Source: Methanoregula sp. (GTDB lineage: Archaea; Halobacteriota; Methanomicrobia; Methanomicrobiales; Methanospirillaceae). From it: 64,000 nt of DNA. Made by a program: the position numbers and the translations under genes. Positions 1 through 64,000 of this stretch are shown piece after piece; the stretch's first letter is position 1, and each line of letters starts with the position of its first letter. Location of the stretch: contig JAUSBW010000268.1 in the NCBI GenBank assembly GCA_030651815.1, positions 1 through 64,000 on the forward strand, given 5' to 3'. Below the pieces are notes generated by a model, which saw only the letters and a list, made by a program, of their open reading frames with translations, did not search any database and was not told the origin of the DNA.

Positions 1-17
1 TGTCTTTTAATCGCCAT

Positions 18-37
18 GTAGGTGATATAACACCTAC
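18..37. promoter_or_regulatory. 7-bp-arm inverted repeat
   Basis: GTAGGTG and CACCTAC flank a 6-base AT spacer. It lies at the window edge, downstream of the minus-strand lipoprotein gene and ahead of nothing recognisable, so it may be an operator or terminator of a neighbour outside the window. Only the symmetry is observed; the role is unknown. Confidence 0.3.
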
Positions 38-91
38 AACTTTATAACAGTTTTGATTTGATTCTGTAGCGTCATAAAATCAGCCAAAATT

Positions 92-358
92 TTAAGAAAT
101 TGTTACTGAGTAGGTGATAGGATTTACGCTAAAGGGGTTACAGCTATAGACCTCGGGAAGAGCCGAGACCGGGACAAGTGAGTCGACCTTGAGCGTAAAA
201 GTTCCTGAAGGCTCAGAGGATGGTGTCTGTAGGTAATCGGGTTGGGACGGAACGGGTGATGCGGGAACGGGCGACGAAGGCGCCATTGAGGTACATCCAC
301 AGGAGATGAGAAGAGAGATAAGGATTACTGCAAAGAGCAGGGACCAGCGATTATCCAT
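92..358 (-). CDS. Small predicted lipoprotein
   Basis: An 88-residue protein of unknown function. A short charged N-terminus (MDNRW) is followed by a hydrophobic stretch ending in a lipobox-like LLISCGC at about residues 16-22, then a Pro/Ser-rich linker (about residues 25-50), as in archaeal membrane-anchored lipoproteins. The mature part is short and contains no domain I recognise. It stands alone, and the next gene on its 5' side is a decayed CorA remnant on the other strand. The export prediction is reasonably firm; the gene itself is small and could be a truncated form of a longer secreted protein. Confidence 0.5.
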   Translation of the reverse strand: MDNRWSLLFAVILISLLISCGCTSMAPSSPVPASPVPSQPDYLQTPSSEPSGTFTLKVDSLVPVSALPEVYSCNPFSVNPITYSVTIS

Positions 359-386
359 AACCGGACAGGTGCATGCGGGATAATAA

Positions 387-851
387 ACGTTCCGGCAGGC
401 CAGCCGAATTTACCTGAGGCGCCACGGTGAAAATGCAGAGTATCCCCAGACACCCCGGATTTCCGGGCCTGTACCGTTGAGTTTCTGCATCCACCTAAAC
501 AAAGATGGCAGGATCGGGATCCTATCGGATACCATCGACCGGTATATCGAGCTTTCAGAGTATATATCGAACGTGCTCTTATAAGGACTTGAAGTGATGC
601 AGAGCATCTACAACAACCAGCTCCAGAACATGAACAACCGCTTCGCCTTCGTCACCGCGTACCTCACGGTGCCCGGCACGGCATTTCTGGTCCCTGACAC
701 GATCGCCACCATCGCAGGAAGCGGGGTTATGGAGGAAACTATGGCAGCACAATGGTGGTATGTACCGCTCCTCATCCTCTCCACGGTGATCGCGACTGCG
801 GCTTCTTTACTCTGGGTGCTCCACGTCTGGGGGATGAAATCGGACGACTGA
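387..851 (+). pseudogene. CorA-family transporter remnant with internal stop
   Basis: The reading frame is open from 387, is interrupted by TAA at 582-584, then continues in the same frame to 851. Before the stop it reads ...DTIDRYIELSEYISNVLL; after it GLEVMQSIYNNQLQNMNNRF, followed by two hydrophobic segments (about 655-720 and 755-825). This is the layout of the C-terminal helix and two membrane spans of CorA-like divalent cation channels. The cytoplasmic N-terminal domain is missing, so this is a truncated copy also carrying a nonsense codon. The downstream piece alone could be read as an 85-residue ORF from GTG 594. The 3' end overlaps the convergent RNase III-like gene by 80 bp. Confidence 0.6.
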
Positions 852-1362
852 TAAGCGGGCTTTCAACCTGACGGGGTGCTGCCCCCTTTTTGATCTTCTT
901 TAGTTCGGGTTCGAACCAGAGCCCGATGCACTGCTTTACCACGCCAAAACCTGCATCGCTATCTAAAAATATCGCACCGATCAGGGCTTCTACGGTATCG
1001 GCAAGGATCGTCTCCTCTCCATGCCTCATGAGCTCTTTCTCCCCGCGCCCCAGCCGGATGAACCGTTTGATCTTCAACCGTTTGCCAACTTTTGCAAGGG
1101 TCTCGTTCTTCTCGACCGGTTCCTTGTTGACGGTGATCTCGCCTTTGGTTTCGAGACCCTTTTCCATGAGAAACAGGATCAGCCCCGTCTTGAGCACGGC
1201 ATCTCCGAGCGTGCTGTAGGCTTCCTGGTCCATACACCGTTTGTTCTGCTGAAGCAGTTCATTGGCGCAGGCAGGATGCGTGAGTGCCCGAATCAGGTGT
1301 TGCGGTTCAAAGAAATGATAGTTAAGAATCTGTTCGATCTCTGCACGGTCATCTGCGTCCAT
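772..1362 (-). CDS. RNase III-family protein lacking a dsRNA-binding domain
   Basis: A 196-residue protein with the RNase III catalytic domain. The signature region reads YSTLGDAVLKTGLILFL (about residues 49-65; bacterial enzymes have ERLEFLGDAVL) and the second acidic motif is ETILADTVEALIGAIFLD (about 116-133). The remaining C-terminus, about 40 residues, is basic and Pro/Arg-rich rather than a dsRNA-binding domain, so it may be a mini-RNase III-like enzyme acting on structured RNA. The Ser-Thr-Leu in place of Glu-Phe/Leu at the start of the signature is unusual and could lower activity. The 3' end runs into the CorA remnant on the other strand, so the basic tail may be a recent extension. 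Confidence 0.7.
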   Translation of the reverse strand: MDADDRAEIEQILNYHFFEPQHLIRALTHPACANELLQQNKRCMDQEAYSTLGDAVLKTGLILFLMEKGLETKGEITVNKEPVEKNETLAKVGKRLKIKRFIRLGRGEKELMRHGEETILADTVEALIGAIFLDSDAGFGVVKQCIGLWFEPELKKIKKGAAPRQVESPLISRPISSPRRGAPRVKKPQSRSPWRG

Positions 1363-1488
1363 GTCTATGTAGTGTTTACGAGGGTATATGATAAAACAGA
1401 CGGCATAAAATACAAACAGGGGTTCACTTTTAATATGGAAACGGCGCCACCATTTTCATGTGCCTGTATACTTGTGGCCACCGGAGTT

Positions 1489-1731
1489 TTATGGTTTTTT
1501 TAATCTCGTGCCTGTACTCCTGTTGGTCCGGGAGATAAACGGTTCGCTCTGACCGTTGTGGTACACATATGCAGTGTCGATGTAGTTGACGCCTCGATCA
1601 ATCGCATAGCGCACCATCGCTGTTGCCTTCTGCTCATCGATTACAAAGTCAGCCGTTTGTGGCAATTGCATGCAGCCAAAACCCAGGATCGAGAGTTTCA
1701 GGTCAGTCTTGTTCATCTTCCGGTAGAGCAT
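1489..1731 (-). pseudogene. Truncated aldo/keto reductase (N-terminal fragment)
   Basis: 80 codons matching the start of the ferredoxin-associated aldo/keto reductase family: [20 protein letters not shown], then [20 protein letters not shown] with the family's catalytic Asp/Tyr region. The similarity stops after QSEPF and the last ~14 residues are unrelated. Full-length members run to about 370 residues, so the barrel is almost wholly missing. The fragment lies 18 bp downstream of the flavin reductase gene on the same strand and was probably its operon partner before a deletion. Confidence 0.65.
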
Positions 1732-1749
1732 CGGACTGACTCCTGCAGG

Positions 1750-2328
1750 TTATTTTCTTACCAGTTTTTTTCCGCAACTCCACGCGTCACCGACACATTC
1801 GCCTACGGTCCAGTAGCGGTTGTCCGGCATGGTGAGCAGGAGCGGGTTTAACTTCTTTATATCAGGTTTATCCCCGGTAAGATACTTCTCTTCTGTATAG
1901 GATGCGATAATTTCACCGATGTAAAAATTATTGGTGGGATTTTCCACCGTGGTCTGCAACCGGCATTCCAGGGAGAGCGGACATTCGGTTATCATCGGAG
2001 CTGTTTTTAACTCCCCGTAATACACATCAAAGAGCGCTGCCTTGTCAGTATCCTTTCCCGAGACCAGCCCGCAATAATCTGTTTTCTCCATCATTTCCGC
2101 TGACGGGAAGTTGATGCTGAACGTTTTGTTCTCCTCGATGCCTCGTATTGAGTGGTGATGCAGCCCGACCCCACAGCCCACGGTCGGGGGATCTGCATTG
2201 ACGCGGGTGATCCACCCAAGCGCCATGAAATCGGGTTTATTGTCCACCAGGGTGCCGAGTAAGGTCACCGGCATGGGGTACATAAAGACATTTCTGCCTG
2301 CTGAAATTTTTCCCATAGATTCGTTCAC
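1750..2328 (-). CDS. Flavin reductase-like domain protein (FMN-binding split barrel)
   Basis: 192 residues with the start typical of archaeal flavoredoxin/flavin reductase-like proteins (AGRNVFMYPMPVTLLGT, then DFMALGWITRVNADPP) and the downstream HHSIRGIEENKTFSINFPS block that surrounds FMN. These proteins bind FMN in a split beta-barrel and pass electrons between reduced pyridine nucleotide, ferredoxin or flavoproteins; the acceptor here cannot be told. Length is normal for the family. It is followed by the truncated aldo/keto reductase fragment, so the locus may have lost its partner enzyme. Confidence 0.8.
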   Translation of the reverse strand: MNESMGKISAGRNVFMYPMPVTLLGTLVDNKPDFMALGWITRVNADPPTVGCGVGLHHHSIRGIEENKTFSINFPSAEMMEKTDYCGLVSGKDTDKAALFDVYYGELKTAPMITECPLSLECRLQTTVENPTNNFYIGEIIASYTEEKYLTGDKPDIKKLNPLLLTMPDNRYWTVGECVGDAWSCGKKLVRK

Positions 2329-2388
2329 CTGCTCTGCTATAGGAAGGGCATTATAAAAAAGGATTGTGATGGATCATACACCCCGGTA

Positions 2389-2862
2389 TCAGGGCATCTT
2401 GTAGAGATCCAGCGCAGCCGAGTTCATGCAGTAGCGTTTGCCCGTGGGTGGAGGACCGTCATCAAAAACATGGCCAAGGTGTGCTCCGCACCGGGCACAG
2501 AGCACTTCGGTGCGCACCATCCCGCCGGAGATATCCATGTGGGTGCGGATGTTGAGCCCGGACACGGGAGCATTGAAGCCGGGCCAGCCTGTGCCGGAAT
2601 CGAATTTTGTGACCGACTCGAACAGGTCGGTACCGCAACAGGTACAGGTATAGGTGCCATCCTCTTTCCATGCGTGATATTTTCCGGTAAACGCGTATTC
2701 AGTGCCCTGTTTTCGCGCAACTTCATACTGTTCCGTAGTGAGGAGTGCCCGCCACTCTGCATCAGTTCTTACTACCGGATTTACCTCTTTTACTTTCCCG
2801 GTGCGGGCATTGTAAATTGAAATTGTCTCTTTACCTTTCATCTCCATGCCATCAATACCCAT
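2389..2862 (-). CDS. msrB: Peptide-methionine (R)-S-oxide reductase MsrB
   Basis: Repairs methionine-R-sulfoxide in oxidised proteins. The two zinc CxxC pairs (CTCCGTD and CARCGAH), the [10 protein letters not shown] block and the C-terminal [11 protein letters not shown] with the catalytic Cys are all visible. The frame is open for a further 52 codons upstream, but that stretch overlaps the neighbouring gene and looks non-coding. I chose ATG at 2862, preceded by TTGGAG at short spacing; ATG at 2847 is a second possibility. It is an oxidative-stress repair gene in an otherwise strictly anaerobic lineage. Confidence 0.9.
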
Positions 2863-2938
2863 CTGCTCCAACGAGTTACGTGGGCGAGCCAGAGCATAGA
2901 ACTTTGGTTTGAAGAAAAATATCAAAAAGATCAGAGGT

Positions 2939-3508
2939 TCAGAGTCCGAAGAACCCGAGTATCCGGCTCTTTGGATCCTTGTGGAAGATCTTTGCACCTT
3001 CCTTGATATTGCGCACATCTTCTACGGTATAGAGAACGTCAGGATAATTTCTTGAGAGCACGACCAGAAGCCGTCCCAGTTCTGAACGGGGCACGATCAT
3101 AAAGATGATCGCTACCGTGTGCGAGAAACTCCCTGATGCCTCGATCCGGGTCATACCATATCCGAGCGTGACGAGCTCGGTGATGAGCGGCTGGGGATCT
3201 GCCGGTGTGATTAGCCGGACGATCACATGCCCAAGGGAGATCATCTTCTCAATCTCCATGCCAAGCAGGGTCCCCAGACCATAACCGGCAAGGTACGCGA
3301 ACAGGTTTAAGTAATCCGAAAGATTGGTGAGTACAAGACCGGTGGAGAGCAGCCAGATACCGGTCTTTACTATACCAATACAAGCGGCGAGGTTTGCATG
3401 CCCCTGGTTGATGTAGATCGTCCTGACAGTTTCAAGGCTGGTCTCTACAATCCGGGCAATCAGGATAATGAAGGGTAATGCCCAAACCCCCAGGACAACC
3501 GGTTCCAT
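2939..3508 (-). CDS. UPF0316/DUF5698-type membrane protein
   Basis: 189 residues with three N-terminal hydrophobic segments (about residues 5-25, 40-60, 66-85) and a soluble C-terminal half ending in the DUF2179-like fold ([20 protein letters not shown]). The motif [20 protein letters not shown] early in the protein is typical of the UPF0316 family. The function of this family is not established. It lies just upstream of msrB with a 76-bp gap on the same strand and may be cotranscribed with it. Confidence 0.75.
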
Positions 3509-3654
3509 CCCTCACCACACTCCTGATACTAATAATCTTACCGGGGGTCTTGAATAGATTGCGGAAGGACAGGGGGATTTCCTGCCCGGGCAGAAAGTAT
3601 ACCCCAGGGGGGTCTGTTTGAAAAAGGATATTTGTCCGGGAAGTTTCTGCAGGC

Positions 3655-4284
3655 TCACTGTTCTTTCACGGGCGTTCCGCCTTTTATCATTTCTTCGAGT
3701 TTTAACGCAATCTGCTGGAGCGTGTTGACCTCGAGGAAGATGAGGATATTTCCTGCGATTTTGTGCTCATCAGAGGTCAGCTTGACCTTAAAGAGGATCA
3801 CGTCATCCACTTCTACAGTCATCTGGGCGACAAGGGAGGTGATGGCCGCGTGCGCCATGTCAACCACAAGGACAGGAGGGGAGGGGAGCATCAGCATGCC
3901 AATGAGATCGGATGCAGCGCTCAAAAAGGATGAGATCATGATGTTTCCGACTTCGAGGATCGCACTCTGGTCCATCTCGTTAAACGGGTGATCGGGTGCA
4001 GAAGATCCCTGCATGATATTTGCAGTCCGCATGGCAGAGTCGCGGGGGAAGTGCAGGATTAAAAATCCCCCGTGCGGGATATCACCCTGGAGCTCAAAGA
4101 TGACCATGGTGGTCAATTCATCGGTGAGGAAATCTCCCACTTTAGAGATATCTATGATATCGATCTTTGGCACGCTCATGCCGATGTTGGTGTTGAGCAT
4201 CTGCGAGAGGGTGGTGGCCGAATGTGCGGAACCGATATTGGCGAGTTCCTGCAATGCATCCATCTGAAATTCGGTAAATTCCAT
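3655..4284 (-). CDS. cheC: CheC-family phosphatase of CheY-P
   Basis: 209 residues with both CheC active-site signatures: D-A-L-Q-E-L-A-N near residue 9 and S-A-I-L-E-V-G-N near residue 106, each fitting [D/S]-x3-E-x2-N. Known CheC proteins dephosphorylate CheY-P in archaeal chemotaxis and bind CheD. There are no other chemotaxis genes in the window, so this is an orphan copy that may act on a distant signalling pathway. Start ATG 4284 fits the family start (MEFTEFQMDAL). Confidence 0.88.
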   Translation of the reverse strand: MEFTEFQMDALQELANIGSAHSATTLSQMLNTNIGMSVPKIDIIDISKVGDFLTDELTTMVIFELQGDIPHGGFLILHFPRDSAMRTANIMQGSSAPDHPFNEMDQSAILEVGNIMISSFLSAASDLIGMLMLPSPPVLVVDMAHAAITSLVAQMTVEVDDVILFKVKLTSDEHKIAGNILIFLEVNTLQQIALKLEEMIKGGTPVKEQ

Positions 4285-4594
4285 AATACACCAGATAATT
4301 TCAGGGAGATCACACCAGCAAACATGTCGTGACCTGGTCCCCCTTTCTTATGCCTATTTCCCCCGGTATCGCTTTAACCGGATTCTTCAGGTATTGTGTG
4401 GATGCAATTTTTGATCACTTATACTTTTGTGAGGAGTGCCTGCCGGACCACATAGATCATTGCATCTGATTTTTGTATCCACTCCCATCATAGTTGCCAT
4501 GATAAAAGGGACACTTCATAAGCCCGTGACAGGATTCGGTATTTTTTCGGGCACCGGGAGTTTGTCTTAGCAGGATACGGGATATCTTTGATTA
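4285..4594. other. Intergenic region between cheC and the zinc-ribbon gene
   Basis: About 310 bases without a supported gene. It presumably holds the minus-strand cheC promoter near 4300-4450; the sequence is AT-richer, with short T-tracts. I see no repeat or RNA structure worth naming. Confidence 0.4.
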
Positions 4595-4981
4595 TCACCG
4601 CATGCGCCGTTTTGCAAACACAATCTTTTCTTCGAGGGCTTTTTCTTTCCCTTTGATGATCATGGGAAGGGCGTGATCGACTTTTAACGCCGCAATTTCT
4701 GCAAAGTCCTTGATCATATCCAGTTCTTCTTCCGGAGTAAAGTCTTCGTGAGATAACCGCTCCAGAAACTCATCTTCTCCCTCAATTGCACTTTTGGGAA
4801 CCGGATATTCCACCCGGTATTTTGCCTTACAATACCGGCAGTGGGTGTGATAGTTGCCAATATTCCTCTGCCCTTTTAAGATGAGTTTGAAGTTGAGTCC
4901 TTCGCACTGGGGACATTTCCATTCGAGGGTGAGCCCTTTTAAGACGCCACTTGTATCGTGTTCAAAGAATCGATCGAACAT
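4595..4981 (-). CDS. Conserved hypothetical zinc-ribbon protein
   Basis: 128 residues. Two Cys pairs, C-P-Q-C at residues 23-26 and C-R-Y-C about 22 residues later, form a zinc ribbon. The C-terminal half is helical and strongly charged (EEELDMIKDFAEIAALKVDHALP). I do not recognise the family. Zinc ribbons of this size often bind nucleic acid or act as adaptors. It is divergent from the archaeosine-synthase-like gene, sharing a 243-bp intergenic region. Confidence 0.6.
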   Translation of the reverse strand: MFDRFFEHDTSGVLKGLTLEWKCPQCEGLNFKLILKGQRNIGNYHTHCRYCKAKYRVEYPVPKSAIEGEDEFLERLSHEDFTPEEELDMIKDFAEIAALKVDHALPMIIKGKEKALEEKIVFAKRRMR

Positions 4982-5224
4982 TTTTTAGCCCGTTTATCTG
5001 CTAAAGTACTGGTTTACTGTTGATACTGATTAAAACTATGGACAGGGCAATTCCACTTCATCATGAGTGGGGGTGTATATGCGCACGTACTCTGTGTCTA
5101 AAAAAATAAAAGCGTGACAGCAATCCACTAAAAAAAAGTCGAGTGACCACACGGTTCTGCAATCCCTGCAGGGTTCGGGCGCTTGATTCTTGTATTCCCA
5201 AAACCGATCTGATAGAGAACATCT

Positions 5225-5872
5225 ATGGGCAACACAGAGGATAAGAATAATTCAGAGAAGGGCGAAGGTGCGCTCCTGACTGATCCCCCCTTTTATCTTC
5301 CGGAGTTTGAGAAATCGTACCGGTATATCATCGATGAGTATGAAGTGGCCCCGAAAGATATTGCGATCTTCATGCCATGTGCGGTGCGAAAACCGTACAG
5401 CGCAAGCCCGAGCCACCAGCTTATCCGGATGATCATCTCGCAGGTGCTGGAACCATCCCAGTACCATATCGTGATCTTCGGGACGTGCGGGATTGTACCT
5501 GCCGAACTCGAGACCATGTACCCGTATGCCCATTACAAGTACATGCTCGGGAAATGCAACAACGATAAGGTCAAGGACGATTTTATCCGAATCGAGACGG
5601 AGCGGGTTGCCGGCTATCTCAAAAAGACCCGGAACGTATACAAATACCGTATCGGGTACTCGATCGGGCTCTTCAGAGAAACCCTCATCAGGGGTTCGGA
5701 GCAGGCAGGGGTTCCCATTGACCTGATCCTCCCCACCCGGGACATCATCAACAAGGTGATAGAGGAGGGCGACTGCTCGTTTCAGGAAGGCAGCCTCTCG
5801 ATGGAGGGATACCTGGGCGAATTCTGCGATGCACTGATCCGGTTCCGGAATGAGCGGCTGGGAAAGGATTAG
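5225..5872 (+). CDS. Archaeosine synthase-like protein (DUF5591)
   Basis: 215 residues related to the domain of archaeosine synthase ArcS that follows the TGT-like part: IAIFMPCAVRKPYSASPSHQ is the typical (P)C(S/A)xRKPYSxSxSH motif, and IFGTCGIVPAELETMYPYAHY follows. ArcS-family enzymes act in making archaeosine at position 15 of archaeal tRNA. This protein has only this domain, so it may be a stand-alone subunit or have a separate role. The start at 5225 leaves a short charged leader before the conserved part. Confidence 0.7.
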   Translation: MGNTEDKNNSEKGEGALLTDPPFYLPEFEKSYRYIIDEYEVAPKDIAIFMPCAVRKPYSASPSHQLIRMIISQVLEPSQYHIVIFGTCGIVPAELETMYPYAHYKYMLGKCNNDKVKDDFIRIETERVAGYLKKTRNVYKYRIGYSIGLFRETLIRGSEQAGVPIDLILPTRDIINKVIEEGDCSFQEGSLSMEGYLGEFCDALIRFRNERLGKD

Positions 5873-6152
5873 AGAGAAACTGTACACTTTGGTAAGTAGG
5901 GAAGTTCGCAGACCCCCGCAATTTGTTTAAAAATAAAACCGCTCACCATCATTTTTTTAGGAGATCGATCTTTTATTAAATTTCGTCTCTGATGTGTCCC
6001 ATCCCTGATAGGGGGCGCTTGGCCACCTCGACAGGGGCACGCCGGGAAAGGCATTTTTTGCCAATCGCACTCAAAAAAACTGCTCCCGAACCGCCGCACA
6101 AAGAAGCCATGCCATGGGACGGCAACGTTCATCGTATCAGGGATATCAGGCA

Positions 6153-7130
6153 TCAGGAACGCCTGCCCGTCTGTTCCAGCACACGGAGCACTGCTTCCCC
6201 GAACTCCCGCGTTCCAGCCGAACCGCCGAGATCCCGGGTCCTGATACCCTGTGCGAGCATGGCCCGTATTGCCGATTCAATGTGATTCTCTCCCTCTGCA
6301 TCCCCGACATGGGTTAAGAGCATCCCCGCACTCCGCAGGGCAGCGATGGGATTTGCAATATTTTTCCCTGCAATATCCGGCGCACTGCCATGCACCGGCT
6401 CGAAGAGAGCATAGCGCTCACCGATATTCGCGCTCGGCACCAGTCCCAGTCCCCCGACAAGATACGAGGCAACATCTGACAGGATATCCCCGAATATATT
6501 CGTCGTGACAACCACATCATACGATGCAGGGTGCTGGAGGATATCGAGCGAGAGGGCATCGATGAATTTTTCATTATAGGACACCCCGGCAACCTTTGCT
6601 TCGGCAATGCAGATGTCGCGGAACAGCACATCGGACTTGAGCACGTTGGCCTTGTGGCCGATCGTCAGCATTCTCCGCCGCTGCCGGGCGAGCCGGATTG
6701 CCATCCGGACGATCCGTTCCGTACCCGTCCGGGTCACCACCCGCAAGGTAGTTGCACGGTCCTGGCTGCTCTCTTCGATACCGGAATAGAGCCCCTCGGT
6801 ATTCTCCCGCACGATCATGATATCAAACCCGCCGTCTTTTACCGGACGGAGATTTGCATACAGGTCGAGCGCCTTTCTGATCCTTAACACCACGCTCTGG
6901 TAGTCTTTCATCGGAGGCGTGGTGATCGCCCCGAACAGGATCGCATCCGCATCTTTGAGCTCCCGTATCTCCTTGTCGGCACACGGGCAGCCGGTCCGCT
7001 CCCACATACCATACCCCACTTCCACAGTGAAATAATCGTACTCGGGATGGAGCAGTTCGAGCGCACTGCGGGCTACCGGGATCACCTCGCGGCCGATCCC
7101 ATCCCCTTCCACAATGGCAATCCGCGTCAT
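6153..7130 (-). CDS. aksF: Homoisocitrate (isopropylmalate-type) dehydrogenase AksF
   Basis: NAD-dependent oxidative decarboxylase of the isopropylmalate/isocitrate dehydrogenase family. Features: GDGIGREVIPVA at the N-terminus, the substrate loop YANLRPV, VRENTEGLYSGIE, the catalytic Lys/Asp block and FGDILSDVASYLVGGLGL, then EPVHGSAPDIAGKNIANPIA. Length is usual (about 325 residues). The family alone does not separate LeuB from AksF; I assign AksF from the operon with a homoaconitase-type small subunit and AksA. I chose ATG 7130 because it overlaps the upstream stop as ATGA and follows GGAGG at 5-bp spacing; a GTG at 7142 is less likely. Last gene of the operon. Confidence 0.85.
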   Translation of the reverse strand: MTRIAIVEGDGIGREVIPVARSALELLHPEYDYFTVEVGYGMWERTGCPCADKEIRELKDADAILFGAITTPPMKDYQSVVLRIRKALDLYANLRPVKDGGFDIMIVRENTEGLYSGIEESSQDRATTLRVVTRTGTERIVRMAIRLARQRRRMLTIGHKANVLKSDVLFRDICIAEAKVAGVSYNEKFIDALSLDILQHPASYDVVVTTNIFGDILSDVASYLVGGLGLVPSANIGERYALFEPVHGSAPDIAGKNIANPIAALRSAGMLLTHVGDAEGENHIESAIRAMLAQGIRTRDLGGSAGTREFGEAVLRVLEQTGRRS

Positions 7131-7927
7131 TTCGCCCTCCACTGTGCAACTAAATCTTCCACTGCATGGGCGATGCGGGCCGGACTTGCACCCCAGTGCA
7201 CAACAGCACCGAATTTTCCCTTATACATGCCAATCCCCTCGCGTTCGGAGCGGCAGCAGCGGGCGATGAACGGCTCTTCCCGCACGGACTCCAGGGGACA
7301 GATATTCTCCAGCACGAAGTCTTTACCGTAACATTCAGTGTAGAACTGTGAACCGGTCAGGCAGCCGGCCACCTTCTCGCCGCCCTGCATCGGGTCTGCA
7401 TCGAGCGTTTTTGCATACCCCGCAGCACGGCAGGGGTAGACATCCGCCTTCATCTGCGTGATGTCACGGGTATGATGGCAGAACATGACCGCAAGTTCCC
7501 CGAAGAGTCCCGCAGCCTGAAGCTCCCGGAGACAGGCAGACAGGCTCGGGCGGGGTGGCGTTACATCGTAGACATGGATCTTAAGAAATACCGAGAGATC
7601 GGGATCGAGCACAAAGGTCATGTGCTCGTCAAGTCCGGTAAAGATTGTGCACCGGTATCCCGTATCCAGCGCAAGTTCGACCAGCCGTGCACGGTCATTG
7701 ATCTGTACCTTCTCCGGGTAACGGTAGATTTCCTGCGGTGTTGCGATTACCTTCGATGCCACGGGTTTTCGCATCATACCGCTTCCGTTGGGATCAGGAG
7801 TGATTTCAAGCAGATCGTAGCCCGCACCGGTAGCCCGCACCAGCCAGCTGCTCAGGAAATAAACGAGATCCCCGCAGGGTTTGGTCGTTGCATACCCCAC
7901 CTGCTTGCACTGTTCGGGAAAAATCAC
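7127..7927 (-). CDS. Unknown Cys-rich protein in the coenzyme B operon
   Basis: 266 residues, function unknown. The frame is open upstream, but the GTG at 7927 overlaps the aksE stop as GTGA and is preceded by GGAGG, so I start there (MIFPEQCKQVGYATTKPCGD). The C-terminal half is rich in Cys and His: CHHTRDITQMKADVYPC, CLTGSQFYTECYG, NICPLESV, ARCCRSERE, and ends in HWGASPARIAHAVEDLV. The spacing suggests a metal or iron-sulfur site, but no standard ferredoxin motif is present. Its position between aksE and aksF, with translational coupling on both sides, argues for a role in the 2-oxosuberate or later coenzyme B steps. This is inference only. Confidence 0.75.
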   Translation of the reverse strand: MIFPEQCKQVGYATTKPCGDLVYFLSSWLVRATGAGYDLLEITPDPNGSGMMRKPVASKVIATPQEIYRYPEKVQINDRARLVELALDTGYRCTIFTGLDEHMTFVLDPDLSVFLKIHVYDVTPPRPSLSACLRELQAAGLFGELAVMFCHHTRDITQMKADVYPCRAAGYAKTLDADPMQGGEKVAGCLTGSQFYTECYGKDFVLENICPLESVREEPFIARCCRSEREGIGMYKGKFGAVVHWGASPARIAHAVEDLVAQWRAK

Positions 7928-8394
7928 CGCTGGTTCCTCCAGTACTCCACCAGTCCTCCTGCAGAGAGGATTGCCTGCATTCGCGGGGAGAGCGGGGGGA
8001 TGGCATGTTTCTTTCCTTCTGCCTCGATCCATCCTTCGGCAAGATCAAACGTCACAAGGCATCCTTCCATGCAGGCGAGGTCACATTCGATGAGCGGGAG
8101 CCCGACGTTGATCGCATTCCGGAAGAAGATCCGGGCAAAGGAGGGTGCTACTACCGCAACTACGCCAGCCTCCCGGATCGCAATAGCCGCCTGCTCCCGC
8201 GATGAGCCGCAGCCGAAATTCTTTCCCGCCACGATCACAGACCCTTCAAGAAGGGGAGCGAGCGATGGATCAAGATCCTCGAATACATGCTCAACCCAGA
8301 TGCTGTGGTCCTTTGTCCGCAGGTACCGCCCTGCTATAACAAGGTCCGTGTCAATATCCGGCCCCACGCAGACAGCCGGGCCTTTCCCCTTCAT
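7924..8394 (-). CDS. aksE: Homoaconitase small subunit AksE
   Basis: 156-residue small (swivel) subunit of the aconitase-family hydro-lyase that isomerises homocitrate-type tricarboxylates. NFGCGSSREQA is the family active-site motif. The flexible loop reads YLRT with Arg26 and Thr27. In Methanocaldococcus jannaschii YLRT marks the homoaconitase subunit, while isopropylmalate isomerase has YLVY, so the sequence itself supports AksE over LeuD. It pairs with the large subunit just upstream (1-bp overlap) and acts in repeated chain elongation from 2-oxoglutarate to 2-oxosuberate. Confidence 0.92.
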   Translation of the reverse strand: MKGKGPAVCVGPDIDTDLVIAGRYLRTKDHSIWVEHVFEDLDPSLAPLLEGSVIVAGKNFGCGSSREQAAIAIREAGVVAVVAPSFARIFFRNAINVGLPLIECDLACMEGCLVTFDLAEGWIEAEGKKHAIPPLSPRMQAILSAGGLVEYWRNQR

Positions 8395-9605
8395 CAGCTC
8401 ACCTCCGGTTCGGTGATCTCGCCTTCAAGTGCACTGGCAGCCGCCGTAGCAACCGAGCCAAGGTAGATCGCACCACCTACACCCATCCGGTTCTTAAAAT
8501 TCCGGTTCGCTGTTGAGAGGCAGACCTCTCCTTCACCGAGCACACCGCTATGGGCGCCGAGGCAGGGACCGCAGCCGGGTGTTCCGATCGTGCAACCGGC
8601 TTCCACAAGAATGGCAAGCACACCCGTCCGAATTGCTTCTGCCAGCACAGCCCGTGAGGCCGGAACCACGATCGTCCGCACAGCCACGCTCTTTCCTTTG
8701 ACAATCCGGGCGAATCGTGCAAGATCGGAATACCGCCCGTTTGTACAGGTGCCGACAAACACCTGATCAAGGGGAAGACCGGCAATCTCCCGCACGGGTT
8801 TGACAGTATCCACGCGGTGCGGAACTGCTACCAGCGGCACAATCTCCGACAGATCGATTGAGAGTTCCTGCACATAGGTGCAGGGCTCCGGTACCTGCGG
8901 TTTTACCGTCTGCCCTGCCCGGGCAAGATACTGCACGGTCACATCATCAGCATAGAACAACCCGGTCTTTGCTCCCGTTTCTACCGAAAGGTTGCTGAGC
9001 ACGAGCCGGTCATCCATGGAGAGTCCGGCAACCCCGTCCCCGATAAACTCCAGTGCACGATAGGTGGCACCGTCCATTCCCAGACGGCTCACATACGTAA
9101 GTGCAAGGTCTTTTGCTTCCGCAGCACCGGAAAACATTCCTGACAGGTGTATTCCGAGGGTCTCCGGAACGCGGAACCATGTTTCTCCGGTCAGCCATAT
9201 TGCAGCCATATCCGTTGCACCAACACCGGTAGAAAACGCACCGAACACGCCTGATGTGCAGCTGTGCGAATCGGCTCCCACAACGACTTCACCGGGGAGT
9301 ACGATCCCTTCACTCATGATCTGGTGACAGATCCCGCACCCGACATCGGAGAAGTGCATGAACGAACCGCGGGCAAATTCACGTAATTCATGCTGGAGCG
9401 TGGCCGTTGTGCTGTTGTTTGCCGGAACAATATGATCGAAGAGCATCGAGAGACGGGTGGTATCCGTAAGCCGATCACTCCCGATACGTTTCCATGCCTC
9501 GAGCGTTAATACACCGGTACCATCGTGGACATACGCCCGGTCCACCTTCCGGTCAACATACTCGCCAGCATTTCCGCCAAGAATCCGTTCTGATAATGTC
9601 GCCAT
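8394..9605 (-). CDS. aksD: Homoaconitase large subunit AksD
   Basis: Large [4Fe-4S] subunit of the homoaconitase/isopropylmalate isomerase family. The cluster cysteines are seen in VFVGTCTNGRYSDL and TPGCGPCLGAHSGVL, with GADSHSCTSGVFGAFSTGVG and the early DHIVPANN motif. About 403 residues from ATG 9605, which overlaps the aksA stop as TGATG; a 21-codon upstream extension of the frame is not typical of the family. It works with AksE on the homocitrate homologues leading to coenzyme B's 7-mercaptoheptanoyl chain. Confidence 0.92.
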   Translation of the reverse strand: MATLSERILGGNAGEYVDRKVDRAYVHDGTGVLTLEAWKRIGSDRLTDTTRLSMLFDHIVPANNSTTATLQHELREFARGSFMHFSDVGCGICHQIMSEGIVLPGEVVVGADSHSCTSGVFGAFSTGVGATDMAAIWLTGETWFRVPETLGIHLSGMFSGAAEAKDLALTYVSRLGMDGATYRALEFIGDGVAGLSMDDRLVLSNLSVETGAKTGLFYADDVTVQYLARAGQTVKPQVPEPCTYVQELSIDLSEIVPLVAVPHRVDTVKPVREIAGLPLDQVFVGTCTNGRYSDLARFARIVKGKSVAVRTIVVPASRAVLAEAIRTGVLAILVEAGCTIGTPGCGPCLGAHSGVLGEGEVCLSTANRNFKNRMGVGGAIYLGSVATAAASALEGEITEPEVS

Positions 9606-10732
9606 CAGGTATTCTCCAGTTGTGCTTTTTTGATAAGTTTTCTTAAGATATCCGGAGTGATGTTGCATTTGTGTTCCGAGTGATCCTTGACCAGATCAAG
9701 AACACGACAGACCTGCTTGTCCGTACATTCGCAGCCGAGCGATGCCATGACGTGCTCGAGCGCTTTTTTGCCTGTATGTTTCCCAAGGATGAATTTTCGC
9801 TCACTCCCCACCATCTCAGGCGGGAAGTATTCATAAGTAGAAGGGTCTTTCAGGATTGCTGCGATGTGTATACCACTCTCGTGGGAGAACGCAAGTTCAC
9901 CAGTCACCGGTTTGTTCCGCGGGAGCGTGATTCCGGAGAATTTCTCAACCATATGCGAGAGTCTGGTCAGGTGCGAGAGATCATACCGCTCAATGTTCCC
10001 TTTCATCCGCAGGGCCACCAGCACTTCTTCTAATGAAGCATTGCCTGCCCGTTCCCCAATACCGTTGACCGTAGTGTGGAGCTGGAAGGCTCCGGCTTCG
10101 GCAGCGGTGATCGTGTTTGCCACCGCACAACCCATGTCATTGTGACAATGAGCGCAGAATGGCCTGTCCACCGATGCCACAAGATCGGTCATGATACGGT
10201 GCATCTCATTGGGGATCAGGCAGCCGACCGTATCGGCAAAACTGAGTAGTACGGCACCGTGCTCAGCCGCACGGTGGTAGACTTCCTTGAGGAAGGGAAG
10301 ATCTGTACGGGACGCATCTTCTGCGGCAAACCGTACCTGCACGCCATGATCCCGGGCATAATCTATCATCTTCAAGGAGTCCTCAAGCACCTCTTCCCGT
10401 GGTTTTTTGAACTTGAGCCGGACATGCAGTTCTGATGTCGGGATGAAGATGCTCACCATCTCAACATCGCAGTCAATGGCAGTCTGGATATCCTGTTCCC
10501 GGGCCCGGCAGAAACCGCAGACGCGGGCATCAAGACCGAGGTTTGCAATCGTCTTCACGCACTGTTTCTCATTCTGGGATACGGCGGGAAATCCTGCTTC
10601 AATGACCTCGATGCCAATCTCGTCTAACATGGTCGCAATCTTTACCTTCTCCTCGCAGGAGAACGAGACGCCCGGTGTCTGCTCCCCGTCCCGCAACGTC
10701 ACATCACAGATCTCAATATTCCACGGTTTCAT
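9605..10732 (-). CDS. aksA: (R)-homocitrate synthase AksA
   Basis: 375 residues of the isopropylmalate/homocitrate synthase family. It condenses acetyl-CoA with 2-oxoglutarate and its longer homologues. CDVTLRDGEQTPGVSFS near the N-terminus carries the metal/substrate residues; CHNDMGCAVANT and TVNGIGERAGNASLEEV follow. The C-terminal regulatory domain of leucine-feedback LeuA is absent, as expected for AksA. The start overlaps the upstream TPP enzyme by 20 bp. Assignment rests on family plus operon context with the YLRT-type AksE. Confidence 0.9.
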   Translation of the reverse strand: MKPWNIEICDVTLRDGEQTPGVSFSCEEKVKIATMLDEIGIEVIEAGFPAVSQNEKQCVKTIANLGLDARVCGFCRAREQDIQTAIDCDVEMVSIFIPTSELHVRLKFKKPREEVLEDSLKMIDYARDHGVQVRFAAEDASRTDLPFLKEVYHRAAEHGAVLLSFADTVGCLIPNEMHRIMTDLVASVDRPFCAHCHNDMGCAVANTITAAEAGAFQLHTTVNGIGERAGNASLEEVLVALRMKGNIERYDLSHLTRLSHMVEKFSGITLPRNKPVTGELAFSHESGIHIAAILKDPSTYEYFPPEMVGSERKFILGKHTGKKALEHVMASLGCECTDKQVCRVLDLVKDHSEHKCNITPDILRKLIKKAQLENT

Positions 10733-11984
10733 GGCTGCTTCCCTCCGGACAGTTACCTTCCACTACAAGCGTGCGGGGCGTGTCCGTCACCACGAGCTCG
10801 TTTTTCAGTGTTTCTTCATCATCGGCGCGACATAGTACCGGATCTGCCCACATGAGATAGGGGACCGGATCATAGGACCGTTGTTTACCGGTCATCGCTG
10901 TGCAATTGTTGTTCATCACGATACAGAGCAGCGGAAGCCGCTTCTCGTACACATCGATCAAGGCATTCAGGCCGGAATGGAGCAGCGCATAGTCGCCGAT
11001 CAGGGCGACTTTGGTGCTCCGTGCGGCAACCGCGATACCCGCACCCAAACCGTAACTGGCCACACCCAGTTCGTACGGGGGGGTCATTGCGAGTATTGAA
11101 CAGCCTGCATCGCAGATCATTTTCATCCGCCGTTCTTTGAGAATATTCATCATAGGCTTGAAGGGGCATGCTTTACAGAACGTCCGGTAATACCCCCGGT
11201 CCTCCATCACCTGTGGGGGTTGCCGGGGAACAGGCGGTTGCAGCCCCCGGTGATCGCGGACAAAGGTCCGACCGGACTCGTGCACGTCTTTTGCATGCCG
11301 GGCCCGTTCCGGCAGGGGGTGAACAGTAACAATCCGGGTGTTTCCCGGCGCAGCTCCAACACCGGCAGGCTCTCCCTTCCACTGGTTTAATGCCGAAGCG
11401 TTCGACCAGTCAAACATGGTCCGGTACAGCTCTTCAGCGGCCGTTACCCGCCCGTTCATCGTCCATGACCGATCGGAGAGCCGCCCTTTCCCGGGGTACC
11501 GCGGTACAGGTAAATATTCCACCTCCGCATCGAGTATTCCGGAGGTCAGCCTGAGCATCGCAACCCGGGAGAACTGCTCTGAGGCTGCAAGCGCTGCCTC
11601 AACACCGGCATAACAGGTGGAGGCATCCGGTTCGATCACGGGAAGTTCTGCCAGCTCACCGTAATACCGGGAATCCTGTGCAGTCTGGGACCCGTGGGCT
11701 TCCGGGTCATCCCCGGCTACGATGAGCACACCCCCAATGAGACCCTGTGTGGTTGCCTGCAGCAGAGGATCGGCACAGGCATTCACGCCGACATTTTTTA
11801 TGATCACCGCAACCCTTCGTCCCTCAAGCGAGTCACCCAGCGCGTACTCGAGTGCGGTTTTTTCATTGATCACCATCTCTGCACGGGTCCGGGCACCCAG
11901 TTCAGTAACGGGAAATCCCGGTACCGTATATTGCCGGTCGGTACACGCAAGCAGCGCTTTTGTGATCACATCAATGCCTTTCAT
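10713..11984 (-). CDS. TPP-dependent enzyme, IorA-like without ferredoxin domain
   Basis: 423 residues related to the alpha subunit of indolepyruvate ferredoxin oxidoreductase (IorA): an N-terminal pyrimidine-type domain (VIIKNVGVNACADPLLQATT; HGSQTAQDSRYYGELAELPV) and a C-terminal TPP-binding domain with GDYALLHSGLNALIDVYEKR and MNNNCTAMTGKQ, the GD...NN cofactor motif. The C-terminal 2x[4Fe-4S] ferredoxin domain of true IorA is missing, and no IorB-type gamma subunit is nearby. That suggests a non-oxidative 2-oxoacid decarboxylase rather than an oxidoreductase. In this operon the obvious substrate is 2-oxosuberate, whose decarboxylation to 7-oxoheptanoate lacks an assigned enzyme as far as I know. 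The fold is firm; the substrate is inference. Confidence 0.8.
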   Translation of the reverse strand: MKGIDVITKALLACTDRQYTVPGFPVTELGARTRAEMVINEKTALEYALGDSLEGRRVAVIIKNVGVNACADPLLQATTQGLIGGVLIVAGDDPEAHGSQTAQDSRYYGELAELPVIEPDASTCYAGVEAALAASEQFSRVAMLRLTSGILDAEVEYLPVPRYPGKGRLSDRSWTMNGRVTAAEELYRTMFDWSNASALNQWKGEPAGVGAAPGNTRIVTVHPLPERARHAKDVHESGRTFVRDHRGLQPPVPRQPPQVMEDRGYYRTFCKACPFKPMMNILKERRMKMICDAGCSILAMTPPYELGVASYGLGAGIAVAARSTKVALIGDYALLHSGLNALIDVYEKRLPLLCIVMNNNCTAMTGKQRSYDPVPYLMWADPVLCRADDEETLKNELVVTDTPRTLVVEGNCPEGSSHETVEY

Positions 11985-12950
11985 CTAGTCCCTCCCCGGC
12001 ACCAGATCGCAGCCCGTACAGTTCGTGCACATGGTGAGTGCCTGACGGGGATCAAGCCCGGCTCTGGCAAGTTCGCGTTCGTGGATACCAAAGATCTTTT
12101 TTAACCGTTCCGCAGAAGGGCGTGGGGCTCGATCAAGTTCGGCAACCGGGTTGAGCGGGCGCAGCACAGGAATAACCCCGTGAGAGGTGAGCCGTTTGAT
12201 ACAAGCCTCCATCTCCCCGTCGGTCTCACCAAGCCCAATAATTACGTTTGAGAACACCCTGCTTTTCCCAAAGAGTTCCACCGATCGGTCGAGCACACGC
12301 CAGAGTTGTTCATAATCAAGCCCCGGGCACTGCTTTGCAAAAATGGTCGGCGTTGCCGCCTCTATGTTAAACTTCACTTCTGCCACACCGAGTGCCTTGA
12401 GCCGGTCGGGGGTCTTGTCAGCAGAATAGATGGATACTCCGATAGGAAGATCGTAGACCCGTAGGTGCTTTACCACCTCAAGCACATAGGATTCCTCCTC
12501 TTCGATCGTCTCAAGTACACCACTGGTAATTGAGATTGCCGTAATCCGGTGCCGGACTGATTCGATCATCCCCATGATCTCCTCAATCGTCTTTCGTTTG
12601 CCGCCCAGCGTGGGCACCGGGCAGTAGCGGCAATGGAAGATGCAGCTGCCCGTCACAGTGATGAACGCCTGGTCGGGACAGTGGCATCCCGGCTCAAGGA
12701 GTTTTCCGGATATTAATGCCCCCTCAAAATAGAGGTCCGCAACCCCGTTGCCCCGGTGGGCGATCTCCACTTCACTGAAAGGGTTCAGGACAAGCTTGAC
12801 CCGGTGGCTGCCCATGGCAAAGAAGACTGCACCGCTCCCACCGGCACCCGGGCCTGCAGTTGAACGGGCAATGTACTGTTCCGCAGGTTCACCGGAGATA
12901 CGCGCTGAACCGGCAGAGAGGAGCCGGGCTTTTAAGTCTGTCCACTGCAT
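11985..12950 (-). CDS. Radical SAM protein with C-terminal auxiliary Cys motif
   Basis: 321 residues. The radical SAM motif is C-x3-C-x2-C at Cys103, Cys107, Cys110 (GSCIFHCRYCPVP). A second motif, C-x2-C-x2-C at Cys308, Cys311 and Cys314, sits close to the C-terminus (TMCTNCTGCD). It is preceded by LEPGCHCPDQAF, another pair of Cys. Radical SAM enzymes with a second cluster include sulfur-insertion enzymes such as lipoyl synthase and MiaB/MtaB types. I do not recognise a characterised homologue; it differs from Mmp10, whose radical SAM motif is close to the N-terminus. It is translationally linked to mmp11 (19-bp overlap) and abuts the TPP enzyme. A role in sulfur introduction in coenzyme B is plausible but untested. 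Confidence 0.82.
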   Translation of the reverse strand: MQWTDLKARLLSAGSARISGEPAEQYIARSTAGPGAGGSGAVFFAMGSHRVKLVLNPFSEVEIAHRGNGVADLYFEGALISGKLLEPGCHCPDQAFITVTGSCIFHCRYCPVPTLGGKRKTIEEIMGMIESVRHRITAISITSGVLETIEEEESYVLEVVKHLRVYDLPIGVSIYSADKTPDRLKALGVAEVKFNIEAATPTIFAKQCPGLDYEQLWRVLDRSVELFGKSRVFSNVIIGLGETDGEMEACIKRLTSHGVIPVLRPLNPVAELDRAPRPSAERLKKIFGIHERELARAGLDPRQALTMCTNCTGCDLVPGRD

Positions 12951-13828
12951 AGTTCAAGTGCCTCCTCGTACCGGGTGAAGAACGGGATGGCCGCAACTGC
13001 CCCGGTGATACCCCTGCCGTTCATGATGATGGTTAAGTCCTTGTCCCTGATCTGTTCCAGCAGCCCCGGTTGGACCTCGCCGCGTTTCACCTTCCGACCG
13101 TATGCAAGCAGTTCCTCAGAAGGGGAAAAACCGGTGTACACTGCCATACCGGTCTTTTGGGAGAGGGTATATTTTTTTAAGAGTGTGTGGAACCGTTCGG
13201 TGAGCCCTGCTGGATCCGTTGTGGCAAACTCTGCAACAAGGCCAACGCAGTTCTTTGTCCGGTACGGCACCGGAAAGAGCTGGACTATCGTATGCGAGAG
13301 ATAGACTGAATGTTTATCTTCCACTGCTTTTGCGATATTATGGACAAGGGTCCACGTTGCCCCTTCTTCCGGAGTATCTGTGTCATCCACCCCAATGAGC
13401 ACCCGCTGCATCCGGGGCATCCAGATTGTAGCGCCTGCGACTTTTCCTCCACCAGCAGGATCGCTCCGGCTCCGCAGGACCCCGCGTGCATCCGAACGGC
13501 AGGCTGCTGCACCCACACCGCCCCCGCCCATGCCGATATACGAGACTGAAATCTCGGACTGGTCAACGGTACACTCCGAAATGCCTGCCGGGAACCGGGA
13601 ACCTTCGAGTGCAAGATCCACGGATTGTGGTTTTAAGAGATACCGCATGGTTGAACCCATACAACGCACATTCTCCACCACCGGACTCTGGGCGTAGTGG
13701 TGTTTCGACCACATCGCACCGCCAACACAGTCAAAAAACTCGATCAGTTCCACCCGGCTGCCGGTCTCATCTGCAACTGCCACAATCTGTGGGTAGTGGA
13801 TTACATAGGGTTCAGAGATGCTCGCCAT
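12932..13828 (-). CDS. Methanogenesis marker protein 11
   Basis: 298 residues, first gene of the operon. The GVDDTDTPEEGATWTLVHNI block is characteristic of this methanogen-specific family and resembles the DDTD nucleotide-binding motif of the TiaS family. An earlier Gly-rich stretch, SYIGMGGGGVGAAACR, is also typical. The function is unknown, but the family is nearly restricted to methanogens and related Mcr-bearing archaea. Here its position at the head of the coenzyme B operon ties it to that pathway. The DDTD motif would allow ATP-dependent activation of a substrate. Confidence 0.85.
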   Translation of the reverse strand: MASISEPYVIHYPQIVAVADETGSRVELIEFFDCVGGAMWSKHHYAQSPVVENVRCMGSTMRYLLKPQSVDLALEGSRFPAGISECTVDQSEISVSYIGMGGGGVGAAACRSDARGVLRSRSDPAGGGKVAGATIWMPRMQRVLIGVDDTDTPEEGATWTLVHNIAKAVEDKHSVYLSHTIVQLFPVPYRTKNCVGLVAEFATTDPAGLTERFHTLLKKYTLSQKTGMAVYTGFSPSEELLAYGRKVKRGEVQPGLLEQIRDKDLTIIMNGRGITGAVAAIPFFTRYEEALELCSGQT

Positions 13829-13982
13829 CTTGGTACTACCTCAACGCCCCGGGTGCACAGGAGCTCTGCGCGGCCCGGGGATCGCAATTCTTCCGGCATG
13901 TCTGCCCGATATTACAGGAAATTTCTGAATAAAGAGCAAAACAAAAACACTCTCGTACCTCGTTAAGATTCAGGGAGATCAT

Positions 13983-14024
13983 GTTATCGCCGAAATTCTC
14001 GTTAACAAGAGATTCGGCAATAAC
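13983..14024. promoter_or_regulatory. 42-bp imperfect palindrome at the coenzyme B operon promoter
   Basis: The outer arms GTTATCGCCGAA and TTCGGCAATAAC match over 11 of 12 bases, and the centre (CTCGTTAACAAGAG) is also nearly symmetric. It lies just downstream, on the minus strand, of a TATA-like CTATAAATA (14035 to 14027). It would therefore cover the expected transcription start of mmp11, which is where repressors bind in archaea. Regulator unknown. Confidence 0.55.
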
Positions 14025-14026
14025 AG

Positions 14027-14035
14027 TATTTATAG
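14027..14035 (-). promoter_or_regulatory. TATA-box candidate for the mmp11-aks operon
   Basis: Reads CTATAAATA on the minus strand. It would place transcription initiation near 14003, inside the palindrome, with a leader of about 175 nt before mmp11. Consensus match only. Confidence 0.45.
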
Positions 14036-14174
14036 CAATCGATTAAGTGCCAGAAAATGTTCAGTTATCGTATCTACTCTAACGAGAAAAACAATTTAAA
14101 ATCCCATGAATCCGATGGTAAAAAGCGTACAGCAGCATGAAAACGGCGATAGCCGTTTCCATATTAAAAAAGGA

Positions 14175-15059
14175 TTAGAGAATTTTGTGAAGCTCGATCT
14201 TATAAGGTCCAAGCGTGCCGCCAAAGTTACCGGCAGTGATGAACTTCACGCCCGGCACCATGACTGCTGCTTTGACACCTGCTGCCATGGCTGCTGCAAC
14301 GGACTTCTCATCAATACCGTCAATAACAATCTCATAAACCCCTTTGATCCCGGCAGGGATCTTGGAGTCCGGGACTTTTTCCCGGAGTGTCGGGCAGTAC
14401 TTCTCATTGGTTGAAGCGGGCATGAACTTGTATTTCAGGCTGCCCACTTTTGAGCCGCTTGCAACAATCCCACCGGGGAAACTTGTGATAGTGCCCGGGA
14501 CTTTGGCTATGGCATCTACTGCAGCCTGTGCTCCCATGAGGGCTGCCATCTGGTTCTCTGCCATCACAAAGAAGTTGCCACCGGCTACACCCTTGACAAT
14601 GCCAAACTCTTCTTCACCGATATATTCCCCTTCCATGATCGGGATGACCCAGCATTTCCTTCCGCCAACCTCTTTCTGGTACTCGTGACCATCTCCGAAG
14701 AAGTGAAGTTTTACCTGGATCTTCTCTTCAGAGTTGGTAATACCGTTAAAGACTGCGGTCGTTGGTGCAGTGAGTACGCACTCAGCGAGGCGCTCGACAA
14801 CCTGATCCTTGATCTTCTTCTTACCCGCACAGATCAGGATTGAGACACCCGGGCGGCCGTCAGGGGTCTGTGAGCCGTCAAGTTCCTGTTCGATCCCCGC
14901 TTCGCACGGGCACCCTATCGCAGATGTAGCAAAGCCGGTTGCCTCGGTTGCTGCTTTCCTTGCCCATTCAGTGGTGACTGCTGTGATGATCACCCGGCAG
15001 ACCCATGTAGGGAATGCCTCTGCAAATTCGTTGTCAATGGTAACTCCGTTGATTTCCAT
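14175..15059 (-). CDS. ftr: Formylmethanofuran:tetrahydromethanopterin N-formyltransferase
   Basis: 294 residues, the usual length of Ftr. It moves the formyl group from formylmethanofuran to tetrahydromethanopterin, the second step of CO2 reduction to methane, in the cytoplasm. Family features run from MEINGVTIDNEFAEAFPTW through ATSAIGCPCEAGIE and the MAENQMAALMGAQAAVDAI block to the C-terminal GNFGGTLGPYKIELHKIL. It is transcribed divergently from fwdG-fwdF across a 264-bp AT-rich spacer, so the two first steps of methanogenesis may share control. Confidence 0.96.
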   Translation of the reverse strand: MEINGVTIDNEFAEAFPTWVCRVIITAVTTEWARKAATEATGFATSAIGCPCEAGIEQELDGSQTPDGRPGVSILICAGKKKIKDQVVERLAECVLTAPTTAVFNGITNSEEKIQVKLHFFGDGHEYQKEVGGRKCWVIPIMEGEYIGEEEFGIVKGVAGGNFFVMAENQMAALMGAQAAVDAIAKVPGTITSFPGGIVASGSKVGSLKYKFMPASTNEKYCPTLREKVPDSKIPAGIKGVYEIVIDGIDEKSVAAAMAAGVKAAVMVPGVKFITAGNFGGTLGPYKIELHKIL

Positions 15060-15285
15060 ACGATAACCTCCGATACCACAATGGTATTATGATTGGTATT
15101 GAATAAATTTTCTAAATTAATTCCTGTACAGAAGAGCGCACAACTAACCGGCAATTAAGTACACAATATTTGATTAATCTTAATGAAGAGTATAGAGATT
15201 AGAATTGAAAATCTTTGACAAAATGCTCTTTTTATCGGGTAAATTTCAGAACATTTATCTACATTCTTCTACCACTTTTGGATAG

Positions 15286-15301
15286 TCGATTTTAAAATCG
15301 A
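15286..15301. promoter_or_regulatory. Perfect 16-bp palindrome upstream of fwdG
   Basis: TCGATTTTAAAATCGA is a perfect dyad 22 bp before the fwdG start codon. It lies in the 264-bp spacer between ftr and fwdG, downstream of T-rich TATA candidates near 15225-15260. This is a likely operator for the fwd-hdr operon; it is far enough from ftr that it would act mainly on the rightward genes. Confidence 0.45.
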
Positions 15302-15323
15302 TCATAGCTGGTGCGTAAAAAGT

Positions 15324-15590
15324 ATGGCATTTGCAGTGCATATTAACATGGTAAACTGTACTGGCTGTAACAATTGTGTAGTCGCGTACCCCGTCGACGC
15401 ATTGGAACTTCATACTGTGGATCCATCAACATATGATAAGATCTATAAAGTCAGGGACGGCAAGTCCATTGTTCTTGACTTCAAAGGTGAACTCTGCGCC
15501 GGTTGCGGTGTTTGCGTTCAGGCATGCCCGCACGATGTTATTAAGCTAAAATTACCCTGGGAATCCAGAGCACAGGCAAACGTACTATAA
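15324..15590 (+). CDS. fwdG: FwdG-type 2x[4Fe-4S] ferredoxin with one altered cluster
   Basis: An 88-residue dicluster ferredoxin that feeds electrons to formylmethanofuran dehydrogenase. The second motif is complete (CAGCGVCVQACP). The first reads CTGCNNCVVAYP, with Tyr where the family has the fourth Cys (codon TAC rather than TGC). The N-terminal cluster may thus have a non-Cys ligand, a [3Fe-4S] form, or be lost; alternatively a single-base sequencing error explains it. It starts the fwdG-fwdF-hdrCBA-mvhD operon, 23 bp before fwdF. Confidence 0.85.
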   Translation: MAFAVHINMVNCTGCNNCVVAYPVDALELHTVDPSTYDKIYKVRDGKSIVLDFKGELCAGCGVCVQACPHDVIKLKLPWESRAQANVL

Positions 15591-15613
15591 TGGTATTGCA
15601 TGAGGGTTAATTC

Positions 15614-16810
15614 ATGAACAATCTGTTTCCCAAATTTTCCAAAAAGAGGGATGGGGTCAACGTTGTAATGGAGCAGAAACTCCTTCAGAACGTGAACAAC
15701 CTTATTCTCAATGCAGAGACCTGCACGGGATGCGGTATATGTGTGGAGGCTTGTCCTGAGGAAGCTATTGTCCTCGGGCTCGTCGGTGCATCGAAGCGTG
15801 GCGCAATCAATTACGCTGCTCCTGTCGATGTCGACGAGGTCAAGTGTTCATACTGCGGCGTCTGCGTCATAATGTGCCCATTCAATGCATTGACCTTAAA
15901 AGTGGATGGACAGGAGAGACTACCGATCCTTGAGAAGGAAGGGTTCCCGCAATATGATATGAAAGCTGAGATTGATGACGAGAAATGCGTCAAGTGCACG
16001 ATCTGCGAAGAGGTCTGCCCGCGTGACGCCATTGACCGCAACGTCCCTGCTTTTGAAGGAACCTACAAAGGACCGGTTATTGGAGCAAGGGAAAGGCAGA
16101 CAGCGATCAAAACCAAGACGACCTTTAAGGTTGATATGGAAAAATGTTCGTTGTGCGGTCTTTGTGGCGCACTCTGTCCGGCAATCACGGTAAAACACAA
16201 GGAATTTACCGCAGAAACCGGAAAAGTCGAGGCAGTTGCTGACCCGAACACCGGGCTCCCGTGGGACGAGACCAAATGTGATGCATGCAAGGTGTGTGTC
16301 GAGGCATGTCCCGAAGAGTGCATCACCGTCGAGCGCGAGGTTATCAGCGATAAAGTTGAGGGCAAGGTCAGCATTATCCAGGACAACTGCTGCACCTGCC
16401 AGTGGTGTTCACGTAATTGCCCGCCCGAGGCAATAACGGTAGAGAAGATTTTTGAAGGAGATATTGAATTCCACGCCGAGAAATGCCCCGGTGGCTGCTC
16501 AACGTGTGCAGATATCTGCCCGGCAAATGCGATCTATCTCCCGAGCCCGGTTGCAGCAGCTGACATGAAACGTGACAGCATTGAAGCAACCATTGCAGTC
16601 AACAAGGATTACTGTATCCTGTGCGGAGCGTGTGTCAACGCCTGCCCCGGTGAAGACATCATTGTTATGCAGAGGACCGGCGTTCGTATGAAAGGCACGG
16701 AGACTGACCTGTTCAAGAAGATCAAAGAGAAACTTTTCACCAAGAGAACCTCGAAGGTCAAAGAGGAGATCACCGGACAGGTTAACCTCAAACAGATGGA
16801 GAAGGCGTGA
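15614..16810 (+). CDS. fwdF: Polyferredoxin FwdF
   Basis: 398 residues with eight [4Fe-4S] motifs, all with the usual terminal CP: CTGCGICVEACP, CSYCGVCVIMCP, CVKCTICEEVCP, CSLCGLCGALCP, CDACKVCVEACP, CCTCQWCSRNCP, the CPGGCSTCADICP variant and CILCGACVNACP. That count equals the known FwdF polyferredoxin, which wires formylmethanofuran dehydrogenase to HdrA. The catalytic subunits are not here but at 57727-61859, so the complex is encoded at two loci. It is directly followed by hdrC with a GTGA overlap, consistent with a physical Fwd-Hdr supercomplex. Confidence 0.93.
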   Translation: MNNLFPKFSKKRDGVNVVMEQKLLQNVNNLILNAETCTGCGICVEACPEEAIVLGLVGASKRGAINYAAPVDVDEVKCSYCGVCVIMCPFNALTLKVDGQERLPILEKEGFPQYDMKAEIDDEKCVKCTICEEVCPRDAIDRNVPAFEGTYKGPVIGARERQTAIKTKTTFKVDMEKCSLCGLCGALCPAITVKHKEFTAETGKVEAVADPNTGLPWDETKCDACKVCVEACPEECITVEREVISDKVEGKVSIIQDNCCTCQWCSRNCPPEAITVEKIFEGDIEFHAEKCPGGCSTCADICPANAIYLPSPVAAADMKRDSIEATIAVNKDYCILCGACVNACPGEDIIVMQRTGVRMKGTETDLFKKIKEKLFTKRTSKVKEEITGQVNLKQMEKA

Positions 16811-17397
16811 GTTCCATGGTAAGAACAAAAGGTTACCCAGCAGCGCTGGATCAGAAACTCCAGGACACGAGACTTCACAATGATGACTCAAACCCTGAGT
16901 TCACGAAGAACGTGAAAGCCATCTCACGCACTACTGCACACATGTGCTACCAGTGCGGAACCTGTACCGGCTCCTGCCCGTCTGCTCCCCGCAGCACTTA
17001 CCGCATCCGCAAATTTATGCGGAGAGCGGTGCTCGGGCTTGAGAACGAAGCATTGACCGATCCGGATCTCTGGCTCTGTACTACCTGTTACAGCTGTTCA
17101 GACCGCTGCCCACGGGATATCATCCCCACAGATGTCATCATGGCCATGAGGAACCTCGCATTCAAGAGAGATATTATACCGGTCAACTTCCTCAAGACTG
17201 TGCAGTCTATCTATAAGACCGGACACGGTGTGCCCAACAACGATGTCAACCGTGCAGCCCGCGAGAAGATCGGGCTCTCACGCGACCCGCCGACCACCCA
17301 TATGTACCCTGAATATATCCCCGGCATCCAGAAGATCCTTGACCACTACAACCTCAAGGCAAATTCCGACCGGATTGTAAAGGAAAGGGAGGGCTAA
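16807..17397 (+). CDS. hdrC: Heterodisulfide reductase subunit HdrC
   Basis: 196 residues with two [4Fe-4S] motifs, CYQCGTCTGSCP and CTTCYSCSDRCP, typical of HdrC, which carries electrons from HdrA to the HdrB active site. GTG 16807 overlaps the fwdF stop and has GGAG at 5-bp spacing; ATG 16816 is the alternative. It is a soluble cytoplasmic subunit in the hdrCBA order, 6 bp before hdrB. Confidence 0.94.
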   Translation: MSSMVRTKGYPAALDQKLQDTRLHNDDSNPEFTKNVKAISRTTAHMCYQCGTCTGSCPSAPRSTYRIRKFMRRAVLGLENEALTDPDLWLCTTCYSCSDRCPRDIIPTDVIMAMRNLAFKRDIIPVNFLKTVQSIYKTGHGVPNNDVNRAAREKIGLSRDPPTTHMYPEYIPGIQKILDHYNLKANSDRIVKEREG

Positions 17398-17403
17398 GAT
17401 ACC

Positions 17404-18321
17404 ATGTCAGAATCAAAATTCAAGTTCGCATTCTATCTCGGCTGCATTGCCCCCAACCGGTATCCCGGTGTCGAATCTGCCTCCATCAAGGCCATGAAAA
17501 AACTCGGCGTTGAGCTGGTTCCCTTAAAGGGTGCAAGCTGCTGCCCGGCACCAGGTGCATTCGGTTCTATCGATCTCAATGTATTCTATGCAATGGCAGC
17601 CCGGAATCTTGTCCTTGCTGAGCAGATGAAGATGGATATCGCCCTTGTCTGCAACGGTTGCTATAAGTCGATCTGGGAAGTCAACCACAAGCTCAAGCAC
17701 AACAAGGATCTCCGCGACAATGTCAACGAAGTTCTCAAGGAAGTTGACATGGAGTACAAGGGTACCATCAACGTGTACCACACTGCTGAGCTTCTTTATA
17801 ACGACAAATTCATCGGGGTCGACAAGGTTCGCGACAGCGTCACCAACCCCCTGACGGGAGCACGCATCGCAGTCCACTACGGATGTCACTTAACAAAACC
17901 CCACAAGGACCGGGAGTTTGAAAAGGAGGTCATGCTCAATACCGAGCACCCCGTATGGATGGAAGAACTGGTTGCTGCACTCGGTGCAACTCCGGTGGAA
18001 TACCGCAACAAGATGCAGTGCTGTGGCGCCGGCGGCGGTGTCCGTGGGTACGATATTGTCCATGCGCTGGACATTGCCAATGAGAAACTGATCAATATAA
18101 CAGAGCAGAAGGTGGATGCCCTCACGGATATCTGCCCGTTCTGTCAGCTTCAGTTTGACCGCGGTCAGATCGAGATACAGGAAAAGTTTGGCGTGTCATA
18201 CAATTTACCCGTACTGCACTATGCCGAACTCCTCGGTCTGGCACAGGGAATGAGTCCGCAGGATCTCGGGCTGGATCTCCATGGAATCAGCTGCGAATCG
18301 TTCCTTCAGAAGGTGTTGTGA
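17404..18321 (+). CDS. hdrB: Heterodisulfide reductase catalytic subunit HdrB
   Basis: 305 residues with two CCG-type domains that hold the paired non-cubane [4Fe-4S] clusters which split CoM-S-S-CoB. The first Cys block includes GASCCPAPGAFGS, with VCNGCYKS following; the second has HYGCHLTKP and the C-terminal MQCCGAGGGVRG with DICPFCQLQFD. Length is normal. Encoded between hdrC and hdrA in one operon. Confidence 0.95.
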   Translation: MSESKFKFAFYLGCIAPNRYPGVESASIKAMKKLGVELVPLKGASCCPAPGAFGSIDLNVFYAMAARNLVLAEQMKMDIALVCNGCYKSIWEVNHKLKHNKDLRDNVNEVLKEVDMEYKGTINVYHTAELLYNDKFIGVDKVRDSVTNPLTGARIAVHYGCHLTKPHKDREFEKEVMLNTEHPVWMEELVAALGATPVEYRNKMQCCGAGGGVRGYDIVHALDIANEKLINITEQKVDALTDICPFCQLQFDRGQIEIQEKFGVSYNLPVLHYAELLGLAQGMSPQDLGLDLHGISCESFLQKVL

Positions 18322-18332
18322 GGTGGTAAAAA

Positions 18333-20456
18333 ATGGTAGAAAAGAAGAAAACAACCACCAAAAAGACCGAGACCAAAAAAAAGGACACAAAGAAGGTGGC
18401 ACCCGTGAAACAGGAAATTAAAAAACAGGCACCCGTGAAGACAGGGCCCTCTGAGAAACCGCGTATCGGCGTTTTCATCTGTCACTGCGGTACCAACATT
18501 GCCGGCTCTATTGATATCAAGGATCTGGAAGCGTACGCAAAGACCATCCCGAATGTGGCCCACACAGACAACTACCAGTATGTCTGTTCCACACCCGGTC
18601 AGAAAAAAATTACCGATGCCATAAGAGACCAGAAACTCACCGGTACCGTTGTGGCGGCATGCTCACCGCGTCTCCATGAGCCAACCTTCAGGACAGCAAC
18701 CAAGGAAGGTGGCTTAAACCAGTTCCGGTTCGAGATGGCAAATATCCGCGAGCAGAATGCGTGGGTGCACATGCACGACAAGGAGGGTGCAACCGATAAG
18801 GCAAAGGATACCATACGGATTGCCGTTGCCAAGGCATCACTCTTAGAGGATCTCACACCCAAGACCGTGCCAGTCGAAAAGGCGGCAATGGTCGTAGGCG
18901 CAGGTATCGCAGGTATGCAGGCAGCACTCGATCTCGCTGCCGCTGGCATCAAGACCTACCTCATCGAATCTGCCCCGAGCATTGGCGGACGCATGTCCCA
19001 GCTGGACAAGACGTTTCCCACACTCGACTGTTCCCAGTGTATCTTAACCCCCAAGATGGTGGATGTCGGACGGGACTCAAATATCGAGCTGTACACCTAC
19101 TCTGAAGTCGATGCAGTCGAAGGTTACATAGGCAACTTTGACGTGACCATCCGCAAGAAGGCACGCGGTGTGCTCACCATGGCGGAGGCTGAAGCCCGCG
19201 GCATTATCGGCGGCGGCTGTAACGGCTGCGGTGACTGCGACCCGGTCTGCCCGGTTGTCAAGCCTAACGTGTTCGAGATGGGCATGAAGCCCAGAAAGGC
19301 GATCTACATCAACCACCCGCAGGTTGTCCCGCTTCTCTACACCATCGACTTTGACTCCTGTGTCAAGTGCGGGCTGTGTGTCACTGCCTGTGGTCCGGAG
19401 AGGAAGGCAATCGATCTCGAAGCAAAAGACGAATTTATCAAGGTCAAGGTGGGTACTGCCATTCTTGCAACCGGGTTTGAACTGTTCCCGATCGAGAAGA
19501 AGACTGAATGGGGATACAAGAAGTTTGAAAACGTCATCACCGGTCTCGAATTCGAGCGGCTGATCTGTGCTTCGGGCCCGACAAGCGGACATCTCGTCCG
19601 CCCAAGCGATGGCGAGACCCCCAAGCGCATTGCATTCCTGCTCTGCGCAGGGTCGCGTGACAACACCGGTGTTGGCAAGCCCTACTGCTCGCGGTTCTGC
19701 TGCATGTATTCATTAAAGCATGCCCACCAGATCTATGAGAAGATCCCGGGTGCCCAGACATACATCTTCTACATGGATATCCGGTCATTCGGTAAGGCGT
19801 ACGAGGAGTTCTATTACCGCATCCAGGATGAGGGTACAAAGTTTGTCCGCGGCCGTGTGGCCAACATCCTTGAGGATCCCAAGTCAAAGAACCTTCATGT
19901 CTATGCAGATGATACCCTGCTCGACCGCCCGATGGATCTGGAAGTCGATCTCGTAGTGCTCGCATCTGCAGTACAGCCATCTGAGGATACCAACCGGACC
20001 CGCAAGCTGTTCGGTGTCTCCTGTTCCATGGACGGCTGGCTGTTAGAAGCCCACCCGAAGTTAAACCCGTGCGGTACCACTACTGCCGGTGTCTTCCTTG
20101 CCGGTGTCTGCCAGGGACCAAAAGATATCCCCGACACCGTAGCATCTGCTGAAGGCGCAGCATCTGCGGCCAGTATCCCCATCCACAAGGGTGAGGTTGA
20201 ACTCGAGCCGTACTTTGCTACCTGCATTGAAGAGAAATGCGCAGGCTGCGGTATGTGTGTGAACCTCTGCCCGTACAGTGCCCTTGCGCTTGTCGACAAG
20301 GATGGTCGCACAGTCATGGAAGTAACCGAAGCCAAATGTAAAGGCTGCGGTACCTGCGGGGGCTTCTGCCCCGGTGGTGCAATCTGGATGAACCACTTTG
20401 CAACCCCCCAGATCGTGGCACAGATCGATGCATTCCTGCTCGGAGGTGAGCAGTAA
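18333..20456 (+). CDS. hdrA: Heterodisulfide reductase FAD subunit HdrA
   Basis: 707 residues. It holds the bifurcating FAD that passes electrons from MvhD both to ferredoxin and to HdrBC. Visible are GVFICHCGTNIAG, the FAD-binding VVGAGIAGMQAALDLAAAG, the Cys-rich CSQCILTPKM region, an inserted CNGCGDCDPVCP, CVKCGLCVTACG and the C-terminal dicluster domain (CAGCGMCVNLCP, CKGCGTCGGFCP). The first ~42 residues are an unusual Lys/Thr-rich extension (KKKTTTKKTETKKKDTKK and on) of no family role I know, possibly for docking. Followed by mvhD with no gap. Confidence 0.95.
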   Translation: MVEKKKTTTKKTETKKKDTKKVAPVKQEIKKQAPVKTGPSEKPRIGVFICHCGTNIAGSIDIKDLEAYAKTIPNVAHTDNYQYVCSTPGQKKITDAIRDQKLTGTVVAACSPRLHEPTFRTATKEGGLNQFRFEMANIREQNAWVHMHDKEGATDKAKDTIRIAVAKASLLEDLTPKTVPVEKAAMVVGAGIAGMQAALDLAAAGIKTYLIESAPSIGGRMSQLDKTFPTLDCSQCILTPKMVDVGRDSNIELYTYSEVDAVEGYIGNFDVTIRKKARGVLTMAEAEARGIIGGGCNGCGDCDPVCPVVKPNVFEMGMKPRKAIYINHPQVVPLLYTIDFDSCVKCGLCVTACGPERKAIDLEAKDEFIKVKVGTAILATGFELFPIEKKTEWGYKKFENVITGLEFERLICASGPTSGHLVRPSDGETPKRIAFLLCAGSRDNTGVGKPYCSRFCCMYSLKHAHQIYEKIPGAQTYIFYMDIRSFGKAYEEFYYRIQDEGTKFVRGRVANILEDPKSKNLHVYADDTLLDRPMDLEVDLVVLASAVQPSEDTNRTRKLFGVSCSMDGWLLEAHPKLNPCGTTTAGVFLAGVCQGPKDIPDTVASAEGAASAASIPIHKGEVELEPYFATCIEEKCAGCGMCVNLCPYSALALVDKDGRTVMEVTEAKCKGCGTCGGFCPGGAIWMNHFATPQIVAQIDAFLLGGEQ

Positions 20457-20915
20457 ATGTCAGCTCCTGGAAATTTCAAGATCCCCGAACGCGGGCCCGG
20501 TATCTGGCAACCCAAGATCATCGGTCTTCTCTGCAACTGGTGTTCATACGCCGGTGCAGACCTTGCCGGTGGCGGCCGTATCCAGTACCCGCCCGATGTC
20601 AGGGTTGTCCGTGTCATGTGTACCGGACGCCTTGACGCACTGTTTGTCTTAAAGGCTTTTGCCGATGGCGCAGACGGTGTGCTCGTATCAGGCTGCCACT
20701 TTGGTGACTGCCACTATCTTGAAGGCAACTACAAGTCAGCAAAGCGGATGTTCATGGTCAAGCGCCTGATGAAGAGCATCGGCCTTGATGACCGCCGCTT
20801 CAGGATGACGTTCGTCTCTGCTTCCGAAGGTGCAAAGTGGGCAGCTGTCATTACTGATGTGGTCAACACGGTGACAGATCTGGGGCCAAGCCCCATCACC
20901 GAGTTCAGGAAATAA
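20457..20915 (+). CDS. mvhD: MvhD-type [2Fe-2S] electron-transfer subunit
   Basis: 152 residues. It links the electron donor enzyme to HdrA. Conserved Cys: LLCNWCSYAGADLAGG, RVMCTGRLD and SGCHFGDCHYLEGN. In hydrogenotrophs the donor is MvhAG hydrogenase, but MvhA and MvhG are not nearby; in Methanomicrobiales formate dehydrogenase or other hydrogenase subunits can take this place. Last gene of the operon. Confidence 0.92.
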   Translation: MSAPGNFKIPERGPGIWQPKIIGLLCNWCSYAGADLAGGGRIQYPPDVRVVRVMCTGRLDALFVLKAFADGADGVLVSGCHFGDCHYLEGNYKSAKRMFMVKRLMKSIGLDDRRFRMTFVSASEGAKWAAVITDVVNTVTDLGPSPITEFRK

Positions 20916-21360
20916 CGCAGAATAAAGGGGCATCGTATCCACCCATCCATTTTTTACATCAGACGCACCAGTGCTGATTTCACAAAAGTGGAGTTAAGGG
21001 AATGGATGCAGGATACCCACATTTCACGGATTTTTTCGATGTAAAAACGTTTTGATAAGATCCATTAATCTGGTTTCGGGTTGTCTCATCCACCAGAATC
21101 CTGTAACCGGTTCATGGGAACAATGTGAGGGGGGGAAAGTACCAGATCCAGTTCCTCAACCCCACCTTTTTTATACAGAGCGCACAAAAAAATTTGATTT
21201 TTATCTTAAAGAAGTAGTTATTGGTAATACTTTTTTATTTTACGGTAATACTGCGTAAAACAATGAAATGCGAAGTATATGTAATATTTGAACATTGCTC
21301 CCTTTTAGAGTATTATTTTTGATTTAGTATAATTCGACGTGCCGGGAAGAAATAGCAATA

Positions 21361-21369
21361 CTTATATGG
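21361..21369 (+). promoter_or_regulatory. TATA-box candidate of mcrBDCGA
   Basis: CTTATATGG preceded by an A-rich, BRE-like segment (GAAATAGCAATA). Chosen by spacing; other AT-rich boxes at about 21230 and 21310 are possible alternative promoters. Confidence 0.45.
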
Positions 21370-21434
21370 CGAAATTGGAAATTATTCATTTGTCCCATTT
21401 AGGGGACGTGCAATAGCGACTTTCACTCATTACC

Positions 21435-21456
21435 AGTATACCTGATAGGGTATACT
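21435..21456 (+). promoter_or_regulatory. Perfect inverted repeat in the mcr leader
   Basis: AGTATACC and GGTATACT, 8-bp arms with a 6-base spacer, centred about 65 bp before the mcrB start. It could be an operator in DNA or a stable hairpin in the mRNA leader protecting this very abundant transcript. Confidence 0.5.
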
Positions 21457-21510
21457 TTCGTTCACTGACAGTATTGTACCGCGGTTAAATGTAAATTTGG
21501 AGGAATTCAA

Positions 21511-22824
21511 ATGGCAAAATACAAAGACACTATCGACCTCTACGACGATGAAGGCAAACTCTTAAAGAGCAATGTAACTCTTGAAAAGATCAGCCCCGTT
21601 GTCAACAAGGGCGCACTGAATGTCATCGACCTCACCAAGAGGACAGTGGCAGTTAACTTTGCAGGTATCGAAGATGCCTTAAAGACCGGAAAGATCGGCG
21701 GCAAGATGAACCAGGTTCTCGGCCGCAGCATGAGCTGCAGCTGTGTCAAGGACGCAGACGCACTCTCAGCCAAGATCAAGGACATGGTAGAGGTCACCGA
21801 GGGTGACAACACCAAGATCACCAAGGTCGGCGGCGGCAAGATGATCTTAGTCGAGGTTCCGACTTCCCGTATGGATGCAGCAGCAACCTACGATGTAGCA
21901 TCCACCGTAGTGGCAGCAGCCACCACCTATGCACTGGTTGACCAGTACAAGGTCGACATGTTCGACGGTTCCTACATCAAGGCAGCAGTCTGGGGTACCT
22001 ACCCGCAGACAATGGACATGCAGGGCGGCAATGTCGTCTCGATCCTGTCCATCCCCCAGTTCAACGAAGGTCTCGGCTATGCACTCCGTAACGTTCCGGC
22101 CAACCACGCGGTCATGATGACCCACCGGAATGCCATGCAGGGTGCAGCACTCTCAGCCACCTTTGAGCAGGCAGGTATGTTCGAGATGGGTAACGCAGTC
22201 GGCCCATTCGAGCGTGCACAACTCATGCTCTACGCATACCAGGGCCTGAATGCAAACAACCTCGTTTATGACCTCGTCAAGGCAAACGGCAAGACCGGTA
22301 CCATCGGTACTGTCGTGCAGAGCCTTGTAGAGCGTGCCATTGAGGACAAGGTCATCAAGGCAGGCAAGAAAGGCAAGAGCGGTTATATCTTCTACGAGAC
22401 CAAGGACCCGATGCTCTGGAACGCCTATTCATCTGCAGGAACCCTTGCAGCAACCATGGTGAACTGTGGTGCCGGACGTTTCGCCCAGGCAGTCTCAGCA
22501 ACCCTGCTGTACTTCAACGACCTGCTTGAGCACGAGACCGGCCTCCCCGGCTCCGACTTCGGTCGTACCATGGGTGTTGCAGTTGGTTTCTCGTTCTTCA
22601 GCCACTCCATCTATGGTGGCGGCGGTCCCGGTGTCTTTAACGGTAACCACGTAGTGACCCGGCATGCAGCCGGTGTCGGTATGCCCTGTATCGTCGCAGC
22701 CTGTGCACTCGATGCCGGAACCCAGATGTTCGGACCCGAGCACACCTCGAAGATCTACCAGGACACCTTCGGCCAGCTTGATGCATTCAGGAAGCCAATC
22801 CAGGCAATTGCAAAGGGTATCTAA
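21511..22824 (+). CDS. mcrB: Methyl-coenzyme M reductase beta subunit
   Basis: 437 residues, the normal McrB length. With McrA and McrG it forms the (alpha-beta-gamma)2 enzyme that makes methane from methyl-CoM and CoB. Family hallmarks: MAKYKDTIDLYDDEGKLLK at the N-terminus, AVWGTYPQTMDMQGGNVVSI, and FSFFSHSIYGGGGPGVFNGN near the CoB channel, with the conserved Tyr in SIYGGGGPG. First gene of mcrBDCGA, with a strong GGAGG site. Confidence 0.97.
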   Translation: MAKYKDTIDLYDDEGKLLKSNVTLEKISPVVNKGALNVIDLTKRTVAVNFAGIEDALKTGKIGGKMNQVLGRSMSCSCVKDADALSAKIKDMVEVTEGDNTKITKVGGGKMILVEVPTSRMDAAATYDVASTVVAAATTYALVDQYKVDMFDGSYIKAAVWGTYPQTMDMQGGNVVSILSIPQFNEGLGYALRNVPANHAVMMTHRNAMQGAALSATFEQAGMFEMGNAVGPFERAQLMLYAYQGLNANNLVYDLVKANGKTGTIGTVVQSLVERAIEDKVIKAGKKGKSGYIFYETKDPMLWNAYSSAGTLAATMVNCGAGRFAQAVSATLLYFNDLLEHETGLPGSDFGRTMGVAVGFSFFSHSIYGGGGPGVFNGNHVVTRHAAGVGMPCIVAACALDAGTQMFGPEHTSKIYQDTFGQLDAFRKPIQAIAKGI

Positions 22825-22842
22825 ACCCCCCAAAGGATACGA

Positions 22843-23313
22843 ATGACAGAAGCCACGTTCCCCCAGTGCAGGATTATCCCAGAGCGGTTTCTTAATCCAG
22901 AGACTACGGAGCGCCTGCTGAACCGGGTTATCAGTGTTCCGGGAATACTGCGTATGGTCCTCAACGGGCCACGCCTTCCCGCAACAGTTACTTACGGACC
23001 CGCCAAAGGACTCGCTAATCCTCATACTATGAGGCAGAAGATCCAGGTGGGCGACCAGGAACTGGAACTGCAGGTTCATGTAGGCACTGTATTGCTCGAA
23101 ATTGAGAGCCGTGATGTGATCCCCGCACTGCAAGCCGCGATTGAACCGGTCTTTACTGATTTTACGTTCCGTATTCAGGAAGGCAGGTTCATGAAGACCG
23201 AGCCGTCACTTGTTGATTACTGCAAGTACGGCCCGGATGCGGACAAAACGATGCTCGGACTCGCTGATCCTAACAGCAAGTCCAGGCCCATAATCATCCA
23301 GGGAAATAAATAA
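22843..23313 (+). CDS. mcrD: McrD
   Basis: 156 residues, CDS between mcrB and mcrC as in most methanogens. McrD is not part of the purified enzyme. It is thought to help in Mcr assembly or F430 delivery. The FPQCRIIPERFLNPETTERL start and VTYGPAKGLANPHTMRQKIQ match the family. Confidence 0.93.
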   Translation: MTEATFPQCRIIPERFLNPETTERLLNRVISVPGILRMVLNGPRLPATVTYGPAKGLANPHTMRQKIQVGDQELELQVHVGTVLLEIESRDVIPALQAAIEPVFTDFTFRIQEGRFMKTEPSLVDYCKYGPDADKTMLGLADPNSKSRPIIIQGNK

Positions 23314-23316
23314 ATC

Positions 23317-23952
23317 ATGCCAATTGGACGAGTAACCCAGGTTGTTGACTGCCGCGAGGCGATGGGCATGGGTAAAGGAGGCGGGTTAGCCCAGCGGGGC
23401 ACCATCTCCGAATGCCGGTACCCGGATGTCATCGTGGTCGGGATGTCCCCCGGACGCCGCCACGTGACAAAGCCGGTGTGCGATATCACCTCAGGCCTGA
23501 GACAACAAGGCGTTGAATACAGTATCAGTACGCTGGTGCTGAATGCCGGAAGTGGCGTACCAAAGGACGCACCAAAAATTGCTGGTGGCGTTCTCGGCGC
23601 TTCATTTAGGTTATCCGACAAAGAGGTCATGCAGATAGAGAAACACAAAGTTGCCATTCTCCACCACGGGAATGTTCGTTCCCATGTGGTGCACAAGGTG
23701 CGGTTTATTCTGGCAAATTGTGATGTGAAGGCAGTTGTTGTTTCCCAATGCCCGGTTGATTACGAGGATCTCGCAAAGGAGGGAGTGAAGACTGCGGTGG
23801 TGATGCCCCCCGAAGGTAAGATCCGTACCAAAGGTACGGTGATGGCCATTGTGAGCGGTGTAACCCGTGGTCAGACCCCCACACGCGATAAGATGGCTGA
23901 AGTCATTTCGTCAGTGATGAGAATCGTGAAAAAGAAGGAAACATTGGAGTGA
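23317..23952 (+). CDS. mcrC: McrC
   Basis: 211 residues, the usual McrC length. It is a component of the ATP-dependent complex that reduces F430 in Mcr from Ni(II) to Ni(I). REAMGMGKGGGLAQRGTISE and ILHHGNVRSHVVHKVRFIL are family blocks. Relevant here because AtwA, the ATPase of the same activation system, is encoded at 55103-56689. Confidence 0.94.
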   Translation: MPIGRVTQVVDCREAMGMGKGGGLAQRGTISECRYPDVIVVGMSPGRRHVTKPVCDITSGLRQQGVEYSISTLVLNAGSGVPKDAPKIAGGVLGASFRLSDKEVMQIEKHKVAILHHGNVRSHVVHKVRFILANCDVKAVVVSQCPVDYEDLAKEGVKTAVVMPPEGKIRTKGTVMAIVSGVTRGQTPTRDKMAEVISSVMRIVKKKETLE

Positions 23953-23959
23953 TAAAAAA

Positions 23960-24727
23960 ATGGCATACAAACCCCAATATGGTCCAGGTCAGACGCATGT
24001 CGCCGAAAACAGGCGCAAGCAGATGAACCCTGAACACAAGTTGGCAAAGCTTCGTGAGGTCTCGGACAAGGACGTTACCCTTGTTATGGGACACCGTGCA
24101 CCAGGTTCAGCCTACAAGAGTGCACACCCGCCGCTCTCAGAGCAGCAGGAACCCGCCTGCCCGGTCCGCAAGCTCGTGACCGCAACCGACGGTGCAAAGG
24201 CCGGCGATCGCATCCGTTACATCCAGTTTACCGACTCGATGTACAATGCACCCTGCCAGCCCTACCAGAGAAGCTACCTCGAGTCCTACCGCTTCCGCGG
24301 CATTGACCCGGGTACCCTCTCAGGCCGCCAGATCGTCGAGTGCCGCGAACGCGACCTCGAGAAATATGCCAAGGAACTCGTAGGCACCGAGCTCTTTGAC
24401 GCAGCCCTCACCGGTATCCGTGGATGCACTGTGCACGGACACTCCCTCCGTCTCGATGAGAACGGGATGATGTTCGACATGCTCCAGCGCTTTGTCATAG
24501 ACCAGAAGACCGGCATCATCAAGTATGTCAAGGATCAGGTCGGCGTTCCTCTTGATGCAGAAGTCAAGGTCGGCAAGGCACAGGACGCAAAGTGGCTCAA
24601 GGCAAACACCACCATGTTCCACTCTGTATGTGGCACTGGATTCCGCGACGATGCGGAATACGTTGAATACATCCAGCGCATCCACTCGCTGAGAGTGAAA
24701 TACGGCTTCATGCCTAAGGAGGCGTAA
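23960..24727 (+). CDS. mcrG: Methyl-coenzyme M reductase gamma subunit
   Basis: 255 residues, full length. Typical McrG features: [58 protein letters not shown] and the C-terminal [20 protein letters not shown]. It contributes to the active site channel. Two bp separate its stop from the mcrA start. Confidence 0.97.
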
Positions 24728-24729
24728 TC

Positions 24730-26415
24730 ATGGCAAAAGCAAAGATCGAAAGAACGCAGAAGCTCTTCTTAAAGGCAATGAAGGAGAAGTTTGGGGGAGA
24801 CCCGCAGGCAACGTCAACCGTATTCGAGCGCAAGGGTCTTGAGCAGTCCCCGAGAAAAGTCGAGTTCATGAAGGCCGGCAAGAAAGCCGAGATGGACCGC
24901 GGCATCTCCATGTACGACCCGAAGCGCTGCCACTGTGGTGGTATCCCGCTCGGTCAGCGCCAGCTGACAACCTACGAAGTCAGCGGCACTGGTGTATTTG
25001 TAGAAGGCGACGACCTCCACTTTGTCAACAACGCTGCCATGCAGCAGATGTGGGATGATATCCGGCGAACCATCATCGTTGGCCTTGACCTCGCCCACCA
25101 GACCCTGCAGAAGCGTCTGGGGAAGGAAGTTACTCCTGAAACCATCAACGAGTACCTCCACGTGCTGAACCACGCCATGCCCGGCGCAGCAGTTGTCCAG
25201 GAACACATGGTCGAGACCCACCCGTCACTTGTCGACGACTGCTACGTGAAGATCTTCACTGGCGATGACGAGATGGCAGATGACATCGAGCCCCAGTTCC
25301 TCTTGAACCTTGACAAGCTCTTCCCGGCAAAGAGTGCAGCAGCACTCAAGGCCGCAATCGGCAAGTCGATGTTCCAGGCAGTGCACATCCCCACAACCGT
25401 CAGCAGGACCTGCGATGGTGGAACCACCTCCCGCTGGTCTGCAATGCAGATCGGTATGTCCTTCATCGGTGCATACCACATGTGCGCAGGCGAAGCAGCA
25501 GTTGCTGACCTCGCATTTGCCGCAAAGCACGCCGGTGTTATCCAGATGGCAGATATCCTGCCCGCCCGCCGTGCCCGTGGCCCGAACGAGCCAGGTGGCA
25601 TCAAGTTCGGACACTTCGCAGATATGGTCCAGGCAGACCGCAAGTACCCCAACGACCCCGTCAAGGCATCCCTTGAAGTCGTCGGTGCAGGTACCATGCT
25701 CTTCGACCAGATCTGGCTCGGATCCTACATGTCCGGTGGTGTCGGTTTCACCCAGTATGCAACCGCTGCATACACCGACAACATCCTCGATGACTACTGC
25801 TACTATGGTCTTGACTACATCAACTCCAAGCACGGCGGTCTCGGTAAGGCAAAGAAGACCCAGGAAGTCATCAACGACATCGCAACCGAAGTCACCCTCT
25901 ACGGTATGGAACAGTACGAACAGTTCCCGACTGCACTCGAGAGCCACTTCGGCGGATCCCAGCGTGCATCCGTACTTGCAGCAGCATCAGGTATCACCAC
26001 AGCACTGGCAACGGCCAACTCCAATGCCGGTCTGAACGGATGGTACATGTCCATGCTCGCCCACAAGGAAGGATGGTCACGTCTCGGCTTCTTCGGCTAC
26101 GACCTGCAGGACCAGTGCGGTTCATCCAACTCCATGTCGATCAGACCCGACGAAGGCTGTATCGGCGAGCTCCGTGGACCAAACTACCCCAACTATGCAA
26201 TGAACGTCGGACACCAGGGAGAATATGCAGCCATTGCAGCTGCCGCCCACTATGGACGCCAGGATGCCTGGACCCTGTCCCCGTTGATCAAGATCACATT
26301 CGCCGACCCGTCGCTCAAGTTCGATTTCTCCGAACCACGCCGCGAGTTTGCCAAGGGTGCAATCCGCGAGTTCATGCCCGCGGGCGAGCGCTCACTGATC
26401 ATACCAGCAAGGTAG
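24730..26415 (+). CDS. mcrA: Methyl-coenzyme M reductase alpha subunit
   Basis: 561 residues, complete. It carries the F430 site. [13 protein letters not shown] holds the Gln that coordinates Ni in known structures, [18 protein letters not shown] and [20 protein letters not shown] are the diagnostic blocks, and [13 protein letters not shown] is the thioglycine region. In Methanothermobacter marburgensis the residue before the thioglycine is Tyr444; here it is Phe, while the Asp and Cys modified downstream are kept. A 5'-truncated second copy lies at 30264-31544, about 90 percent identical in the aligned part by my count. Confidence 0.98.
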
Positions 26416-26419
26416 ATCA

Positions 26420-26452
26420 ATCAACCCCATTTTTTTTCAGGGTTTTCCTGTT
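26420..26452 (+). terminator. T-tract terminator after mcrA
   Basis: An eight-T run (CCATTTTTTTTCAGGG) shortly after the mcrA stop. The same layout with nine T follows the truncated mcrA copy (31559-31580), so the duplicated unit included the 3' flank. T-runs of this kind terminate archaeal transcription. Confidence 0.55.
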
Positions 26453-26715
26453 TTATGAGATAGTTTTCCATCAGTCATCGGTTAAGGAAAAACCGGGTAT
26501 CAATTCACTGGACTTCGGTCTTGTGGAGCCGATGTTTTACGGGGGGACGAGTAAACTCCTGCGGGTCCCTGTTGCTGGATTGATACCTAACCTTGTGGAG
26601 TGGGGCATCTGAATTTGTTGGCCTTGTCAAAGATATTTCAATCAACAATTTAAAAACTATCCACGACCACGAGCCATATCCCCCGGAACCCTGACTGTTC
26701 ACGCATTCTCCTCAT

Positions 26716-26739
26716 GGGGGGTCTGGGGGGTCGGGTGGG
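26716..26739 (+). other. Potential G-quadruplex downstream of mcr
   Basis: Four G-tracts with short loops: G6-TCT-G6-TC-G3-T-G3. It lies 300 bp past the mcrA stop in a 700-bp stretch without an intact gene. Part of it (26725-26732) also pairs with GACCCCCC at 26759-26766. The pattern is seen directly; that it folds or has a role is not shown. The rest of 26453-27046 holds nothing I recognise. Confidence 0.45.
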
Positions 26740-27046
26740 TCAAACCCGATCTACAGGTGACCCCCCTAGGCTGTGTAGCTGCTCATGACAGTGTGTTTGC
26801 TCACTTGAATAATTGGGTGCGATATGAGTGCAGATTCTCGCGATGCGACACGAGTCAATCTTTGGACTCCCTTGTGGGTAAAAAGAAGTTGAACGACGGA
26901 GTTCGGGCTTAACCGATGACACATGGATAGTTTTCTGATTGCCGGATTTTCGATGATTGAAAACCGGTAATTCTGATGTTGGCCCTTGCTAAAAATTTCA
27001 ATAAAAAATATGCATCTCTTCATCATAATGAGGGAAAATTCGTGTC

Positions 27047-27080
27047 CAGATGTAGTTACGTTGATGGGGGACTTTGCCCC
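27047..27080 (+). repeat. Hairpin repeat, left copy
   Basis: CAGATG...ACGTTG...GGGGACTTTGCCCC. A related 34-bp copy in the same orientation is at 30199-30232. The two bound a segment carrying a radical SAM remnant and the FAD/CCG gene pair, like the ends of an inserted module. Confidence 0.4.
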
Positions 27081-27114
27081 TCATCCTGCGTAAACGACTG
27101 CACTGCCATTGACA

Positions 27115-27267
27115 ATGGACCGGTACAATTATGATCTCGATCGTGTCCAGCGTTGCTGCATCCACTACGCGACCCCGGCTGGACGCCTGATTCCCTTCTG
27201 CACCTATAACAGTGGCCCGGTATACCGGGAGCAGGTATGGAAAAAATACGCAAAGAAAGACCCGTAA
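27115..27267 (+). pseudogene. C-terminal remnant of a Tes-like radical SAM protein
   Basis: A 50-codon frame reading [20 protein letters not shown] then [19 protein letters not shown]. The [27 protein letters not shown] pattern is the conserved C-terminal end of the radical SAM family that includes the tetraether lipid synthase. The rest of the protein (about 450 residues in the family) is missing, and the upstream frame is closed by TAA at 27091. A gene remnant rather than a functional peptide. The following 245 bases to 27512 hold no supported feature. Confidence 0.6.
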
Positions 27268-27512
27268 GTAAGGTCGAGCGCGAACGAGTCACTGAGCGTT
27301 GGTCATGAGTATAATCAAAAAAAATGGAACGATAGTACAATGCATCTTTCGCGGTAAGACGGTACTGATCTCTCTCTCTTTTCTCTGAATCCTTCAAACG
27401 TGCCCCTGAGTTTGGATCTTAAAGCGGACTGCCCCTGCTACCGCTTTTAAAACAGATAAAACTGGTTTGATCCGGGATTGATGAGGGCAGTCTCCCCCTG
27501 CTATCCCGCCTC

Positions 27513-28916
27513 CTAAAACAATTTTCCCGGGTTCATGATATGGTTCGGATCAGCGAATTCCATAAACTTCTTCCAGAGTTCCGCCTGATACCCGATCCGG
27601 TCGAGAGTCGGCTCAATTATCCCGGCATAGGGTCTGAACCACCCGTAAATACCTGCATCCAGGAGGCGCGGGAACTGTATCCTGTTATATTCCTGGATCT
27701 TCTTTCCGAGATCAGGATCGGCGCCGTCATAGAATATGTCAAGTTCCACATAGCAGAGCTGTCCATGGAAACGCCCGATCGGGTTCACATAGAAATAGAC
27801 GTGGTCCGCGGGTATGCCGGCGTCAGCTGCAGCCTTCTTGTGCAGCTCCCAGTATGCCGGCACATGCGTCAGAGGTCCGTATATGCCGATGCAGTGGTAG
27901 TTTCCTCTCACGCCAAAGACCATGCATGACTTTTCAGAACCGGCAAGCGTCTCCTCCCTGAAATGTGTTCTCAATTTTTCAGGGATGTCAAGGAGCACAC
28001 CCACGCTTTTCCCGATATGATCTCTGACCAGCGTGTCTTTTGCCTGGAAAATGCCGTCGATCCCGGCGACCAGAATGCAGGCGACAAATTCCGGCAGTTT
28101 CTCGTAATCATAATCAAATGTCCCGAACAGCCCTGTAATATAGCTGTGGTGGTCCAGCAGACGGCAGCTCTCGACCAGTTCGTCACGGTTGATATTCCTG
28201 ATGAACTCCATCGAGTCTTCCACCGTGTCAAACCCGACAAAGTATGCCTGCTGCAGATCATAGACAGGGTAGAGCTTCAGTGTCAGTTCAGTGACAACGC
28301 CCCAGGTCCCTGGTGACGCAGCCATCATGCCCGCAATATCCGGACCCACGCCGTACCTGAAGTACGGCATATCATCTGAAAATGCCCTCGACCCTGTTTT
28401 GATGATCTCGCCATTCGGGAGGATCATCTCGAAACTGAGTGTATGGTCGTGTCCGTCTGCAGAGGACGTCTGGTAGATCCCCCTGAGATAATTATTTGCC
28501 AGAACACTGACTGTGAGCGGGGCATCCGGAAACGCCGGTCTCAGTTTGAATTTATCTGTCGCCGCCATCAGCATCCCGAACGTGACTGCAGGTTCTACTG
28601 TGGCGGTCATCATCTCTTCATTTATCTCAATGATCCTGTTCAACCTGGATAGGTCGAGCAGGATACTGTTGTCATGTACAGGTATCGTAAGACCCCTGAC
28701 ATTTATGCCGGTACTCCAAGGGATGACAGGGATTCTGTTTTTGTTTGCAAAGAGCAGTATCTCACGAACCTCCTCCCTTGTGCCTGGCATAACTACGCAG
28801 GCAGGGGATTTTGCCGGAACAAAATTCCAGTGCTGATCGCGGGAATATGAGTAGCATATCGCACTGTCATCTGTTATATATTCATCTCCGACGATCTGTT
28901 TCAGGCTTTCTTTCAT
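27513..28916 (-). CDS. FAD-linked oxidase (GlcD/vanillyl-alcohol oxidase fold)
   Basis: 467 residues. The FAD/PCMH domain is at the N-terminus (SPACVVMPGTREEVREILLF, then RIPVIPWSTGINVRGLTIPV with the pyrophosphate loop) and the C-terminal substrate domain ends in FADPNHIMNPGKLF, the usual end of GlcD/D-lactate dehydrogenase-type proteins. The usual G-T-G-T/S-L-sequence is altered (STGINVRGL). The substrate cannot be told; glycolate, D-lactate or another 2-hydroxyacid is typical. It overlaps the upstream CCG iron-sulfur gene by 4 bp, so the two probably form one complex. This pair sits between the two mcrA copies and looks less GC-rich than the mcr genes, suggesting transfer. Confidence 0.8.
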   Translation of the reverse strand: MKESLKQIVGDEYITDDSAICYSYSRDQHWNFVPAKSPACVVMPGTREEVREILLFANKNRIPVIPWSTGINVRGLTIPVHDNSILLDLSRLNRIIEINEEMMTATVEPAVTFGMLMAATDKFKLRPAFPDAPLTVSVLANNYLRGIYQTSSADGHDHTLSFEMILPNGEIIKTGSRAFSDDMPYFRYGVGPDIAGMMAASPGTWGVVTELTLKLYPVYDLQQAYFVGFDTVEDSMEFIRNINRDELVESCRLLDHHSYITGLFGTFDYDYEKLPEFVACILVAGIDGIFQAKDTLVRDHIGKSVGVLLDIPEKLRTHFREETLAGSEKSCMVFGVRGNYHCIGIYGPLTHVPAYWELHKKAAADAGIPADHVYFYVNPIGRFHGQLCYVELDIFYDGADPDLGKKIQEYNRIQFPRLLDAGIYGWFRPYAGIIEPTLDRIGYQAELWKKFMEFADPNHIMNPGKLF

Positions 28917-30034
28917 GACTGCACCTCCAGTGCAAGCTTAACAAGCTCTACAATGTCATAGACCTCCATACCATCCGAAGCTTCAGCGAGGTTGCGTTTG
29001 CAGAAGGGGCAGGCGCTCGTCAGAACATCTGCAGTAAGTTTCGCCTCTTTCACCCGCTCACCCGCTGTCCAGAGGGCGAAGTCACCGAAGGCTGACTTAA
29101 CACCTCCGCCAGACCCGCAGCACCATGCCTGTTCACGTGTTCTCTTCATCTCATGCAGGTTTGCAATGCGGTTGAGGATCTCACGGGGTGCGTCATAGAT
29201 GCCAAGGTGCCGCCCGAGGTGGCATGGATCATGGTATGTCACATTCATGCCAAGGTGCCTCACTTTCAGATCATTGAGGTGCTGTGCTATGAATTCGGTG
29301 GAGTGGAGCAGTTCTACACCCAGATCAGGATAATTTTTCTTAAAGGTCATCATGCAGCCCGGACAGGTGAAGACCAGCCTTTTTGCACCACTCTCCTCTA
29401 TGGCTCTGATATTTCGCTCTACAAGTTCACGAGCTGCATCTCTCTGTCCTGTCCTGAAGAGGACTGAACCGCAGCAGGTTTCATCATCAAGAATGGAGAA
29501 CTCCTCTCCTATTGCCTCAAGTACCGCAATCATGGAGTCCATGATCTCAGGCTCTCTGTATCGGGAGGTGCAGCCGATGAAATAGAGGGTATCTCCTGAT
29601 CTTCTGGACGGATATGTCTTTTTTGTGGTCACGCCATAGGCATTTCCAGTCTCTCTCACCCTCTCGGTAATCTCCCTGTGCGCCTCGGGTAAGATACCTC
29701 TCCCTACAAGCCTGTTGCGCATATCTTCAAAGATCTCTGCATGGTTGAGATCTATTGACGAGATCTCTTTGCATTTCTCATGACATGCTCCACAGAGCGT
29801 GCATCCATATGCAATCTTGAGGAGTTCCCCTGTATTCCCTACCTCTTCATCAAGGATGCCTCTGAGTACTTCAAGTCTGCCAGGGGCATAGAATGCCTGA
29901 TACTTATAATATGTGCCGCTTGGGCAGAGGGGAAGGTAGTCTCTGGCAGGATGGAAGGTCGTAATGCTGCAGAGTTTGCACTTCCCGCATCGGTAAATCG
30001 CACGTTTTAATTCTTCCGATCTCATAAAAATCAC
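28913..30034 (-). CDS. CCG-domain iron-sulfur protein (GlcF/HdrD-like)
   Basis: 373 residues. Two N-terminal cluster motifs, CGKCKLCSITTFHP (atypical, lacking the normal CP end) and CTLCGACHEKCKEI, are followed by two CCG domains: ETCCGSVLFRTGQ with FTCPGCMMTF, and YHDPCHLGRHLGIYD, WCCGSGGGVKS with TSACPFCKRNL. Such proteins pass electrons between a FAD dehydrogenase and a thiol/disulfide or quinone-like acceptor. In a methanogen, oxidation of a hydroxyacid linked to CoM-S-S-CoB is a reasonable guess. Pairs with the downstream FAD oxidase (ATGA overlap). Bases 30035-30198 upstream are AT-rich and likely hold its promoter. Confidence 0.82.
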   Translation of the reverse strand: MIFMRSEELKRAIYRCGKCKLCSITTFHPARDYLPLCPSGTYYKYQAFYAPGRLEVLRGILDEEVGNTGELLKIAYGCTLCGACHEKCKEISSIDLNHAEIFEDMRNRLVGRGILPEAHREITERVRETGNAYGVTTKKTYPSRRSGDTLYFIGCTSRYREPEIMDSMIAVLEAIGEEFSILDDETCCGSVLFRTGQRDAARELVERNIRAIEESGAKRLVFTCPGCMMTFKKNYPDLGVELLHSTEFIAQHLNDLKVRHLGMNVTYHDPCHLGRHLGIYDAPREILNRIANLHEMKRTREQAWCCGSGGGVKSAFGDFALWTAGERVKEAKLTADVLTSACPFCKRNLAEASDGMEVYDIVELVKLALEVQS

Positions 30035-30198
30035 TCACCATTTACAGTATTTTGATTACACACTGCCATAAATCTTTGGTAGTGTAAGAACATTGGCTAA
30101 AAGTCCCTACTGAATAATAGCTACCAACAGTTTATCATATCAATTTTATTAATTTGAAAAGCTCGGCTCTTCAGCGAAGAGTGTAGGTAATTTTGTTG

Positions 30199-30232
30199 CA
30201 GATGCACGTTGTAGATTGGGGACTTCGTCCCC
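30199..30232 (+). repeat. Hairpin repeat, right copy
   Basis: CAGATGCACGTTG then TTGGGGACTTCGTCCCCAA (30216-30234), a perfect 8-bp stem with TTC loop. Related to 27047-27080 and directly ahead of the point where mcrA similarity begins (about 30264). Confidence 0.45.
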
Positions 30233-30263
30233 AAACCCCTAGGAACGAGGGGATTCCACCGCC

Positions 30264-31544
30264 CCTGAGACCATCAACGAGTACCTCCACGTGCTGAACC
30301 ACGCGATGCCCGGTGCAGCCGTTGTTCAGGAACACATGTGCGAGACTCACCCGGGACTCGTGGACGACTGTTACGTCAAGGTCTTCACGGGCGACGATGA
30401 GATGGCAGACGACCTTGAGCCCCAGTTCGTCCTCCCCATCGACAAGCTCTTCCCGGCCAAGATGGCCGCACAGCTGAAGGCAGCAGTCGGCAAGTCGATG
30501 TGGCAGGCTATACACATCCCCACCACCGTCAGCCGCACGTGCGATGGTGGAACCACCTCACGCTGGTCTGCAATGCAGATCGGTATGTCCTTTATCGGTG
30601 CGTACAAGATGTGCGCCGGTGAGGCAGCAGTCGCTGACCTCGCATTCGCCGCAAAGCACGCTGGTGTTATCCAGATGGCAGATATCCTGCCCGCCCGCCG
30701 TGCACGTGGCCCGAACGAGCCAGGTGGCATCAAGTTCGGACACTTCGCCGACATGATCCAGTCAGACCGCAAGTACCCCAACGACCCGGTACGGTCATCC
30801 CTTGAGATCGTCGCCGCAGGGTGCATGCTGTTCGACCAGATCTGGCTCGGATCCTACATGTCCGGTGGTGTCGGCTTCACCCAGTATGCAACCGCTGCAT
30901 ACACCGACAACATCCTTGATGACTACACCGCCTATGGTGTGGACTACATCAAGAAGAACCACGGTGGCATTGCAAAGGCAAAGGCGACCCAGGAAGTTAT
31001 CAACGACATCGCAACCGAGGTCAACCTCTACGGTATGGAGCAGTACGAGGAGTACCCGACCGCTCTCGAGTCCCACTTCGGTGGTTCCCAGCGTGCAACG
31101 GTTCTTGCCGCAGCATCAGGTATCACCGTTGCACTGGCAACCGCGAATTCCAACGCGGGCCTGAACGGCTGGTACCTGTCCATGCTCATGCACAAGGAAG
31201 GCTGGTCACGTCTCGGCTTCTTCGGCTACGACCTGCAGGACCAGTGTGGTTCCGCAAACTCCATGTCGATCCGTCCCGACGAGGGATTACTCGGCGAGCT
31301 CCGTGGACCGAACTACCCGAACTATGCAATGAACGTTGGTCACCAGGGAGGATACGCCGGTATTGCAGGCGCTGCCCACTATGGACGCGGAGATGCATGG
31401 ACCCTGTCCCCGTTGATCAAGATCACATTCGCCGACCCGTCGCTCAAGTTCGATTTCTCCGAACCACGCCGCGAGTTTGCAAAGGGTGCAATCCGCGAGT
31501 TCATGCCCGCGGGCGAGCGCTCACTGATCATACCAGCAAGGTAA
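30264..31544 (+). pseudogene. mcrA: 5'-truncated second mcrA
   Basis: Similarity to the intact mcrA begins at codon 136 (CCT GAG ACC) and runs in frame to the stop. The upstream frame hits TAG at 30240 with no start codon between, so any product would start at GTG 30291 or ATG 30306, lacking the N-terminal domain and mcrB/D/C/G partners. I count about 43 differences over ~416 residues, mostly conservative; the last ~60 residues and the terminator region match almost exactly, which points to gene conversion. The Ni ligand region ([11 protein letters not shown]) and the [11 protein letters not shown] block are kept. The long open frame means truncation was recent or selection persists. No stable Mcr can be expected from it alone. 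Confidence 0.8.
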
Positions 31545-31558
31545 GATCATTCAATCAC

Positions 31559-31580
31559 TTTTTTTTTCAGGGTTTTTTTA
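31559..31580 (+). terminator. T-tract terminator after truncated mcrA
   Basis: A nine-T run followed by CAGGGTTTTTTT, homologous to the T-tract after the intact mcrA. Further T-runs follow at 31603-31634. No gene is seen up to 31836. Confidence 0.5.
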
Positions 31581-31674
31581 AGGCACCGCGAGCTGGTGGA
31601 ATTTTTTTCTGCTGCGTTTGAGGATTTTTTTTAATTGGATTGCTGTAAGCAGCGAGGATGAGGTACTTATCGTT

Positions 31675-31744
31675 GGCGGATCTTATGCTGCATGGGTTAT
31701 GGCAGCATACATAAGCGAGATAACACCTGCGTTTTTTGCGACAC
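31675..31744 (+). repeat. 70-bp direct repeat, left copy
   Basis: Matches 33261-33330 in the same orientation with about ten mismatches; the core GCATGGGTTATGGCAGCATA is identical. The pair brackets the DUF4143 ATPase gene at a distance of 1586 bp. In translation (minus strand) both give a Cys-rich string containing VCCHNPC, so they might be remnants of a small repeated gene. Confidence 0.6.
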
Positions 31745-31836
31745 CCTCCATCCACCCGGTTACATGAGGGGAGCCAACAAAATTTAAGTGAGCAATGGCC
31801 GGGAAGATTCCCCCGGGTCTTACTCTCACCTTACAC

Positions 31837-33114
31837 TTATCCAAGCTCGGGTACCGGCTCTTCCAGCAACCACCGCCACACCGGGACAACAACAATATCC
31901 GGTTCTTTTTGACCCGGAATTTTTTCTTCCTGGTTGTATGTGAGGATCATACCCTGTTTAATCCCGAGCTCCTTCATTGCTTCCAGAAGTCCATTCACCT
32001 CACGCTCCCGGTTTGCGGCATTCAGTTCAAAACAGACCTGGATGGCAGAGGAAAGTGCGCCTTTGTATTCGGTAATGAAATCGCACTCATGCTTCTTACG
32101 ATAGTAATACACACCGGCATTCCGCCGTTTGAGCTCAATGAACACGAGATTTTCTAAAAGTCTCCCGCTATCACCGGAAAACCGGAATGAGACCGTATTT
32201 CTCATCCCGTTATCGATCACATAGATCTTTTTCGGGTTGGCATGCTGTTTCTTTAACGAAAAATCATACTTGAAGAGTTCAAAGATGAGGTATGACTCCT
32301 CTAAAAACCCGATATAACACCGGACCGACATCGCACTCTTAAAGTCCAGCGCATTTTTTAACGAGTGGTAACTCGCCTCCTTCGTCATGTTTGAGAAGAG
32401 GTAATGTACGAACTGACGAAACGCTTTCATATCGCGTATCCTGAACCGTGTAATGATGTCGCGGAACAGGATGTCATCGTAGATGCGCTTTAAAAATTCC
32501 CCGTCGCGGTATTTTAAAAATTCCGGAAACCCGCCATGTTCAAGATACTTATCGAAGGCAAAAAGAATTCCGGCCTTCTTTGATGAACTCACCTTGTGGT
32601 AATCGATATGCTCAAAATCCAGCATCTCAGTAAAGGCAAAGGGGTACAATTCGATCTTTGAATACCTGCCAGTCAGGTGCGTGGCAAGCTCGGAACTGAG
32701 CAGATTTGCATTTGAGCCGGTTAAGAATATCTTGTATCCTTCATCATGGATCCGCCGGATGAAACGCTCCCACCCCACTACGTTTTGGATCTTGTCAATG
32801 AACATGACCTTAAGGCCAGGGTGAATTTTATTAAACGCAAGCATGAGACTGGAAAAATCGGCCAGCTCAAAATCGATTAAGCGTTCGTCATCGAAATTGA
32901 GATAATAAAATTCCTTATACCGGTCCGCAAACTGCCTCATCAGCGTGGATTTCCCGCTCCTGCGGATCCCGGATATCACTACAATCTGTTCATGGGCGCA
33001 ATGCCTGATGAAATCCACCCGCCTTGACATGCCCGGCTCCCGTGAGAGAAACATTTCTTTCTGGTCAAGGATCAGTTCTTCCAGCCGCTTGTCAGGTATC
33101 ATAGATATTCCCAA
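31837..33114 (-). CDS. AAA ATPase with C-terminal DUF4143
   Basis: 425 residues of the archaeal/bacterial ATPase family with a C-terminal nuclease-like DUF4143 domain. Walker A is GIRRSGKST (about residues 49-57); sensor-like ELATHLTGRYSKIELYPFAF is typical of the family. The Walker B strand reads VMFIDKIQNVVGW, where nearly all members have hhhDEIQ: the catalytic Glu is Lys. The C-terminus has a PD-(D/E)xK-like stretch (KKHECDFITEYKGALSSAIQVCF). The function of the family is uncertain; members are often mobile and multicopy. It is alone, between two 70-bp direct repeats. The promoter is in the AT-rich 33115-33160. Confidence 0.8.
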   Translation of the reverse strand: MGISMIPDKRLEELILDQKEMFLSREPGMSRRVDFIRHCAHEQIVVISGIRRSGKSTLMRQFADRYKEFYYLNFDDERLIDFELADFSSLMLAFNKIHPGLKVMFIDKIQNVVGWERFIRRIHDEGYKIFLTGSNANLLSSELATHLTGRYSKIELYPFAFTEMLDFEHIDYHKVSSSKKAGILFAFDKYLEHGGFPEFLKYRDGEFLKRIYDDILFRDIITRFRIRDMKAFRQFVHYLFSNMTKEASYHSLKNALDFKSAMSVRCYIGFLEESYLIFELFKYDFSLKKQHANPKKIYVIDNGMRNTVSFRFSGDSGRLLENLVFIELKRRNAGVYYYRKKHECDFITEYKGALSSAIQVCFELNAANREREVNGLLEAMKELGIKQGMILTYNQEEKIPGQKEPDIVVVPVWRWLLEEPVPELG

Positions 33115-33191
33115 TATACAATTTTATGATAATTTGTATATTAGTAATATATAGTTATCCATCATCCGTCAGCGTGCTGATGCAGAGGATG

Positions 33192-33219
33192 GTGCCGGCA
33201 CCAATGTCCGGCACTTTTT
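33192..33219 (+). terminator. Hairpin followed by T-run
   Basis: GTGCCGG and CCGGCAC form a perfect 7-bp stem with a 9-base loop, then TTTTT. No plus-strand gene ends here, so it may instead belong to the repeated element starting at 33261. Confidence 0.35.
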
Positions 33220-33260
33220 GAGGAGTGGGACTAAAATCTCCATTTTGCATTACACACTTT

Positions 33261-33330
33261 GGCAGATCTTTTTTTGCATGGGTTATGGCAGCATACAAAA
33301 GCGAAATAACACCCGCATTTTTTGCGGCAC
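33261..33330 (+). repeat. 70-bp direct repeat, right copy
   Basis: Partner of 31675-31744, on the 5' side of the DUF4143 ATPase gene. Internal core GCATGGGTTATGGCAGCATA identical, flanked by scattered mismatches. Confidence 0.6.
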
Positions 33331-33978
33331 GTCAATACCATAATTACCGTTTTATGGAAAATCTGCCCGTAAAACCGGCATTTTTTCCCGCCCGCGCCGC
33401 GCCCGTACTCAACTTTCCGGCTCCGGCTCAATCCGGGCAATTATTGAGCCCGTAATGGCCCATAAACTACCAAAATTCCCGCAGCTACCCTCTCTGCTTA
33501 AATATGTCCCGAATCATTTATTCTTTCACTACAATGATCAGAGAATTCATCGCACGACTGAGAACGAGGGCAAAGGAGATTGTGGCAGCCTGCATTGCAA
33601 AGATCGGGGCTGCCATAACAAAGTATACGCCCACACAAAAAGTTCGTGCCAGCACCAGCAGACTCATTGTACCAACAGGATCGGGTAATGCACTCAATGC
33701 GGGAAAACGGTACAGGTTGACAAGCGACCATGCCCCCATCTTCTCGCTCTACACATTTTTTGGTAATCGGTAAGTAACGCCGTATCTGGTGAATCCGGTA
33801 GTTTCGTATTAATGCTCTGACAGGTTACCTGCCGTCTTTTAAAAAACGGCCCTGACCTTAAAAAAGAGCCCCGGCTCTACCTGGCCAAGCCTTGAAATGG
33901 TGTGTTCAATTCAGAAAAAGAAGAGCGGATGCTCTTGATCAGGAATTGTCAGAAGAAAAAATCCAACAGTGATCAACC
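33331..33978. other. Region with no assured gene; possible membrane-protein remnant
   Basis: Between the repeat and the unknown three-gene group. On the minus strand, 33518-33739 codes for 73 residues with two hydrophobic segments (MSLLVLARTFCVGVYFVMAA; AMQAATISFALVLSRAMNSL), which could be a transporter fragment; a plus-strand frame (33504-33773) overlaps it fully. I cannot say which, if any, is real. Short hairpins such as AGAGCC/GGCTCT near 33865-33880 follow. Confidence 0.3.
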
Positions 33979-34287
33979 ATGACGACCAAAAAACAGGAAA
34001 ACAGAACAGAGGGATCCTTTGTGATCCCAGAGCGGAGGGGAAACGGCATTGCCGGACCTTGCCGCGAGGGATCCAAAACGGATGCAGCAGCGTCCGGTGT
34101 GGACAGGGCCGGACGAGAGAACAACGACGAGGAGTACAATGGTAAAGACGAACCGTTCAACCCGGTAAGAGATGTAATAAGGAAGACCGAACTCCTGGGC
34201 TGGGATGTCAGGTCTACTCACCGTTCGAGGCGGAAAGCTCCCGTTGATCCGGAAGAGAATCCAGATAACCCGGAGGAAGAGGAATGA
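33979..34287 (+). CDS. Hypothetical charged protein, first of three
   Basis: 102 residues, strongly charged and low in complexity at both ends (many Asp/Glu/Arg, PEENPDNPEEEE at the C-terminus). No family recognised; the middle (FNPVRDVIRKTELLGWDVRS) is the most protein-like part. Overlaps the next gene by 4 bp (ATGA), which supports translation of all three as a unit. Confidence 0.5.
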   Translation: MTTKKQENRTEGSFVIPERRGNGIAGPCREGSKTDAAASGVDRAGRENNDEEYNGKDEPFNPVRDVIRKTELLGWDVRSTHRSRRKAPVDPEENPDNPEEEE

Positions 34288-34685
34288 ACGCGCCTGAAAA
34301 AAATCCGGATTGCGCCGGTGATCTGATTCTCTCCCTTGCTGAACGCCAGGACCGGATTTCAGTGCGGCTGAACAGGAAGATCGAGCGTCTTGATCACCGG
34401 ATTACGATTCTAAAAAGAGCGGGGGCGATCCCCATGACCGGGCGCCGTTCATCGATGGATACCGGAATCCCCCTCTATCTTATTCCCGCAGCTATCGACC
34501 ACCAGATCAGATTGCCGGGCGGGAGGATGTTCAGGATACGCGTGAAACGGACTTGCCGGTATCACGATAACATTATTGTCCGGACAAAATCGCTGCACAG
34601 GGAACTCCGGGTTCCCAAGAGTCCGTCATCCGCTCACTGGCCGGTTGACAACAGCGATAGTGAATGTGGGGGTGAGAACTCATGA
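34284..34685 (+). CDS. Hypothetical protein, second of three
   Basis: 133 residues. A helical N-terminus (LILSLAERQDRISVRLNRKI, RLDHRITILKR) could be a coiled coil; the basic second half (GRMFRIRVKRTCRYHDNIIV) resembles the third protein's VIRPNDNVAIKVKRIRSRIQ in pattern, so the two may be related. Overlaps the neighbours on both sides by 4 bp. Function unknown. Confidence 0.5.
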   Translation: MNAPEKNPDCAGDLILSLAERQDRISVRLNRKIERLDHRITILKRAGAIPMTGRRSSMDTGIPLYLIPAAIDHQIRLPGGRMFRIRVKRTCRYHDNIIVRTKSLHRELRVPKSPSSAHWPVDNSDSECGGENS

Positions 34686-35161
34686 CCCGGGGAAGGCCAT
34701 CGTTACAGGCAATCGATGAGGCAGCCGTTATCGCAGCAAAACGCGGAGTAGTGATTGTGATTAAGCCTTCGAAAAAATCCCCATTCGATCTCTATGTCAT
34801 CCGTCCAAATGATAATGTGGCGATTAAAGTAAAACGGATCCGCTCGCGTATCCAGGGACCAAAAGAGATCTCCGTGACGTTCAGATACGAGATTGCAGAG
34901 ATCCGTTCACAGCAGCTGCCCCCCATGGTGCAGCGCGAGTTCTGGACCCTGACGCCGTGGGGAACCTGGCAGTTTTTCCTCATTCTGGATGACTGGATTG
35001 TTGAGGTCTCCTCCAATGGAGATCCCCTCCCATCCTCTTTGCAGGATCCAAAAAACCCTGCCCCTCCGGGTTCCCTGCCCGGTATTCTGAAAGAAATAAC
35101 ACGAGATACCGTTCCACGGTCAGGATTCCTCTGCCCTTTTTATGCACAGGTGCGAGGATAA
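34682..35161 (+). CDS. Hypothetical protein, third of three
   Basis: 159 residues. Starts MTRGRPSLQAIDEAAVIAAK, then a beta-rich basic segment (IVIKPSKKSPFDLYVIRPND; IKVKRIRSR) and an aromatic stretch REFWTLTPWGTWQFFLILDD. No known domain seen. Translationally linked to the two upstream genes. Such small coupled unknown genes beside a mobile-type ATPase suggest an accessory island. Confidence 0.5.
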   Translation: MTRGRPSLQAIDEAAVIAAKRGVVIVIKPSKKSPFDLYVIRPNDNVAIKVKRIRSRIQGPKEISVTFRYEIAEIRSQQLPPMVQREFWTLTPWGTWQFFLILDDWIVEVSSNGDPLPSSLQDPKNPAPPGSLPGILKEITRDTVPRSGFLCPFYAQVRG

Positions 35162-35553
35162 ACCCCTGTTTTTCCTCCCCCATACGATCACCCTCATAGA
35201 CATGCACCCATCCGGGTTCAATGCGGGCTTGGATTACCCCTTTTCATCCTTTTTGACCGGTCTTATTGGAGGTTTTTCCGGGATGATTTTAGAAATACCT
35301 CATAAAAACGGGCAAATCGTAAAATGAAAGGTTTTGGTGAGGAAAAAACCGGCCTTAACAGACCCTATTGGATTTGATCCGTTTTTCCGTATGACCTGGA
35401 ACCAGTGGGAGTCAAAATGAGAGCGGCGAAAATATCTATGAAAGGCAAATTGCCGTAGTCCTTAGTTGGACCACCGAGAGCAATCAGCCCCTCAGACAAC
35501 CCCTCGATTGCTATTCCCAACGCCACTTTGCGGAATGCGGAGGGCTTCGATTG
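35162..35553. other. Intergenic, no supported gene
   Basis: About 390 bases. A minus-strand frame at 35365-35661 exists but has no recognisable features and overlaps the better supported small ORF at 35554. A short repeat GGTTTTGGTGAGGAAAAAACC near 35330-35350 is partly self-complementary. Confidence 0.3.
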
Positions 35554-35670
35554 ATGATGGACAACGAACTCATCATCACCGTAGTTTTCCCAGGCGCAGG
35601 ACTGCTCGCCAGCGTGATCATATACGGGATACGCGTCATCCATGACCGGGTGCTCAATCACAGGGAGTAG
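35554..35670 (+). CDS. Small predicted membrane peptide
   Basis: 38 residues: MMDNELIITVVFPGAGLLAS then a continuing hydrophobic segment and the basic end IRVIHDRVLNHRE. GGAGG lies about 10 bp before the ATG. One transmembrane span is likely. No family known; this kind of short ORF can also occur by chance. Confidence 0.4.
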   Translation: MMDNELIITVVFPGAGLLASVIIYGIRVIHDRVLNHRE

Positions 35671-35751
35671 TAAGGTACATTATTGAGAACAATCGAGGCA
35701 GGGGCAAAAAAGATGCCCCTGCTCTTCCATTTTAATCAGTTTTTAAGAGAC

Positions 35752-36240
35752 TCAGGATTTTTTCGTAACCTCAACCGGATCAATGTTCGCATCGATCAGG
35801 CAATCAAAGGATACCGTTTCAAGCCACCCGGCTTTCTCAAACATATGCATGAAGCTGACGCCAATAACTATTGCACCGGAATGTTTCGCTATAACCGCTT
35901 TTACCTGCTCGGCTTTCACCGGCACGTTGGGCATTGAGAGCCCGCCCATAATGACAATTGCTTTGGGCTTTAAGGCAACCGAAGCCACGCGAGCCTGCAT
36001 GCCAACGTCAGCGACATGGCTGATATTCTTGGCCCTGCTCTCGTCTACGAACGGGACAAATACCTGCTCCAGCTCGAGCGAGCGGAGGGCAAACCCAAGC
36101 AGCTCGACAAACGGTGTGCAGGTGCCCGGGACACCGTAGTACACAATCTGATCGCCTTTTTTCAATCCCTTTGCCTCGACAAATTCCTTAAACGGGCGCA
36201 GGATGCCCGGGACACCGTGGAAGATTTCCTTTGTGGCCAT
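35752..36240 (-). CDS. DUF2124 family protein
   Basis: 162 residues. The family is found in methanogens and has no known function. Features: IVYYGVPGTCTPFVELLGFA, with a Cys, AIVIMGGLSMPNVPVKAEQV and GVSFMHMFEKAGW. The alternation of strands and helices suggests a Rossmann-like fold. Monocistronic here. Confidence 0.75.
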   Translation of the reverse strand: MATKEIFHGVPGILRPFKEFVEAKGLKKGDQIVYYGVPGTCTPFVELLGFALRSLELEQVFVPFVDESRAKNISHVADVGMQARVASVALKPKAIVIMGGLSMPNVPVKAEQVKAVIAKHSGAIVIGVSFMHMFEKAGWLETVSFDCLIDANIDPVEVTKKS

Positions 36241-36703
36241 AATAGATCAATAGTCTTACCGGGAGATGATTAAAATTACCTGATCTCGCGTTTTTTTCAG
36301 GTGCCGGAAATGAGCGGGAGATCCCAGCCATTCTTGCAACCCTAATCTACCGAAACGCAAATATGAAGGTCGTTTTTTTGGGATATCTGAAATACCGGGT
36401 TTAATCAGAAATCCGTGGAACTGGTCGCGGAGCGGGGGCAAGCACGGTAAAGCCGTACGAAGCGGTTGACGATTTACTTCTGCTCCCACAATGAAAGACG
36501 CAGTCACTCCGAATCACATCGAATGCGGGTTGGCACATGAACCGGGCAATGGCAGCTACCAATATTCGGGAGCAGCGACGGTGACCGCGCATCGCATTTT
36601 TCCATCAGCATGACCCTGATGATGAGATTCCCGCTACAATCCGACACCTCATACCTATGCCAGCCATCAAAACAATCATGTGCCTGTGGGTTGAGCATTA
36701 GAT
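36241..36703. other. Intergenic, 463 bases
   Basis: No gene recognised. Minus-strand frames at 36256-36507 and 36504-36698 are open but resemble no family, and their composition is not convincing. It holds the promoter of the flavoprotein gene that starts at 36704. Confidence 0.3.
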
Positions 36704-37258
36704 ATGAAAGTGCTGGGCTTATCAGGGAGCATGCGTAAGGAAGGCAACACCGCAGTGCTGATCAACGTCATTCTCGAACGTTGCCAAGGTGCGGGGATCG
36801 TGACGGAATTTGTCTCGCTTGCAGGAAAGAAGATCCACCCCTGTCTGGGCTGTGAGAAATGCAAGGAGAAGAAGTGCTGCGTAATCGAGAACGATGACTG
36901 GGCTAACATAATCAACAAAGTACTCGACTGCGATGTGCTCGTGATCGGTTCACCCACTTATTACTACGATGTGTGCGGCCATCTCAAGAATTTCATCGAC
37001 CGTACGTATTCCCTCTATCATGACCATAAGCTGGCAGGCAGAAAGGGCGTTGCTGTAGCTGTGCAGGCGCATAAGGGTGCAAGCCGGACGATCCAGACGC
37101 TTGAAGGATTCTTAAGTACTCATGAATTCTCATCGTTAGGCTCAGTCGAGGGTAACGGGTATCATGAGGGCGAAGTGCTGGCTGATAAGGAGGCAATAGA
37201 GAATGCCCGGAAGATCGGGGATAAGATTGTACGGCTCATAAACCCCCACCATAAGTGA
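36704..37258 (+). CDS. Iron-sulfur flavoprotein (NADPH-dependent FMN reductase fold)
   Basis: 184 residues. Flavodoxin-like fold with phosphate loop GLSGSMRKEGNTAVL, a compact Cys motif CLGCEKCKEKKCC (about residues 48-60) that binds [4Fe-4S] in archaeal Isf proteins, and the FMN-contacting GSPTYYYDVCGHLKNFIDRT. Isf proteins accept electrons from ferredoxin and reduce oxygen or peroxide in methanogens. Monocistronic. Confidence 0.85.
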   Translation: MKVLGLSGSMRKEGNTAVLINVILERCQGAGIVTEFVSLAGKKIHPCLGCEKCKEKKCCVIENDDWANIINKVLDCDVLVIGSPTYYYDVCGHLKNFIDRTYSLYHDHKLAGRKGVAVAVQAHKGASRTIQTLEGFLSTHEFSSLGSVEGNGYHEGEVLADKEAIENARKIGDKIVRLINPHHK

Positions 37259-37366
37259 TACAGGGGGGGGTCAGTCTCTCCCCATTCATGCTTTTTCCGG
37301 TCAGCTGTTTTTTCGTATCTTAAGAAGATATCCTGCCGGAATGCGAAAAAGAGGATTGGATCGCAC

Positions 37367-37563
37367 TCATTCCGCTGTTATCCGGTCGTAGAAGACTGCT
37401 GCAGCTACAGCACCAACCACTGGACCGATGATGCAGAACGGATCGATTGCCATACAGCGATCCAGTGGGCCCCGACCAGTACTGACCGTACCGGTACAGA
37501 CTTGTCCGGCAGGCTTACAAGCAGGTCATTAATGACAGAGTGGTTACTCATAGTGTTCTCCAT
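37367..37563 (-). pseudogene. Fused remnants of a DUF4213-type gene and an aquaporin
   Basis: On the minus strand ATG 37563 (or 37551) begins VINDLLVSLPDKSVPVRSVL then VGAHWIAV, resembling the N-terminus of DUF4213/DUF364 heavy-metal chelation proteins. The frame then loses sense. In another frame, ending with TGA at 37367-37369, it reads DPFCIIGPVVGAVAAAVFYD then RITAE, much like the last helix of the archaeal aquaporin AqpM (PIYVVGPVVGAVLAALTYQY). The junction of two partial genes in under 200 bp shows deletion and decay. The rest of 37259-37366 and 37564-37660 is empty. Confidence 0.45.
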
Positions 37564-37672
37564 AGTCTGTGATGCTGATTCTGAAAAACACGAACAATGG
37601 GTCGCATGCCGGAGATATTCATATTTTCCAGAATTTTCAGGATTCTGTGTATGATGCGATAGTTTAAATTAA

Positions 37673-37689
37673 TTATGCGCATATGAGTA
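37673..37689 (+). promoter_or_regulatory. Shared operator candidate, copy 1
   Basis: TTATGCGCATATGAGTA, identical to 51928-51944, just after the TATA-like TTTAAATTAA (37663-37672) and 19 bp before the NifX-type gene. The inner TATGCGCATA is a perfect 10-bp palindrome. Confidence 0.6.
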
Positions 37690-37708
37690 TTAATCAAAGG
37701 TTGAGATC

Positions 37709-38041
37709 ATGAAGTTATGTTTTACAGCAAAAGGCGCAACCCTCGACACCCTCTCAGAGGACAGGTTCGGGCGTGCACCGTATTTTATCATTGTTGAGAG
37801 CGAGAACGGATCCTTTGAAGCGATCCAGAACCCGTATGCCGATGGTGCGGGCGGCGTTGGCCCCAAAGCTGCTCAGGTACTCATCGCACACGATGTTAAG
37901 GCATTGATCAGCGGGCAGGTAGGCGGGAACGCACGTGAGGTAATCATTGGCGCAGGGATTGCGATGTACACGTACAACGCCGGCGGATCGGTGAAAGACG
38001 CATTCGACCAGTTCACGAAAAATACCCTTGTACGCTCATAA
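37709..38041 (+). CDS. NifX/NafY-type dinitrogenase cofactor-domain protein
   Basis: 110 residues of the dinitrogenase iron-molybdenum cofactor biosynthesis domain: MKLCFTAKGATLDTLSEDRF, FGRAPYFIIVE, GVGPKAAQVLIAHDVKALIS and GAGIAMYTYNAGGS. Stand-alone members occur in many methanogens without nitrogenase and are thought to carry iron-sulfur clusters or metals. First gene of an operon with two ferredoxin-bearing MinD-type ATPases. Controlled by a promoter with the shared 17-bp motif. Confidence 0.85.
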   Translation: MKLCFTAKGATLDTLSEDRFGRAPYFIIVESENGSFEAIQNPYADGAGGVGPKAAQVLIAHDVKALISGQVGGNAREVIIGAGIAMYTYNAGGSVKDAFDQFTKNTLVRS

Positions 38042-38106
38042 CAGGGAGAAACAGAGAAACATACTCCGGCAGGAGACATATCGATGAGCCCACAGAGTGA
38101 TGAAAC

Positions 38107-38955
38107 ATGAAACTCGCAATTGCAAGTGGCAAGGGCGGTACCGGCAAGAGTATGGTAGCCGCAAATCTCGCCTTCACGCTCTCCCAGACTGAACCTGTCA
38201 CTCTCGTTGACTGCGATGTGGAGGAGCCAAATCTCCACCTCTTCTTCCCGGCGGCTGCCACGACAACGGAGGTTACCGTGCCGGTACCGGTTGTTGATGA
38301 TTTCTCCTGTAAATATTGCGGGAAGTGCGAGGACTTCTGCCAGTTTGGAGCGCTGACCGTACTCGAGAGCAGGGTCCTCTTCTTTCCCGAGCTCTGCCAC
38401 TCCTGCGGGGGGTGCACGCTGGTCTGCCCGAAAGGGGCCATCCACGAGGAGCCAAAAAGAATTGGAACCGTATCCATTTCTACTCCGCTGCCCCAGCTGA
38501 AGCTTATTTCAGGAATGTTAGACACCGGAATTCCCCATGCCGTGCCGATCATCAGGACCGCAAAAAAACTGGCAGTGGGCTATCCCCTGGTGATCTGCGA
38601 TACTGCGCCGGGCACCTCCTGTCCGGTTGTCGAGACACTGGACGGGTGTGATGCCTGTATCCTGGTGACAGAATCAACCCCGTTTGGCCTGCACGACCTG
38701 CGACTTGCCGTCGATGTGGCCGCCCGGCTGGGCGTCCCCATAGGCATCGTCATCAACCGTAGCGATGGAAAGGATCAGGCAACCCTTGCATTCTGCACCG
38801 ACCATGACCTTGAAGTGATGATGACCATTCCCTTCGAACGGGAAATTGCCGCCATCCAGAGCAGGGGAGATCTCCTCTGCCGGGTACGTCCGGAATGGCA
38901 GAAAGCCTTTGCCGCACTTTTTATCAAATGCAGTGCTCTTTCCGGGGGTGACTGA
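38107..38955 (+). CDS. MinD/Mrp-type ATPase with inserted ferredoxin domain (1)
   Basis: 282 residues. Deviant Walker A GKGGTGKS near the N-terminus, an insert with two cluster motifs (CKYCGKCEDFC and CHSCGGCTLVCP, about residues 63-100), and the nucleotide-binding DTAPGTSCPVVETL and PFGLHDLRLAVD blocks. These CooC/NBP35-like ATPases with ferredoxin inserts occur in pairs next to NifX genes and are thought to insert metals or clusters. The first motif lacks the usual CP. Overlaps the next paralog by 1 bp. Confidence 0.85.
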   Translation: MKLAIASGKGGTGKSMVAANLAFTLSQTEPVTLVDCDVEEPNLHLFFPAAATTTEVTVPVPVVDDFSCKYCGKCEDFCQFGALTVLESRVLFFPELCHSCGGCTLVCPKGAIHEEPKRIGTVSISTPLPQLKLISGMLDTGIPHAVPIIRTAKKLAVGYPLVICDTAPGTSCPVVETLDGCDACILVTESTPFGLHDLRLAVDVAARLGVPIGIVINRSDGKDQATLAFCTDHDLEVMMTIPFEREIAAIQSRGDLLCRVRPEWQKAFAALFIKCSALSGGD

Positions 38956-39842
38956 TGATCCGGATTGCAGTGATCAGCGGTAAAGGGGGAACGGGCAAGA
39001 CGATGATCACCGCTGCGCTTGCCCAGTTGCTCCCGGGAAGCCTCGTGCTTGCGGACTGCGATGTAGACGCAGCGAATCTTGAGCTCCTTCTTAGCCCGAA
39101 GATAATCCGTACCGAACCATTCATGGGGATGAAGACTGCGGTGATCGATCCCACCCTCTGCGTACAGTGCGGAGAATGTGAAGCCCACTGCCGGTTCGAA
39201 GCGATTGCACGTGACGGGGATGCATACCGGGTAAGCCCGCTCCGCTGTGAAGGGTGTGCCGTGTGCACCTATGTCTGTCCTGCTGTTGCGGTCACCATGC
39301 AGCCGCGACAGACAGGTGAGATGATGTATTCAGATACAGAACGGGGGCACCTCGTGCATGCCCGTCTTGTGCCGGGCGCGGGCAACTCCGGGCTGCTTGT
39401 CTATGCAGTGAAAAAAACTGCCATGGAACAGGACCATAATTGCGATCTGTTCCTGATCGATGGTCCGCCCGGAACCGGCTGCCCGCTCATCTCCACAATC
39501 AGCGGTGTGGAGATTGTGCTGGTTGTCACTGAGCCGAGTGTCTCGGGGCTCCATGATCTCAAGCGGGTGGTGGAGGTCTGCCGGCAGTTCCGGCCACGGA
39601 TCCTTGTTGCGGTCAACCGGTTCGATCTGGAGCTGTCCCTTACAGAAACAATAAAGCTCTGGTGTAATGAAGAGCAGATTCCCATGATCGGGAAGATTCC
39701 CTTCGATCCTGTGGTCATCGAATTGGTCAGGAATGGCGTACCTGTCACCAGTGCAGGTACATCTCCCGCAGCACAAGCCATTCAAATGCTGGAATCCAAT
39801 CTTGAACAGGAGTTGAAGCACTATAGAGACCAGCGGAAGTGA
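38955..39842 (+). CDS. MinD/Mrp-type ATPase with inserted ferredoxin domain (2)
   Basis: 295 residues, paralog of the gene before it. Walker A GKGGTGKT, inserted CVQCGECEAHC and CEGCAVCTYVCP, then DGPPGTGCPLISTISGVEIV and PSVSGLHDLKRVVEVCRQF. The pair likely forms a heterodimer, as the order is kept in many methanogens. Role in iron-sulfur or metal cofactor assembly inferred from family and context. Confidence 0.86.
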   Translation: MIRIAVISGKGGTGKTMITAALAQLLPGSLVLADCDVDAANLELLLSPKIIRTEPFMGMKTAVIDPTLCVQCGECEAHCRFEAIARDGDAYRVSPLRCEGCAVCTYVCPAVAVTMQPRQTGEMMYSDTERGHLVHARLVPGAGNSGLLVYAVKKTAMEQDHNCDLFLIDGPPGTGCPLISTISGVEIVLVVTEPSVSGLHDLKRVVEVCRQFRPRILVAVNRFDLELSLTETIKLWCNEEQIPMIGKIPFDPVVIELVRNGVPVTSAGTSPAAQAIQMLESNLEQELKHYRDQRK

Positions 39843-39873
39843 GGGGGGATGCCATCGACGGGGACGACCCCGC

Positions 39874-40239
39874 ATGAACCGGTCTATTGAGGGTGTGCCA
39901 TCTGCACGGTGCTATGCACCACAATGCAGCCCGAACAAACACGAGGAGATCGTTTCTCTGCTTCCCGAAGAACTGGCAGTACTGGATCTGATCGATCTGC
40001 AGGGTCTTGAACAGGAGCAGGCAGCAACAGTTCTCGGCGTCTCCAGAAAGACCATCTGGCGGGACATTCACGAGGCACGTCGCAAGATCACCGATGCCCT
40101 GATACATGGCAAAGCCCTGGAGATTGGAGGGTGCCTCCGCAGGCAAAAGGGGATCTGCCGTAGGGCGTCAGGAATTGACAACATCTCCCTGACAGGGAGC
40201 GCCGTTGACCAGTTGCCGGATGATCCCGGCGCTGAATAG
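39874..40239 (+). CDS. DUF134 (UPF0251) HTH regulator with displaced N-terminus
   Basis: 121 residues: a helix-turn-helix (LEQEQAATVLGVSRKTIWRD) then KITDALIHGKALEIGG, as in the DUF134 family. The conserved leader CHRRGRPR is encoded in frame just upstream (39850-39873) but no ATG, GTG or TTG precedes it in that frame after TGA 39814; the nearby ATG 39849 is in another frame. The paralog at 54455 has the same leader (CPRRGRPR) properly in frame. A small indel near 39851 has probably cut off the N-terminus, unless translation starts unusually. A DNA-binding role with metal-sensing Cys (ARCYAPQCSP) is plausible. Confidence 0.75.
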   Translation: MNRSIEGVPSARCYAPQCSPNKHEEIVSLLPEELAVLDLIDLQGLEQEQAATVLGVSRKTIWRDIHEARRKITDALIHGKALEIGGCLRRQKGICRRASGIDNISLTGSAVDQLPDDPGAE

Positions 40240-40316
40240 TCACCGTGCAGCAGGAAGGAGACGATACCAATCATGATTTTTCTCCGGGCATGCAGCGGGA
40301 CAACGGGGTATGCCTG

Positions 40317-41270
40317 ATGACCCCCCGGCACATCTTCGGTCCGGTCCTCTCCCGCAGGCTTGGGCTCTCGCTGGGCGTTGACCTGATCCCGTTCAAGACC
40401 TGCTCCTATGACTGCGCCTATTGCGAATGCGGAACCACTACGGATAAGACCATCACGCGGCAGGATTTTTTTCCCGCTGAACACGTCATCACCGAACTCC
40501 GCGACGTGCTCGCATCCCATCCGCATCTCGATTCAATCACGCTTGCCGGTTCCGGTGAACCGACGCTCTCCCGTTCGCTTGGGCCGGTGATCGCTTTTGT
40601 GAAACGGGAGTACCCGGAATATACCTTAAGTGTCCTCACCAACGGGAGTCTCATGACCGATGAGAATGTGCGGGAGGAACTGGCCGTTGCAGACCGGGTG
40701 ATCCCGACCCTGACCTCGGTATTCCAGGAAACCTTTGAGCGCATACACCGCCCCCATCCCTTGCTCAGGATAGAGGCGATCATTGAAGGGATGGTGCAGT
40801 TCCGTAAGATGTATTCCGGTGCCCTCTGGCTCGAAGTGTTCGTCATCCCCGGCCTGAATACCACGGCAGAGGAACTGACCGGGCTGAAAGGGGCGATTGA
40901 ACGGATCAATCCGGATCATGTCCAGCTGAATACCCTTGACCGGCCTCCCGCAGAAGGATGGGTCGAGGCAGCAACAGACGCCGAACTGGAACGGGTCAGT
41001 GCGGTGCTGGGCGGATCGGGCATCGAAATTGTCGGCCGGAAACTTCCCGTTTCCCATGCAATGAAGGTGAACACGGACGCAGGCGATCTGGTCCGGGCAA
41101 CGCTCTGCCGGAGGCCATCAACGGTCGAAGACCTCGTACGAACCACCGGGCTGAGCGGTGGTGAAGTGGCAAAAATCCTTGGCGTGCTTGAACGGGCAGG
41201 CACAGTAACTTCAAAGCGGGGGGCTCGCGGAGTTTTTTATGCAATCTTACCGGGAAAAGACGATCAATGA
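40317..41270 (+). CDS. Radical SAM protein with C-terminal winged helix
   Basis: 317 residues from ATG 40317 (the frame is open 24 codons further, but the family starts near MTPRHIFGPVLSRRLGLSLG). The cluster motif C-x3-C-x2-C is CSYDCAYCECG; LAGSGEPTLS is the SAM-binding block. The last ~70 residues (RRPSTVEDLVRTTGLSGGEV) look like a winged helix. Function of this family is unknown. Placed in the NifX/MinD/DUF134 operon, so possibly acts on a cofactor or protein of that system. Confidence 0.82.
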   Translation: MTPRHIFGPVLSRRLGLSLGVDLIPFKTCSYDCAYCECGTTTDKTITRQDFFPAEHVITELRDVLASHPHLDSITLAGSGEPTLSRSLGPVIAFVKREYPEYTLSVLTNGSLMTDENVREELAVADRVIPTLTSVFQETFERIHRPHPLLRIEAIIEGMVQFRKMYSGALWLEVFVIPGLNTTAEELTGLKGAIERINPDHVQLNTLDRPPAEGWVEAATDAELERVSAVLGGSGIEIVGRKLPVSHAMKVNTDAGDLVRATLCRRPSTVEDLVRTTGLSGGEVAKILGVLERAGTVTSKRGARGVFYAILPGKDDQ

Positions 41271-41280
41271 GGAAACACAA

Positions 41281-42129
41281 ATGAATGTTACTATCCTCGT
41301 GGACAACACCGCGCTCTTCGACCGGTTCTTCACCGCAGAGCACGGGTTTTGTGCATATATCGAAGCGGAAGGGTGCAGGGTCTTGTTCGATACAGGCTAC
41401 TCTGACGCCGTGCTGAAAAATGCGCAGAAAATGAAGATCGATCTTCTCGGTCTTGACTATATTGTCCTCTCACACGGGCATTTCGATCATACGGGAGGGC
41501 TCTATCATCTTATCCGGCTCTTCACAGAAGCGATCCTGGAAGATACTTCCTGCCACCTGCCCAGACTTATCGCCCATCCCTGTTGTTTTTACCCCCGTCC
41601 GAAACCGCCTCAGCCCGACATCGGGGCCATCCTCACAGCTGATGAAGTGCAGAGGATCATGCCGCTCAATCTATCAAAAGACCCGGTCAGTCTCACGCCG
41701 AACTTGTTCTTCCTCGGCGAGATCGAGCGGAAGTCCTCCTTTGAGACGACCCTCCCCGGCCCACGGCGCATCGTGCTGCCGGACGGGAGCATGCCAGAGG
41801 ATCGTCTGGTCGATGACACCTCCCTCGCTTTCCGCAGCCGTGAGGGACTTGTGATCATCACCGGGTGCGCCCATGCAGGGATCTGCAACACGGTAGAGTA
41901 TGCAAAGAAGATCTGCGGAGATAGCAAAGTACATGACATTATCGGCGGGCTCCATCTCCGTGGTGCCGGCACGCAGCTTGAAGGGACACTTGCGTACCTG
42001 AAAGACCAGAATCTTGCCGCACTCCATGCCTGCCACTGCACCGCACTACCGGCAAAAGTTGCCCTTGCGCAGGTCGCCCCGTTGCAGGAGACCGGTGTGG
42101 GGTTGCGGCTGGAGTACGGGGACCGGTGA
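41281..42129 (+). CDS. MBL-fold metallohydrolase
   Basis: 282 residues. Metal motif SHGHFDHTGG, then TGCAHAGICNTVEYA and GGLHLRGAGTQLEGTLAYLK, ending in HACHCTALPA. This subgroup includes proteins annotated as dihydropterin synthase-like (phosphate synthase) in methanogens; the substrate is unknown. Start ATG 41281 with GAGG 8 bp before, just after the radical SAM stop; likely cotranscribed. Confidence 0.8.
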   Translation: MNVTILVDNTALFDRFFTAEHGFCAYIEAEGCRVLFDTGYSDAVLKNAQKMKIDLLGLDYIVLSHGHFDHTGGLYHLIRLFTEAILEDTSCHLPRLIAHPCCFYPRPKPPQPDIGAILTADEVQRIMPLNLSKDPVSLTPNLFFLGEIERKSSFETTLPGPRRIVLPDGSMPEDRLVDDTSLAFRSREGLVIITGCAHAGICNTVEYAKKICGDSKVHDIIGGLHLRGAGTQLEGTLAYLKDQNLAALHACHCTALPAKVALAQVAPLQETGVGLRLEYGDR

Positions 42130-42421
42130 ACAGAAAACAGGAGAACCTGTCGGGGTGCATCACATGAAATGTCCCGGGATCCGGAACGGGTTTTTAGGGG
42201 AGGTTTGCCAACCGGTTCCTCTTCCTTAAAAAACGTGAATATTTTTGTTGCATTTTGCTGCAGGAACACGGGATATGATCACGCCGGAACTGATCGTGGC
42301 CGTCTATGACTTTCCAGTTACAATTTCAGAGAACAATAGAGTGCCGTGCGTTGTACTAGAATCCGGGTATAATCTGACTTTTGGTAACGTCTCATAATTG
42401 TGCTGTTGTTTTTAGTACCCT
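42130..42421. other. Intergenic; small ORF of doubtful value
   Basis: Between convergent operons. A 40-codon plus-strand frame (42275-42397, MITPELIVAVYDFPVTISEN and on) is open but matches nothing I know and has no clear ribosome site. T-runs near 42235-42250 and 42405-42415 may end transcription from both sides. Confidence 0.3.
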
Positions 42422-42838
42422 TCACGGGTGTGTTGATCTGAATCTGCAGATGGATTCTGTTATTGCCGAATCATTCCGGGCAAATTCCACAAACTGTTCC
42501 AGAGTTTTTAAGGTTTCGGGGCTGACATGATGCTCGATCTGGCAGGCGTCGACTTCAGCCAGTTCCCGGTCAATCCCCAGAATTTCCAGGAGATTAGCGA
42601 TAATACGGTGTTTCTGCATCAGCTCCCGCGCCATTTTTTTTCCGGAGCCAGTAAGGATTGCACCATTATACGACTCGTAATGGATAAGCCCCTCCCTCTC
42701 AAGCTTCTGCAGCATCTCGGTAATAGTGGGGGGTTTGACCCCCATGCGCGATGCGATCATCCCGGTCTGTGCACGCCCGTTCCTCTGTTCAAGAACGCAG
42801 ATGGTTTCGATATATTCCTCAATAGTCTTAGGTCGCAT
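42422..42838 (-). CDS. DtxR/MntR-family metal-dependent repressor
   Basis: 138 residues. Winged helix at the N-terminus (TIEEYIETICVLEQRNGRAQ; MGVKPPTITEMLQKLEREGL), then the metal-binding dimerisation helices with HHVSPET. No SH3 domain. It is the last gene of feoA-feoB-dtxR and probably senses Fe(II), binding the palindrome ahead of feoA. Confidence 0.88.
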   Translation of the reverse strand: MRPKTIEEYIETICVLEQRNGRAQTGMIASRMGVKPPTITEMLQKLEREGLIHYESYNGAILTGSGKKMARELMQKHRIIANLLEILGIDRELAEVDACQIEHHVSPETLKTLEQFVEFARNDSAITESICRFRSTHP

Positions 42839-42849
42839 GTACCGTCACT

Positions 42850-44565
42850 TCATATGCCGAGCAATACCAATCTCATCACACCACCGACCACAAAGGCTGT
42901 GCCAGCCATGAAGGCGGTTGCCTTGATCATATCCCGGATCCCCAGCTCCCTGAACATCACTGCAAAGGTGCCAACGCAGGGAAAATAAACCGTGAGAAGC
43001 GTTGTTGCGATCACGAGCTGCATCGGGGACATGCCAAGGGGGAGAAGCATACCAACGGCGAGATCTTTTCGCAGGAACCCAATCAGGAGCGCTGTGGTGG
43101 CTTCCTTCGGAAGACCGAACCACCCCTGAATAACAGGAGCAAAAATACCACCCAGCCATTCCACAAAACCGACAGTGTAGAGGATATTGATGAGGAGCAC
43201 ACCGAGAAACAGGTACGGGATGGCTTCCTGAAGAAACCAGCGGATCCGCATCCAGGTCTTTTTAAGTACAGTTATGGTATCCGGCTTCCGGTACGGCGGG
43301 ATCTCAAGGCAGATCTCCGGGCTGTCCCCTTTTATCAGCCGGTTCAGGATAAGACCTGATGAGACGAATACGATGAACAGTGTTGCAAATACCAGGAAAA
43401 TATAGCCGATTCCATAGGGCCCAAGGATCCCAAACACCATGGCATTCTTTGCCATGCAGGGAACTGATATCGCAAGGAGGGTTGTAGCAATGAACCGCTG
43501 CTTTTTTGTTTCCAGGCTCCTTGCCGCGAGCACTCCGGGAACATTGCACCCGAGGCCCAGAAATACCGGAATTATTCCAAACCCGTGCATCCCGAACCTG
43601 TGGAAGATCGTGTCGGTAAGGGTGGCAAGCCGTGGAAGGTATCCTGAATCTTCAAAAATCGCAAGAACTGAGTAGAATGCGATGATATAGGGGAGCACCA
43701 TGGCAAAGGGGACATAAATACCCGTTGTCAGCAGCCCCATTGACTGGAGGTAATCGATTTGGCCGTCGATGAGTTGCCCGATGAGCAGTTCCTGCAGGAA
43801 TCCGGGCCCGAGCCAGGTGCTGATACCCATGGCGATCGGCGTATACAGGGTGAAGATAGGGTCGAAAATATAGGTAATCAGCGTTTCGCCGATAAAACTT
43901 ACAAGCCAGAGTGCAGCAAATATCACGGCAACCGCAATGGGAAAACCGGTGAGTGGCCGGATCGATGCTTCGGAAATCCAGTCCCGCAGCGTGTGATGAC
44001 GGTGAGTCACCTGCTGCACATTTCTGATGATCTCCCCGATTTTTATCCACCGCTCGCTTTCACTCATCGGTTTGATCTTTTCTGCAGAACGGGCTTCGTC
44101 AATCCGTCCGATGAGATCACAGATACCCTCCCCGCTCAGTGCCACCGTGGGAACAACAGGGATTTGAAGTGCGTGTTCGAGCTTTTTAATGTCTATGGAA
44201 ATACCCGTATGATGTGCTTCGTCCCACATGTTCAGGGCAAGGATCACGGGTTTTTTCTGTTCCAGGATCTGGAGCGTCAGGTACAGGTTCCGTTCAAGGT
44301 TTGTTGCATCAACCACATTGATGATCAGATCCGCCTGCCCAAACATCTCAAGGGCAACTTCTTCTGCCTTGTTGGAGGGTTCGAGAGAATAAGTACCGGG
44401 AGCATCGATGATCTCCTGACCTTCCTTCCCCAGACACATCCTCCCTTTTGAGAAGTCAACGGTAGTGCCCGGGTAATTCGAGGCAATAACATTGGCTCCG
44501 GTGAGACGGGAAAAGACAACGCTCTTGCCGACATTCGGATTTCCCATCAGCACGATCTTTTTCAT
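42850..44565 (-). CDS. feoB: Ferrous iron transporter FeoB
   Basis: 571 residues. N-terminal GTPase: G1 GNPNVGKS, G3 DAPGTYSLEP, G4 ALNMWDEA. The membrane part has the two Gate-like blocks, with FGMHGFGIIPVFLGLGCNVP carrying the conserved Cys and SVPCMAKNAMVFGI. Shorter than bacterial FeoB (about 750), normal for archaea. Takes Fe(II) across the membrane. Overlaps feoA by 4 bp. Confidence 0.94.
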   Translation of the reverse strand: MKKIVLMGNPNVGKSVVFSRLTGANVIASNYPGTTVDFSKGRMCLGKEGQEIIDAPGTYSLEPSNKAEEVALEMFGQADLIINVVDATNLERNLYLTLQILEQKKPVILALNMWDEAHHTGISIDIKKLEHALQIPVVPTVALSGEGICDLIGRIDEARSAEKIKPMSESERWIKIGEIIRNVQQVTHRHHTLRDWISEASIRPLTGFPIAVAVIFAALWLVSFIGETLITYIFDPIFTLYTPIAMGISTWLGPGFLQELLIGQLIDGQIDYLQSMGLLTTGIYVPFAMVLPYIIAFYSVLAIFEDSGYLPRLATLTDTIFHRFGMHGFGIIPVFLGLGCNVPGVLAARSLETKKQRFIATTLLAISVPCMAKNAMVFGILGPYGIGYIFLVFATLFIVFVSSGLILNRLIKGDSPEICLEIPPYRKPDTITVLKKTWMRIRWFLQEAIPYLFLGVLLINILYTVGFVEWLGGIFAPVIQGWFGLPKEATTALLIGFLRKDLAVGMLLPLGMSPMQLVIATTLLTVYFPCVGTFAVMFRELGIRDMIKATAFMAGTAFVVGGVMRLVLLGI

Positions 44566-44795
44566 TCCGGATCCCCGGTGATGATGTGCTCTGCCATCCT
44601 GCGGCCGAGCGTCGTTTCCCTTCCATCAACTTCCACAACTACCGGTCCGTGGAACGGGTGTATTGCCACGAGACGGATTGTTTTACCTTCCCGGATTCCC
44701 ATATCCCCCATCTTTTTCCGGAACTGGAAACCGCCTTCCAACCGGAGAATTACCGCCCTTTTTCCGGGTTCAAGAGTTGATATTGGTTGTTCCAT
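44562..44795 (-). CDS. feoA: FeoA
   Basis: 77-residue SH3-like protein needed for FeoB activity: ISTLEPGKRAVILRLEGGFQ then KMGDMGIREGKTIRLVA and RETTLGRRMAEHIIT. First gene of feoAB-dtxR. Transcript leader is very short, with the DtxR-like palindrome 11 bp upstream of the ATG. Confidence 0.92.
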   Translation of the reverse strand: MEQPISTLEPGKRAVILRLEGGFQFRKKMGDMGIREGKTIRLVAIHPFHGPVVVEVDGRETTLGRRMAEHIITGDPE

Positions 44796-44805
44796 GATAG
44801 AACCT

Positions 44806-44819
44806 TTAGGTATACCTAA
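44806..44819. promoter_or_regulatory. DtxR-box-like operator of feoA
   Basis: Perfect 14-bp palindrome TTAGGTATACCTAA, of the TTAGG...CCTAA type bound by archaeal and bacterial DtxR proteins. It lies 18-31 bp downstream of the minus-strand TATA candidate, thus over the transcription start. Fits iron-dependent repression by the operon's own regulator. Confidence 0.75.
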
Positions 44820-44836
44820 TATTTTGCGTTTGAGGG

Positions 44837-44845
44837 TATAAATAT
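44837..44845 (-). promoter_or_regulatory. TATA box of feoAB-dtxR
   Basis: ATATTTATA on the minus strand, about 25 bases before the expected start inside the 44806-44819 palindrome. Confidence 0.5.
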
Positions 44846-45024
44846 CAATCGGATCAGGTCACAGGTATGACAGAACATTTCTTATCGTTGAGTCGAAGTT
44901 CGTTGTTTCCGCTTTGGTGACGCCAAGTTTTGCCGCTCCCGCCAAATTTCATTAAAGATCACATTGTCGTCTCACGCTTTTACTGTGCTATTTATTTATG
45001 TGACTATACAACGCAGAGAATAAC

Positions 45025-45234
45025 ATGATGCTTACAGATGACGTGGTGGACTGCCATGTGGTGGACTGCCATGTGCTGGTTACCGGGAGCGGCGGAGAAG
45101 GCATTAGGGCTGTTATAGAATCATCGCAGTACGGCGATACAGTGCTGGTGTCAAAGACCATCGTGGGCAAAGGCGGATGCACCACGATAGCAGAAGGCGG
45201 GTATAATGCGGTCATGCGGGAGGCGGGGGCATGA
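45025..45234 (+). pseudogene. tfrA: tfrA remnant (fumarate reductase FAD subunit), internal deletion
   Basis: 69 codons match the N-terminus of TfrA: VTGSGGEGIRAVIESSQYGD, TVLVSKTIVGKGGCTTIAEG, GYNAV, i.e. the FAD-binding Rossmann start. It then ends MREAGA and stops, overlapping the tfrB ATG (ATGA). TfrA should be about 550 residues, so nearly all of the flavoprotein is missing. The in-frame join to a short C-terminal tail that keeps the coupling suggests an internal deletion. A 15-bp tandem duplication lies in its first strand. Fumarate reduction is not expected from this locus unless another TfrA exists. Confidence 0.75.
45043..45072 (+). repeat. 15-bp perfect tandem duplication
   Basis: GTGGTGGACTGCCAT occurs twice in a row inside the tfrA remnant and adds VVDCH to the protein. 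A replication-slippage mark consistent with loss of function. Confidence 0.9.
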
Positions 45235-46697
45235 AGGGACTGACCATCCGTATTAGCAGGTTCGACCCGGAAAATGATGAAACTGCCCACCTTGAGACCT
45301 ACACAGTGAACGTCAACGATGGCGCCCGTGTCCTGCACGTGCTCCACGCAATTCATGATACTCTCGATCCCTCCCTCTCGTTCCGCTACTCCTGTGCTTC
45401 AGGTCAGTGCGGGAGCTGCGCAGTCCACGTCAATGGGGAACCCGTGCTCGCCTGCCTGGAAGAGGCAAAGGATGGCATGACTATCGAACCCATTCATCTT
45501 CCGGTGAAAAAGGATCTCATTGTCGATCTCCTCCCCACTCTTGAGGCAATCGCATTCCTGCTGCCTGTAGAGGATTCGGTGCTCCCGAAGAAATCCGAGA
45601 TCGATGCAATCAAACCGTTAAAGGACTGCATCGAGTGCCTCGCCTGCGTCTCGGTCTGTCCTGCCGTGGACGTGACAAAGTTTCTCGGTCCCACGGCAAT
45701 GCGACAGCAGATGCGCCTTGCTCTCGATCCGCGTGACAGCGGGGACCGAATCGCAGACGCGGTAAGGGACGGGCTATTCACCTGCACCTCCTGCCAGGCC
45801 TGCTGGAAGGTTTGCCCGAAAAATATCGAAATACCGGGTAAGGCAATCGAGAAACTCCGGGCGCAGGCCAACACGCGGGGCTTCACGCTGCCCCGACACC
45901 TGGAGGTTGCGGCACTTGTCAAAGCAACCGGCAGGAGCGTTCCCTGGACCACAGAAACATTCCTTGAGAAGGTACCAGATGTCATCGAACCATATGGCCC
46001 GGTGAAGGCAACCGTCGGATTCTTTGTCGGTTGTATGTACAACCTCCGACAGGTGCAATCAGCGCTCGATGCGATGGAAGTGCTCCGGCGCAACGGGATC
46101 CGCGTTATCATCCCAAAGGAACAGGTCTGCTGCGGCTCGCCCCTCATCCGGACCGGACAACTCGCCATTATCGAAACACTCAAGAAGCAGAATATTGAGA
46201 CATTCCAATCACGGGGCATCGACACAGTTCTGACCATGTGCGCCGGTTGCGGTACCACGTTAAAGAACGATTACAAGACCCCCTTCAAGGTCATCGACAT
46301 CAACGAGCTGCTTACGCAGTATGGCCTTGAACCCCCCGCACGTCTCTCAATCAAAGCCACCTACCATGATCCATGTCACCTGATGCGGGGACAGGGTATC
46401 CGCGACCAGCCCCGCGAACTGATCCGGCAGGTCGTGGACCTTGTGGAGATGCCATCTATCTGCTGTGGTTCAGGTGGCGGCGTCCGTTCCGGGAACCCGG
46501 AGGAGGCAGCAGCACTCGGCAGCCGGCGGGGCAAGGAGATCAAAAAGACCGGGGTGGATATCGTCATTTCCTCCTGCCCGTTCTGTGAATTCCATATCAC
46601 TGAACATACCGATAAACCGGTCAAGAACATTACCACGGTGCTGCTCGAGGGGTATAAGGAGAAGGACCGACAGAAGGGTACTCCCCCGGTAACGTGA
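45231..46697 (+). CDS. tfrB: Thiol:fumarate reductase subunit TfrB
   Basis: 488 residues. N-terminal [2Fe-2S] domain (FRYSCASGQCGSCAVHVNG), two [4Fe-4S] motifs (CIECLACVSVCP, CTSCQACWKVCP) and two CCG domains as in HdrB/HdrD (VCCGSPLIRTGQ with MCAGCGTT; YHDPCHLMRGQGIRD and ICCGSGGGVRSG, SSCPFCEFH). It oxidises CoM-SH and CoB-SH to the heterodisulfide while TfrA reduces fumarate. With TfrA cut down, TfrB could serve another FAD partner. Confidence 0.9.
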   Translation: MKGLTIRISRFDPENDETAHLETYTVNVNDGARVLHVLHAIHDTLDPSLSFRYSCASGQCGSCAVHVNGEPVLACLEEAKDGMTIEPIHLPVKKDLIVDLLPTLEAIAFLLPVEDSVLPKKSEIDAIKPLKDCIECLACVSVCPAVDVTKFLGPTAMRQQMRLALDPRDSGDRIADAVRDGLFTCTSCQACWKVCPKNIEIPGKAIEKLRAQANTRGFTLPRHLEVAALVKATGRSVPWTTETFLEKVPDVIEPYGPVKATVGFFVGCMYNLRQVQSALDAMEVLRRNGIRVIIPKEQVCCGSPLIRTGQLAIIETLKKQNIETFQSRGIDTVLTMCAGCGTTLKNDYKTPFKVIDINELLTQYGLEPPARLSIKATYHDPCHLMRGQGIRDQPRELIRQVVDLVEMPSICCGSGGGVRSGNPEEAAALGSRRGKEIKKTGVDIVISSCPFCEFHITEHTDKPVKNITTVLLEGYKEKDRQKGTPPVT

Positions 46698-46752
46698 TCG
46701 CCGGGAAACCCGGAGCAAAAATCTGTCACAAACTTTTTATTTGGTGATACGT

Positions 46753-46956
46753 GTGAATTCTCTCTCCTGTCCATTCTGTTCTCCGGCTTAGAACGACATT
46801 GTTTTTGAAAATGCGTTGTGGTATGCACGGTGGGATGCATTCCCGGCTACGCGTGGGCACGTGCTTGTGATCCCATTTCGCCATCTTACCGGGTATTTTG
46901 ATACCACTGCGGATGAACAAGCCTCCTTACCGGAGATGCTTGCCACATGCTTTTGA
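46753..46956 (+). pseudogene. HIT-family hydrolase remnant
   Basis: GTG 46753 starts SCPFCSPA, then TAG at 46789-46791, then in the same frame NDIVFENALWYARWDAFPAT, RGHVLVIPFRHLTGYFDTTA and a stop at 46954. This is the N-terminal half of a HIT protein (RGHVLVIPxRH); the HxHxH catalytic motif is lost. Broken by a nonsense codon and 3' truncation. Confidence 0.65.
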
Positions 46957-47020
46957 ACAGAGTATTTCTCTCTTGAGATGAAGATTATAATTCGAAGTTT
47001 TTACATCAGGAGAGATGACC

Positions 47021-47467
47021 ATGAGTGATCCAATCAAACTGGGAATCATCATCTGCGACCGGTACCGGACCTGTGCCGGGGGCAAATGCCTGCGGGCTCT
47101 TCGCAATCGTGAAGGCGCCTTTGAGCGGTACAAAGGAAAAGACGTGGATCTTATCGGGTTTGCCACCTGCAACGGGTGCCCCGGCGGGAATGTCGAGTAC
47201 GTGCCGCAGGAGATGAAGAACAATGGTGTGGAGGTTATCCACCTTGCCACCGGCATGATCGTGGGGTATCCCCCCTGCCCCCGTATCGGATATTTTTCCC
47301 GGTTTATCAAAGAACAATACGGGATGGATGTGGTCATCGGCACGCACCCGATACCCCAGAAATATTACACAACCCACCAGAAGCTTGGCTCGTGGGATTC
47401 GTCAGCATGGAAAGAGCTGATCGCCCCGACACTCACGGACGAGAAGACCCGGCTGGCGTACGATTAG
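47021..47467 (+). CDS. CGGC-domain protein
   Basis: 148 residues with the CGGC-domain layout: CDRYRTCAGGKCLRALRNRE (Cys cluster), FATCNGCPGGNVEYVPQEMK, ATGMIVGYPPCPRIGYFSRF and VIGTHPIP. These small proteins in anaerobes probably bind a metal or cluster; function unknown. ATG 47021 has GGAG 8 bp before; ATG 47015 is the other start. A small GC hairpin (47469-47483) follows the stop. Confidence 0.8.
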   Translation: MSDPIKLGIIICDRYRTCAGGKCLRALRNREGAFERYKGKDVDLIGFATCNGCPGGNVEYVPQEMKNNGVEVIHLATGMIVGYPPCPRIGYFSRFIKEQYGMDVVIGTHPIPQKYYTTHQKLGSWDSSAWKELIAPTLTDEKTRLAYD

Positions 47468-47628
47468 CCGTGGGAATCCCACGATGAGCCTTTCCAATTA
47501 GTGCGATGAAATGAGATCTGTCATTTTTTCCCCATGGGCTGTCCAACAATTGTCACTGCACATCAGACAGGTTCAAATGTTTGGAATGAGCCCAAACTTT
47601 TTTCTGGAGTGCGTGCGTATACATCCAT

Positions 47629-48078
47629 ATGGAGCCCGAGTGCGGTCTTGCCCTCTCTGCCCGGAAAGTGGAGTATCTCAAATTTATTTTAAAAACGGGA
47701 GGAACGGTCAGGACAAATGAGATTGCATCAGCGTTCAGCGTTGATCCTTCAACAATTACAAAAACCCTTGCAGAGATTACAGCTGCAGGGTATATCACGC
47801 ATATCCCTTACCACGGTGTCTGCCTGACCGATTCCGGTAAGCATCATGCGGAATTTCTCGTGAAACGTCACCGCATCCTCAGTCTTATGCTGGCCAGGAA
47901 TGGACTCTCCTCACAGGAAGCCTGCCGCGAGGCTGAACGGTTTGAGAGCCATGTTTCCAAAAAGGCGATTGACAGGATTTGCCATTTTATGGGACACCCC
48001 CGGCAAGGAGTCTGCGGAGAGATTACGCACGACGATGGTTGTCTTGTCGGAAACCAGATGGACAGGGCCCTGTCCTGA
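47629..48078 (+). CDS. DtxR-family metal-dependent regulator (2)
   Basis: 149 residues. Winged helix (ARKVEYLKFILKTGGTVRTN; VDPSTITKTLAEITAAGYIT), metal helices (ESHVSKKAIDRICHFMGHP) and a Cys/His end (CGEITHDDGC). Next to znuACB, so most likely a zinc or manganese sensor that controls these genes. Same strand, 52 bp before znuA. Confidence 0.85.
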   Translation: MEPECGLALSARKVEYLKFILKTGGTVRTNEIASAFSVDPSTITKTLAEITAAGYITHIPYHGVCLTDSGKHHAEFLVKRHRILSLMLARNGLSSQEACREAERFESHVSKKAIDRICHFMGHPRQGVCGEITHDDGCLVGNQMDRALS

Positions 48079-48130
48079 AATCTGAATTTCAGGAAAATGT
48101 AAAACTAAAAAATTGGATTGAACCCAAATT

Positions 48131-49129
48131 ATGGTGAGTTGGATGCAGGGACAGAAGATTACAGGGTTTCAGGGAAACAGAAATCGGGTCAGGACATGCA
48201 AACACAGCCGCATAATCATGGTATTGTGTGCAGTGGCAGGAGCTATGATCCTGCTCATGGCGGCCGGGTGTGTTCAGCAGCAGGGGGCAGGGGTGCCTGC
48301 GGATAACGGGACTACTCCCCTCACCGTTGCAGTCACGATCCTGCCACAGAAACAGTTCGTGGAGCGTATCGCCGGGGAACATGCCCGCATCATTGTCCTC
48401 GTTCCCCCCGGGGCAGATCCACACACCCATGAACCCACCCCGAAACAGCTGATGGATATCAGCCAGGCTTCGGTGTATGTCAAGGTGGGTTCCGGTATCG
48501 AGTTTGAACGGGCATGGATGGACAAGCTCAGCGGGGTCAATCCCCGCATGACCGTAGTAGACAGTTCCACGGGCATACTGTTGATTACCGGTCACCATGA
48601 TGATGCAGATGCAGCACCGGATGCTCATGATGAATCGGGAGAGCAAAGCGGTGCAGACCCCCATATCTGGCTCTCGCCGAAAAATGCAAAGATCATGGTA
48701 GAGAACACGTACCAGGGACTTGCCCGGGCAGATCCCGTACACAAAGCAGAGTACCGGGCCAATACCGACGCATACATCAGGGATCTTGACAAGCTCGATG
48801 CAGATATCAGCCACGAGATCTCCCGGAAGCAGATCCACACTATAATGGTCTATCACCCGGCATGGTCCTATTTTGCCCGCGATTATGGTCTTCTCCAGAT
48901 TCCCATTGAAACTGACGGCAAGGACCCCACCCCGATGGGAATAGAAAACCTCATACGGCAGGCAAAGGAAGATAACATTACTGTGGTCTTCGCATCACCG
49001 GAATACAGTACAAAGAGCGCAGACGTGATCGCAAAAGAGATCGGCGGCAGCGTGGCGCTTGTCAGCCCGCTGGAAGAAGATTATCTGGGAAATATCAGGC
49101 ATGTCTCATTCGCATTTACACGGGGGTAA
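48131..49129 (+). CDS. znuA: Zinc/manganese ABC transporter substrate-binding lipoprotein
   Basis: 332 residues. Signal sequence with lipobox (ILLMAAGC) around residues 40-47; the start could be 48131 or 48143. Metal ligands: GADPHTHEPTP, PHIWLSPKN and VYHPAWSYFARDYGL, FASPEYSTKSADVIAKEIGG. A short Asp/His-rich loop (HDDADAAPDAHDESGE) is typical of zinc types. Extracellular, anchored to the membrane. Confidence 0.87.
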   Translation: MVSWMQGQKITGFQGNRNRVRTCKHSRIIMVLCAVAGAMILLMAAGCVQQQGAGVPADNGTTPLTVAVTILPQKQFVERIAGEHARIIVLVPPGADPHTHEPTPKQLMDISQASVYVKVGSGIEFERAWMDKLSGVNPRMTVVDSSTGILLITGHHDDADAAPDAHDESGEQSGADPHIWLSPKNAKIMVENTYQGLARADPVHKAEYRANTDAYIRDLDKLDADISHEISRKQIHTIMVYHPAWSYFARDYGLLQIPIETDGKDPTPMGIENLIRQAKEDNITVVFASPEYSTKSADVIAKEIGGSVALVSPLEEDYLGNIRHVSFAFTRG

Positions 49130-49907
49130 GCAGCAGTTGACTGAAGAACCGGTAATTGAGGTTAAAGATCTCTGGCTCAGCAGGAAAGGCGAGGTGATCC
49201 TCGAAGATATCAACCTCCGGGTCTTACACGGGGACTTTTTTGCAATCATCGGGCCGAACGGAAGTGGAAAGACCACGCTTCTCAGGGTTATCCTCGGCCT
49301 CATCCCTCCCGACCGCGGGACCATCCGCATCCTTGGCGGGTCGCCGCAGGAGAAACGGCACCTCCTTGGCTATGTTCCCCAGCTGCGGACATATGATTTT
49401 GATTATCCTATCAGTGTCCGCGGGATGGTCCTGTCCGGCCTGCTCGGACAGAAAAAAGGCATCTTCAAGACATTCAAGGACGTGGATAAAGAGCTTGCAG
49501 ACAAGGCGCTCTCGACCATGGGGATCTTACATCTCGCCGACCGCACAATCCGCAATCTCTCAGGAGGTGAACAGCAGCGGGTGGTGATTGCCCGGGCACT
49601 GGTGGGAAATCCGCAGGTCCTCCTTCTCGATGAGCCGACGGTGTTTGTGGATACACCGACCGAGACACAGTTTTATGATATTCTCGGAAATCTGGCACGT
49701 TCGATGACGATTGTGCTGATCACCCACGATATCGGGGTGATCGTCTCCCATGTCACCAAAGTTGCCTGTCTCAACCGGCGCCTGTATACCCATGACTCGA
49801 AAGAATTGACCGAAGACATGATCCAGGGTGCCTACAAGTGCCCGGTTGACATCATTGCCCATGGACACCCCCACCGGGTGCTGCGTCCGCATACGCCGGA
49901 GGAGTAG
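49101..49907 (+). CDS. znuC: Metal ABC transporter ATPase
   Basis: 268 residues from ATG 49101, overlapping znuA by 29 bp; TTG 49137 is an alternative start after GGGGG. Walker A GPNGSGKTTL, signature LSGGEQQRVVIARAL, Walker B QVLLLDEPT. It powers the ZnuA/B importer. The C-terminal ENDs HGHPHRVLRPH, a His tail fitting a metal transporter. Confidence 0.9.
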   Translation: MSHSHLHGGKQQLTEEPVIEVKDLWLSRKGEVILEDINLRVLHGDFFAIIGPNGSGKTTLLRVILGLIPPDRGTIRILGGSPQEKRHLLGYVPQLRTYDFDYPISVRGMVLSGLLGQKKGIFKTFKDVDKELADKALSTMGILHLADRTIRNLSGGEQQRVVIARALVGNPQVLLLDEPTVFVDTPTETQFYDILGNLARSMTIVLITHDIGVIVSHVTKVACLNRRLYTHDSKELTEDMIQGAYKCPVDIIAHGHPHRVLRPHTPEE

Positions 49908-49909
49908 CC

Positions 49910-50716
49910 ATGCTCTCTCTTCTTGGCTATGAATTTTTCCAGAATGCCCTGATTGCGGGGGTGCTTGCAAGTGTAGCCTGCGGTATCATCGGGACATATG
50001 TGATCATCCGGCGCATGGTTGCTATCAGCGGCGGGGTTTCCCACGCGGCATTCGGGGGCATCGGTCTTGGTTATTATCTCGGGATTGAGCCGCTGCTGGG
50101 AGCACTCGTGTTTACCGTTGGTGCAGCATTGACCATGGGTGAACTCGAACAGCGGGCAGAACAACACATGGACACGCTCATCGGCGCAGTGTGGGCAACC
50201 GGCATGGCGCTGGGGATCCTCTTCATCTACTTAACACCCGGATTTGCCCCCGATCTCTTCGGGTACCTGTTCGGAAACATCCTGCTGGTGCCGCAGGGGG
50301 ACCTGCTGCTCATGCTGGTCCTTATCGTGGTCATTGTTATCACCGTGGGACTGCTGTTCAACGATCTTCTCGCGGTCACCTTCGATGAAGAGTATGCAAC
50401 CGTAATCAACCTGCCCGTGGAGCGGCTCGTGCTGATCCTGCTGGTACTCATCGCCCTCACAGTCGTTATGCTCATCCAGGTGGTCGGAATTATCCTTGTC
50501 ATCGCCCTGCTCACGCTCCCGGCTGCAATCAGCCGGGAATGCACATCTCATGTGGGAACCATGATGCTGTATGCAATCCTGCTGGGGGTGGCATTCACCA
50601 CCACGGGAATTTTCCTCTCGGCGTTCCTGGACATCCCATCGGGTGCGACCATCATCCTCGTGAGCGCGGCAGCCTATGGGGGAGTGCTGGTAAAAAAGAG
50701 ACTGGCCGGCAGATAA
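49910..50716 (+). CDS. znuB: Metal ABC transporter permease
   Basis: 268 residues, about eight hydrophobic segments, ABC-3 family: YVIIRRMVAISGGVSHAAFG GIGLG at residues 25-50 region and DEEYATVINLPVERL then LLTLPAAISREC are family blocks. Completes the znuACB set. Confidence 0.92.
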   Translation: MLSLLGYEFFQNALIAGVLASVACGIIGTYVIIRRMVAISGGVSHAAFGGIGLGYYLGIEPLLGALVFTVGAALTMGELEQRAEQHMDTLIGAVWATGMALGILFIYLTPGFAPDLFGYLFGNILLVPQGDLLLMLVLIVVIVITVGLLFNDLLAVTFDEEYATVINLPVERLVLILLVLIALTVVMLIQVVGIILVIALLTLPAAISRECTSHVGTMMLYAILLGVAFTTTGIFLSAFLDIPSGATIILVSAAAYGGVLVKKRLAGR

Positions 50717-50774
50717 CGGGTTCGCAGGGGCTGCTGCACCGGACGAATACCGGGTTTCTAAGTGGTGACAAGCA

Positions 50775-51386
50775 ATGAACGCAAAACGCCGGGTCTTTGA
50801 GGAGTTTGCAGCAGATTATGACCGCTGGTTCGATGACCATGCGGAGGTCTACCTCGCGCAACTGCGGTTGCTCGGCAGGGCAGTCCCGTCATCGGGGCTC
50901 GGGCTTGAAGTCGGTGTCGGATCAGGGCGCTTTGCCGCACCACTGGGTATCTGCTGCGGTATCGATCCCTCATCCTCCCTTGCAGAAATGGCAAAGAGCA
51001 GGGGTGTTGAGGTTGCCATCGGGGTTGGTGAGCACCTGCCATATCGTTCAGGATCGTTCGATCATGCCGTGATGATGACGGTCATCTGCTTCCTTGACGA
51101 TATGACCGGAGTCCTGCGGGAAGTGTTCCGGGTCCTCGTACCGTCTGGCATTATCGTGCTGGGTTTTATAGAACGGGACGGGGAGATCTTCCGGCACTAC
51201 CGTGCTGAACCGGAAAAAGGAAGATTCCTGCGCCACGCACGGTTCCACTTCACTGATGAGATAATCCAAAAACTCCATGACGCGGGATTTTCAAGAGTTG
51301 AAGTCAACGCCCGTGAACACGGGTTCTGTATCCTGATAGGGGAAAAAGAAGCATTGCCCAATTCCATGAACACTGCCTATTTTTAA
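50775..51386 (+). CDS. Class I SAM-dependent methyltransferase
   Basis: 203 residues. Motif I LGLEVGVGSGRFAAPLG, then GIDPSSSLAEMAKSRGVEV, post-I YRSGSFDHAVMMTVICFLDD and the REVFRVLVPSGIIVLGFIER block typical of small-molecule methyltransferases (UbiE/ArsM-like). Substrate unknown. It lies 58 bp after znuB on the same strand, so possibly in the metal-related operon. Confidence 0.82.
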   Translation: MNAKRRVFEEFAADYDRWFDDHAEVYLAQLRLLGRAVPSSGLGLEVGVGSGRFAAPLGICCGIDPSSSLAEMAKSRGVEVAIGVGEHLPYRSGSFDHAVMMTVICFLDDMTGVLREVFRVLVPSGIIVLGFIERDGEIFRHYRAEPEKGRFLRHARFHFTDEIIQKLHDAGFSRVEVNAREHGFCILIGEKEALPNSMNTAYF

Positions 51387-51509
51387 ACATCCCCTTTTTT
51401 AAGATGAGCACTTTGGGAAGCATTTTTCCCGCAGAACCGGATCGGGTGACCAGCATCGGGCAGGATAATCCGGTTATTTTTATCACATGCGCACACCAAC
51501 AGTCCACAG

Positions 51510-51821
51510 ATGACAACCCGAACCACCATGACCATTCCCGAAGCTGCTGAAGTGCTTGGCATTACCAACAGGGCGAGCCTGAACAGGATACATGCCCGGT
51601 TTCATGAACTGGTCAAAGAGTGGCACCCGGATGTCTCCCAGCACGATCCTCACCTTTCCCATGTCACATTCATCCGGATAAAAGAGGCTTATGATATTCT
51701 TGTGGAATACGGAACAAACTATGAGTTGTCGTTCCGGGCAGAGGATATCAGGAAGGGCACTGACTACGATTCGCAGGGATTCTGGATGAGCCGGTTTGGT
51801 GATGACCCGATCTGGGGCTGA
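51510..51821 (+). CDS. J-domain protein
   Basis: 103 residues, a single J domain: helix I/II region (ITNRASLNRIHARFHELVKE), the HPD loop WHPDVSQHDPH, and helix III VTFIRIKEAYDILVEYG. Such proteins stimulate DnaK; with no GF or zinc domain it is a type III co-chaperone. Near the NifX/Mrp genes, where a co-chaperone could help cluster transfer, as HscB does in bacteria. Confidence 0.75.
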   Translation: MTTRTTMTIPEAAEVLGITNRASLNRIHARFHELVKEWHPDVSQHDPHLSHVTFIRIKEAYDILVEYGTNYELSFRAEDIRKGTDYDSQGFWMSRFGDDPIWG

Positions 51822-51927
51822 ATGATCCATACCACCACACCGGGTTGCCTGCACCATCCCGTACTCCGTTTGTTACCGGAATGATCCCGCTTCTTAGGGT
51901 ATTGCCCAGACCAAAGTTTTTAAGTAT

Positions 51928-51944
51928 TTATGCGCATATGAGTA
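51928..51944 (+). promoter_or_regulatory. Shared operator candidate, copy 2
   Basis: TTATGCGCATATGAGTA, identical to 37673-37689, right after TATA-like TTTTTAAGTATTTA and 35 bp before the DUF5320 gene. Confidence 0.6.
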
Positions 51945-51979
51945 ATTAGGGTACCTGAAGCGGTGCCAGGAGAATTTCA

Positions 51980-52228
51980 ATGCCAGGATTAAACGGAACG
52001 GGACCAGAGGGAAATGGTTCGATTATAGGCAGGGGATTTGGCAGGTGCCGCATGGTACCTGCACAGGAACCTGCGGTCGCGGCACATTCGGCTCAGGATG
52101 AGAACGTACCTGCGATATCGCAGGGTTCTGCACAGAATATTCCGGTCTATGGCCGTGGGCGCGGGGGAATTCCCTGCGGGTGCGGACAGGGCTTTGGATT
52201 CGGTGGCGGCAGGCGCCTCCAGAGATAA
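51980..52228 (+). CDS. DUF5320-type small Gly-rich protein
   Basis: 82 residues. Begins MPGLNGTGPEGNGSIIGRGF, the DUF5320 pattern (MPGxDGTGPxG...GRGxG), and ends in a Gly-rich CGCGQGFGFGGGRR. Found beside NifX/Mrp genes in many anaerobes. Function unknown; the few Cys may bind metal. Confidence 0.75.
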   Translation: MPGLNGTGPEGNGSIIGRGFGRCRMVPAQEPAVAAHSAQDENVPAISQGSAQNIPVYGRGRGGIPCGCGQGFGFGGGRRLQR

Positions 52229-52256
52229 GAATTCGATATTTTTCGAGGTTAATATC

Positions 52257-52613
52257 ATGAAAGTTGCAATCGCAAAAGAGGGAGATATGGTGTCCGAGCA
52301 TTTCGGCCACTGTACTGAATACGCAGTGTTTGTTATTGAAAATTCAAAGATCACTTCACGGGAGATTCTTGAGAGCCCCGGGCACGAGCCGGGAAAGTTA
52401 CCGGGATTCCTTGCCGGGCATAAGGTCACGGACATCCTAGCAGGCGGCATGGGCCCACGGGCAGTGGACCTGTTCTGCGAAAATAATATCGAGGTATTCC
52501 TTGGAGTACGGGGTAAGATCGAGACCGTAATCAAGGATTTCATGGCAGGAAAGATTGCACAGGGTGAAAGCAGCTGCACCCACGGCCCCGATCACGAATG
52601 CAGTGGGCATTAA
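52257..52613 (+). CDS. NifX/NafY-type protein (2)
   Basis: 118 residues. MKVAIAKEGDMVSEHFGHCT, YAVFVIENSKITSREILESP, LAGHKVTDILAGGMGPRAVD and CSGH end. GAGG lies 8 bp before ATG 52257; the longer frame upstream overlaps DUF5320 and is a shadow. The C-terminal CTHGPDHECSGH may bind metal. Confidence 0.85.
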   Translation: MKVAIAKEGDMVSEHFGHCTEYAVFVIENSKITSREILESPGHEPGKLPGFLAGHKVTDILAGGMGPRAVDLFCENNIEVFLGVRGKIETVIKDFMAGKIAQGESSCTHGPDHECSGH

Positions 52614-52746
52614 CCCTATGGTATCACGTGCGCTCTCCTGAAGAGATGATGATCACTTCCCGTTTTACGGAAATGCGAGGCCGGATGTTCCAGCAATATA
52701 AAAAAGACGGCCTCTCACCGGGTAATTATTTTTGATACTGAATATT

Positions 52747-53589
52747 ATGACAGCAAAAACTCATGAACACACTGACCCGAAGGGTGCATCCCATGCCCCC
52801 AAAGGGTTGCCACCGAAGGCTAAGATCGATGTCAAACACGTGATCCTCGTCCTGAGCGGCAAGGGGGGCGTTGGTAAATCAACCGTTTCCACCAACCTTG
52901 CTTCTGCTCTCGCGGCTCACGGCAGGCAGGTCGGGCTACTCGATCTCGATATCCATGGCCCCAACATTCCCAAGATGCTGGGCATCGAAGACCAGCGCCC
53001 GGCCGTTCTTGAAAACAGCATGGAACCGGTCCATGTCACAGGAAATCTCTCGGTCATGTCGATGGCATTCCTGCTGCCGGATACGAGCACACCGGTTATC
53101 TGGCGCGGGCCGATGAAGATGGCGGTGATCCAGCAGTTCCTCTCTGAAGTGAACTGGGGTGCGCTGGACTACCTTGTTGTGGATCTCCCACCCGGTACCG
53201 GGGACGAAGCACTCTCCATTGTTCAGCTCTCACCGAACGTGCAGGGAGCTGTCATCGTGACCACCCCGCAGGAGGTGGCTGTGCTCGATGCGATCAAGGC
53301 AATCAAGTTCATAGAAAAACTGGACCTGCCGGTGATTGGGATCATCGAGAACATGAGCGGCATGATCTGTCCCCACTGCGGGGATACTATAGACCTGTTC
53401 GGCAGGGGTGGCGGGGAGAAGGCTGCACAGGAACTGGGCGTGCCGTATCTTGGCTCCATCCCGCTCGATCCGGCGATGGTGAAAGCCGGTGATGAGGGGC
53501 GCCCGTATGTCCTCCGTCATGCGGATACCCCCACATGGAAGGCCGTGGATGCCGTGATGAAAAATCTGGTAAAACTGGTTGAATCCTGA
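52747..53589 (+). CDS. Mrp/NBP35-type P-loop ATPase (1)
   Basis: 280 residues. Iron-sulfur cluster carrier ApbC/NBP35: Walker A LSGKGGVGKSTVSTNLA, DLDIHGPNIPKMLGI, VVDLPPGTGDEALSI and the cluster CxxC MICPHCGDTIDLFG. Delivers [4Fe-4S] clusters to apoproteins. A closely related copy is at 56749-57621, so this is a duplication. Confidence 0.92.
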   Translation: MTAKTHEHTDPKGASHAPKGLPPKAKIDVKHVILVLSGKGGVGKSTVSTNLASALAAHGRQVGLLDLDIHGPNIPKMLGIEDQRPAVLENSMEPVHVTGNLSVMSMAFLLPDTSTPVIWRGPMKMAVIQQFLSEVNWGALDYLVVDLPPGTGDEALSIVQLSPNVQGAVIVTTPQEVAVLDAIKAIKFIEKLDLPVIGIIENMSGMICPHCGDTIDLFGRGGGEKAAQELGVPYLGSIPLDPAMVKAGDEGRPYVLRHADTPTWKAVDAVMKNLVKLVES

Positions 53590-53644
53590 AAAGGCAATCC
53601 ATTTTTTTCACGGATATCTGATGAAAATCGCATGAAGTGCCACT

Positions 53645-53962
53645 ATGAGAAGATATCACGGTATCCCTGAACTGCTCGAAGCGTACATGGAAGAGAACGC
53701 GGCCGATGAGCAGTGGATCACTGCACATGAACTCCGTGACCGCTTTGGCCTGACACGCTACCAGAGCAACACGGTATCTGCGTTCCTGCGGCGGCTGAAG
53801 GTCGGGCCGTTTAGCCAGTTTCCCTTCATTGTCGCAAAGATCACGCTGGAAGAGGGCGAAAACCCGTCCGATCCCAAAAAATGCCGGTATCTTCTGAAAC
53901 TGCGGGAATGTACCGCTGCGCACCACCATCGGACCATGCTTCCGGAAAAAACCGATAGGTAG
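53645..53962 (+). CDS. Hypothetical small HTH-like protein
   Basis: 105 residues. ITAHELRDRFGLTRYQSNTV then SAFLRRLKVG looks like a helix-turn-helix that fixes DNA or a partner; the C-terminal half (CRYLLKLRECTAAHHHRTML) has Cys and three His. No family name known to me. Between Mrp and the DUF134 gene on the same strand. Confidence 0.55.
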   Translation: MRRYHGIPELLEAYMEENAADEQWITAHELRDRFGLTRYQSNTVSAFLRRLKVGPFSQFPFIVAKITLEEGENPSDPKKCRYLLKLRECTAAHHHRTMLPEKTDR

Positions 53963-54454
53963 CGTATAATGATCCCACGGGTCAGAAAACGGCATGATAC
54001 TGCAAGAGATATCCGTGCAATTATGGCCAGTGTTTTCTTGGTCTTGTCAGAGAGACGAGTTCCGGATTTACGGGTCTGATAAAAACTATCCGGGGGAACC
54101 AAAAAGGGAGGTTAAGGAATGCCAATAGACCGTTTCAATGAACTTCCCGGTTTACGGGCACTGCCGAGGCTGTTGCACAGTTCGAAAAAATTAACCCAAT
54201 AGTAGAATTTGCAAAAAACGGTATGTGTTCTGATGAATTTTCAACGATATTTTGGAGGACAATTAACACAAATGTAGAATTGAAAAGGTCTGTGCAACGA
54301 CCTCTGCCATCAGGTTAATTTTGAAAACATGTCTGCCCCCCCTGATACACGGGACAAACAAAGGAACCCGTCCGGCACATGCCCGGTCATACACGCAGCA
54401 GTAAGAACATTAATTCCCCTCGCAAGAGTATCATTGATCACAGGAGATTGAGCG
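53963..54454. other. Intergenic with a MITE-like element
   Basis: 492 bases with no intact gene. Includes the 127-bp terminal-repeat element at 54172-54298 and the promoter of the DUF134 gene near 54400-54440. Confidence 0.4.
54172..54298. mobile_element. 127-bp MITE-like or IS-end remnant
   Basis: GTTGCACAG at the left and CTGTGCAAC at the right are perfect 9-bp inverted ends. The inside is AT-rich (TTTTCAACGATATTTTGGAG) unlike the GC-rich surroundings and has no gene. It looks like the ends of an insertion sequence with the transposase deleted. No clear target duplication. Confidence 0.45.
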
Positions 54455-54859
54455 ATGACGGACAAAAGAGAGATTGAATTGCCCCAATGCCCCCGCAGGG
54501 GAAGACCCCGTATCCGGCGCATCATTGAAGGGACCGGGGAGTCGCGCTGCTACGAACCCCGCTGCTGCCCGCATGAAGACGGTATCGTAATCTCTTTAAA
54601 ACCTGAAGAGATTGAACTTATCCGTCTTGTCGATCTCGAAGGGCTCGAACAGGAAGAAGCCGCAGCAAAACTGGGAGTCTCCCGCAAAACTGCGTGGCGC
54701 GATCTGCATGAAACCCGGAAAAAAATTGCCGATGCACTGGTGAATGGCAAGGGTATCGAGATGTCCGGGTGCCGGAAAGCAGCGGAAGGCCAGTGCCCGA
54801 AATGCTATCGCAGAAAGGGAGAACACAGGGTCGCTCACAATGAGAGTACATTCGCGTAA
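54455..54859 (+). CDS. DUF134 (UPF0251) HTH regulator (2)
   Basis: 134 residues: leader CPRRGRPRIRRIIEG, Cys-rich RCYEPRCCPHEDG, HTH LEQEEAAAKLGVSRKTAWRD, KIADALVNGKGIEMSGC and the Cys end CPKCYRRKG. Complete unlike the copy at 39874. Candidate regulator of the NifX/Mrp/AtwA group; metal or cluster sensing through its Cys is plausible. Confidence 0.85.
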   Translation: MTDKREIELPQCPRRGRPRIRRIIEGTGESRCYEPRCCPHEDGIVISLKPEEIELIRLVDLEGLEQEEAAAKLGVSRKTAWRDLHETRKKIADALVNGKGIEMSGCRKAAEGQCPKCYRRKGEHRVAHNESTFA

Positions 54860-54892
54860 TCTCCTCTTTTTTAATTCACTACGCTTAAATAT

Positions 54893-54924
54893 TTACGCTC
54901 ATAAGTGTAATTAATCGATTACAC
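54893..54924 (+). promoter_or_regulatory. Diverged operator candidate, copy 3
   Basis: TTACGCTCATAAGTGTAATT resembles the 17-bp motif of copies 1 and 2 and lies right after TATA-like TTAAATATTTA (54885-54895). It runs into GTGTAAT...ATTACAC (54905-54924), 7-bp inverted arms with a 6-base spacer. It precedes the small gene at 54938 and atwA. Confidence 0.5.
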
Positions 54925-54937
54925 TATAGAGGGATAT

Positions 54938-55084
54938 ATGCCAAACTTTGACGGAACGGAACCGATCAGACGCGGGCGGGCGATCGGGCGGGTACCTGGT
55001 CCCTGCAAAAAAGGCAACGAGTGCTCCCCGTGCCAGAGGAAGGATGCACCAGAGAATACAAAAGAAAAACCGGATACCCTGTAA
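54938..55084 (+). CDS. Small DUF5320-like protein ahead of atwA
   Basis: 48 residues: MPNFDGTEPIRRGRAIGRVP then GPCKKGNECSPCQRKDAPEN. The N-terminus follows the DUF5320 pattern; three Cys (GPC, NECSPC) could bind a metal. No strong ribosome site, but it lies 13-14 bases after the operator and 18 bp before atwA. Short, but family resemblance supports it. Confidence 0.6.
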   Translation: MPNFDGTEPIRRGRAIGRVPGPCKKGNECSPCQRKDAPENTKEKPDTL

Positions 55085-55102
55085 CTAAAAGCGAGAGATA
55101 CC

Positions 55103-56689
55103 ATGACCACACCATTTCTTTCTGTTGATAATCTCTGCATGGAGTTCGAGGGAAAAAAAGTCTTAAACAACATTTCCTTTGAGATCCCCGAAGGCGAGAT
55201 CGTCGGCGTCATTGGCAGGAGCGGGGCGGGAAAGAGCGTGCTTATGCACCTGCTCAGGGGCGTTGAGCAGCCCCCGACAAGCGGTTCTGTGATCTACCAC
55301 CTGAGCACCTGCAACACCTGCGATCACATGGAAGTGCAGAGCCGGGCCGGAAACCGCTGCCCATCGTGTGGAGGAAAACTGATCGCAACGGACGTTGATC
55401 TCTGGGGCGAGGAGACGGACGGCATGAAAGCCCGGGTGATGCACCGGACTGCGATCATGTTCCAGCGGACATTTGCCCTGTATGGCGATGACCGGGTGAT
55501 CGAGAATGTGCTCCACGCGCTCGATGATATCAACTACCCACAGGAGCATGCGATCACAAGAGCGGCGGACCTTATTGACCAGGTACGGCTCTCGCACAGG
55601 ATGATGCACATTGCCCGCGATCTCTCAGGAGGCGAGAAGCAGCGGGTAGTGCTCGCCCGGCAGCTCGCAAAGAACCCGGCACTGCTCTTTGCCGACGAAC
55701 CGACCGGTACGCTCGATCCAGAAACCGCGCGTATTGTGCACAGCATGCTCATTGAAGCAGCACAGAGAAACGCGATGGGCATGATCGTCACCTCGCACTT
55801 CTCGCAGGTGATTGAGGATATGGCGAACCGTGCGATCCTCCTTGTTGACGGGAAGATCGAACACATTGGATCCCCAAAAACGGTGATCCGCACGTTTGCC
55901 AAAGGTCAGCACGAAGAAGAGCGGACCGCACCTGCGGAGTTCGGGGAGAAGATTCTTTCCGCACGGGATGTGACCAAGCGCTACATCTCGGTGGATCGCG
56001 GGGTGGTGAAAGCGGTAAACGCAGTCACGTTCGATGTTGCCCAGAGAGAGATCTTCGGTATTATCGGCAAGAGCGGGGCGGGCAAGACCACCCTCTCCCG
56101 GATCATATCGGGTATCATCGAACCCACCAGTGGCGAGATGAACATCCGTATCGGTGATGACTGGGTGGACATGACAAAGCCCGGCATCGACCAGCGGGGC
56201 AGGGCCAAGGAGTATATCGGCCTGCTCCACCAGGAATATGATCTCTTCCCGCACCGCACGGTGCTCGACAACCTGACAGACTCGATCGGTCTTGAATTTC
56301 CCAAGGAGCTTGCCATGCGTAAAGCGCTCGTCACCCTCGCTATGGCCGGGTTTGAGCCGGAACGGGCTCACGAGATCCTTGACCGGTACCCGGCAGAACT
56401 CTCCGATGGCGAGCGGCACCGGGTAGCACTCGCCCAAGTGCTCATCCGCGAGCCGCGCCTCGTGATACTCGATGAACCGACCGGCACCATGGACCCGATC
56501 ACCAAGCAGGATGTGAAGCACTCGATCCTGCACGCCCGCGATGAGATGGATGAGACTTTTATCGTGGTCTCGCATGACATGGACTTTGTACGGGATGTGT
56601 GCGATCGTGTAGCCCTGATGCAGGGCGGAAAAGTGATCGAGATAGGAAAGACTGCTGACGTGCTCGCCGGCATGAATGAGAGCAACTGA
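55103..56689 (+). CDS. atwA: Mcr activation component A2, ABC-type ATPase AtwA
   Basis: 528 residues with two ATPase domains. Domain 1: Walker A GRSGAGKSVLMHLLRG, an inserted zinc finger (CNTCDHM...CPSCGGK, about residues 72-95), signature LSGGEKQRVVLARQL, DEPTGTLDPE. Domain 2: GKSGAGKTTLSRIISG, LSDGERHRVALAQVL, LDEPTGTMDP. This is the layout of component A2, which uses ATP to reactivate Mcr by reducing F430 to Ni(I). Its place among NifX, DUF5320, DUF134 and Mrp genes ties Mcr activation to cluster delivery. Confidence 0.92.
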   Translation: MTTPFLSVDNLCMEFEGKKVLNNISFEIPEGEIVGVIGRSGAGKSVLMHLLRGVEQPPTSGSVIYHLSTCNTCDHMEVQSRAGNRCPSCGGKLIATDVDLWGEETDGMKARVMHRTAIMFQRTFALYGDDRVIENVLHALDDINYPQEHAITRAADLIDQVRLSHRMMHIARDLSGGEKQRVVLARQLAKNPALLFADEPTGTLDPETARIVHSMLIEAAQRNAMGMIVTSHFSQVIEDMANRAILLVDGKIEHIGSPKTVIRTFAKGQHEEERTAPAEFGEKILSARDVTKRYISVDRGVVKAVNAVTFDVAQREIFGIIGKSGAGKTTLSRIISGIIEPTSGEMNIRIGDDWVDMTKPGIDQRGRAKEYIGLLHQEYDLFPHRTVLDNLTDSIGLEFPKELAMRKALVTLAMAGFEPERAHEILDRYPAELSDGERHRVALAQVLIREPRLVILDEPTGTMDPITKQDVKHSILHARDEMDETFIVVSHDMDFVRDVCDRVALMQGGKVIEIGKTADVLAGMNESN

Positions 56690-56748
56690 CATCACACCTC
56701 CTGCTAATGCATCGGGTTGTTCACACACCAACAAGGATGAATTACACC

Positions 56749-57621
56749 ATGACACAACACACATCTGCCAAAGATACAAACTGCGATGAGAACGGCTCCA
56801 GCTGCTCTTCCGGATCAACACCCCAACCCCAGAAAGGGCTGCCGCCGCGATCAAAAATCGACGTGAAGCATGTGATCCTTGTGCTCAGCGGGAAAGGAGG
56901 AGTAGGCAAGTCCACGGTCTCGGTTAACCTCGCATCCGCACTCTCCGCTCACGGGAGAACTGTGGGACTCCTCGATCTCGATTTTCATGGCCCCAACATC
57001 CCCAAGATGCTGGGCATCGAAAGCCAGAAACCAGCCGTTATAGAAAAGCACATCGAGCCTGTGCATGTAACCGGAACGCTTTCGGTAATGTCGATGGCAT
57101 TCCTGCTGCCGGACACGAGTACCCCGGTGGTCTGGCGCGGACCGATGAAGATGGTGGCGATCCGGCAGTTCCTTGATGAAGTGAACTGGGGAACGCTTGA
57201 CTACCTTGTCGTGGATCTGCCTCCGGGAACCGGAGACGAGGCCCTCTCGATCGCGCAACTGGCACCGAACGTGAAAGGTGCAGTCATTGTGACGACACCG
57301 CAGGATGTGGCTGTGCTGGATGCAGTCAAATCGGTGAAATTCATCCAGAAACTGGAAATTCCGGTCATCGGCATCATCGAGAACATGAGCGGGATGATCT
57401 GCCCCCACTGCGGAGATACCATAGACCTGTTCGGAAGGGATGGCGGGAAGAAGGCGGCTGAAGATCTGAACGTTCCGTTTCTCGGTGTAATCCCCCTTGA
57501 CCCGGAGATGGTGAAAGCCGGTGACGAGGGGCGACCCTACGTCCTTCGCCATACAGATACACCTACGTGGAAGGCCGTGGATGCAGTTATGGAAAAACTG
57601 GTAAAACTGGTCGAGTCCTGA
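56749..57621 (+). CDS. Mrp/NBP35-type P-loop ATPase (2)
   Basis: 290 residues, paralog of 52747-53589 with the same blocks (GKGGVGKSTVSVNLA, DLDFHGPNIPKMLGI, MICPHCGDTIDLFG). The N-terminal leader has extra Cys (TNCDENGSSCSSGS). ATG 56749 chosen by alignment with the paralog. Directly downstream of atwA, so probably supplies clusters for that ATPase's work. The next 105 bases hold no gene. Confidence 0.92.
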   Translation: MTQHTSAKDTNCDENGSSCSSGSTPQPQKGLPPRSKIDVKHVILVLSGKGGVGKSTVSVNLASALSAHGRTVGLLDLDFHGPNIPKMLGIESQKPAVIEKHIEPVHVTGTLSVMSMAFLLPDTSTPVVWRGPMKMVAIRQFLDEVNWGTLDYLVVDLPPGTGDEALSIAQLAPNVKGAVIVTTPQDVAVLDAVKSVKFIQKLEIPVIGIIENMSGMICPHCGDTIDLFGRDGGKKAAEDLNVPFLGVIPLDPEMVKAGDEGRPYVLRHTDTPTWKAVDAVMEKLVKLVES

Positions 57622-57726
57622 ATGCGTAGTTGGAAAGGCTCAGAACGCCACCGACTCGCTTAACCTGCTGATTCACGGATTTGCTAGGCATGCGGACGCA
57701 CCCTTTCACGCGATCACCACAGAACT

Positions 57727-58497
57727 CTAATACAACCCGGTGCTCCGCACGCAGAGATTACCTTTCCCCCGGTTTGCCACATCGCCTTTGTACACATCCG
57801 CAGTGATCTTCCATTCGGGAAGCACCCGCCTTTCAATCTTTTCAAAGGTGGGGAGCATGTCGTGCACCGTGCCCAGAATCACACAGGAGCCGTTCTTCAT
57901 GTTCCCGCAGGGCCGGGTGGCGTCGCCTTCTATGATCAGCTCCCCGCCCCGCATCTCCGCGCCGGGGAAATCACCGGTGCTGCCATGGATGTGCACCGTA
58001 CCGCCTGCAAGGTATTCAGCGCAGAAATCCCCGGTATTGCCAGACACTTCCACTTTCCCGCCCTGCATACCTTTCTTCTCGCCGCGGTAGCCGGTTGCGC
58101 AATAATGGCCCGCATTGCCCCGGCAGAGGATCGTCCCCCCCCGCATCTCCCGTCCGAGCCACGCATCGGCATTGCCACGGATCTCGATCGTTCCGCCGCT
58201 CATGAAGTTCCCGCAGTGCATGCCGATGTCTCCTTCTATCACGATACTGCCGGTGTCCATGTACTCCCCGACCCGCTTGATCCGTGAAGTATCGCCTTTG
58301 AGTATCACCTCAATGTTTTCAGGAGAGACCGCAGTCCCTTCGACAAAGATCCAGAACAGTTCAGAGAGCGTGCGCTCCTTGTTGCCCTCGAACACCACAT
58401 GATCGGTGCCTTTTAAGAAATTGCGGGGGATAATCGCCTCTGCTTCAATCGGGAGGTTGGGCTTACTCCGCACCTTGCTCTCGAGGATCACTCTCAT
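57727..58497 (-). CDS. fwdC: Formylmethanofuran dehydrogenase subunit C
   Basis: 256 residues. Right-handed beta-helix with repeated GG-x5-GN (GGTIEIRGNADAWLG; GGTILCRGNAGHYC; GGKVEVSGNTGDFC; GGTVHIHGSTGDFPG) as in the glutamate synthase C-terminal domain. It supports FwdA and FwdB. ATG 58497 overlaps the fwdA stop (ATGA); an 8-codon extension upstream is not typical. Confidence 0.94.
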   Translation of the reverse strand: MRVILESKVRSKPNLPIEAEAIIPRNFLKGTDHVVFEGNKERTLSELFWIFVEGTAVSPENIEVILKGDTSRIKRVGEYMDTGSIVIEGDIGMHCGNFMSGGTIEIRGNADAWLGREMRGGTILCRGNAGHYCATGYRGEKKGMQGGKVEVSGNTGDFCAEYLAGGTVHIHGSTGDFPGAEMRGGELIIEGDATRPCGNMKNGSCVILGTVHDMLPTFEKIERRVLPEWKITADVYKGDVANRGKGNLCVRSTGLY

Positions 58498-60194
58498 GTA
58501 AATGCCTCCGTCTCTATGCACCGTCCGCGGGGGAGGTACACATCCTGCACCGGGTAATTGCTCATTCTCACGGTGTAGAACTGCTCGAATCTCTTAATAA
58601 ATTCCGGGTCGTTCTCCATTCTGATATCCTCCGGTACCTTCGCATCTACCCAGAAGGTCGCATTTGCACCATCCACGATGATCTCCCCGTCCCGCGATAC
58701 CACGCGTCCCCGCTTGATCGTGTACCGGGTCTTCTGGAACCCTTCGACTACTTTCCGGTATTCCCGGGCCGGGTCAACAGAATCCGTCCGGATCGGATAG
58801 ATAGCGATGTCGGCTTCCGCACCGACACCGAGATGGCCTTTGCCCTGGCTGACGATGCCCAGCGCCTTTGCCTGCCCTGCCCGGGTCATGACGGCGATAT
58901 CGTGCCAGTCCATCTCCCGTTCAAGCGCATACAGTGAGGTCTTCTGCTCGGTACCGGCATGCAGGGCGGCGCATTCCTCGTCCCTGTACCGCTTGCTCAT
59001 CAGAAGGCCAATGACTTCGGGATACTTCACAAACGGTGCACCGTTGGGGTTGTCAGTCTCGAGCAGGCACTGCCATGGATTTTTTGTAAGAAGAGCCAGT
59101 TCGAGGCCGATCGCCCACATGATGCAGTTCACTGTACTCTTTTTAGAGTACGTTACCGGGATGATACCGGACCCGGTCTCCAGTTCCACATCGTGGTTGC
59201 TCCACTTGTTGTTATGGAGGCAGTGGAGGTTGAACTCCATAGGCCCGTCAGCGGTCATGGTCATGGTCCGGCCGAACATGATCTGGCCCATGTCCATCAC
59301 GATCTGGGGTTTGCTGTTGACCAGGCGGGTGATCTCTTCTGCCTTGGAACAGATGTTCTTCCATGTCCCGCCGCCATACGCATGGAACTGCACATGGGTG
59401 GCATACAGGGTCTGGCGTGCGTCGTTCAGGTCGGGCACGAGCTCGAATGTCTCTAGCGTGGTCTGGTAATTGCCGGGCTTTCCTAAGTTGTTGCAGTGCA
59501 GGTGCACCGAGTGGGGGAGTTTGAGGAGTTCGTTTGCCCGGATCATGGTGGTGATGATCTCGGCAGGAGTTACTGCGAAATGCGGAACCGTGTCATGAAT
59601 ACCGGTCAGATCCTCGCCCCAGCCCCATGCCTCGGTACCACCGGGATTTGTCAGTTTGATCCCATATCCTCTGGCTGCTTTCAGCGTCCATGCGACCACC
59701 GCCGCAGTTTTCCGTATATCTTTTTCCCGCACCGCATCCATGACTGCCCAGTTGCCGTCGAAGAGGGTGTTGGCCATCATGTCCTGGTGGGGAGTTGCCG
59801 TGAACTCCTCGTGGGTGTGGCGGGCTTCTAAGGGAGCCATCGCCCCTTCGAGCAGGGTGGTGTACCCCATGGCGCTGTACCGGTAGCTGTTCCCGAACGT
59901 GGTCGGGACATAGTAGCCGCTCGTCACATGCATCTTCCCCTTGCGCTTCGTACGTCCTGCACGCATGTCCTCCGGGCTCATGTACCGCCCGAAGTTCACC
60001 TTGGTGCCGCTGACATGAGTGTGCGAGTCAATACCGCCGGGCAGGGTGAGGCACCGTTCTGCATCGATCACCTCAGCCCGGTCCGACACCGACTCCACGA
60101 TCCGGCCGTCACGGATTGCGATATCCATGATATCCCCGTTTATGCCACGGATAGGGTCAATGACACAGGCATTTTTTACCCATAATTCGGTCAT
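58494..60194 (-). CDS. fwdA: Formylmethanofuran dehydrogenase subunit A
   Basis: 566 residues, a metal-dependent amidohydrolase. GGIDSHTHVSG carries the first two His; a long barrel follows to GRVVSRDGEIIVDG. It condenses formate made by FwdB with methanofuran. Start overlaps the fwdB stop by 4 bp. Full length. Confidence 0.95.
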   Translation of the reverse strand: MTELWVKNACVIDPIRGINGDIMDIAIRDGRIVESVSDRAEVIDAERCLTLPGGIDSHTHVSGTKVNFGRYMSPEDMRAGRTKRKGKMHVTSGYYVPTTFGNSYRYSAMGYTTLLEGAMAPLEARHTHEEFTATPHQDMMANTLFDGNWAVMDAVREKDIRKTAAVVAWTLKAARGYGIKLTNPGGTEAWGWGEDLTGIHDTVPHFAVTPAEIITTMIRANELLKLPHSVHLHCNNLGKPGNYQTTLETFELVPDLNDARQTLYATHVQFHAYGGGTWKNICSKAEEITRLVNSKPQIVMDMGQIMFGRTMTMTADGPMEFNLHCLHNNKWSNHDVELETGSGIIPVTYSKKSTVNCIMWAIGLELALLTKNPWQCLLETDNPNGAPFVKYPEVIGLLMSKRYRDEECAALHAGTEQKTSLYALEREMDWHDIAVMTRAGQAKALGIVSQGKGHLGVGAEADIAIYPIRTDSVDPAREYRKVVEGFQKTRYTIKRGRVVSRDGEIIVDGANATFWVDAKVPEDIRMENDPEFIKRFEQFYTVRMSNYPVQDVYLPRGRCIETEAFT

Positions 60195-61480
60195 GGTCCC
60201 ATACCCCCGTTCAGAAGATCATAGATTTTTTTGAGGATCTCTGCATCATCCGGGTACCCGCGGTCGATTACTTTTTTCAGCCGGATGGGCACCCCGTCCA
60301 TCCGGTATGCGGTCCCAGCGGCATCGATACCCGCAGCGGTACAGGGAATATGGATGCGGGAGAGGGCGGTCGTCGCGTTCACGTGCGGATCGATAACTAC
60401 AGTCGGGATCTTTGCCAGGTGGGCCGCGGCAGCCCGGGGGAAATTTGCACCCGGATCACTTGCCACGATGAGGGCCGCATCACACTCCCCCCGCCGCAAT
60501 ATGTCCACTGCGGTCGTTTCCCCAGGATTGTAGAAGGCGATGCCCCGGGCAAAATCAACGGCAAAAGGATACCCGGTCATCCACGTGAAGACTTCATTGG
60601 AACCATAAACATTCCCGTGTCCTCTTAAGGGAGAGATCACAAATTTCGTATGCCGGTTGAGTTCGTCGGTGAGCTCGATGGCATTCCGAATGTTCTTGTA
60701 TTTTCCACGGCTCATGGTGAGACCGAGACCAAAGAAGATCGCCCCGAACTTTGCCTTTTTGCAGATTTCGGCAATACGGATCAGCTGTTCCTTTGAAACC
60801 CCGGCAACTTTCCGGGGGATCACCGACGCATTTCCCCGCACAATTGCCCGCAGGGCGGAAAACACCGCGTAATCCCCCCCTCGTTCAATCTGCACGAATT
60901 CATCAGCAATATTGGCTGTGTCAGTCCTGCGGGTATCCACCACGATCACCGTACGCTCCCGCCGGGCCTCCGGTACAAAAAAACCGGTAGCATAGGTTGT
61001 GTACCGGCTCATGTGGCGGGGATGCGCCTCTACCGGGTTGGCCCCCCAGTAGATGATCACATCCGCCCGGTTCTTCACCTGCCCGAGAGTGCAGCCGGGA
61101 TGGCCGACTTCCTGGATGGCAAGGATGGACGGGCCGTGGCAGACGGTGCTCGTATTGTCGATGACTGCCCCAATGAGTTCGGCAATATGCACGCCGATGC
61201 TCTGTGCCTCACCGTGCGTGCTGCTCCACCCATAGAGGAGCGGACGGTCTGCATCCCGTAAAATCTCTGCCGTCTCTTTGATCGCTTCGTTATAGGAAAT
61301 ATCCTCCCAGCCGGTCTCAGTGCGCCGTATCGGGGCCGGGAGCCGGGTATCGTTCATAAACGTTGACTCTGCAAGGGAGCAACCGTTCTGCACCTTGACG
61401 ATTTTGCCCCCTTCTGTCTCAAGTTCGAGATCATCGCAGAGGCAGCCGCAGAATGGGCAGACCACATCACGTTCGATCAT
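60191..61480 (-). CDS. fwdB: Formylmethanofuran dehydrogenase subunit B
   Basis: 429 residues. N-terminal [4Fe-4S] Cys at 8, 11, 15 and 34 (VVCPFCGCLCDD...NGCSLA). STVCHGPS puts the W/Mo-ligating Cys at 114, so the enzyme is the Cys form, not selenocysteine. It reduces CO2 to formate with a bis-pyranopterin cofactor. Overlaps fwdD by 14 bp. Confidence 0.94.
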   Translation of the reverse strand: MIERDVVCPFCGCLCDDLELETEGGKIVKVQNGCSLAESTFMNDTRLPAPIRRTETGWEDISYNEAIKETAEILRDADRPLLYGWSSTHGEAQSIGVHIAELIGAVIDNTSTVCHGPSILAIQEVGHPGCTLGQVKNRADVIIYWGANPVEAHPRHMSRYTTYATGFFVPEARRERTVIVVDTRRTDTANIADEFVQIERGGDYAVFSALRAIVRGNASVIPRKVAGVSKEQLIRIAEICKKAKFGAIFFGLGLTMSRGKYKNIRNAIELTDELNRHTKFVISPLRGHGNVYGSNEVFTWMTGYPFAVDFARGIAFYNPGETTAVDILRRGECDAALIVASDPGANFPRAAAAHLAKIPTVVIDPHVNATTALSRIHIPCTAAGIDAAGTAYRMDGVPIRLKKVIDRGYPDDAEILKKIYDLLNGGMGP

Positions 61481-61859
61481 AGCGCAACCCCCCGATCGCT
61501 TCCATGAGTTCCCCTACGCTCTTTATCGGTTCTTCGGTTGGCTCCACATCTACGGACTGGCTCTTGAAGTCCGGCATCCCGGTGCCATGGGTCTCTGAGG
61601 AGATGATGTGGTTGGCATACGGGCCGATTGCCACAAAGATCTCCCCCCGTGCCACCCCCTCAGCGGGACGGGCGGTGAGGACGATATGCCCTGCAGGGGT
61701 GGTGACCCGGACCCGATCCCCGTTCTCGATTCCCAGCATCATCATATCCACGGGATTGAGAAAACAGGCCGATGCAACGGTACTATATAATTCTGATCCC
61801 TTGTGCTCGACAGAAGCTCCCTGCGGAACCGTGCGCCCGGTGTTGAGTATGCACTTCAC
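61467..61859 (-). CDS. fwdD: Formylmethanofuran dehydrogenase subunit D
   Basis: 130 residues, molybdopterin dinucleotide-binding domain: MKCILNTGRTVPQGASVEHK, MMLGIENGDRVRVTTPAGH and SSETHGTGMPDFKSQSVDVEPT. It completes the cofactor site with FwdB. Overlaps the polyferredoxin gene by 4 bp. Confidence 0.93.
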   Translation of the reverse strand: MKCILNTGRTVPQGASVEHKGSELYSTVASACFLNPVDMMMLGIENGDRVRVTTPAGHIVLTARPAEGVARGEIFVAIGPYANHIISSETHGTGMPDFKSQSVDVEPTEEPIKSVGELMEAIGGLRYDRT

Positions 61860-62473
61860 TGCAATTCCTCCTGAACGGGCTGCTGGTATCCTTCAAGGAT
61901 CCGTGCAATCCGGATGGCACCGTTCGGGCAGCTCATCTCGCAGGTCTTGCAGCCCGTGCATTTATCCTCGTGGATCACCACAATATCTCCTTCCTGCACC
62001 CGCATGATCACCTCATCATTCGAGGAATGCCCGCCTGCCCCCATCTGGGCGTCAACCTGCTTGTTGACCGGGCAGGCAGTACAACAGTTCCCGCAGCCGG
62101 TGCAGAGTTCCTTGTCAATCGCGATACGGAACGAGAAGAGCAGCGACGTGCCTTCACGTTCCAGGGTCTCAAGGATCCTCCCGCTTTTTAAAACCCCGTT
62201 CGGGCACGCCTCCACGCAGAGCCCGCAGCGGATGCAATGCCCTTTGTGAATCTTCGGTATCCAGCCATCGCCGGCGTGCACAACCTCGATAGCTCCCGGT
62301 GCCGGGCAGGCCATCATGCAGAAGAGGGCATGCTGGCAGGTCTTTCCGGTCGGTTCCGGAAATCCCCGGAAATACGAGGGGGTTACCAGCGGAGCAGTCT
62401 TTGCAAACAGGAACTTTTTGATCCACTCAGCACGGGCGAACTCTCTTAAGTACCAGATTAGTGATGAACCCAT
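61856..62473 (-). CDS. Polyferredoxin of the energy-converting hydrogenase/Fwd operon
   Basis: 205 residues from ATG 62473 (GGAG 8 bp before). N-terminal helix SLIWYLREFARAEWIKKFLF as in EchF/NuoI-type proteins, then four Cys groups: CQHALFCMMACP (unusual), CIRCGLCVEACP, CTGCGNCCTACP and CTGCKTCEMSCP. Likely carries electrons between the hydrogenase and Fwd. One base separates it from the large subunit. Confidence 0.85.
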   Translation of the reverse strand: MGSSLIWYLREFARAEWIKKFLFAKTAPLVTPSYFRGFPEPTGKTCQHALFCMMACPAPGAIEVVHAGDGWIPKIHKGHCIRCGLCVEACPNGVLKSGRILETLEREGTSLLFSFRIAIDKELCTGCGNCCTACPVNKQVDAQMGAGGHSSNDEVIMRVQEGDIVVIHEDKCTGCKTCEMSCPNGAIRIARILEGYQQPVQEELQ

Positions 62474-62474
62474 C

Positions 62475-63560
62475 TTACCGCTCCGCACATGCAACGCAGG
62501 GATCTGCCGAGATGAACGTTGAGGTGACATCGGCGATCGAATCCGACCCGATGATCATCTCGTGGCAACACGCCTCGATGTTCATGATGGACGGGGGTTG
62601 GATCTGGATCTCCACGATCCGACCGAACTCATCGCTTTTGATAAAGTACGTCAGTTCTCCCCGGGGGGCTTCGCCGCTGTACCGTATCTCTCCTGCTTTG
62701 CAGACGCCTCCGCCCCGTATGACCCCTTTGGGAAGTTCCTGCAGGCATTTCCTGATTAAGGCGATGCTCTGGAAGACTTCATCGAACCGGACCATCACCC
62801 GTGCAAAGTTATCGCAATCCGGCCGGGTGATCGGGACAAAGCCGAGTTTTTTGTAGGTGGGATGGTTCTGCCGGCAGTCATACGCGATCCCGCTCCCCCG
62901 GGCAGTCGGGCCGACCACATGGGCCCGCTGTGCAGCCTCCAGCGTAAGAATCCCGACACCCCGGCTCCGCAGGGCGATCATCGGGCCGTTTTCAAACATC
63001 CCAGTATACCTGCGCAGATCCCCCTCGATCCGGTCAAGCGATGCCTGTAAATCTTCCGCATCCTGACGCGGGATGTCGCACCGGACCCCGCCGGGGATGA
63101 TGTAAGCGCAGGTAACCCGGGCACCGGTCAGGCGCTCCAGTTCGTCCATCACCTGCTCCCGCAGGTCGAGCAGGTACATGCCGAGAGTCTCGTGCTCGAT
63201 GGTGTAACAGTACGAGAAATTGGCCAGCAGGTGGCTCTGCATCCGGTCCAGTTCGTTTACAATCACGCGGAGATACGCGGCACGTGGCGGAACAGAAATA
63301 TCACTGATCTGTTCCATAGCCTCGATAAAGACCATGTTGTGGATCACAGAGCAGATCCCGCAGACGCGTTCTGCAAGGAACATAACTTCCTGCCACGGGC
63401 GCCCTTTCATGATCCGCTCTATCCCCTTCTTCATGTACCCGAGCTCGACTTCGGCGCTGATGATGCGCTCACCCTTTGCCTCGCACTTGAGCCGGACCGG
63501 TTCCTTGAAGCAGGGATGAATTGGCCCTAACGGAATATTGACATCCACGATCCGCTTCAT
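62475..63560 (-). CDS. Energy-converting [NiFe]-hydrogenase large subunit
   Basis: 361 residues of the EchE/Mbh/NuoD type. Both Ni-Fe Cys pairs are present, Cys67-x2-Cys70 (ERVCGICSVIH) and Cys355-x2-Cys358 (DPCVACAER) at the very end, so it is a true hydrogenase and not a complex I-like subunit. Ends right after the second motif, without a cleaved tail. With membrane subunits, presumably beyond the window, it would reduce ferredoxin using H2 and the ion gradient. Confidence 0.9.
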   Translation of the reverse strand: MKRIVDVNIPLGPIHPCFKEPVRLKCEAKGERIISAEVELGYMKKGIERIMKGRPWQEVMFLAERVCGICSVIHNMVFIEAMEQISDISVPPRAAYLRVIVNELDRMQSHLLANFSYCYTIEHETLGMYLLDLREQVMDELERLTGARVTCAYIIPGGVRCDIPRQDAEDLQASLDRIEGDLRRYTGMFENGPMIALRSRGVGILTLEAAQRAHVVGPTARGSGIAYDCRQNHPTYKKLGFVPITRPDCDNFARVMVRFDEVFQSIALIRKCLQELPKGVIRGGGVCKAGEIRYSGEAPRGELTYFIKSDEFGRIVEIQIQPPSIMNIEACCHEMIIGSDSIADVTSTFISADPCVACAER

Positions 63561-64000
63561 GGGTGCTCCTCCTCCCAGTCAAAAAAGACCGAATCGCGGA
63601 CCGACATGATCGCCTGCAGGATCTCGGTAGGACGTGGCGGGCAGCCCGGGACTTCTGCGGCAATCGGGATATGCTTTTTGACCGGAGGATCGACAAAGGA
63701 GCCCTTCCGATCGAAGAGGCATCCGGAGATCGGGCAATTGCCGATGGTGATCGCTGCCTTGGGTGACGGAATCTTATCCCAGACCATGGCAAGTTTCTCC
63801 TCCCATCCCGGGGTATAGGCACCGATCACGAGCAGGACATCTGCTTCCCTTGGATTATTGTGGACAAAGATGCCGTACTGTTCGATATCGTAGCGGGGCG
63901 CTAAGCAGGCGAGCACCTCGATGTCGCAGCCATTGCAGGAGCCGACGTCTACGTATGCTACATGGATTGAGCGTGACCGAACCTTGTTTTTTATCCGCTG
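63557..64000 (-). CDS. Energy-converting hydrogenase small subunit (5' end beyond window)
   Basis: 147 codons inside the window; the frame is open to the edge. IHVAYVDVGSCNGCDIEVLA has the first two proximal-cluster Cys, then IGAYTPGWEEKL, TIGNCPISGCLF and EVPGCPPRPTEILQAIMS the rest. EchC/MbhJ/NuoB type. Overlaps the large subunit by 4 bp. A GTG at 63916 is internal, not the start. Confidence 0.9.
   Translation of the reverse strand, partial: QRIKNKVRSRSIHVAYVDVGSCNGCDIEVLACLAPRYDIEQYGIFVHNNPREADVLLVIGAYTPGWEEKLAMVWDKIPSPKAAITIGNCPISGCLFDRKGSFVDPPVKKHIPIAAEVPGCPPRPTEILQAIMSVRDSVFFDWEEEHP

Follow-up and report, generated by a model that had tools for sequence, protein, structure and literature searches.

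An operon at one end of a 64,000-nucleotide stretch of a Methanoregula sp. contig (the window) encodes an Eha-type hydrogenase and a formylmethanofuran dehydrogenase (Fwd), and between their genes lies that of a four-cluster iron–sulphur protein which is probably, by its sequence, a fusion of a hydrogenase-type ferredoxin with FwdG, a subunit of Fwd, and not a free polyferredoxin. The reading that we favour as likely is a membrane-bound Eha–Fwd system, in which an ion gradient would drive electrons from H2 to CO2 via this fused internal wire, separately from the Hdr/FwdF route. The gene content, the fusion, the two Fwd clades, the co-occurrence of Eha and Fwd genes and the absence of nearby FwdG or FwdF genes can be read directly from the genomes; from these we infer the physical complex, the electron path, its direction and its role in refilling.

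An operon for Eha and Fwd

The genes are tightly packed on the minus strand from 64012 to 57727. The hydrogenase small subunit gene ehaN (63557..64000 in the window, its start lying 12 bases beyond it at 64012) encodes a NuoB/Oxidored_q6-like protein (PF01058), and is followed by ehaO for the [NiFe] hydrogenase large subunit (62475..63560), the gene for the fused electron-wire subunit or polyferredoxin of 205 aa (61856..62473), fwdD for the pterin-binding subunit (61467..61859), fwdB for the catalytic Mo/W-pterin subunit (60191..61480), fwdA for the amidohydrolase-type subunit that transfers formate to methanofuran (58494..60194) and, last in the operon, fwdC (57727..58521, with a likely start at ATG 58497). 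Overlaps of 4 nt join EhaN to EhaO, the polyferredoxin to FwdD, FwdB to FwdA and, if the start at 58497 is used, FwdA to FwdC, and FwdD and FwdB overlap by 14 nt. The preliminary description named all of these genes correctly but had them overlap without a break; at the EhaO/polyferredoxin junction, the only non-overlapping one, the polyferredoxin start (62473, conserved across relatives) lies one base past the EhaO stop. The full set of Fwd subunits A to D is present: FwdA (TIGR03121, E = 6e-236), FwdB (TIGR03129, E = 1.2e-184) and FwdC (TIGR03122, E = 7.6e-71) all score above NCBIfam equivalog cut-offs, while FwdD, whose match to NF042908 (E = 7.5e-32) falls below that profile's narrow cut-off, is also recognized by PF01568 (E = 1.1e-15). 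The encoded Fwd is predicted to reduce CO2 with methanofuran.

EhaO has intact L1 (CGICSVIH) and L2 (DPCVACAER) motifs; L2 occurs in 90 of 90 full-length relatives, and the L1 form CG[IV]C...H in every copy inspected individually. A search of the PDB found no Eha structure, the nearest being that of Pyrococcus furiosus MBH (6cfw), whose large subunit 6cfw_L is the closest solved relative of EhaO. Upstream on the same contig, to about 68612, follow EhaM, K/L, J, I, H, G, F, E, D, C and B (PF09218, PF00146, PF10125, PF09878, PF09879, PF09880, PF09881, PF09882), so that the Eha-specific membrane set is encoded beyond 64000, in the order DUF2105–2109, NADHdeh_related, NADHdh and DUF1959. The membrane subunits looked for in this region are thus present, so the preliminary description is not refuted on the ground, which it had itself named, of their absence; of antiporter subunits, no full-size ones were found there, only the short NuoN-related EhaH. 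EhaP and EhaQ, the 6- and 10-cluster polyferredoxins of Methanothermobacter Eha, were not found at the locus, which has the single four-cluster fusion downstream of EhaO instead; neither belongs to the hydrogenase core, and the Methanomicrobiales enzyme has been accepted as Eha without them (PMC2686161).

The fused subunit

Residues about 1–110 of the four-cluster protein form a ferredoxin domain that matches HycF of formate hydrogenlyase, NuoI and MbhN, HycF being the best single-domain match, and residues about 113–195 form a FwdG-type ferredoxin. The protein consists of ferredoxin domains only, with no F420-reductase domain of the FwdI kind. The first of its four cluster motifs lacks the second Cys (CQHALFCMMACP); one Cys ligand is missing from this cluster in the Methanoregulaceae. 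The best stand-alone PDB matches to the C-terminal half are the FwdG chains 9sfi_U and 5t5i_G; the alignment with 9sfi_U (E = 1.9e-16) is gapless over 76 aa with 31 identities, including 14/37 between the cluster motifs. The predicted structure (AlphaFold, pLDDT 85.5) matches 5t5i_G over 80 columns with a TM score of 0.80 by target length, in a model of one chain (pTM 0.61) that does not give the relative placement of the two halves or the cluster distances. Against a profile of stand-alone FwdG, the fused domain ranks directly below the true FwdGs in seven of eight Eha-bearing Methanomicrobiales genomes; in G076, one FwdF repeat slightly outscores it. A ferredoxin domain tree groups FwdG with the C-terminal domain at 90/88 and places a single long PorD-like branch within that group, a moderate support in a family whose domains resemble one another and are too short to decide alone.

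As ferredoxins converge easily and this tree is moderately resolved, the C-terminal half might be an unrelated two-cluster ferredoxin that serves another acceptor and has FwdG-like spacing by chance. We regard this as very improbable, since the gapless match covers the variable stretch between the motifs, FwdG chains are the best stand-alone matches by sequence and by fold alike, and the partner enzyme's own FwdG is missing: the two-cluster FwdG subunit of the Eha-type Fwd is present only as the C-terminal half of the fused protein. A separate FwdG overlooked near the operon was rejected as an explanation, since neither a small FwdG-like gene nor a FwdF-like one lies within 4 kb of the Eha-type Fwd at any of 85 loci. 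Hdr-type Fwd operons do carry FwdG/FwdF genes. The combination of FwdF and Hdr genes that marks a bifurcating supercomplex is likewise not found with this Fwd set, as judged by the lack of a FwdF-like gene within the same 4 kb.

Both halves are retained in every complete Methanomicrobiales copy examined, even in genomes in which fwdDBAC has moved elsewhere (for example G048, by about 575 kb, and G058). The C-terminal half is not a part of every Eha, an idea that we rejected on finding that the Eha of two outgroup genomes (G102, G153) has the N-terminal half only (103 aa); the Fwd genes of these outgroups cluster with Hdr, MvhD and a FrhB/FdhB-like gene.

These observations bear on whether Eha instead reduces a soluble ferredoxin pool that a separate Fwd isoenzyme prefers, the operon serving only for co-regulation and the four-cluster protein acting as a subunit or carrier of Eha that has no particular link to Fwd. 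This is the published view (PMC2686161, PMC5563889), it agrees with the 6- and 10-cluster polyferredoxins that Methanothermobacter Eha is thought to use (PMC3087415), and the distance between Fwd and Eha genes in G048 and G058 fits it. We nevertheless consider it rather unlikely, because the C-terminal half resembles FwdG and not just any ferredoxin, and no other FwdG or FwdF gene lies near the Eha-type Fwd. The fusion of a hydrogenase ferredoxin to FwdG makes a diffusible carrier unnecessary, and the domain composition suggests a built-in wire for the electrons rather than a free carrier. The preliminary description, in which H2-driven ferredoxin is handed directly to CO2 reduction, is therefore probably wrong in this detail.

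Two Fwd enzymes in one genome

Its claim that the operon stands apart from the FwdF/HdrA route appears to be borne out. That route is represented in the window by fwdG–fwdF–hdrC–hdrB–hdrA–mvhD (15324..20915, plus strand), whose fwdDBAC partner lies on another contig of the same genome (C181), accompanied by fdhA and another fwdG, in the order fwdG-D-B-A-C-fdhA. The FwdB encoded there is 48% identical to that of the window and comes nearest to the Fmd in the Fdh–Hdr–Fmd complex solved from Methanospirillum hungatei, whereas the window FwdB does not; the closest solved relative of the latter is FwdB of Ca. Ethanoperedens (PDB 8rja). In a tree of 50 FwdB sequences the Eha-type forms a separate clade (support 100/100), distinct from the 7bkb type, which rules out that the two copies are recent duplicates.

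Distribution across the Methanomicrobiales

Nearly all of 80 named loci, drawn from Methanoregula, Methanolinea, Methanoculleus, Methanofollis and Methanospirillum, share the order eha–polyferredoxin–fwd, and thus the arrangement is not due to chance; in the others it is truncated at a contig end or has been rearranged (e.g. L062). Across 80 genomes, Eha-type FwdB and EhaO occur together in 47 and are both absent from 32, with one exception (71% completeness), although most of this co-occurrence involves linked genes, which a single deletion would eliminate at once, and the genomes are not independent. The EhaO search of genome contigs covered the Methanomicrobiales, and a phylum search added just two other groups.

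Comparison with known systems

That Eha lies beside Fmd/Fwd in an operon and feeds it is already known. Anderson et al. 2009 (PMC2686161) described this layout in the Methanomicrobiales, with Eha supplying Fmd with low-potential electrons; in the available portions of that paper a soluble ferredoxin is assumed, a fused FwdG subunit is not mentioned and the two Fwd clades are not compared. For Methanocorpusculum parvum, Gilmore et al. 2017 (PMC5563889) reported one Fwd with Eha and one with HdrABC/MvhD, and proposed that they use different ferredoxins, each encoded in its cluster. Here the Eha-side 'ferredoxin' is a hydrogenase-ferredoxin/FwdG fusion found across the order, which argues for a wired complex. 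Our literature search found no description of the polyferredoxin as such a fusion, and no cryo-EM work on Eha plus Fwd.

Direct electron delivery to Fwd via FwdG/FwdF is also seen in the M. hungatei Fdh–Hdr–Fmd supercomplex (PDB 7bkb), but there the donor is a bifurcating Hdr acting via FwdF and a stand-alone FwdG, and its FmdB is nearest the C181 copy rather than that of the window. In the F420-reducing Fwd of Ca. Ethanoperedens (PMC11493965), Fwd is similarly rewired by a swap of the electron-bridge subunit with loss of FwdF, though its partner is an F420 reductase (FwdI) rather than a membrane hydrogenase. Formate hydrogenlyase FHL-1 (PDB 7z0s) shares the path from a group 4 [NiFe] hydrogenase through a HycF-type protein to a Mo-pterin formate/CO2 enzyme, but its HycB and HycF are separate, its Mo enzyme is FdhF and not Fwd, and it runs towards H2. 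The locus does not encode a formate hydrogenlyase: the partner is FwdABCD, with FwdB above the TIGR03129 cut-off, and the likeness is one of architecture only.

This likeness, including the HycF match of the N-terminal half and an FdhF-like FwdB, does raise the question of whether the system runs mainly in reverse, oxidizing formylmethanofuran to yield H2 and an ion gradient, for instance with excess methyl groups or formate. Such a direction seems improbable, given that the hosts are CO2-reducing methanogens, that Eha is reported to have been shown to serve refilling in Methanococcus maripaludis, and that the thermodynamic need at low H2 is for H2-driven reduction (PMC3087415).

Proposed mechanism and significance

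In the favoured membrane-bound Eha–Fwd system, electrons would enter at the [NiFe] site of EhaO and pass to the EhaN cluster, then to the HycF/NuoI-like module of the fused protein on the hydrogenase (two clusters) and its FwdG module on FwdB (two clusters). The Mo/W-pterin of FwdB would reduce CO2 to formate, which FwdA would condense with methanofuran, and the uphill step would be paid for by ion inflow through the Eha membrane subunits, with no need for free ferredoxin. Alongside the Hdr/FwdF/Fdh bifurcating complex, the operon would thereby provide another Fwd isoenzyme, a dedicated one, which probably serves to replenish formylmethanofuran whenever bifurcation is insufficient. We see about an even chance that Eha–Fwd is a single membrane enzyme, in which H2 reduces CO2 to formylmethanofuran at the expense of the ion gradient via the covalently fused wire: an analogue of formate hydrogenlyase, reversed and powered by the membrane, whose electrons stay out of the pool of free ferredoxin and which operates alongside the bifurcating Fwd.

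A long-standing question is whether cytochrome-free methanogens replenish the initial, uphill step of CO2 reduction from a free ferredoxin pool or through directed electron channels. If hydrogenase ferredoxin and FwdG are covalently linked throughout the order, Eha would be dedicated there to CO2 capture, and the choice between pool and channel becomes testable on one subunit. Taken with the Hdr and F420-reductase versions, this would also present Fwd as a module that archaea connect to one electron source or another by replacing a single small iron–sulphur part.

The Eha–Fwd operon

On the minus strand of the 79,361-base contig C44, whose bases 1-64000 form the window, in a genome that is 99.9% complete and whose closest named relatives are Methanoregula, ehaN, ehaO, a polyferredoxin gene, fwdD, fwdB, fwdA and fwdC follow in that order from 64012 down to 57727. 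The preliminary description had left membrane and antiporter subunits to be sought past 64000. We found Eha membrane genes adjoining the operon there, on the same contig and strand, with no full-size antiporter subunit among them: EhaM (DUF1959), EhaK/L, EhaJ (NADHdh), EhaI and EhaH (NADHdeh_related), then EhaG, F, E, D and C (DUF2105-2109) and a likely EhaB, up to ~68612 (EhaK/L, EhaI and EhaB being named from position only). Nearly all of 80 loci from named genomes spanning the Methanomicrobiales show this gene order; the departures are contig ends or, in a few cases such as locus L062, rearrangements. Adjoining the operon's end are two similar Mrp/NBP35-type P-loop ATPases (52732-53589 and 56707-57621), between which lie a DUF134-like protein (54455-54859) and an AtwA-like double ABC protein (55103-56689), all named by reading the sequence.

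That Eha and Fwd share an operon and that Eha feeds Fwd, the headline of the preliminary description, is already published. Anderson et al. (2009; PMC2686161) placed formylmethanofuran dehydrogenase next to Eha in three Methanomicrobiales and proposed that Eha reduces its ferredoxin; Methanocorpusculum parvum has two Fwd clusters, one alongside Eha and the other alongside Hdr, for which two ferredoxin pools were proposed (Gilmore et al., 2017; PMC5563889); and the refilling view was restated in a 2024 Methanospirillum paper (PMC11346949). What looks new is the polyferredoxin as a hydrogenase-type ferredoxin fused to FwdG, of which we found no earlier mention in the open literature. The Eha of Methanothermobacter has larger polyferredoxins (PMC3087415).

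A hydrogenase-type ferredoxin fused to FwdG

The polyferredoxin ORF (61856..62473, minus strand) lies directly downstream of ehaO and encodes ~200 aa; in nearly all relatives its start is kept one to a few bases past the ehaO stop. Residues 1-110 match HycF of formate hydrogenlyase (1.3e-8) and NuoI of complex I, as well as MbhN in a profile search. The last 85 residues match FwdG, both 9sfi_U (1.9e-16, gapless over 76 aa, with 31 identities, 14 of them in the 37 residues that separate the two cluster motifs) and 5t5i_G (1.2e-13). A single-chain AlphaFold model (pLDDT 85.5, pTM 0.61) aligns with 5t5i_G over 80 columns (TM 0.80 of the target), followed by 8rja_F and 7bkb_L, likewise FwdG chains, while its N-half matches NuoI and HycF structures. 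In whole-genome searches of eight Methanomicrobiales that have Eha, a profile made solely from stand-alone FwdGs ranked the fused domain directly behind the true FwdGs, ahead of other ferredoxin repeats, in seven. The fused domain also groups with FwdG in a ferredoxin-domain tree, with moderate support (90/88) and one long-branch PorD-like intruder inside.

The second Cys of the fused protein's first cluster motif (62303-62338) has given way to Ala, His, Gln, Ser, Glu or Thr in 23 of 49 rows, namely in Methanoregulaceae copies and at loci L104 and L102; other families retain it. This replacement suggests a cluster that is [3Fe-4S] or otherwise altered. Separately, in the stand-alone FwdG adjoining FwdF (15324-15590), Tyr replaces the fourth Cys of the first motif (CTGCNNCVVAYP), which is kept in the other nine aligned FwdGs; this is either a real change or an assembly error.

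A putative wire between EhaN and FwdB

In solved Fwd enzymes (5t5i, 7bkb), catalytic FwdB is fed by FwdG, a small ferredoxin subunit; in formate hydrogenlyase and complex I, HycF/NuoI-type proteins are established to lie on the NuoB-like small subunit. The fused protein, with both modules in a single chain, therefore suggests a wire that would link EhaN to FwdB. Eha and the Eha-type Fwd would form a physical complex, and electrons would flow from H2 to CO2, paid for by the ion gradient.

Three comparisons support a wire. First, no FwdG or FwdF gene occurs within 4 kb of the Eha-type Fwd at any of 85 loci; Hdr-type Fwd operons contain fwdG and usually fwdF too. Second, in four genomes (G048, G053, G068, G073) the Eha-type fwdDBAC is located hundreds of kb away from Eha, next to a fwdF-hdrCBA-mvhD-fwdDBAC operon, and even there it has no FwdG of its own. 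In the two genomes whose distant Eha operon was read, G048 and G058, that operon retains the fusion, and in G053 and G068 the fused domain is likewise detected by the FwdG profile. Third, G102 and G153 belong to a different family within the phylum: their Eha ferredoxin is the N-half only, and their Fwd genes cluster with those for HdrA, MvhD and an FrhB/FdhB-like protein. Two genomes of a further family (G209, G352) have Eha with a diverged fusion; in G209, fwdDBAC lies ~27 kb from Eha, and there too no FwdG or FwdF is nearby. In the 1-Mb G102 genome the hdr and fwd genes form a single cluster, hdrA-mvhD-FrhB/FdhB-like-hdrC-hdrB-fwdDBAC (L115, 99-10259), which is yet another wiring of Fwd.

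Two Fwd lineages and their distribution

The FwdB of the window and that of contig C181 are 48% identical, and in a tree of 50 FwdB sequences a branch with 100/100 support separates the Eha type, unlinked copies included, from the rest. The nearest solved relatives are 8rja_B for the window type and, for the C181 type, 7bkb_H of the M. hungatei Fdh-Hdr-Fmd complex. The C181 operon (L007, 5957-16382) comprises two MoeA-like genes, then fwdG-D-B-A-C and fdhA, and is a self-contained cluster for Mo/W cofactor, Fwd and formate dehydrogenase. Two more large subunits are encoded in the same genome, one in an Mbh-type hydrogenase accompanied by Mrp-like antiporter genes and the other a further one of group 4 (C188, locus L008; C238); they are 35% and 33% identical to EhaO.

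Among 80 relatives, with EhaO scored as present at at least 60% identity, EhaO and Eha-type FwdB are both found in 47 and both missing from 32, the sole exception being G079, which is 71% complete (Fisher p = 1.5e-21, a figure too strong given linked genes and shared ancestry). Five near-complete genomes from the same genus (G010, G017, G020, G033, G036) lack both, so the Eha–Fwd system is dispensable in some lineages. In relatives that lack Eha (L117, L118, L120, L121, L123), FwdB is present in two or three copies belonging to further clades, and some of these have neither fwdG nor fwdF nearby. Where it is present, and by analogy with the Eha of Methanococcus maripaludis, Eha–Fwd may have a refilling role beside the bifurcating Fwd.
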